Source: a virus
IMG/VR virus record: IMGVR_UViG_3300048597_000081
Span: 1 to 22,890 of that record
Direction: 5' to 3' (one strand)
DNA: 22,890 nucleotides
Below, one piece after another: positions 1 to 22,890 of the stretch; position 1 is the stretch's first letter; the number at the start of each line of letters is the position of its first letter. The position numbers were made by a program, and so were the translations under genes. The notes beneath the pieces were generated by a model. It was not told the DNA's origin. It worked only from the letters and a program-made list of their open reading frames with translations, and did no database searches.

Positions 1-553
1 CGGCCATCTTTTCACGGTCGTAGCCTTCCCCGATCTGACCCGCTTCGATCTGGCGTTGGCCAAGCCGCTCATCCATGCCAGGAAACAACTGAGCGGCCTG
101 AAATGCCCGGTTTTGCTGGTTCTCAAACGCTCCGAACAAATGCGGGGCCGTGGCGCGTGCCAGTTCCCGAGCCATCACGCCCTGATGCTGGGTTGAACCG
201 CTCATCCCAGCATTCGAAAACGCGGCATTGATGCCAGGCCGTGTCGAGGCCGTGACGCTTTCGAGAAGCTGATCCATGTACGGGTTGGGCTGGCCTGAGT
301 TCGTAAACAGGCCCCGCATATAGTTCGCCGCATCCCGCGACCCGCTGACGTTGGCGTAGTCAGCTAATCCCTGCCGCGTCGTGGCTGACATATCGACTGA
401 GCGCGGGCCTTGATAGACAGCCGTCGCCTGCGGGCTGTTCTGCCAATCCGTGATCCCTCGGACCGCGCCATCAATTCCCGGCCGCGCGGGGGCGTAGGCG
501 CTGAGGTTCTGGGTGCTGTTGGACTTCGTGGTCTGCTTTGATCCGCCGGGCAT
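1..553 (-). CDS. Virion/ejection-type protein, N-terminal part (cut by window edge)
   Basis: The first 184 codons are present and the 3' end lies beyond the window. The ATG at 553 is preceded by GAGGAA at good spacing, which decides the start although it lies inside the preceding gene. The protein starts with a polar segment (MPGGSKQTTKSNSTQNLSA). It then has a block with NPYMDQLLESV near residues 90-100, followed by an FSNAGMSGSTQHQGV-like segment and helices rich in Ala and Gln. From memory, phage proteins with this pattern (NPYLDxxL, then FxxAGxxGSxxH) are encoded after the tail genes and are annotated as virion structural or internal ejection proteins. The position at the end of the tail module fits. 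The exact role, such as a DNA ejection channel or internal core, is inference. No catalytic motif is visible in the part seen. Confidence 0.6.
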   Translation of the reverse strand, partial: MPGGSKQTTKSNSTQNLSAYAPARPGIDGAVRGITDWQNSPQATAVYQGPRSVDMSATTRQGLADYANVSGSRDAANYMRGLFTNSGQPNPYMDQLLESVTASTRPGINAAFSNAGMSGSTQHQGVMARELARATAPHLFGAFENQQNRAFQAAQLFPGMDERLGQRQIEAGQIGEGYDREKMA

Positions 554-968
554 CTAGTTTCTTCCTCATCGTAATCGCGCAAAGCTCAAAGCCTTGACGC
601 TGGTATGGCTTCAGGAACCCTTTACGCCCGCGCATAATGATTTCTTCAGCGCCGTTCACGCGCGCCCAATCTTCAATCACCTTGAACTGTTCGCCCATGG
701 CCTCAAGCACACGAGACCCGCCGGCTACGGTTATCACCGCGACTTTGCGAGGCTCCCAATCTTCAATCGTGGTTCCGATCCCGGCATAGATCGTCTCATC
801 ATCCGCAAGCAGCCACATAGTCAGCTTGCCGGAGAGAAACCCTTCAAGGATGGCCTTGGTCGTCCAGTATCCGTCGCACTCGTCGCAGGCGTCCTGCATC
901 CACTTTTCTATGTGACCCCAAGCTTCCTCGACGTGAAGCTGGGGAACTTGAATCAAACGGACGGCCAA
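471..968 (-). CDS. GNAT-fold-like phage protein of unknown role
   Basis: This 165-residue protein starts at TTG (968), a rare start supported by GAGGA six bases upstream. The next in-frame ATG would remove 23 residues. Residues 50-135 show the layout of phage GNAT-like proteins: a strand with MWLLADDE, a strand with KVAVITVAGG, a helix with IEDWARVNGAEEI, and a GRKGFLKPYQRQGF segment. I recall such proteins being encoded beside tail or ejection genes in many proteobacterial phages. The acetyl-CoA-binding P-loop (Q/RxxGxG/A) is not evident, so acetyltransferase activity is doubtful. The last 27 residues are basic, look unstructured and overlap the next gene by 83 bases. The start overlaps the previous gene by 16 bases, which implies translational coupling. 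A role in assembly or ejection is inferred from position only. Confidence 0.6.
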   Translation of the reverse strand: MAVRLIQVPQLHVEEAWGHIEKWMQDACDECDGYWTTKAILEGFLSGKLTMWLLADDETIYAGIGTTIEDWEPRKVAVITVAGGSRVLEAMGEQFKVIEDWARVNGAEEIIMRGRKGFLKPYQRQGFELCAITMRKKLDARRIKADHEVQQHPEPQRLRPRAAGN

Positions 969-1417
969 TGGATGTCCTCTTCGTAATTGGCTGGCAAAGT
1001 CGCCTCTAGGACGTTAGATGCCGCCCGTATTGCCTTGATCGCGTTTGCCATACCCTGCAATGCGGCAGCTTCTGCGGCCTGCTCTGCGGTCCATGTGCCG
1101 CCCGTGGCTTTGATGAGGGTCAGCTCTGTTGCCCGCATTTGTGCATTGTGTTGCTTGATTAGGCAGCCAACTATGTCGGTCGTCCCTGTAAGGGCAATGA
1201 TCCGCCGCTGAGCCTCTGTGCGAACGTCGTCAGCGGAGATGTAAGGCCCGCGCAACCCATAGGGGCGCAGCACTTCGGATAGCGTTTGTTCGCTGGCAAT
1301 GCGCGTCATGCGGGCGCTGTCCCACGACTGAACATAGGCGTTTTGCGCGCTCGACCATGCGCGGCTTTCATCGTCTCCAACCACCCAGAACCAGTTTTTC
1401 GGATCATAGTCTGGCAT
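953..1417 (-). CDS. Small tail-module protein of unknown function
   Basis: This 154-residue protein has an ATG at 1417 with GGAG upstream. The N-terminus (MPDYDPKNWFWVVGDDES) is rich in aromatic residues and resembles the first domain of phage tail-fibre-associated small proteins, which often read 'W.W.V.gd'. A Thr/Arg-rich middle follows, then a helical C-terminal half rich in Ala (EQAAEAAALQGMANAIKAIR), ending in an acidic and aromatic tail (EEDIHWPSV). It lies between the beta-helix tail fibre and the GNAT-like protein, so a fibre assembly or minor tail role is likely, but no family can be named with confidence. There is no signal peptide or membrane helix. Confidence 0.55.
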   Translation of the reverse strand: MPDYDPKNWFWVVGDDESRAWSSAQNAYVQSWDSARMTRIASEQTLSEVLRPYGLRGPYISADDVRTEAQRRIIALTGTTDIVGCLIKQHNAQMRATELTLIKATGGTWTAEQAAEAAALQGMANAIKAIRAASNVLEATLPANYEEDIHWPSV

Positions 1418-1442
1418 CTTACAATCTCCACATCCCTATCGG

Positions 1443-3305
1443 CTAAACGTAGAGCCCAAAGGGGCTTGCGGAGAAGTTTGTCCCCGTGCCTGCACTGTTT
1501 CCTGGAAAATAACTTGTGCCAGCGCCGGCTGTGTTGATGATCCCTCCATCGGTCACAGAATACCGTGAGCCCGTCGCAGCGCCGCTAAACGTGATGCTCG
1601 TCGCAAAGACGACGCCGCCAAACTGAGCTTGAACAAAAAGCTGCGCGGGCGTTCCGGTCAACGTCACTGTAAACGACTGGCATCTGAGAACGCCGTTGCC
1701 GAGGCAGACCCAATGTGTCGTTGAGCCACCAGAAATCGAGTAATTTCCGACACATGTGGCGACGGCAGAATCAACAACTCTGATCTGCTGCGCCATGCCG
1801 GAACCGAAATCAATTCCAGACCATTCGACTACGCTTCCAGCGGTCGCGAGTATGCCAAACACCGTCCCCGATGCCGTGGAATTAACCCTGAAGTCTTTGA
1901 ATTGGTAAACCGTCGAAATTCCCCGCACGAGCAGACAAGCGTTGTTTGTAGTCATCGCCCCGTTGGTCGTGATGACGACGTTTGATGGCGTTCCTGAGTT
2001 GCCTTGAATGATGATCTTGCCGGCGCCGGCCATGTTCTTGGCGGTAAGCCCGGTGCTCGTTGAATACGTTCCGTCCGCAACTTGTATTGTCACGTCATAA
2101 ATAGACGAGTCCAAAGAGGCTGCGGTGTCGATGGCCTTTTGGACGGTCAGAAACGCGCCACCTGAATTGTTGGCCAACCCGGTGTTGCTGTCGCTTCCGT
2201 CTGTCCGGACAAAGTACGTACGAGCAGCGGTCAAGGTTTCGCGCCCCCCGACGATCGATCGAACTTGCGCCGGAGTTAGGTCTTCAGGGTCGCCTGTGCC
2301 TGCTGTGGTGCGCCCCTTAATCGTCTGCGTTGCCATATTGGCGAGCTTGGCATTGGTGACGGCATCGTCTGAGAGGCCGGCCGTTACAACTGGCCCGAAA
2401 TCCAACCCCGTTCCATTCCGGCGCAGGACGTGACCATCTGCCGAGGCGGCAATGTCTGTTGGTGCTGCCGCCGCATTCGTGGCGTTACCTTTAACGGTGA
2501 GCGCCGCCATGTTGGCCATTTTGGCGTTTGTTACCGCGCCTGGATCAATCGTCCAAGTCGTCCCCGTTCCTGCAACTGTGATGTCACCCTTGTCGCCGTC
2601 CGTAAGGCCTGTAGCGTCTTGGCCGCGCGGGATGCCAAGGTTGAGCGTCTGAGACGGAGGCGTGCCGGTTACGCTTGCTGTAGCGCTAGAGCCAGCAGTG
2701 AGTGTTGTAACCGTGCCAATGGCTAACGAGTTCGCAGGACCAGCGCCCCCTGTCGCGCCTTGAACGCCTGCGATATTTATATTCCAGTCGGTGTAGGTGC
2801 CGCTGCCGTTGGTCGTCGCCACGTTGACCGTGAGCGTTGTTCCGCTATAGGCCGTGACCGTTCCGCTCATGTTGTTGGTGGTCAGGTTCGCCCGTGAGGC
2901 AATGCGAACCGTGGCTCCGGGAAGAATGGGGACGCCCGACTGTACGGTAAAAACCTTTGATCCCGTCCCGATGGCCACCGATGACGTGGATGTCATCTGA
3001 AACCCGAGTCGCACCGCCTCCGTCAGATCCGAAAGCTGGAGCGAGAGGTTCGCAATCAGGTTGCGTGCGGGGCTAGTGGGAATAATCTCGTAGGTCTTGG
3101 CCGATCCTGTTGAGCCCGCATAGTTGGTCGTGAGCGTGATCGACGTATCGGAGCCAACCGTCCCGATTTCATAAAGCGCACCTGTGGACACATCTCGGAA
3201 GATGTCGCCTTCGTAGGCCAGCGAGTTCCAAGCGGTCAGAGCCCCCGTGATCGTCGGGGAACCGTTGGTCGCGCTGAATGTGCCGGTGCGATACCATTGG
3301 GTCAC
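1443..3305 (-). CDS. Tail fibre/receptor-binding protein with beta-helix C-terminal domain
   Basis: This 620-residue protein starts at GTG (3305) with AAGGA upstream; no ATG lies near. Residues 1-75 ([18 protein letters not shown], then LYEI) form a small beta domain common at the attachment end of phage fibres. Residues 100-170 are Thr/Ser-rich beta sequence. A short collagen-like stretch ([13 protein letters not shown]) sits at 180-192. Two copies of a stem repeat (VTNAKxANMA...T.KG...) occur at about 258-285 and 316-343. From about 363 on ([14 protein letters not shown], then [12 protein letters not shown]) the sequence reads as a right-handed beta-helix like pectate-lyase or DUF1565-type spikes, which fits binding or cutting a surface polysaccharide. 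The C-terminus ends SPFGLYV. No catalytic residues can be assigned. It is the longest fibre gene in the window and the best candidate host-range determinant. Confidence 0.8.
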
Positions 3306-3320
3306 GTCGTCATGTCCTTA

Positions 3321-3896
3321 TTATGCGCCGTAGTACCCGCAGAGCAGGTTGTATTCGATCGTGCGCGCCGGAATTGTCGTTGTGAAGGTGAAGCCGCTAG
3401 CTTCTGCGCAGTAGGCGCGAAGTTTGCAGGTCTCGCGAAGATAAATGACCCCACCGCTGCAATAGTAATCGACCATCAGCAGTCCCTTGAAGTTGACCAT
3501 GTCGCTGATCTCTGCAAACCCAGCTGTGATGCCCCGGCCATCATCGGCACCACCGCAAACGTACTCGACAAGCGAACCGCTCACGCTGATCCACTCGCCG
3601 CCGTTTGTTGCAGCCGCCAAGTTCGAATTGTCTGAAGTCGGGGCCGAACTCCATACTGATCGCTGCATCCCGAAAACGTCCGTCGCGGCAAGCGCGCAGC
3701 TGCCCAGAGAGACATCAACAACGGTGTCCACAATCTCTGTGTCGTAGGTAAAGTTGACGGCTCGTGCGCGGTATTGCGGCCGCGCAATGGAACCGCTTCT
3801 TTGGTCCGTGATGATGAGGCGAGGGACATCTGTGTCAAACGTTATGTCCGGGCCGTTTGTCGTGTAGATTCGGCCGGCGCTAATGTAAGTGCTCAT
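3321..3896 (-). CDS. Tail-region protein of unknown function
   Basis: This 191-residue protein starts with an ATG at 3896 that overlaps the stop of the upstream gene as ATGA. It is rich in Thr, Ser, Tyr and beta-prone residues, with a C-terminal half holding several Cys (YVCGG, YYCSGG, ETCKLRAYC, LLCGYYGA). No domain is recognised. The position between a putative tail-tip protein and the long fibre suggests a structural part of the adsorption apparatus, but this is inference from context. Several Cys in a virion protein is unusual for a protein folded in the cytoplasm and may mean metal binding or simple family drift. There is no signal peptide. Confidence 0.55.
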   Translation of the reverse strand: MSTYISAGRIYTTNGPDITFDTDVPRLIITDQRSGSIARPQYRARAVNFTYDTEIVDTVVDVSLGSCALAATDVFGMQRSVWSSAPTSDNSNLAAATNGGEWISVSGSLVEYVCGGADDGRGITAGFAEISDMVNFKGLLMVDYYCSGGVIYLRETCKLRAYCAEASGFTFTTTIPARTIEYNLLCGYYGA

Positions 3897-4696
3897 ATCC
3901 TGACGCTTCTTACCGTCGCATTGAATGTCGATGCCGGGGCATCAGCGCGCCCCTGGTCGGTCGCGTTCCGGCCTTGCCGAACGTATCCATTGAACGAGTA
4001 CCGCATCCCGATCGCGTATGCGTCCCCGGTCACATCGATCGTTCTGCCGCTGGCCAGATTGAAGTTCGCTGGCGTTGTCCGCCTGATGTAGCGGCGCGTG
4101 CTGTCGAACTTGCCTTGCCCCATCTTCAACGATGTCGGTGTGATCTCTAACACCTTGCTGTCTGATGCGGTTGGACCAGTACCATCAACCGCGACGCTCA
4201 TGGCAACGACCTCGTAGGTGAAAGCTAGACGAGGGTCCTCAAGAGCCCCGGGAACGCCTGTCCAACGCTGGTTGATTTGAATGATGTAAATGTTTGTGGA
4301 GTCTGCCGACAGATTGAACCACAGCGCAAATTGCAAGTCGCGGCTGCTAAAGCTCGCCACCGGCGTAGACCCTGCCAGGTCCATCGTTCTCGGTATCGAT
4401 CCCGTCCATCCGTTGAACGTCGGGTCTCCGACGCCTGGGCCGGATTGGCCTGTCAGCGTGACGCGACCGAACACGAGAGGCGTATAACCTAAACCGTGCG
4501 CAAGAAGCGTGATCTTCTTTGGCGATGTCCAGGTTCGTGTGAACGAGCCCGTATAAGTGGCGACATGATACGGGGCTGGCTGGCTCGAATGAAAGTAAAG
4601 ACGATCTGCATTGTTGGCCGGATCGGTAAACGGGTCGTCGTCTGGTCCGTCGTAGATGGCACAAGTCCCTGACCCGTCTGCCTTCATAACAGGCAT
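3893..4696 (-). CDS. Tail-region structural protein of unknown function
   Basis: This 267-residue protein has an ATG at 4696 overlapping the upstream stop by one base (TGATG). A second in-frame ATG three codons on is possible. The composition is that of a phage tail protein: many Thr, Gly, Pro and aromatic residues, alternating beta patterns (TYTGSFTRTWTSPKKITLLA, then HGLGYTPLVFGRV) and no long helices. The HGLGYTP-like segment resembles a pattern seen in tail proteins encoded next to tail-tip genes, where 'H.lGy.P.v.g' recurs. No enzyme motif is visible. It sits between the DUF1983-like gene and the 191-residue gene, so these three probably build or decorate the tail tip. Confidence 0.55.
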   Translation of the reverse strand: MPVMKADGSGTCAIYDGPDDDPFTDPANNADRLYFHSSQPAPYHVATYTGSFTRTWTSPKKITLLAHGLGYTPLVFGRVTLTGQSGPGVGDPTFNGWTGSIPRTMDLAGSTPVASFSSRDLQFALWFNLSADSTNIYIIQINQRWTGVPGALEDPRLAFTYEVVAMSVAVDGTGPTASDSKVLEITPTSLKMGQGKFDSTRRYIRRTTPANFNLASGRTIDVTGDAYAIGMRYSFNGYVRQGRNATDQGRADAPASTFNATVRSVRI

Positions 4697-5790
4697 CAGA
4701 CTTCAATCCGAATGATCTTGTTATCAAGGTCCACAACCATCTTCGTGTCAGTGCTTTGCAGTTTACCGGCGGTCACCGTCCCAATGTTTGCTGCGATAGC
4801 GCTCAAGCTCGTGACATTAATCCGGTCTGCCGTGATCGTATTCGCCGCGATCTTGTCGCCTGTGATCGTCGCCGCTGCGATGGCACGAGCCACGATCGCC
4901 CCATCAGCAATCATATCCCCACGCAAGGCCAGCTTGGCCACCCCTGCGACGTTGGTGATTGTATAAACCGGGATCGGATCGCCGCCGCTTACTCCAGGCT
5001 GGGCAATCTGGAACTTATCCGCGACCACCGTGAACGTCGAACCCGAGGCCGCGCCGTCTAACTGCACAAGGCCCGTGACTTGCCCGTTTAGGTTAATAAC
5101 AACGCCCCAACGGGCTTGAACCCCACCGACTGAAGTCTGCAAGGTCGTAATGTTGGCCGTGTTGCCGTTGACCGTCGTGGTTAGAGAGCTAATAGAGTTC
5201 GCGAGGGCATTATCCCCGTCCGCCCGTGCTGTCTGCTCTACGACGATCTGAGCGGCGTTGTTGGCGATCTGAGCGTCAAACGTAGAAATCTGCTGCGCTA
5301 AGGCCTCTGTTTCCGTGACCCTGACAGCCTGTTCAACCCTCAGGTTCGCCCCGTCAACCCGGCCACGGACCAGCTCCGTGATCGCGGCCTTGGCCAAGTT
5401 TTCACTCAGCCGCTTGGTCTCTAGAACCTGCTGCGATACCGACCCGAGGACCGTATCCACCGCCGACACAAGGCCAAGTATAAAGGCTTGCTGAGGCGTG
5501 AGGCCCGACCCGCCAACCCCGGCCAGAGCATCGAACAGAGCCACAATATCGGCTGCGTTGGTCGTGACTTGGCTGTCGAGCGTCGTGAGTGCTGCGTTAA
5601 GATCAGCCAGGGCTGCTTCAGATGCAGCAATCGCTGCGTTGAGTTCGTCAATCTGCGCCTGTGTAGCCGAACCCGGAGGGAGTTCGTTTTTTCTCCGGTT
5701 GAGCTGGTCAACGATGGTGACAAGCGACTGCCGAAGCTGTGCCGGCGTGTCCCCGCGTGGGTAGGTGTAGAGTGATGGGTTAGCGTTCAC
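4696..5790 (-). CDS. Tail-tip/fibre protein with DUF1983-like C-terminal region
   Basis: This 364-residue protein starts at GTG (5790) and overlaps the upstream gene by 11 bases; no better start lies near. Residues 15-75 are a strong heptad-like helix (IDELNAAIAASEAALADL), so it is probably a trimeric coiled coil. Residues 140-220 keep a repeating helical pattern (AQQISTFDAQIANNAAQI, SSLTTTVNGNTANITTLQ). The last third reads FTVVADKFQIAQP, then ALRGDMIADGAIVARAI and a series of TITGDKIAANTITADRI-type steps. This is the signature I associate with DUF1983, the region found at the C-terminal part of lambda J-like host-specificity proteins. Such regions form the shaft carrying receptor-binding parts. 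The J-like main body is absent, so this is a stand-alone shaft module, probably attached to the hub encoded just upstream. Confidence 0.7.
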   Translation of the reverse strand: MNANPSLYTYPRGDTPAQLRQSLVTIVDQLNRRKNELPPGSATQAQIDELNAAIAASEAALADLNAALTTLDSQVTTNAADIVALFDALAGVGGSGLTPQQAFILGLVSAVDTVLGSVSQQVLETKRLSENLAKAAITELVRGRVDGANLRVEQAVRVTETEALAQQISTFDAQIANNAAQIVVEQTARADGDNALANSISSLTTTVNGNTANITTLQTSVGGVQARWGVVINLNGQVTGLVQLDGAASGSTFTVVADKFQIAQPGVSGGDPIPVYTITNVAGVAKLALRGDMIADGAIVARAIAAATITGDKIAANTITADRINVTSLSAIAANIGTVTAGKLQSTDTKMVVDLDNKIIRIEV

Positions 5791-7249
5791 CGGACGGGCT
5801 CGCGTCTGTGTGAACCCCGAGCGCTTCCGTCCAGGCCGCGCCTGCGTCCACGTTCACAATGCCCCGCAGATACCGCCCTTCGACAAACTGCGGGCAATAC
5901 CCATCCTCATTCTGGTCCGTCGCTACTGAAACCGTCTCGGCCTGCTCCAGTGTCTTGATCCGGTAGGCAAGGGCCCCCGAAACCTTGTCCGCCTCGGCAT
6001 CAACCGTGGGATAAAGCTCCGTGACGAACGCCTTGCGCCCGACGATGGGCTCGAACGTCCCCGTTGAGAACGTCGCCGCCCGTGCCGGCCCTGAGAACTG
6101 GCAAATCTGCCGAGAGCCGTTGACCACGCCCCACGACTTGCGCGACTCGCGGAAAGCAGGGCTATCAAACGACACCGACATAGCGTCCACGTCTGCTGTC
6201 CCGAGTAGGGCAATCAGACCCGCTTCGTCGTCAATGTTCACCGGCTCCCGGTGCATTTCGAGGCCATACTGGCTGTCGAAGTCGTCAAACGTCCAACGGT
6301 CATCCGCAAAACTGTAGATCCCGACCATGTTGGGCGATGTGCTGCCCCCGGTGGGAAACCCGATCATCCAAGACTTGCGCTCTGTGTCGATTGCGGCCCA
6401 CGTTTTTTGACGTGCGGAATAGTTGAGCTGAGAGGCAAACCACCGATCAACCCGGTTCTGCCCGATGGGCTGAACCGATGACCCGTCCGTCGTATAAAAG
6501 CCGTCCTCAGCCACACAGAAGGCTTGCCGGCCCCATTCGGACCAAGCATTTGGACCAACAAGGCCGCGTCCGCCTTCCACATCGTCAAACTGATAGGGCA
6601 CTTCCCCACCGAGGAAGTTGAGGCGGGTCATGCCGCGTTCTTGGAACACAAGGCCCTGCTCCCCACCCCATCCCGCAACGATGAGGCCGCGCGCCTGGTT
6701 GAGTTCGTTGGAGAAGGCCTGAGTGGCCGTGTCAGGCGTCCAGTCCAAAACATTGTTGAAGGCGCACGCATGGACGATGTTACCGGCCCCGATGAATACC
6801 TGATTGCGAATCCGGAACACGCAATCTCCGTTCGGAGCCGTGTTCACGTCCTCAAACTGGTTGCTCGAGCCCATCACAAAGCGCTGGAGCTGTTCGCCCC
6901 GTGCAATGGCAAGGATGTTGTTGCCAAACTGAGAGAACGACCAAACCCAATCACGAGAAGCATTGTAAGCCCCTGGTCGGCTGACCGTCTGGGGCAGTTT
7001 CCCGACAATCCGGTAGAGGTTGCCAGCGTCCCCTATAAACGTGAGCGGCTGACCGTCAGGGTCGTAGGCGGTAAAGCCCCCGATGCAGTCGTCAGAAATC
7101 TGCGAACCTGGTCGGATCTGCTCCAGATCGGGCAGAGGCGCATAACGCCCCGACAACGACAGACAGCCCTTGATCGTCGCGCTGTTGCCAGACAAGAGGC
7201 TCTGATCCGGTGCCCATTGGCCGAACGGAACGACAGCCTTCTTCCTCAT
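5780..7249 (-). CDS. Tail hub/nozzle-type protein (P22 gp10-like)
   Basis: This 489-residue protein has an ATG at 7249 overlapping the adaptor stop as ATGA. The sequence shows repeated short beta units ending in aromatic or Gly-Asn positions (LTFIGDAGNLYRIVG, IRNQVFIGAGNIVHAC, LVFQERGMTRLNFLG, WMIGFPTGG, GIYSFADDRWTFDDF). This looks like a beta-propeller. Proteins of this size directly after the gp6-like adaptor correspond to the hub of P22 (gp10) or the nozzle of SU10-type podoviruses, which close the portal channel and carry the tail fibres. The gene order portal, capsid, adaptor, then this gene supports that role. Family assignment is from layout and pattern rather than a specific signature motif. 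Confidence 0.65.
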   Translation of the reverse strand: MRKKAVVPFGQWAPDQSLLSGNSATIKGCLSLSGRYAPLPDLEQIRPGSQISDDCIGGFTAYDPDGQPLTFIGDAGNLYRIVGKLPQTVSRPGAYNASRDWVWSFSQFGNNILAIARGEQLQRFVMGSSNQFEDVNTAPNGDCVFRIRNQVFIGAGNIVHACAFNNVLDWTPDTATQAFSNELNQARGLIVAGWGGEQGLVFQERGMTRLNFLGGEVPYQFDDVEGGRGLVGPNAWSEWGRQAFCVAEDGFYTTDGSSVQPIGQNRVDRWFASQLNYSARQKTWAAIDTERKSWMIGFPTGGSTSPNMVGIYSFADDRWTFDDFDSQYGLEMHREPVNIDDEAGLIALLGTADVDAMSVSFDSPAFRESRKSWGVVNGSRQICQFSGPARAATFSTGTFEPIVGRKAFVTELYPTVDAEADKVSGALAYRIKTLEQAETVSVATDQNEDGYCPQFVEGRYLRGIVNVDAGAAWTEALGVHTDASPSGER

Positions 7250-7872
7250 ACGCCAAGCCCCATTAGGCGCTTGCGGACAGGACCGCCGAACGTGCGGGCA
7301 ATCATGGCTTGATTATTCGCGGCTTGCACCGCATCGGCGTACATCTGCAATGCCCGCTGCATCTCGTCTGGGTTGCGAAGTTCCCGGTACAGTTCCACCT
7401 GAGTTCCAAACAGATAGACGCCAGGGTAACGGGTCAGAATGTCGTTCGTGTCTGCATCTGCGGTGGGTGTCGCAAGCCTGCGATAATAAAGAAGGTTCGC
7501 CGTGGCGTTGGATTCTGGAGAAATCTTGAGGCTATTGGCTTCGATCGTATAGGCGACGGGGAAACTCATCCCGCGCCGATCGTAGGCCATGGGATAGAAC
7601 ACAGACGGAGGCTCGTAGCTGAGGGCTTCAGGCCGGTCTGTGACGTAGAGTGCCCGTTTGTCGAGGAACGATGCCGGCAGGGGTGCCACGCCAGAGGCGA
7701 ACGTCACCGGCTCGGAATACTCCATTGGCAGGACGCGCAACGGAGGAACGCCGTTCCCGCCGTAGTACATGCGTTGTTCGGCCAAGGCGATAAAATCGGC
7801 AAACCGGGAGACCATATCGGTTCGAGGACCAAGGGCCGCTGTCCTGATCTCCGCAAGCGTGCCGAGGGCCAT
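7246..7872 (-). CDS. Head-tail adaptor protein (gp6/SU10 adaptor-like)
   Basis: This 208-residue protein has an ATG at 7872 directly after the upstream stop (TAAATG). The N-terminus (LAEIRTAALGPRTDMVSRFADFIALAEQRM) is the usual helical start of podovirus adaptors. It is followed by a beta region with PLPASFLDKRALYV, YEPPSVFYPMAYDRR and LLYYRRLATPT, and a C-terminal helical block (GVYLFGTQVELYRELRNPDE) with a final run to RKRLMGLGV. The pattern 'lp.dfl....ly......l......', then 'l.Yyr....l......n.il...p..yl.g...e' is typical of the adaptor ring that binds under the portal. The location between head and tail genes agrees. Confidence 0.75.
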   Translation of the reverse strand: MALGTLAEIRTAALGPRTDMVSRFADFIALAEQRMYYGGNGVPPLRVLPMEYSEPVTFASGVAPLPASFLDKRALYVTDRPEALSYEPPSVFYPMAYDRRGMSFPVAYTIEANSLKISPESNATANLLYYRRLATPTADADTNDILTRYPGVYLFGTQVELYRELRNPDEMQRALQMYADAVQAANNQAMIARTFGGPVRKRLMGLGV

Positions 7873-8181
7873 TTATGCTTTCTCCGTCGCGAAGCCGTTG
7901 GCGATCAGAACGTCCGCATGTTCGGTCGTGACTTCCTCACCGGCCACATGCTGACCATGCTCAGAAAACACGCCTGCCGCCTCGCCCTTCTCCGTCCAGA
8001 TCACAACACGACCCGACGCAGCAGGTGCAGGCGCTGGAGCTTCCGTGAGCGCCCCGCCCTCGGGAAACACTTCGGCAAGTTCATCGTCCAGCTCTGCGGC
8101 CTCGGCTTCAAGGTCTTCAGCCGTTTCTACTTCAACCGGCGTGCCGTCGTCGTCCGTCACGGTCTTGCGTTTGCGTGCCAT
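7873..8181 (-). CDS. Small acidic head/neck-region protein
   Basis: This 102-residue protein has an ATG at 8181 overlapping the upstream stop by one base. A basic start (MARKRKTV) leads into a strongly acidic, probably disordered stretch (residues 10-45), a Pro/Ala linker (PAPAPAAS) and a small C-terminal part ending GEEVTTEHADVLIANGFA. The C-terminal motif 'G.ev.v...dA..LI..G.A' is common in small phage head-joining or unknown proteins encoded between capsid and tail genes. No enzyme motif is seen. A minor structural or assembly role is inferred from position only. Confidence 0.55.
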   Translation of the reverse strand: MARKRKTVTDDDGTPVEVETAEDLEAEAAELDDELAEVFPEGGALTEAPAPAPAASGRVVIWTEKGEAAGVFSEHGQHVAGEEVTTEHADVLIANGFATEKA

Positions 8182-8504
8182 CAGATCATCACCTCAGCGG
8201 TTTTTAGGTAGCGCCATTCATTCGAGTTCAGCAGCCGCCGGAGAAGGTCTTCATTCCCCGGCTGCAAGGGATCGACGCCGTAGCGCCTTATCCATTCGTA
8301 TTGGATGGTGATCGGGACGCTCGCGACCCGCCACATATCGGGGTCTTTGGCGTAGTAGTCGCGTCCCGCGCTCTGCTTGGCCTTATTGGTCTCAAGCAAC
8401 GGTTCGGCATCCTCCATGTATTCCAGGGAGAAAGTGCCGTCACCGTGGCCGACGTAATCAATACGCAGGCCACGGTGAGGATCGTACTCAAGCAGTCGGC
8501 GCAT
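8181..8504 (-). CDS. Conserved small phage protein downstream of the capsid gene
   Basis: This 107-residue protein has an ATG at 8504 three bases after the capsid stop. It contains MRRLLEYDPHRGLRIDY, LETNKAKQSAG, MWRVASVPITIQYEW and a C-terminal LLNSNEWRYLKTAEVMI. I recognise this pattern (ends in '...R.l.tt...', with a central 'w..vAsIP..v...w') from proteins encoded right after the major capsid gene of podovirus-like phages, where no function is known. The constant position suggests a head assembly or packaging role. There is no membrane segment. Confidence that it is a real gene is high; confidence in function is low. Confidence 0.65.
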   Translation of the reverse strand: MRRLLEYDPHRGLRIDYVGHGDGTFSLEYMEDAEPLLETNKAKQSAGRDYYAKDPDMWRVASVPITIQYEWIRRYGVDPLQPGNEDLLRRLLNSNEWRYLKTAEVMI

Positions 8505-8507
8505 GGA

Positions 8508-9503
8508 TTACAGAAGATCCGCGACGATGCCGTTCTTCTTCTCGTCAGAGCATTCCAGCGTTGCTTCCGCAAAGATCATCTTGCGGTCGCTGTGGCCCGT
8601 CTTGGCGAGATCGACCGTCTTCATCGGCTGGAGGAAGTTCACCGACCAAGACGACATATCAAGCACCAGCGCCGTGCGGTTGGCGTTGGTCGTGTTGCGC
8701 GTGCGGCCCGTGCCGTAGCCCATGAAGCGGTTGGGGACGATCGTGTGGATGCCGAAGTCCGACTTGTATACGTCGATACCGCCAACGATCGTGTTCTTAC
8801 CGCTCTGGTTAAGGGCGTTGAACTGCGTCGCGATGCCTGGGAAGCCAGAGTATGTCTGCTTCTGTACACCGTTGACCATGATGTGAGCGGGATTGCCGCC
8901 CGAGGTCCACGTTGCCTGAATCACGGTCTTCAACAGAGCTTCCGTTGAAGTGCGCTGCGTGCCATCCGTCGCGGCGGCAATGAGCCCCGTACCAGAGTTA
9001 TAACCACCATTGGCACCCGTCGCACCGCGCGACACGTTCGTGGTCAGGTAGGCTTCTGCACCAGCGGCCTGTCCCGCCGTACCAGCAGCACCAAGAACCG
9101 ATGCAAAGTTGCCGGTAAAGCGGGCCTCCATGTCGCGCTTCAGTTCTTTGCCCGACTTGACCACCTGATAAGCGAGTTCATCGGCGCGCCCTGCCGTTTC
9201 CACGGCCCGAGCGGTGGACGATACCTGGATGATCTTATCGAAGAGCTGCACCACGTTACGGATACGAACAGGCTGCGTGCGAACGTCGTTTGACGGATCG
9301 TCGCCTTCGATCGCGGCGTTCGCCGGATCGGGAGCGGCAAGCGTGTCAACCTGCCATTCGGGGGTGCGGTTCTTAGCCGAACCCTTGGCGATGCCAGAGT
9401 AGAACGGGGTGTCGGTGGGATCGGTGAGCGTGATCACGTCGGACAGGTCTTCGCGAATGCCGACCATTGCGAAGGTCTGCACGGTATTGCTTGGAACGGG
9501 CAT
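8508..9503 (-). CDS. Major capsid protein (SU10/DUF5309 type)
   Basis: This 331-residue protein has an ATG at 9503 with AGGAG six bases upstream, one of the best ribosome sites in the window and right for the most abundant virion protein. The N-terminal region has DLSDVITLTDPTDTPFYSGI followed by PEWQVDTLAAPDPANAAIEG. Then comes a helix with SSTARAVETAGRADELAYQV and KRDMEARFTGN, and a C-terminal region with IDVYKSDFGIHTIVPNRFM and LDMSSWSVNFLQPMKTVDLA, LAKTGHSDRKMIFAEATLE. These are landmarks of the DUF5309 family, which folds like HK97 and forms the capsids of SU10-like podoviruses and relatives. The position right after the scaffold gene fits. Confidence 0.9.
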   Translation of the reverse strand: MPVPSNTVQTFAMVGIREDLSDVITLTDPTDTPFYSGIAKGSAKNRTPEWQVDTLAAPDPANAAIEGDDPSNDVRTQPVRIRNVVQLFDKIIQVSSTARAVETAGRADELAYQVVKSGKELKRDMEARFTGNFASVLGAAGTAGQAAGAEAYLTTNVSRGATGANGGYNSGTGLIAAATDGTQRTSTEALLKTVIQATWTSGGNPAHIMVNGVQKQTYSGFPGIATQFNALNQSGKNTIVGGIDVYKSDFGIHTIVPNRFMGYGTGRTRNTTNANRTALVLDMSSWSVNFLQPMKTVDLAKTGHSDRKMIFAEATLECSDEKKNGIVADLL

Positions 9504-9528
9504 GGGAGTCTCCTAAAGGGTGCAGGGG

Positions 9529-10524
9529 TTAGATGAGGCCCTTGAGCGCTGCCGCAGCAGCCTCAACAGAGCCGGTTTCTTTGAGCCGCGACAAAGCGTT
9601 TGTTCTTGCCGTGTTCGCGGGGTTGGTGGTGGAACGCGCTGCACCCTTCACTAGCTTTGGCTTCGACCGAGCCACCTTGGCGGTCTCAACCTTCTTCGCA
9701 GCCAGATCGCGATATTTCATTGCATCGCGAACTATCTGGAACGCACGAGAATCCATGTTGTTTTTGATCTCTTCATCAGAGAACCCGTAATCCCGCAGGG
9801 TTTTGACGTAGGCGTCCTGCGTTTCCTTGGCCTTGAACTCTGGCCAGGCCTGTTCGAGCTTTGCCCATTCGCGGGCCATGATCGCCTGAGACATGCGCTG
9901 CTGTTCGGCGGTCTGCTCGGATTGAATGCGCTCGCGTTCAGCGTTCACGGCCTGCAATAGCTTCGTGTCGTCCTGATACTTGCGCGCAAGGGCGTGATAC
10001 CGCTCGGGATCGTAATCCGGCGAATTGGGGTCAACCAGCGAGATGGCCGGCGGCGTGGGCTTGGTCAGCCGCTCCACGATGTCCAGCTTCTGCGCGTAGG
10101 CAGAACGAACCTTGTTGTTCTCTTCAATCGACTTGAAGAACTCGTCGGGGACGGTCTGCGCCTTGGTCTTGAGTTCGTTGTATTCAGCTTCAAGCTTCTG
10201 GGCGCGCTCATAGCCTTCGACTAGTTCCGACAGTTTGCGGCGGACAGGTTCCTTGCCTTCCTCACCAGCGTCAAATTCGAACTCCAGATCCTCATCGTCT
10301 TCGGCCGGCGCTTCTGCCGTCTCAACGGGCTGACCCTTGAGGTCTACGACCTTGGCCGGTTCCTCCGATTCCACGACAGTTTCAGCCGGTTCCTTGGCTT
10401 TGAACTGACCAGTTGGAGCGCGGTCACGTTCGTTTGCCGTCAGCTTAGACAGCAAAACCGCAGCCTCAGACGTGCTGACGGGGTTGGCTTCGGCCAATTC
10501 AGACGATACGTTTTCATCCTGCAC
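9529..10524 (-). CDS. Capsid scaffold-type protein
   Basis: I set the start at GTG 10524 (product begins VQDENVSS), because GGAGAAG lies just upstream and the frame opens inside the end of the preceding gene. A longer frame reaches 10569 but has no comparable ribosome site. The protein is about 331 residues, highly charged and helical. An acidic, disordered N-terminal half (EDDEDLEFEFDAGEEG) leads into long coiled coils (YERAQKLEAEYNELK, NAERERIQSEQTAEQQRMSQ), then a helical bundle (AREWAKLEQAWPEFK) and a basic C-terminal tail (KVARSKPKLVKGAAR). This charge layout, the size and the position immediately before the major capsid gene are standard for scaffolds, whose basic tail binds the capsid shell. 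No protease motif is seen. Confidence 0.75.
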   Translation of the reverse strand: MQDENVSSELAEANPVSTSEAAVLLSKLTANERDRAPTGQFKAKEPAETVVESEEPAKVVDLKGQPVETAEAPAEDDEDLEFEFDAGEEGKEPVRRKLSELVEGYERAQKLEAEYNELKTKAQTVPDEFFKSIEENNKVRSAYAQKLDIVERLTKPTPPAISLVDPNSPDYDPERYHALARKYQDDTKLLQAVNAERERIQSEQTAEQQRMSQAIMAREWAKLEQAWPEFKAKETQDAYVKTLRDYGFSDEEIKNNMDSRAFQIVRDAMKYRDLAAKKVETAKVARSKPKLVKGAARSTTNPANTARTNALSRLKETGSVEAAAAALKGLI

Positions 10525-10795
10525 GGTTCTTCTCCAAGTTTTCGAGGGCTTTGCGTCCAAGCGGCACAAGCGCCTCCAGATGCTTCCTCAGTTTGTCGAG
10601 GGCCTTAATCTCCAGCGCCAAGCCGCGCCGGCTGTCGTCGTCCAGCGTCTCAACTGAGATCATCGCCTCAGTCAGCCGGTTGCGTTCGTCGTCGAAGAAC
10701 GCCTGAACGTGATCGTCTTCCATCAATCGGGCAGCGCCGATCCCCGCGTCCGCATGTTTGCGGTCACGGTCGAGGCGCGTCAGCACAGGTTTCAT
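10514..10795 (-). CDS. Small helical protein between decoration and scaffold genes
   Basis: This 93-residue protein has an ATG at 10795 overlapping the previous stop as ATGA, and its end overlaps the scaffold start by 11 bases. It is almost wholly helical and charged (LTRLDRDRKHADAGIGAARL, then KALDKLRKHLEALVPLGRKALENLEKN). There is no recognised family, signal or membrane segment. The tight coupling to the scaffold gene suggests a structural or assembly helper, which is inference. Confidence 0.5.
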   Translation of the reverse strand: MKPVLTRLDRDRKHADAGIGAARLMEDDHVQAFFDDERNRLTEAMISVETLDDDSRRGLALEIKALDKLRKHLEALVPLGRKALENLEKNRAG

Positions 10796-11043
10796 GCAGC
10801 CATCAGGAGTAGGAGTTCAGCCGTCCAGTCCGGTGCTTTTGGCTCCGGCTTGGCGGCGATGACCTCGGGTTCTTTCTTAGGTGCGGACTTGGTGACAACC
10901 GGGTCCGGTTGGTCCTCGTCTTGGAATACGACATAGGCGTCACGACGCTGTGGCCTGCCGACGCCGCCCTTGATTTGCTCAACTGGAGGATCGACCGGGG
11001 GATCAATGACCCCAGCCGCAGACCTCAAAAGCAGCAGCAGCAT
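10792..11043 (-). CDS. Small Pro-rich hypothetical protein
   Basis: This 83-residue protein has an ATG at 11043, three bases after the upstream stop. The N-terminus MLLLLLRSAAGVIDPP is hydrophobic but short and ends in Pro. The middle is Pro- and Lys-rich (DPPVDPPVEQIKG, TKSAPKKEPEVIAAKPEPK), and the C-terminus WTAELLLLMAA is again hydrophobic. Both ends are hydrophobic around a disordered centre. No family is recognised. It may be a linker or minor head protein. Gene status rests on the overlaps with both neighbours and the compact operon. Confidence 0.45.
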   Translation of the reverse strand: MLLLLLRSAAGVIDPPVDPPVEQIKGGVGRPQRRDAYVVFQDEDQPDPVVTKSAPKKEPEVIAAKPEPKAPDWTAELLLLMAA

Positions 11044-11046
11044 GGC

Positions 11047-12180
11047 TTAGATGACCGGAAGGATTGCAACGCTGAACGTGAACGAAGGCGTCGTGCCTGT
11101 GATTGTCCATGCCAAGCGATAAGTGCGGGGCAGGTTTGAAACCGTGAATAGGTTGGTCGATACGGTCGTGATCGCAGAACTGGCTGCGCTGGGAAGGTCA
11201 ACCCAGTTCGATGAAACTGGGTCCTGAGTTTGAACGCGCACCGTCAAGCTGGGCGTGGTGCCGCTCACAGCAGAGACGTTGACGATAAAGTGGGCGTTTC
11301 TGCCGCTGGCATTGGTCAGGGCCGACGCGCTGTTGCCGTTAGCCGTACGAGCAGCCGACGATTCAGCCGATGCGCCCGCCACCGTGAGAGGCGAGATCGT
11401 GCCTCCTGAGATCGACGTTCCAACCGTGGCCGTGACCGTGCCCGATACCGGCTGCGTGCCACTGATCTGAGCGGCTGGAATTGGCTCTGTTGCGTACGAC
11501 CCGCGCTGAATCTTCCATGTTGCCGTGCCTGACGTGTGCGCCGTGGCACGAACACGAACAAACGTCAGGCCGTTGACCGATGCCTCCCAAGCATAGGCAG
11601 GGGTTGCAGCTAGAACGCCCGTCGTGGTTTCGATGGTGTTGGCGTTGGAGCGGACCACCTGAATGCCAAACCACGCGCCGTCTGTTCCGTTGGTCGAGTC
11701 CAAAGACCCTTCAAAAGTCGCGTTGTGACCCACCAGCGATGTGGCTACCACATGCAGCATGACGTTAGAGGCGCGGTCAACTTGGCAAAACACGGTCTGG
11801 GCGTTGGCGGTAATGTTGCCCGTGACAAGATCGTACAGACCGGGCTGAGTGGCCACTTTAAGCCGTCCGACCGCATTGACTTGGAGGGGAGAATAATCCC
11901 CGTTCGGAATCGCCAGCGTGGTTTCACCATCAGCACGCACGGCAAGAGCCATAATCCCGGCATCGCCGCTAACATGCGTCGAATCCTCAGACCGAACAGC
12001 CGAAGCAATCGTCGTCAGAGCCGCGCTAGAGATTGGCAGCGGGTTTCCCGACGCTACGTCCCCATCGTTGACACCATCAGCCCCAAGCGTGATCTTGATC
12101 CGCTGAAAGTTGACACCTGCAATGTCGTCCGTCGCGATCGGCGTGCCAGCGCCGGCCGTGATGTCAACGTTATCCGCCAT
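11047..12180 (-). CDS. Virion structural protein, probable head decoration or fibre
   Basis: This 377-residue protein has an ATG at 12180 overlapping the upstream gene by 11 bases. The N-terminus (MADNVDITAGAGTPIATDDI, then YQR-like FQRIKITLGADGVNDGDVA, NPLP) is a pattern I have seen in phage structural proteins encoded between portal and capsid genes. The rest is beta-rich and Thr/Ser-rich, with a domain around residues 120-225 (NATFEGSLDSTNGTDGAWFG, FVRVRATAHTSGTATWKIQ) that looks like a jelly-roll or Ig-like carbohydrate-binding fold. A second beta domain at about 290-377 (FIVNVSAVSGTTPSLTVRVQ, YRLAWTITGTTPSFTFSVAI) follows a Ser/Ala linker. Two adhesive beta domains near head genes suggest a decoration or head fibre. 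Surface binding is inferred. Confidence 0.6.
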   Translation of the reverse strand: MADNVDITAGAGTPIATDDIAGVNFQRIKITLGADGVNDGDVASGNPLPISSAALTTIASAVRSEDSTHVSGDAGIMALAVRADGETTLAIPNGDYSPLQVNAVGRLKVATQPGLYDLVTGNITANAQTVFCQVDRASNVMLHVVATSLVGHNATFEGSLDSTNGTDGAWFGIQVVRSNANTIETTTGVLAATPAYAWEASVNGLTFVRVRATAHTSGTATWKIQRGSYATEPIPAAQISGTQPVSGTVTATVGTSISGGTISPLTVAGASAESSAARTANGNSASALTNASGRNAHFIVNVSAVSGTTPSLTVRVQTQDPVSSNWVDLPSAASSAITTVSTNLFTVSNLPRTYRLAWTITGTTPSFTFSVAILPVI

Positions 12181-12580
12181 GCTTGATCTTCACTCCCACG
12201 GGCTTGCCGTCTTTGTCTGTCACCAGTTCGCGGGGAGCCGAAAGAACGGCCTGCATGTCCTGGATTGATTTGGCCAACTTGGACGAGGCGTCCCCGCCCT
12301 CCGCGTGCTGGGCCATCATCGTCGCGTTGAGCGAGTGGATCGCCTTCAGCGTTTCGCCCTGGACCTTCTGAAGATCGGCCTGCGTTGCGGCCAGTTGCTG
12401 CATGCCTTGCGCTAAGCTCTGCATCAGCATGAGAGCGGCGTTCCTATAGCCGTCCGTCTTGGCGTCCCGTTCCTGCCGGCGTGCGGCCGCTTGGCCCTCA
12501 AAGTCAAACCCGTCGTCATACTCTTCGCTGTCATCCTCGGCAGCGTCCAGGTCATCCATGGCGGCTAGAATGCGGCTCAT
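12170..12580 (-). CDS. Coiled-coil protein coupled to the portal gene
   Basis: This 136-residue protein has an ATG at 12580 overlapping the portal stop as ATGA. The first 30 residues are very acidic (DDLDAAEDDSEEYDDGFDFE). A long amphipathic coil follows (MLMQSLAQGMQQLAATQADLQ to SKLAKSIQDMQAVLSAP), then a short beta/basic end (REVTDKDGKPVGVKIKHGG-like). The C-terminal 'v.D..G...gv.i.' is widespread in phage coiled-coil proteins of unknown role next to portals. No membrane segment is present. It is possibly an assembly helper or internal head protein. Confidence 0.5.
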   Translation of the reverse strand: MSRILAAMDDLDAAEDDSEEYDDGFDFEGQAAARRQERDAKTDGYRNAALMLMQSLAQGMQQLAATQADLQKVQGETLKAIHSLNATMMAQHAEGGDASSKLAKSIQDMQAVLSAPRELVTDKDGKPVGVKIKHGG

Positions 12581-14715
12581 CCGATGGCCCCGCCCATGCG
12601 AACACTATCAGACCCGTTCGCCTTGCCGTTGCTGACCTTGGCCCGCGCCGTGGTTCTGGCGAGCTTCATCTCCTGTTTGGCCTTCCACACGGCCAGCTTC
12701 ATTTCAGCCGCCGTGCGCTCGCGTGCAATTTCCGTCTCTGCCGCAATCCTGATCTGTGCAATCTGCTGTTCGCTCTCAGCCTTGATCAAGGCCAGTTCGC
12801 GCTCGCTCTGGAACTTCGCGGTTGCGAGTTGCTGATCAGCTTGGAGTTTAGCCGCGTCAAGCTGTGACTGCTGTTGCGCCTTCTGGCCCTCGAGCTGCAT
12901 CTTCATCTGCGCTTCGACTACCTTCGGATCAGGCCCCGGCTCCGGTGGCTGGTAGTCATCGGGAACTTGACCAAAGAACTGCGACGGATCGGCAAAGCCC
13001 ATGTCCGACACCAGCGAAGCCAGCGTGTTGCGGTAGTTCTGAAGCGACACGATCGGGTTGCCGACGCCAGACTGGAGCAAGATGGCTTCCTGCTTCTGCG
13101 AGATCATCATCAAATTAGCGATGCGCTGCTGCTTCGAGACGCCAGCCGATCCAATATCAATGCGAACGCCGATTTCATCCGACCATGTGCAGGGATCAAC
13201 CTCCAGCCACTTGCCGAATAGCTTGACCGTGCGTGCGCCGTCCTGATGCGAGACGACCAAGTGCATCAGACGCTTGAACACCTTCTCAAGGCCAGCGCCG
13301 GCCCAGCGGGCGATCAATTCAACACGGACCTTGGCAGCGGCCTGAAGCAGATCAATGCCTGTCGCCGTCTTGTTCATGGCCTGGGGGTCCATGCCTTGCG
13401 CCTGCTTCGTGACGCCCGAGGCCAGGTCCATCTGCTCATTGAAGTAGGCCAGAGCATTCAATGCCGGCCCTGACACGTCAGGGGTGACGCTCTCGTAAAC
13501 AGCGGCCCGAGGATCGCCTTTGGTGGGGATCACGCCGCCGATGTCGTTATCCACCAGCGCGTCTAAACCGTCCTGTTCAATTGCCTGGGTGTTGACGTAC
13601 GTCCGTGGCGTGATGGTCTGAGAAAGACCGTCCAGATAGCGGCGGGTGATCACCGTCTTGATCTTGGTCAAGTCTTTGAGAAGGTCATGGATCGAACGGC
13701 CGACCGCCTTGTGGGATACCCGGTTCGGCGTCCATTCCACATAGGCCGACTGAGTAACGGCTTCGTTCTCCAAAATGATGTCGTCCACCCGCTTGACGCG
13801 GCGCAACTCGACAATCCCGTCATCGTCAAAGTCGATCTTCACGAACTCGTCAATCAACCAGCATTCCCGCCGGCCAACGTCCGATTCAGAGCCATCAGCG
13901 GCAATGATGTTGTCATCCGGGTGACGGGCCTGCGTGCGCTCATCATCGCCAGGATCGGAAATCTTCCACTGCTTACCCTTCAGTTCCTCGGCTTTGTCGG
14001 GGTACTTCCGCACCAGTTCCGAGACGTAAGCAGCCCGCTTGCGGCGGTGGTACTTGGCATCACAGACCGACTTTGCGCCCTTGTGGATGGCGAACTCTTC
14101 CGGTGGGACGACTTCGATATAGGCGCGGCCCATCTTCGGCGTGCGGCGCACCTCCATAACAAATGAGGGACCGTTAGGCCCCTCTTCTGTCTCCATCCCT
14201 AGGATTTCATATTCGGGGTCGCTGAGGTACTTGGCCAGCGTCTCAGCCCCTACGCCCTCCACCATCATAGGCGGCGAGGCTTCCGGGTCTTCCCAATCGA
14301 TGCACATGACCCCGATGCGGGTCAGAAGCCCATCAAACAGCCAGTCATGGATATTTGTCGCGCCGTCGTTGTCCTCGAAGAAAATGTGGGACAGATAGGC
14401 CGCCATCACATCGCAGTTTGATTTGTCTTCCGGTGCGCCCTGGTACTGCTGGTCATCGCCAGGGTTTTGAGCTTTGCACGAGACCAGATCCTCGGACGAC
14501 GTAAACGTCCGCATGAGATCGGGCATGATCCAGTTGATTGTGTCCTCAACGTCGTGAGAGACGACGCGGGAACGGTTCGGGGCCTCATCCCCGTAGGGGC
14601 GGGCAAAGTACCGATTGAGGGCTTCCTCTTGAGCAGACGCAAGCTCGCTATCGTAATATGAGGAAGCATCCGCTTCCTGCTGCTGAAGGATGCGGACGAG
14701 CTGGCGTTCTTCCAT
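12577..14715 (-). CDS. Portal protein (P22/SU10 type)
   Basis: This 712-residue protein has an ATG at 14715 directly following the large terminase stop. The N-terminal part has the typical start (YFARPYGDE, RSRVVSHDVEDTINWIMPDL, FTSSEDLVSCKA) and a central block with VEWTPNRVSHKAVGRSIHDLL followed by QTITPRTYVNTQAIEQD. The MDPQAMNKTATGIDLLQAAA motif is characteristic of podovirus portals, which form the dodecameric DNA entry channel at one capsid vertex and anchor the adaptor ring. Residues from about 610 on are a long Gln/Ala/Lys-rich helix (QAQQQSQLDAAKLQADQQLA and onwards). It probably forms the barrel that extends into the head, as in P22. The gene order terminase, portal, scaffold, capsid agrees. 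Confidence 0.88.
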   Translation of the reverse strand: MEERQLVRILQQQEADASSYYDSELASAQEEALNRYFARPYGDEAPNRSRVVSHDVEDTINWIMPDLMRTFTSSEDLVSCKAQNPGDDQQYQGAPEDKSNCDVMAAYLSHIFFEDNDGATNIHDWLFDGLLTRIGVMCIDWEDPEASPPMMVEGVGAETLAKYLSDPEYEILGMETEEGPNGPSFVMEVRRTPKMGRAYIEVVPPEEFAIHKGAKSVCDAKYHRRKRAAYVSELVRKYPDKAEELKGKQWKISDPGDDERTQARHPDDNIIAADGSESDVGRRECWLIDEFVKIDFDDDGIVELRRVKRVDDIILENEAVTQSAYVEWTPNRVSHKAVGRSIHDLLKDLTKIKTVITRRYLDGLSQTITPRTYVNTQAIEQDGLDALVDNDIGGVIPTKGDPRAAVYESVTPDVSGPALNALAYFNEQMDLASGVTKQAQGMDPQAMNKTATGIDLLQAAAKVRVELIARWAGAGLEKVFKRLMHLVVSHQDGARTVKLFGKWLEVDPCTWSDEIGVRIDIGSAGVSKQQRIANLMMISQKQEAILLQSGVGNPIVSLQNYRNTLASLVSDMGFADPSQFFGQVPDDYQPPEPGPDPKVVEAQMKMQLEGQKAQQQSQLDAAKLQADQQLATAKFQSERELALIKAESEQQIAQIRIAAETEIARERTAAEMKLAVWKAKQEMKLARTTARAKVSNGKANGSDSVRMGGAIG

Positions 14716-15510
14716 TTAGGCCATCGTCCCCTGACGCTGCTTCAGTTTAGCGCCGTCCTGCGGCTTCACCTTTGCAAAGCGAAGCATCATCACCGCGTAA
14801 CGTGTGGCGCTCATCAAATCGTCCCGTTCTTTCACGATCTTGCCGTCTAACCGGTGATACAGGCGGAACTCTTCAAACCAGTCGTTTAGGCCCTTGAAGA
14901 CCTTGAACCGGCCCGTTTCCATCCGCTCGAGCATGTCCATTAGGCCAGCTTCAACACCGTTGCCGCCTTCGGCATGGGTGGCGCGTTCTGGCAGCATGTT
15001 GACGCCTAGCGCCCGATACTGAGCCGCGAGCTGTTCGCCTGATCCTTTGTCGTGTTGCAAACCGTCATGCGGCCATGACACCGGCACCCAATTGCCCCAA
15101 GCGTTGATCGCTGCCGCGTGGATAGCTGGCACCGCCTCGCTTCTGCGATGGCAGGCCGTGACATAAACCGTGTCGTTATCCCGATCCCATGCGATGCGAG
15201 CCGCAGCCGTGGGATGCTCCCAACCAAAGTCGAGGCCGATGATCTGAGGCCAATGCTTTGGAATGGCGATTGGGTCAGTAGAGATCAGCCCCTCTTCAAT
15301 CGGGAAGATGCGGCCCGATCCCATCGTGGGGATGCCCTTGGCCCGCGCTTCTCGCTCATGCGCCGGATAGGACGCAATGATCTGAGCCTTCTCCGCTTCC
15401 GTGTAGTGTTCTACGTCGTCAATGGTCATGCTGACGACGTGGCGGCTCAAAGCAAAATCCTTCCTTCGGCCCGCTGGCGACTTGTCATTTCCTAGATTTC
15501 TATTTCCCAC
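14716..15510 (-). CDS. terL: Large terminase subunit, C-terminal nuclease part (downstream of frame break)
   Basis: This open frame is 264 codons. It can begin at GTG 15510, but a stop codon lies directly before it and there is no clear ribosome site, so independent initiation looks weak. It carries the C-terminal half of a terminase: SMTIDDVEHYTEAEKAQII and HEREARAKGIPTMGSGRIFP link the ATPase to the nuclease. The RNase H-like nuclease shows an Asp in IGLDFGWEHPTAA (about 94), one in WPHDG (about 149) and Asp residues in ERDDLMSATRYAVMM (about 230), the positions expected of its metal-binding residues. The enzyme cuts concatemeric DNA during packaging. The ATPase half is in the frame just upstream, so the working protein would need a +1 shift at 15503-15511. 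Otherwise the gene is broken. Confidence 0.85.
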   Translation of the reverse strand: MGNRNLGNDKSPAGRRKDFALSRHVVSMTIDDVEHYTEAEKAQIIASYPAHEREARAKGIPTMGSGRIFPIEEGLISTDPIAIPKHWPQIIGLDFGWEHPTAAARIAWDRDNDTVYVTACHRRSEAVPAIHAAAINAWGNWVPVSWPHDGLQHDKGSGEQLAAQYRALGVNMLPERATHAEGGNGVEAGLMDMLERMETGRFKVFKGLNDWFEEFRLYHRLDGKIVKERDDLMSATRYAVMMLRFAKVKPQDGAKLKQRQGTMA

Positions 15511-15511
15511 C
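15500..15511 (-). other. Frame break / candidate +1 programmed frameshift site in terL
   Basis: On the minus strand the sequence reads CTA GGT GGG AAA TAG A. The upstream ATPase frame ends at TAG (15502-15500). The downstream nuclease frame is closed by a TAG at 15513-15511 and is open from there on. A +1 shift must therefore happen within GGT GGG AAA. At AAA TAG A, a Lys tRNA could slip forward from AAA to AAT while the ribosome waits at the stop, and AGGTGG just before it resembles a Shine-Dalgarno stimulator. This layout parallels the bacterial prfB site (stop codon in the A site, slip +1, SD-like upstream). A real indel in the short G or A run, or a sequencing error, would give the same picture. 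Confidence 0.5.
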
Positions 15512-16219
15512 TAGCAGGAACAGCGAAACAACTTCGCTCATTCCAAGCAGCGGCGTGAAGGTGATGTAGGTGAACTGCCCCCGCTGGCCTCTGTTGGTAC
15601 GGGTCAGCCCTTCCGTGTAAATGTCTTGCGGCGGTTCCTCATCGAACCAGACCGCGTCAATCGTTGGCCCTTGCCACTTCTCGCGGCCCTTTTCGTAGGA
15701 CTTGAAGTACAGCAGGCTCTCACCGGCTTGCACGTCACCGCCGCCACCCCATCGGATGCGGACGTTATCGAGCAGGTTGGGAACGCCCATCGCACGGTCC
15801 CAGTCAAGCAAGCAATCCTTTGGCACCGTGCCTGTGCCCCATGCTTCCTGCTTTGGCGGGTCGCCAATCAAGACGCGCTGCGGGTTGTCGCGTGTGCTTT
15901 CGGATGTAACGCCCGACGCCCAGATGATAGGGGGCTTCTCAAAGGTCTGGCCTTCCCACCAGTCAGGGTAGCGCCCCGTGAGGTGCATCGCAGTTTCAAA
16001 CCCGCCCGCCCATGTCTTGCCTAGCTGGTTGCCGGCCATAAACAGGCGTTCCGAGTGCTTAGACCCGGCTGCGTGAAACTCCCTCTGCTTTGAATAGGGT
16101 TCGTAAGTTCTCAGCCGGTTAGTGTCGCGACGGCGTTTCGCTTCCGCTTCCAACCTTCTCAGGAGCGCCGCCAAGGACTGCTGATCTAACTGCGCTAATG
16201 AGGGCTGCAACGTCGTCAT
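15500..16219 (-). CDS. terL: Large terminase subunit, N-terminal ATPase part (upstream of frame break)
   Basis: This 239-codon frame has an ATG at 16219, inside the last 101 bases of the small terminase gene. No strong ribosome site is visible, so coupling to that gene is likely. A Walker A motif is clear at residues 62-69 (AGNQLGKT), and Walker B is IDAVWFDEE at about 187-195 with the catalytic Glu. TYITFTPLLGM at about 218-227 is the coupling motif after which terminases normally continue into a linker and nuclease. The frame stops 14 residues later at LFLLGGK. The ATPase motor pumps DNA into the head through the portal. The missing nuclease is encoded in the next frame. Confidence 0.85.
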   Translation of the reverse strand: MTTLQPSLAQLDQQSLAALLRRLEAEAKRRRDTNRLRTYEPYSKQREFHAAGSKHSERLFMAGNQLGKTWAGGFETAMHLTGRYPDWWEGQTFEKPPIIWASGVTSESTRDNPQRVLIGDPPKQEAWGTGTVPKDCLLDWDRAMGVPNLLDNVRIRWGGGGDVQAGESLLYFKSYEKGREKWQGPTIDAVWFDEEPPQDIYTEGLTRTNRGQRGQFTYITFTPLLGMSEVVSLFLLGGK

Positions 16220-16517
16220 CGGTCAACTCGTCCATGGCGTTCGTGTTGACGTTGATGTCTTTGGGAACAATCGCGCCAACAGCCTTGATGAACTCGTGCG
16301 GACGTTCCTCAATAACCCGGTCAATGGCTTCCTTTCCCTTGGCCTGCCAAGCCTCAAGCATGTCCGCTAGGAACGAGTCCGAGAGCTTCTGCTTGGCGTT
16401 CTGAGGCCGTCCCTTGGGGTTTCCTGACTGCCCTGGCTTCCACTTGTAGGGGTCAAGTTGCTTTGCCCCTGTTTTTGCAGTTGCAGATAAGCCTTCAGGT
16501 TTGGTTGGCTTGCTCAT
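16119..16517 (-). CDS. terS: Small terminase subunit-type protein (DUF5681-like)
   Basis: This 132-residue protein has an ATG at 16517 with GAGG eight bases upstream. The N-terminal motif WKPGQSGNPKGRP, at about residues 26-38, marks the DUF5681 family, whose members lie directly before large terminase genes and are taken as small terminase subunits that recognise phage DNA. A helical middle follows (LSDSFLADMLEAWQAKGKEAIDRVIEE). The end overlaps the large terminase start by 101 bases, and the acidic LTDDDVAALISAV helix lies in that overlap. Assignment rests on the motif and gene order; DNA binding is not visible directly. Confidence 0.75.
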   Translation of the reverse strand: MSKPTKPEGLSATAKTGAKQLDPYKWKPGQSGNPKGRPQNAKQKLSDSFLADMLEAWQAKGKEAIDRVIEERPHEFIKAVGAIVPKDINVNTNAMDELTDDDVAALISAVRSAVLGGAPEKVGSGSETPSRH

Positions 16518-16528
16518 ACAATAACCTC

Positions 16529-17584
16529 TTATGCAGCCGCGCCGCTGAATGTCATTCCCCGTTCCCGAGCCAAGTCCAAAAGGGTCTTGTGCGTCATCTT
16601 GGGAGAGGGGTTCATTACGGCGTTGATGGCCTGGTGGGTTTCCGTCATGGCGCGGGGCTGTTCAGGCGTGGGCTTGCCGGTGAGGCGAGCCATCAGCCGG
16701 CCGAACCACGGCTTGCGGGGCTTGCCTTCGTATTCCTCAGCCTTGACCAGCCAGCCGGCGATGGTGAGGAAGAGCGCCAGCACGAACACGGTCAGCAGGG
16801 ACTGGGACAGCTCCAGATCCTCAAGGCTCATGCCTGTAAGGCGGCGCAGGTTGCCGAGGTCGGCGCGGTCAGCAGATGCCAGCACCGGAGCCTGCATGAC
16901 AGCGCGGCGGGCGTCGGCAAGGTCCTGCTCAGCGCCACCTAGGGCGATTTCCTGCTTAGCGATCTGATCCCAAAGGGCAAGATCGGCTTCAGCCGAGAAA
17001 TAACCGTCACAAAACTCCCGCGTCTTCGGTCCTTTGGTTTCTGTGCAGGCTTTGGTCGTGCCCCACCAGCGGTTTGCCTTGGCGTTGGAAATCACGGCTC
17101 GAGCAGCGCCGGGAGCCTGCTTAGGCTTCATCAGGTTGCGCTCTTCACGCAAGCGGGCAACTTTGGCCTCCCCGTCCGCCACAGCCTTGGAGCTATTGTC
17201 GGACTTGGTGAAAGCGGTCAGTTGAGCGTTGGTGAGGTTCGACTGGTTCTGGCTGGCCACGCTGATGGTCGAGTTCACCTCCCAAGCGACGGCACCGCAG
17301 ATGATGAGGGACCAGCAAGCGAAGCTGCCGATCTGGCGCTCGAACCATGCGCGGCAGGCCTTCTGAGCGCCGACATAGTGGAAGCCGACAGCGGCAAGAC
17401 CAAGCAGGACAAGAATTGCCTGTGTGGGGATGTCCTTGGCCTTGTCACCAGAGTAGTAGATCACACTGATGACGCTGGCGAGGATGGCGCAACGGATCAG
17501 CCAGGCCTCAGGCTTGGCGAAAACGCCGTCAATGGCGGATTTGACGGAGCCGATTAGGCCACCGTTTGAGGTTGCTGCGTGCAT
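16529..17584 (-). CDS. Membrane protein with extracytoplasmic coiled coil, upstream of terminase
   Basis: I set the start at ATG 17584 (product MHAATSNGG), because GGAGG lies eight bases upstream; the longer frame to 17641 runs into a terminator. The protein has 351 residues. Hydrophobic segments lie at about 29-46, 55-73 and 88-110. Then comes a polar, coiled-coil-prone stretch of about 145 residues with the pairs Cys180 and Cys192, a fourth helix at 260-281 (LLTVFVLALFLTIAGWLV) and a basic cytoplasmic tail ending LLDLARERGMTF. An N-in topology puts the coil outside and the tail inside. This layout matches the membrane protein at 19501-20442. The 11-base gap to the small terminase gene suggests cotranscription with the late genes. 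The position would also suit a lysis-related protein, but no holin or endolysin signature is seen. Confidence 0.65.
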   Translation of the reverse strand: MHAATSNGGLIGSVKSAIDGVFAKPEAWLIRCAILASVISVIYYSGDKAKDIPTQAILVLLGLAAVGFHYVGAQKACRAWFERQIGSFACWSLIICGAVAWEVNSTISVASQNQSNLTNAQLTAFTKSDNSSKAVADGEAKVARLREERNLMKPKQAPGAARAVISNAKANRWWGTTKACTETKGPKTREFCDGYFSAEADLALWDQIAKQEIALGGAEQDLADARRAVMQAPVLASADRADLGNLRRLTGMSLEDLELSQSLLTVFVLALFLTIAGWLVKAEEYEGKPRKPWFGRLMARLTGKPTPEQPRAMTETHQAINAVMNPSPKMTHKTLLDLARERGMTFSGAAA

Positions 17585-17611
17585 GGGGTGTTCCTCCGAG
17601 GGTCTGGGGAA

Positions 17612-17655
17612 CGCAAAACACAAAAGGCCGAACCCGTTCACATGGGGTTCAGCCT
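17612..17655 (-). terminator. Rho-independent terminator before the late operon
   Basis: On the minus strand an 11-bp stem with one mismatch (AGGCTGAACCC paired with GGGTTCGGCCT, 9-base loop) is followed by TTTTGTGTTTTGCG. Plus-strand arms are 17625-17635 and 17645-17655. It would stop transcription from the small-gene operon (stop at 17912) before the membrane protein and terminase genes. If no promoter lies between it and 17584, late gene expression would need read-through. Confidence 0.75.
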
Positions 17656-17911
17656 GGAAATGCGAATGTCTGTGTGTCTCAGCGTGATGCGTAGGTCCGA
17701 GACCCAGCGGCGCTCTCAGTCCGGTTCAGCGTGGGGAGCGCCGCCATTAACTCAGGCGCAATTCAACTATCGGCTTGTTTCAGCCCTGCCAGGACACAGC
17801 GTCAGGCACACTAACGGCCGGCTTGGTCCCTGTTTCCCCGAGAACGCGGGACGTTCTTTCACAAACGCTGATTTGCCGCCGTTCGTCAAGATATTGCGCG
17901 ATTCGCTCCAG
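17656..17911. other. Structured intergenic gap between small-gene and late operons
   Basis: No gene is evident on either strand; the long plus-strand frame through here is an antisense shadow. Seen: a perfect 9-bp inverted repeat GCGGCGCTC/GAGCGCCGC at 17707-17715 and 17736-17744; AGAACG-5-CGTTCT at 17841-17857, an operator-like dyad; and a 22-codon minus-strand frame (17679-17747, MAALPTLNRTESAAG...) lying over the GC-rich stem and ending about 24 bases before the terminator. A TTGACG on the minus strand near 17885 is a weak -35 candidate with no convincing -10. Leader, attenuator or small RNA are all possible. Confidence 0.4.
17679..17747 (-). CDS. Possible 22-codon leader peptide
   Basis: ATG at 17747, TGA at 17679, product MAALPTLNRTESAAGSRTYA and two further residues. 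It overlaps the 17707-17744 hairpin and sits upstream of the terminator at 17612-17655. There is no good Shine-Dalgarno (only TGAG five bases upstream), no run of a single amino acid and no known match, so it may be chance. It is listed because a short frame over a hairpin followed by a terminator is the usual layout of an attenuator. Confidence 0.2.
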   Translation of the reverse strand: MAALPTLNRTESAAGSRTYASR

Positions 17912-18187
17912 CTATTCCCCACCCGTTGTGTCGTTTGTGCCAAGGGCGCGGATGGCTTGGGCAATGTTCCCAGCCGTGACCGCTTCGGCTTCATAATTTC
18001 CGATGCGTGCGAAATCCCGCATAACGCCGTCAGCCACCTTAGCCGCCCTCTCTATGGTCTGGCGCTCGCAGTCGCGGAGGGCGGTGGCGATAAGCAGTTG
18101 AGGATCGAACCCAGGCCCACCGCGCATGGCCTCACGGTCGATGGCTTTAACAATCTCCCTCGCCTTTTCGTCGTGTGCGTCTGTCAT
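17912..18187 (-). CDS. Small phage protein, last gene of the RHH-led operon
   Basis: This 91-residue protein starts with an ATG at 18187 overlapping the upstream stop as ATGA. It is helical, with AREIVKAIDREAMRGG, FDPQLLIATALRDCERQTIERAAKVADG and TAGNIAQAIRALGTN. The 'A..I...al......Ie.aAkvaD', then 'ia.aIRaL' pattern recurs in small uncharacterised phage early proteins. No DNA-binding or catalytic motif is visible. A terminator lies about 255 bases downstream. Confidence 0.6.
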   Translation of the reverse strand: MTDAHDEKAREIVKAIDREAMRGGPGFDPQLLIATALRDCERQTIERAAKVADGVMRDFARIGNYEAEAVTAGNIAQAIRALGTNDTTGGE

Positions 18188-18432
18188 GGGGTCTTGTCCT
18201 GTGTGGGTGGGGCATCATCAAGTTTCATCAGCGCGGAAATCCATTCTTGCCGCATCTCGGATTGCACGGCTTCACTTATTGGCATCAAAGGCGTCCCGTC
18301 GCGTTCGTGCAAGATAGGACCCATGCTGTCGGCATGTTCTGCCAGCATCCACTTGAGAAACTTACGGTCGCGCAGATCGGCAAAGATCGCATCGGCGCAA
18401 CGCTCGGCTAAATCGCGCTCCATCTCCTTCAT
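18184..18432 (-). CDS. Small hypothetical phage protein
   Basis: I set the start at ATG 18432 (product MKEMERDLAERC), where the upstream stop overlaps as ATGA and AGAAGGA precedes it closely. The frame runs further up to 18468 but would then overlap the neighbour by 40 bases. The protein has 82 residues: two helices (RDLAERCADAIFADLRDRKF, ISEAVQSEMRQEWISALMKL) around ILHERDGTPLMP, and a charged tail. No family is recognised. Probably an early or host-takeover protein, judged only by setting. Confidence 0.55.
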   Translation of the reverse strand: MKEMERDLAERCADAIFADLRDRKFLKWMLAEHADSMGPILHERDGTPLMPISEAVQSEMRQEWISALMKLDDAPPTQDKTP

Positions 18433-18686
18433 TCCTTCTGCTGGAGAGCGGAGCGGGCGGCATCCCAAGCTCGATCTATGCGGTCTTGATAGAGTTCACC
18501 GCCGAACGGCCCGTGGTTGTCGTTGATTTCGACAAGCTTGGTCAGCGCCTCCCTAAACCTCCTGATTTGTTCCTCTTGGGATTCGATGAGAGAGGCGGCT
18601 TCTAGGCACCCTTTGCGGGGGTCTTGCGGGGTGTCGAAATTCGCTATGTCCCGCAGCCTTTTCACGAGTTCAGATGCTGTGGTCAT
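18429..18686 (-). CDS. Small coiled-coil phage protein
   Basis: The start is ATG 18686 (product MTTASELVKRL), with GGAGGGATC directly before and an ATGA overlap with the upstream stop. The open frame continues to 18749 but without a ribosome site. The 85 residues begin with a helix (SELVKRLRDIANF), then CLEAASLIESQEEQIRRFREAL, a likely coiled coil, and an acidic C-terminal helix. The 'kAA.lIe.qe..I..lr.al' pattern is very common in small early phage proteins of unknown function. Confidence 0.6.
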   Translation of the reverse strand: MTTASELVKRLRDIANFDTPQDPRKGCLEAASLIESQEEQIRRFREALTKLVEINDNHGPFGGELYQDRIDRAWDAARSALQQKE

Positions 18687-18865
18687 GATCCCTCCCTCTG
18701 CTTTGCTGTAGGCCCTGGAATGCACCTGTAGCCGGCTCGAGTTCCCCATCCGGCCTCAGTCACAAAAGCCTGACCTGCTGCGATGCACTGAGAACGAGAC
18801 TGATAGCCGGGGATGGTGGCTATAGCAGAGACCGGGATAGTCAGTATCAAGACCCAAGTCGTCAT
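18683..18865 (-). CDS. Small exported or membrane-anchored protein
   Basis: This 60-residue protein has an ATG at 18865 with an ATGA overlap. Residues 4-19 (WVLILTIPVSAIATIP) form an N-terminal hydrophobic segment, either an anchor or a signal peptide without a clear lipobox. The rest is polar with two Cys (27 and 48, SQCIAAGQAF and GYRCIPGP), which could form a disulfide outside the cytoplasm. I have seen the 'C...g......' to 'y.C.p' layout in many small phage proteins. Function unknown; an envelope role such as superinfection exclusion is only possible. Confidence 0.55.
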   Translation of the reverse strand: MTTWVLILTIPVSAIATIPGYQSRSQCIAAGQAFVTEAGWGTRAGYRCIPGPTAKQREGS

Positions 18866-19140
18866 CGGCGGCCGTTTGGGTTTGAATACTGGTTCGAATA
18901 CGGGTTCCCATATGTGCCAAACTGGTTGTTCACGCTGTCCGATGAATACGGGTTGCCGTACTTGCCGTAAGGATTCGCGACGCTGTTGGGGTCGTAAGGG
19001 TTGTTATTGAGATTGCCACGGTAGGTGCCGTCAGGTGCGATGATCTTGGGACTGTTGCTGTCGTTCCGGTAGTCCCATCCCTGAGCGAGCGCCGGGGTGG
19101 CGATGGCAATGGCGGCGAGTGCGATGGCTGTGCGGATCAT
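18862..19140 (-). CDS. Secreted Asn/Tyr-rich repeat protein
   Basis: This 92-residue protein has an ATG at 19140 overlapping the repressor stop as ATGA. Residues 1-19 are a classical signal peptide ending PALA, with cleavage before QGWDY. The mature part is built of short repeats: NNNPYDPNSVANPYGKYGN, then PYSSDSVNNQFGTYGNPYSN and QYSNPNGRR. There is no Cys and no catalytic motif. Similar NPYG/SPYS repeat proteins occur in many proteobacteria and on phages and plasmids, with no known function that I can name. It would lie in the periplasm or outside. As the gene directly after a repressor it could be an accessory (moron) gene. Confidence 0.6.
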   Translation of the reverse strand: MIRTAIALAAIAIATPALAQGWDYRNDSNSPKIIAPDGTYRGNLNNNPYDPNSVANPYGKYGNPYSSDSVNNQFGTYGNPYSNQYSNPNGRR

Positions 19141-19310
19141 TTGGTTCCCTTTCGTTTTAGGCCACGGTCAATGGCGTTGCGGGCTTCTGTGGCGATCGTG
19201 GTGCCGTTGCGCTTCGCGGCGTCCTCGAGAGACTCACGCATAGCTGGCGACACTCTGATGCCGATAAATTCTGACGCCCCTAGGGCTTCGTCTTTCTTGG
19301 GTCTGGCCAT
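19137..19310 (-). CDS. Ribbon-helix-helix transcriptional repressor (Arc-like), 57 residues
   Basis: The start is ATG 19310 (product MARPKKDEALGAS) and the stop is TGA 19137. The core reads EFIGIRVSPAMRESLEDAAKR, then NGTTIATEARNAIDRGLKRKG. This is a beta strand with alternating exposed residues (FIGIRV), a helix with conserved small and hydrophobic positions, the turn NGTT and a second helix. That is the fold of Arc/MetJ/CopG repressors, which bind as dimers to short dyads. No Shine-Dalgarno is visible (CCCAGCAGC), so translation may be leaderless or weak. It diverges from the membrane protein gene at 19501 across mirrored operators (19320-19418) and probably represses both sides. It heads the small-gene operon. 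Confidence 0.75.
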   Translation of the reverse strand: MARPKKDEALGASEFIGIRVSPAMRESLEDAAKRNGTTIATEARNAIDRGLKRKGTK

Positions 19311-19319
19311 GCTGCTGGG

Positions 19320-19421
19320 GTAGCATGAACGCTAAACGTTTTCCATTCACGAAAATGTGAATCGTTTCCCTGTGGATTAACCCCATCCCATATTGTTTAA
19401 CGTTAAACGTAATGCTACATT
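19320..19421. promoter_or_regulatory. Divergent promoter region with mirrored operators
   Basis: Two near-identical blocks face outward: GTAGCAT followed by AACGCTAAACGT (19320-19339), and AACGTTAAACGT followed by ATGCTAC (19399-19418). The 12-base cores match at 11 of 12 positions as direct repeats and are themselves near-palindromic. The second contains a perfect 14-base palindrome, GTTTAACGTTAAAC (19395-19408). The outer GTAGCAT/ATGCTAC pair is a perfect 7-bp inverted repeat. A third dyad, ATTCAC-6-GTGAAT, lies in between (19345-19362). This is the layout expected for a small repressor that controls two divergent genes. A possible plus-strand promoter is TTGTTT (19393) and TACATT (19416), spacing 17; it is weak, and no confident minus-strand promoter is seen. 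Confidence 0.6.
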
Positions 19422-19432
19422 CAGAAACAGTT

Positions 19433-19463
19433 GAGGCCGGTAGTGCGCAAACACCCCGGCCTC
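19433..19463 (+). other. Hairpin in the leader of the plus-strand gene
   Basis: An 8-bp perfect stem, GAGGCCGG (19433-19440) with CCGGCCTC (19456-19463), and a 15-base loop lie about 38 bases before the ATG at 19501. No T-run follows, so it is not a terminator. It could affect mRNA stability or translation of the membrane protein. Confidence 0.4.
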
Positions 19464-19500
19464 GATGTCACCTCAACCCGCTAAGATTGGAGAATGACCT

Positions 19501-20442
19501 ATGGAGCATACAACCAACGGACGTGCGCTTGCAATCATCGCCGGCATCACGTTCACAGCCGGTTCGCTTGTCGTCCTTATGGGCGATGTGCTGACCACCC
19601 CGGCCCTCTGGGACCGGTTCCACGTTCTGACGATCCTCACCGTGGCCGCGACGATCTTTGCCGGCCACATGATCGCTGAAGCCAAGGGCGCGCGGACCTA
19701 TCTCGCCGCGGTTGGCTTCGTGCTTGCCTTCGCTGTCGGAACCGCCCTTGTGGTGGCCAACAGCATCGGGAAGCAGGCTGAAGTGTCTGGCACCAGGGCG
19801 CTGGACGCAGAGGCTACGAACACCGCCATCGCCGCCAAGTCTGCCGACCTCGCAAAAGCGAAGCTCCGCTTTGACGATGCGAACAAGTGGGCTGACAAGG
19901 AAATGTCTGGCGAGCGTTGCGGCCAGCGTTGCAAGGATTGGCGTCTGAGGGCAACTGAAGTCGGGGCGCATATCAAGGCCATCGAAGCCGAGATTGCCGC
20001 TCTTGGTCCTCAGAAGGTCGCCAACGCTAAGTCTGAACGGGTTGGCGAGATTGCCGCCCTGTTCGGGTACGACAAGACGAAAGCGAAGGTTGGCTTTGAG
20101 TTGCTGGAGCCGCTTTTGTGGTCTGCGTTTTTTGAGCTTGGCGCGATCGTTTCGTTCTGGTTTGCATTCCGCCCGGTTCGCAAGGCTCCGGTCAATGACA
20201 ACGCCCAGACGAGCTTTCACTTCGAACCGCTGCCCCCGGCAAAGCAGCTCCCGCCGCTCGACAAGACGCTCCCAGCCCTTAAAGGCGAGAACGTCGTAGA
20301 CTGGTCGAAGCGATATTTTGCAAAGCACGGGGAATGGCCGAAGCTGAACCAGATCGAAGCCGCGTTTGCGGAACAGATCGAGGCAGGAGAGTTCAGCCGA
20401 TCGACCGCGTACCGTCGGGTGAAGGCACTCAAGGCAGCCTAA
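19501..20442 (+). CDS. Membrane protein with probable cytoplasmic DNA-binding tail
   Basis: This 313-residue protein has an ATG at 19501, with GGAG about nine bases upstream. It is the only plus-strand gene here. Helices lie at about 9-30, 40-60 and 66-88. A coiled-coil-prone extracytoplasmic stretch covers 95-190 with Cys140 and Cys144 (ERCGQRCKDW). The fourth helix is 201-223 (LLEPLLWSAFFELGAIVSFW). A Pro-rich linker follows, then a C-terminal segment at 264-312 (NVVDWSKRYFAKHGEWP, NQIEAAFAEQIEAG, FSRSTAYRRVKALKA). The last part, with Ser-Arg-Ser-Thr before a basic helix, looks like a winged or helix-turn-helix motif. I infer a membrane-bound regulator, comparable in plan to ToxR or CadC but with an unrelated membrane part. 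Repression by the adjacent RHH protein is likely. It has its own terminator. Confidence 0.7.
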   Translation: MEHTTNGRALAIIAGITFTAGSLVVLMGDVLTTPALWDRFHVLTILTVAATIFAGHMIAEAKGARTYLAAVGFVLAFAVGTALVVANSIGKQAEVSGTRALDAEATNTAIAAKSADLAKAKLRFDDANKWADKEMSGERCGQRCKDWRLRATEVGAHIKAIEAEIAALGPQKVANAKSERVGEIAALFGYDKTKAKVGFELLEPLLWSAFFELGAIVSFWFAFRPVRKAPVNDNAQTSFHFEPLPPAKQLPPLDKTLPALKGENVVDWSKRYFAKHGEWPKLNQIEAAFAEQIEAGEFSRSTAYRRVKALKAA

Positions 20443-20460
20443 CCAGACCTGAAACGAATG

Positions 20461-20494
20461 AGCCCCGCCGGAGCGATCCGAGCGGGGCTTTTTT
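20461..20494 (+). terminator. Rho-independent terminator of the plus-strand gene
   Basis: AGCCCCGC (20461-20468) pairs with GCGGGGCT (20482-20489), with a 13-base loop, and is followed by a run of T (20489-20494) and ATT. It begins 19 bases after the stop of the membrane protein. In the other direction no T-run follows, so it should act on the plus strand only. Confidence 0.9.
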
Positions 20495-20668
20495 ATTGCA
20501 GCGGGGCCGGTCCCCTATTCGTGCGAAGATGCCAGTGATGGCCCCTAGACCGGCGAGGCCGCCGCGCACGCGCTGCAAATTCTTCTACCTGACACTGGTG
20601 AAACTGGCCAGTGTCAGGCCAGTGTCAACCCCATCCCTGCTATGGGAACCAGTGCGGATATAGGTGTC
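20495..20668. other. Gap between two convergent transcription units
   Basis: No convincing gene on either strand. It holds the CCAGTGTCA box cluster (20589-20627) and further CCAGTG half-boxes at 20532-20537 and 20649-20654. It lies downstream of both the plus-strand membrane gene and the NusG-like gene. No T-rich terminator facing the minus strand was found here. Confidence 0.4.
20589..20627. repeat. Three-copy CCAGTGTCA box cluster with a perfect stem
   Basis: CTGACACTGG (20589-20598) and CCAGTGTCAG (20608-20617) form a perfect 10-bp inverted repeat with a nine-base loop. A further direct copy, CCAGTGTCA, is at 20619-20627, exactly 11 bases after the second. The 11-base spacing puts the two copies on nearly the same DNA face. 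On the minus strand the stem is 52 bases past the NusG-like stop but lacks a U-tract. Possible uses are repressor or replication-protein binding, an RNA signal for the NusG-like factor, or RNA processing. Confidence 0.55.
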
Positions 20669-21271
20669 TCATGCAGAGGCTTTCGACGGGGTGATAACCG
20701 GGCCAAGGTCACTCAGCCTCACGCGCACTTTGCACTCGCGGTTGAATATCGTGACCAGCATTTCGGCCTCCTCATGTGAGATTTCCATGATATTCGACTG
20801 GAATCCGCGAAACGGTCCAGCCTCGATAATCCTAGACTCCCCGACCTTAAATGACATCAGGCCGGTGTACGCATTCGGGTTGTCGGCTTGGATCGCTGCG
20901 ATTTCGTCAGGCGCGATCACAACGGGGCGGTCATTCAACATGACCAGCTTAAGAAGGTTCAGCCGGAACAGATCGGCCCACGGGGCGCGGTCACGGAAAG
21001 CAACGTAGATGTAGCCGGGGCAAGACGGGTAGAACACTTCCACCCCTTTCTTGCGCGAGCGTGTGCGCCGCAAGTACCTCTTCTGAGACGGTATCCAGAC
21101 CTTGTAGCCCATGTTCTTGAGGATCATCTGGGCGGCTGCCTCCTTACGGGGAGGCACCTTGTAAACGACCCACCTATCCCCTGTTTCGACAACAGGGCGG
21201 CGATAGTCAAGTTCTGGCGTAAGGCGAACCCGGGCGCGTCGTCCGGTGGGGACGACTGTGATCTGCTCCAC
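20669..21271 (-). CDS. NusG-like transcription elongation/antitermination factor
   Basis: The start is GTG 21271, overlapping the upstream stop (TAGTG), with AGAGGAGGG seven bases upstream. This is the strongest ribosome site in the operon and fixes the start. The protein has 200 residues: a basic N-terminal extension (1-30), then a NusG N-terminal (NGN) domain (about 33-130: RWVVYKVPPRKEAAAQMIL, GYKVWIPSQKRYLRR, VFYPSCPGYIYVAF, NLLKLVMLNDRPVVIA), and a KOW domain (about 140-190: FKVGESRIIEAGPFRGFQSN, then VTIFNRECKVRVRLSDLG). The GPFRGF and IFNRECKVRV positions correspond to the NusG KOW core. NusG-type factors bind RNA polymerase and change pausing and termination. A phage copy that ends the early operon suggests control of phage transcription, perhaps read-through of the terminator at 17612. 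RfaH-type action is possible; the target is unknown. Confidence 0.85.
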   Translation of the reverse strand: MEQITVVPTGRRARVRLTPELDYRRPVVETGDRWVVYKVPPRKEAAAQMILKNMGYKVWIPSQKRYLRRTRSRKKGVEVFYPSCPGYIYVAFRDRAPWADLFRLNLLKLVMLNDRPVVIAPDEIAAIQADNPNAYTGLMSFKVGESRIIEAGPFRGFQSNIMEISHEEAEMLVTIFNRECKVRVRLSDLGPVITPSKASA

Positions 21272-21414
21272 TAAACGACCCTCCTCTTGACCTTCTGTTT
21301 CTTTGACGATTTGACCCGCTGCGCATGGGAGGCATCGCGGGGAACGAAAACCTTGGTCAGCTTCTTTTCCTTGGAGAGACGAACGCCCTTCACGGGGATG
21401 CCCTTGAGCTTCAT
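21271..21414 (-). CDS. Small very basic protein upstream of the NusG-like gene
   Basis: The start is ATG 21414 (product MKLKGIPVKGVRLS), with an ATGA overlap with the upstream stop. The longer open frame to 21723 would run through the neighbour and is not used. The protein is 47 residues and strongly basic, with Lys and Arg clusters (SKEKKLTKVFVPRD, KSSKKQKVKRRVV). It ends at a TAG shared with the NusG start. A nucleic-acid-binding role, perhaps alongside the NusG-like factor, is inferred from charge and position. No family is known to me. Confidence 0.5.
   Translation of the reverse strand: MKLKGIPVKGVRLSKEKKLTKVFVPRDASHAQRVKSSKKQKVKRRVV
21279..21287 (-). promoter_or_regulatory. Strong ribosome site that fixes the NusG-like start
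   Basis: On the minus strand this reads AGAGGAGGG, seven bases before GTG 21271. It contains the full AGGAGG core and lies inside the end of the basic-protein gene. The other small genes of the operon rely on ATGA coupling, so this site suggests that the NusG-like protein is made in larger amounts or independently. Confidence 0.75.
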
Positions 21415-21632
21415 TTCAGCGCGACCTCCATCAGTTCCCACTTGGCCAGCTCCATCAGCCAAAGAACTTCTTTCCCGTCTGAATCTGAGGACGCGAAGTA
21501 CAGCGTGCCGTTCTCCCGCATTCCGACCACGACAACCGACTGGAGCTTCTGGCCTGATGCGGCTGCGAGGATCTTGGGAACCGGAGACGGATGCCGGGAG
21601 ACGCCTGGAAATTCGGCAACATTGTCGCTCAT
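21411..21632 (-). CDS. Small conserved phage protein
   Basis: The start is ATG 21632 (product MSDNVAEFPGVSRH), preceded by GGGGGC and overlapping the upstream stop as ATGA. The protein has 73 residues. It contains VVVVGMRENGTLYFASSDSD and a C-terminal VLWLMELAKWELMEVAL. The 'vvvG...dG.lyfasS.sD......LllE.AK' pattern is common among small early phage proteins of unknown function. No membrane helix or signal is present. The gene is real by coupling and pattern; the function is unknown. Confidence 0.65.
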   Translation of the reverse strand: MSDNVAEFPGVSRHPSPVPKILAAASGQKLQSVVVVGMRENGTLYFASSDSDGKEVLWLMELAKWELMEVALK

Positions 21633-21802
21633 TTTTGCCCCCTGACTGCTTCCGCGACATCGCGGATATATTCTGGTGTTGCCTGCCAAGCGAGCGCGTC
21701 ACGGCAGAGCTTTTCCAGCGCAACGATGTGCACTGGCATTTTTGGCGATGTGCCGAGGCCCTTCCACGTCTTGAGGTCGGCGAGGATTTGTTCCGCGCTC
21801 AT
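21629..21802 (-). CDS. Small hypothetical protein, 57 residues
   Basis: The start is ATG 21802 and the stop is TGA 21629, both in ATGA overlaps with the neighbours. The product is MSAEQILADLKTWKGLGTSP, then KMPVHIVALEKLCRDALAW, ending VAEAVRGQK. It is mainly helical with a single Cys. No family is recognised. Coupling on both sides makes translation likely. Confidence 0.55.
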   Translation of the reverse strand: MSAEQILADLKTWKGLGTSPKMPVHIVALEKLCRDALAWQATPEYIRDVAEAVRGQK

Positions 21803-21987
21803 TTCCGTAGCTCCATGATCCTTAGCGTCCGCTTGTAGTGTTTGATTTCCAGATCAAGATCGATGTCGGTTTCTGACGGCTCCCGGTCGATCAGTATCGT
21901 TCGCTGTTGGTGCCAGGGCGTGTCGGAGAGAACGCTTTCGGGCGGGGGCCAGAAGGTCAAAGCGATGATGCTGACAAGCGGGATCAT
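21799..21987 (-). CDS. Small hypothetical protein with hydrophobic N-terminus
   Basis: This 62-residue protein has an ATG at 21987 with ATGA overlaps on both sides. The N-terminus MIPLVSIIALTFWPPP is hydrophobic but ends early in a Pro run, so a membrane anchor is doubtful. The acidic and then basic C-terminal half (SETDIDLDLEIKHYKRTLRIMELRK) looks like a single long helix. No family is recognised. Confidence 0.45.
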   Translation of the reverse strand: MIPLVSIIALTFWPPPESVLSDTPWHQQRTILIDREPSETDIDLDLEIKHYKRTLRIMELRK

Positions 21988-22499
21988 TCTGCGGCCTCAT
22001 CCGGTTTGGCTTCCATGCCGGGATACCAGCCGCGAAGGTGGCGCATCCGTCCGTCTGCCGTGCGCATTGCCTTGGCTTGGAGCTCTTCCATCACCGTTCG
22101 CGTCGGAGCGGGAAGGTTTACGCGCTGAGGCTCGTACACGGTCACACTGCGCTTGAGCTCTTCGATCATGCGGCGGTTGTGGGCCTTCTGCTCTTCGGTG
22201 AGCTCGTAGCGGCCATCTGGGCGCGGCTCTGATAGCTCTGGATCGCGGGTCGGCTTTGGGCGCTTGGCGTGGAGCTTGGCGGCTTCAACCAGCGCCTGCT
22301 TGTAGACCTCACCCGGCATCGGCCAGGTCGGGAACGTGTGCTGCTTCACAACCTCGTCCACTGCGAGCTCAAGCGCCTCTTGGTCAAAATCCTTCAAGGC
22401 TCGGACGTATTCGCTGTAGAGCGCTTCGTGGTTGTCAGTGCGGGGCTCGCCGTAGAGCGTCACGAAGCGGGAAACAACGGCTGCAAGAACGTGCTTCAT
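21984..22499 (-). CDS. Possible replicative helicase loader or replication accessory protein
   Basis: This 171-residue protein has an ATG at 22499 overlapping the upstream stop as ATGA. The N-terminal 75 residues are helical: VVSRFVTLYGEPRTDN, ALYSEYVRALKDFDQEALEL, AVDEVVKQHTFPTWPMPGEV. The 'y...L.d.d...l..av......... fP.pgEi......' pattern resembles the N-terminal domain of phage helicase loaders such as those related to SPP1 G39P. The middle is Lys/Pro-rich and probably flexible, followed by a helix (LTEEQKAHNRRMIEELKRSV). No Walker motif is present, so it is not a DnaC-type ATPase. It follows the replication initiator gene directly, which fits loading a helicase. This is inference. Confidence 0.5.
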   Translation of the reverse strand: MKHVLAAVVSRFVTLYGEPRTDNHEALYSEYVRALKDFDQEALELAVDEVVKQHTFPTWPMPGEVYKQALVEAAKLHAKRPKPTRDPELSEPRPDGRYELTEEQKAHNRRMIEELKRSVTVYEPQRVNLPAPTRTVMEELQAKAMRTADGRMRHLRGWYPGMEAKPDEAAE

Positions 22500-22890
22500 G
22501 CGGAAACTCCCATCATGCGATCAAGCGCAGCGCGGGCGTTCACGGCACCTGCGACCTTGGCGGATTGTTTCTGGGCGGAGGTCAGATCGACGGTTGGCAT
22601 TCCGGCGTTGCGCCGTGCCATGGCTTCCGCGACAGGGTTCGTGAAATAATTCCAGTTCTGGATTTTTCGCCCTCGGCACTTCACGGCCTGAGCTTTCAAG
22701 GTTTCCAGAATGTCGAGCTCGAGATCAGCGCCTTCTGCAAGCCACATGCGGGGAATGGCTAGGCTGACCAGACCTTGTGCGTTGACCGGATCGGCGAGGC
22801 ATGGACCGGCTGCCTTCCAAAGTTTTGCTTCCAGTTCATCGCAACTGATCGAAGTCGGCAGCGCAGCACCCGCTTGCTGTGATGCTTCCA
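22496..22890 (-). CDS. C-terminal part of a probable replication initiator (cut by window edge)
   Basis: The frame is open from the window edge (22890) to the stop at 22496, so at least 131 codons belong to a larger gene whose start lies outside. An internal ATG at 22747 is not its start. The visible part has CDELEAKLWKAAGPCLADPV, then LVSLAIPRMWLAEGADLELD and a C-terminal VKCRGRKIQNWNYFTNPVAEAM. The last motif (W.YF...ia.a) with the preceding 'I...l..G.dle.dIlp.i......' is typical of the C-terminal end of phage replication proteins with an N-terminal helix-turn-helix. Followed by a putative helicase loader, it begins the early replication operon as seen here. Confidence 0.6.
   Translation of the reverse strand, partial: EASQQAGAALPTSISCDELEAKLWKAAGPCLADPVNAQGLVSLAIPRMWLAEGADLELDILETLKAQAVKCRGRKIQNWNYFTNPVAEAMARRNAGMPTVDLTSAQKQSAKVAGAVNARAALDRMMGVSA

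What the first reader, a model, noticed from the sequence alone, without database searches (positions are those of the whole stretch)
19501..20442. Membrane-bound protein with a cytoplasmic helix-turn-helix-like tail and an outer Cys pair
It is the only plus-strand gene, with its own regulated promoter region and terminator. Three N-terminal helices, a periplasmic coiled coil with CGQRC, a fourth helix and a DNA-binding-like tail form a plan suited to sensing the envelope and acting on phage DNA, or tethering phage DNA to the membrane for replication. A phage one-component membrane sensor of this kind is not something I can name from the literature.
Basis: partly seen in the sequence, partly recalled or inferred. 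Interest (0 to 1): 0.65.

Follow-up and report, generated by a model that had tools for sequence, protein, structure and literature searches.

The report
Phage membrane-anchored DNA-binding regulator
A phage gene makes a protein that sits in the bacterial inner membrane with a paired-cysteine hairpin predicted outside and a DNA-binding-type tail predicted inside, and related phages keep it next to an oppositely pointing gene for a second small DNA-binding protein, so it looks like a membrane-anchored genetic switch not previously described for phages.

Summary
Gene A (19501-20442, +) encodes a predicted N-in/C-in, 4-TM protein: three N-terminal helices, a long antiparallel coiled-coil hairpin with Cys140/Cys144 at its tip, TM4, a linker and a C-terminal tri-helical tail. 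It is the only + gene and has a strong terminator. I found eight homologues in IMG/VR contigs (22-51% identity overall). All keep the Cys pair, TM4 and an HTH-type tail. In several the tail is a recognisable winged HTH (MarR/ArsR type); the window's own tail is a divergent tri-helix without a family hit.

A is not isolated. In 11 of 12 loci the gene transcribed divergently from A (or from its short operon) encodes a small RHH or Cro/XRE-type DNA-binding protein. Most loci lie between the early genes (often a NusG-like antiterminator) and the packaging genes. The same wHTH tail also occurs on a different Cys-pair membrane module (L117) and as a soluble protein at the same locus (L106). A's membrane module is homologous to gene B, beside TerS.

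Best reading: a phage-encoded transmembrane transcription regulator, half of a divergent Cro/CI-like switch. DNA binding, sensing and regulated targets are inferred, not shown. Class known in bacteria; the phage form and its module appear new.

The parts
19501..20442 (+). Gene A: 313-aa membrane protein with C-terminal HTH-type tail
   Evidence: ORF; 8 viral homologues; AlphaFold2 model
19525..19758 (+). Predicted TM1-TM3 (residues 9-27, 40-58, 68-86); H41 and H56 invariant in 9 members
   Evidence: hydropathy; alignment; N-in by positive-inside counts
19759..20112 (+). Predicted periplasmic coiled-coil hairpin (residues 87-204)
   Evidence: model helices 67-134 and 142-168, pLDDT 82-94 for most of it
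19900..19935 (+). Hairpin tip (residues 134-145, EMSGERCGQRCK) with Cys140 and Cys144
   Evidence: two Cys at this place in all 9 members
20113..20169 (+). TM4 (residues 205-223) with invariant F-x-E-x-G motif (E212)
20293..20436 (+). C-terminal tri-helical HTH-type tail (helices 265-276, 282-295, 300-312)
   Evidence: AlphaFold2 of the tail alone, mean pLDDT 75; homologous position holds wHTH in relatives
20460..20497 (+). Intrinsic terminator of gene A
   Evidence: -26.6 kcal/mol, z -4.8, U-run
19311..19500 (.). Divergent control region between gene A and the RHH gene
   Evidence: sequence
19328..19339 (.). Repeat copy 1 AACGCTAAACGT
19399..19410 (.). Repeat copy 2 AACGTTAAACGT, overlapping perfect palindrome GTTTAACGTTAAAC (19395-19408)
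19347..19360 (.). Motif TCACGAAAATGTGA, 37 bp upstream of the RHH start codon; same place in L102 (exact) and L119 (1 mismatch), about 40 bp in L106 (2 mismatches)
19137..19310 (-). Divergent partner: 57-aa Arc-like ribbon-helix-helix protein
   Evidence: phrog_228 Arc-like E 0.006; RHH or XRE at the same place in 10 other loci
20669..21271 (-). NusG/RfaH-family transcription antiterminator, apparently last gene of the early operon, convergent with A
   Evidence: PF02357 E 2e-6, phrog_6386 E 4e-15; same neighbour in L097, L098, L102
16529..17641 (-). Gene B: 4-TM Cys-pair membrane protein without HTH tail, homologous to the membrane module of A
   Evidence: hhalign 95%, E 2e-8; reversed/shuffled controls at most 6.5%
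16119..16517 (-). Probable terminase small subunit (DUF5681) next to B
   Evidence: synteny
14716..16219 (-). Terminase large subunit as two overlapping genes (ATPase part 15500-16219, nuclease part 14716-15510)

Best explanation
Gene A encodes a phage transmembrane transcription regulator. Its N-terminal part anchors it in the inner membrane and projects a Cys-tipped coiled-coil hairpin into the periplasm; its C-terminal HTH tail stays in the cytoplasm. The tail most likely binds operators in the divergent region 19311-19500 that it shares with a small RHH (elsewhere Cro/XRE) protein, so the two form a Cro/CI-like divergent switch at the early/late boundary of a temperate phage. Membrane or periplasmic state (Cys redox, assembly through the coiled coil, or pairing with the homologous late protein B) would set the tail's activity. 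Supported here by computation: architecture, topology, HTH-type tail in the family, conserved divergent DNA-binding partner, conserved position in most loci, homology A-B, tail swapping. Inferred: DNA binding by the window's tail, its operator, the signal, the direction of regulation and any role of B.
For: Nine A-type members share the plan. Tails of L089/L100 match MarR_2 (E 6e-6), L092/L102 match DUF7343 (E 1e-5), and L099 matches MarR_2 (E 4e-4). The tail profile finds AdcR (E 3.5e-4), SmtB, NmtR and other MarR/ArsR repressors in the PDB. Three members match Sta1/Lrs14-type HTH regulators. The window tail is predicted tri-helical. N-in/C-in by charge. Divergent RHH/XRE gene in 11 of 12 loci, with none recognised, by eye, upstream of B in six related loci without A. 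Motif TCACGAAAATGTGA: the only matches with at most 1 mismatch in 1.25 Mb are in A loci, 37 bp upstream of the RHH start codon. Conserved place between early and packaging genes in most loci. Tail fused to a different membrane module in L117 (tail 98.8%, 51% identity; module 93.6% to another B family) and free in L106. Integrase in 5 of 8 related records searched, 4 of the 7 that carry A, and an S24/Cro-type repressor in L097: temperate phages.
Against: The window's own tail has no Pfam HTH hit and no significant PDB fold match. L100 lacks a visible partner gene and lies beside virion genes. Two of the loci with a partner (L120 and, beyond gene B, L097) do not show the full early/packaging arrangement. 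Palindromes in the divergent regions are individually weak outside window, L096 and L117. No experiment. HTH folds in membrane proteins can serve protein contacts (RodZ, from memory). The phages carry an ordinary CI-like repressor elsewhere, at least in L097.
Confidence: 0.6

Rival explanations
1. Membrane tether for phage DNA: A recruits phage DNA to the membrane for replication, segregation or packaging, in the manner of phi29 p16.7/p1, without specific gene control.
For: Membrane anchor plus HTH tail; related membrane protein B lies beside the packaging genes; phi29 uses membrane proteins p1 and p16.7 to anchor replication (PMC4974454).
Against: Soluble tail-only form at the same locus in the L106 prophage; divergent RHH/XRE partner and own terminator suggest a separately regulated unit; complete phage MW202785 with integrase, RfaH-type protein and B shows no A.
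Confidence: 0.13
2. Lysogenic-conversion or superinfection-exclusion membrane protein whose HTH-like tail serves protein contacts (as the RodZ HTH does), with the RHH/XRE gene simply as its repressor.
For: Lone opposite-strand gene with own promoter region and terminator is the usual dress of a moron; absent from some relatives; window tail has no recognised DNA-binding family.
Against: Tails are MarR/ArsR-type wHTH in relatives, swap between membrane modules and occur alone, which fits a DNA-binding effector better than a scaffold.
Confidence: 0.15
3. Anti-phage defence or toxin-antitoxin pair: A is a membrane toxin or effector and the RHH/XRE protein its antitoxin or repressor.
For: RHH and XRE proteins are common antitoxins (general knowledge); membrane helices with a cytoplasmic domain occur in abortive-infection effectors. 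Weak PADLOC hits of relatives (best 1e-3, AbiEi).
Against: Divergent rather than co-transcribed; the window protein has no PADLOC match and the relatives only weak ones; the C-terminal domain is HTH-type, no enzymatic domain found.
Confidence: 0.06

Closest known systems
Transmembrane transcription regulators (TTRs: ToxR, CadC, TcpP type; PMC10269533)
   Same: One polypeptide with an HTH-type domain and TM helices, predicted to act from the cytoplasmic membrane
   Different: Phage-encoded; 4 TM with C-terminal DNA-binding-type tail and a Cys-tipped coiled-coil hairpin instead of an N-terminal domain, single TM and globular periplasmic domain (ToxR layout from memory); paired with a divergent RHH/XRE gene
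HigX-type LytTR regulators of Caulobacter (PMC13384398)
   Same: Four TM helices N-terminal to a C-terminal DNA-binding domain, with a low-complexity linker
   Different: HigX has no apparent periplasmic domain and a LytTR domain; it is chromosomal
CI/Cro-type divergent phage switches
   Same: Two divergently transcribed DNA-binding protein genes sharing a control region; partner is Cro/XRE-like or Arc/RHH-like
   Different: One partner is membrane-anchored; located at the early/late junction; a separate CI-like repressor exists (L097)
phi29 p16.7 and p1 membrane proteins
   Same: Phage membrane proteins that bring the phage replication machinery or DNA to the membrane
   Different: Different topology (4 TM, periplasmic hairpin) and no sign of a replication operon
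Gene B family / DUF4407-like 4-TM coiled-coil proteins
   Same: Homologous membrane module to A (B: 95%)
   Different: B has no HTH tail and sits in the packaging operon; DUF4407 resemblance of B is sub-threshold (E 0.019)

Membership tests
Transmembrane transcription regulator (TTR) | at least one transmembrane region | tested here: met
   4 TM by hydropathy and AlphaFold2
Transmembrane transcription regulator (TTR) | DNA-binding domain in the same protein | tested here: inconclusive
   In relatives L089/L100, L092/L102, L099 significant wHTH matches, though below curated cut-offs; for the window tail only a predicted tri-helix, no Pfam or PDB match
Transmembrane transcription regulator (TTR) | DNA-binding domain on the cytoplasmic side | tested here: met
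   Positive-inside counts give C-in across 8 members; prediction only
Transmembrane transcription regulator (TTR) | controls transcription while membrane-bound | not testable with these tools
   needs reporter, ChIP and fractionation experiments
MarR/ArsR-type wHTH (tail) | sequence-profile match to the wHTH family | tested here: inconclusive
   Relatives match just below curated cut-offs (MarR_2 26.7 of 27 bits); family tail profile hits AdcR/SmtB; window tail not met
CI/Cro-like divergent switch | divergent gene for a second small DNA-binding protein | tested here: met
   11 of 12 loci, several with weak family scores plus inspection
CI/Cro-like divergent switch | shared operators bound by both proteins | tested here: inconclusive
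   Repeats, palindrome and conserved motif present; binding not tested
phi29 p16.7-type replication anchor | DNA binding with role in membrane-associated replication | not testable with these tools
   no replication gene is co-transcribed with A in the window
Known anti-phage defence protein | PADLOC model match | tested here: not met
   0 matches for the window protein, only weak ones for relatives

The most novel reading that the evidence does not exclude
Temperate phages carry a membrane-anchored half of a bistable switch at the early/late junction. A reads the envelope through its Cys-tipped hairpin (for example oxidation state, a second phage at the surface, or pairing with the homologous late membrane protein B, which lacks the HTH tail and would act as an antagonist) and passes this directly to the promoters it shares with an RHH/Cro partner.
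Probability: 0.25. Interest if true: 0.85.

Novelty: new variant of a known kind. Interest (0 to 1): 0.62.

Why it matters
The well-known phage lysis-lysogeny and late-gene regulators are cytoplasmic; a phage regulator that works from the membrane would let a prophage respond to envelope events without a host sensor. The module is compact (two divergent genes), recurs in phages with different packaging genes, and swaps DNA-binding tails between membrane modules, so the idea can be tested in a reporter strain with one intergenic region and one protein.

Tried and rejected
Direct homology searches of A in annotated phages and plasmids: nothing, also with L004, L099, L100 and L117 as queries against phages. 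The first two-sequence profile in 385 alphaproteobacterial genomes: nothing. Pairwise BLAST of A and B: nothing; only profile comparison shows the relation, and reversed or block-shuffled controls fail. DUF4407 and 7TMR-DISM hits are sub-threshold and not used. Genome hits L104 and L105 match only the tail and look like chance HTH proteins. Sigma-70 promoter scan: none. Foldseek of the tail against the PDB: no significant hit. BFVD hits to the full model (prob 1.0) are unnamed phage proteins with low TM-scores, not used beyond saying that the plan recurs. Idea that an intron splits terL: no Rfam match in four loci. Toxin/defence reading: no convincing PADLOC support. Six further pattern hits were checked; only L117 and L119 were relatives.

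Full report
What was checked. The window is a complete IMG/VR record of 22,890 bp, a fragment of a phage with a 712-aa portal (phrog_1216) and a terminase in two genes. Gene A, 19501-20442 (+), is the only apparent gene on its strand. It has a strong intrinsic terminator just downstream and, convergent with it, a NusG-family antiterminator gene at 20669-21271 (-).

The protein. Hydropathy gives TM at 9-27, 40-58, 68-86 and 205-223. AlphaFold2 with eight sequences gives a long helix 67-134, a turn at the CGQRC motif, a return helix 142-168, TM4 within 192-223 and three short helices in the tail (the hairpin is confident, the tail and packing are not). Predicted alone, the tail folds as three helices, 265-276, 282-295 and 300-312, mean pLDDT 75, but this shape finds no significant PDB partner and the sequence finds no Pfam HTH. 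Charges around the TM segments summed over eight members favour N-in and C-in with the Cys hairpin outside.

The family. No annotated phage or plasmid record matches. Loci around related terminases gave one homologue; a DNA pattern for the TM4 motif gave more, a profile scan more again, and a tail pattern one more. In total nine A-type proteins: window, L096, L097, L098, L101 (= L004), L102 (= L092), L100 (= L089), L099 and L119. Positions invariant in all nine include H41, H56, P204, E212 and C144; every member has a second Cys at the hairpin tip. Invariant His and Glu residues inside or beside the TM helices suggest that the membrane part is more than an anchor (inference). In relatives the tail is a winged HTH: MarR_2 E 6e-6, DUF7343 E 1e-5, MarR_2 4e-4; a profile of eight tails finds AdcR, SmtB, NmtR and other MarR/ArsR repressors in the PDB.

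Modularity. The same tail is fused to another Cys-pair membrane module in L117 (tail: hhalign 98.8%, 51% identity; module: 93.6% to another family of the B kind). An L117-type module carries a different HTH in a bacterial prophage, L120. In the prophage of genome G101 the tail stands alone as a 107-aa soluble protein at the equivalent locus. A's membrane module is homologous to gene B (16529-17641), which lies beside TerS and lacks an HTH tail (95%, E 2e-8; reversed and block-shuffled controls at most 6.5%). The window phage thus holds two related membrane proteins, one with and one without a DNA-binding-type tail.

Genomic logic. In most loci A is a lone gene on the opposite strand between the early region (a NusG-like gene in window, L097, L098 and L102) and the packaging or B genes. 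Exceptions: L100 (beside virion genes, contig end), L120 (rearranged prophage) and L097 (B present, terminase not seen next to it). The gene divergent to A, or to the short + operon that ends in A, encodes a small RHH protein (window, L099, L101, L102, L119, L106, L120) or a Cro/XRE-type HTH protein (L096, L097, L098, L117), i.e. 11 of 12 loci; several of these assignments rest on weak family scores plus inspection. Six related loci without A show no such gene upstream of B, judged by eye. The motif TCACGAAAATGTGA lies 37 bp upstream of the RHH start codon in window, L102 (exact) and L119 (1 mismatch), and about 40 bp upstream in L106 (2 mismatches); no other match with at most 1 mismatch occurs in 1.25 Mb of loci, about 5 being expected by chance at the laxer limit of 2 mismatches. 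The window region also has two AACGYTAAACGT copies and a 14-bp palindrome. Tyrosine integrase was found in 5 of 8 records searched, 4 of the 7 that carry A, and a CI-type S24 repressor in L097, so these are temperate phages.

Mechanism. The simplest account is a transmembrane transcription regulator that controls the promoters it shares with an RHH/Cro partner. The periplasmic Cys-tipped hairpin is the obvious input, the HTH tail the output; B could pair with A through the homologous hairpin. These last steps are inference. DNA tethering (phi29 p1/p16.7; PMC4974454) and a scaffolding HTH remain possible.

Compared with what is known. Transmembrane transcription regulators are widespread in bacteria and archaea (PMC10269533; the word phage does not occur in its main text), and Caulobacter HigX has four TM helices before a C-terminal DNA-binding domain but no apparent periplasmic domain (PMC13384398). 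Paper searches for phage-encoded members returned nothing relevant, within an open-access library only. I therefore call it a new variant of a known kind.

Limits. The family was found by motif-based scans, so its true size and the fraction with a partner gene are unknown; hosts of the viral contigs are unknown; all functional statements are predictions.

Noticed in passing
window 14716-16219; also L002, L004, L005, L007-L009, L011, L012, L014, L027, L029, L030, L049 and MW202785: The terminase large subunit is two adjacent genes (ATPase part and nuclease part) broken at the same conserved place (after TPLxGMSxVV, before TIDDVEHY), with 0 to 2.1 kb between them in different phages; other relatives have a fused gene. 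No Rfam intron was found in four loci.
   Followed up: partly
window 16529-17641 and loci L002, L008, L009, L027, L096, L097, L098, L102, L119, L106: A family of 4-TM coiled-coil proteins (mostly with a Cys pair, often C..TKGP.TR.FC) sits directly upstream of or near TerS in many phages; the MW202785 copy lacks the cysteines. Function unknown.
   Followed up: partly
L097 about 6880-7000, L098 about 9885-10002, L099 about 9700-9800: A short peptide of about 29-39 aa with one hydrophobic helix is encoded upstream of A, overlapping its start in L097 and L098: a possible small membrane partner.
   Followed up: no
L106 9745-10068 (-): Soluble 107-aa wHTH protein (MarR_2 E 4e-5) in a bacterial prophage at the position where other phages have the membrane-anchored form, beside an RHH gene and a B-like membrane gene.
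   Followed up: yes
window 18683-18865 and 18862-19140 (-): Two small proteins with signal-peptide-like N-termini lie between the RHH gene and gene B.
   Followed up: no
L101 3865-4326 (-): GIY-YIG-like (T5orf172-type) protein with a C-terminal RHH-like segment next to the RHH gene; assigned by eye.
   Followed up: no
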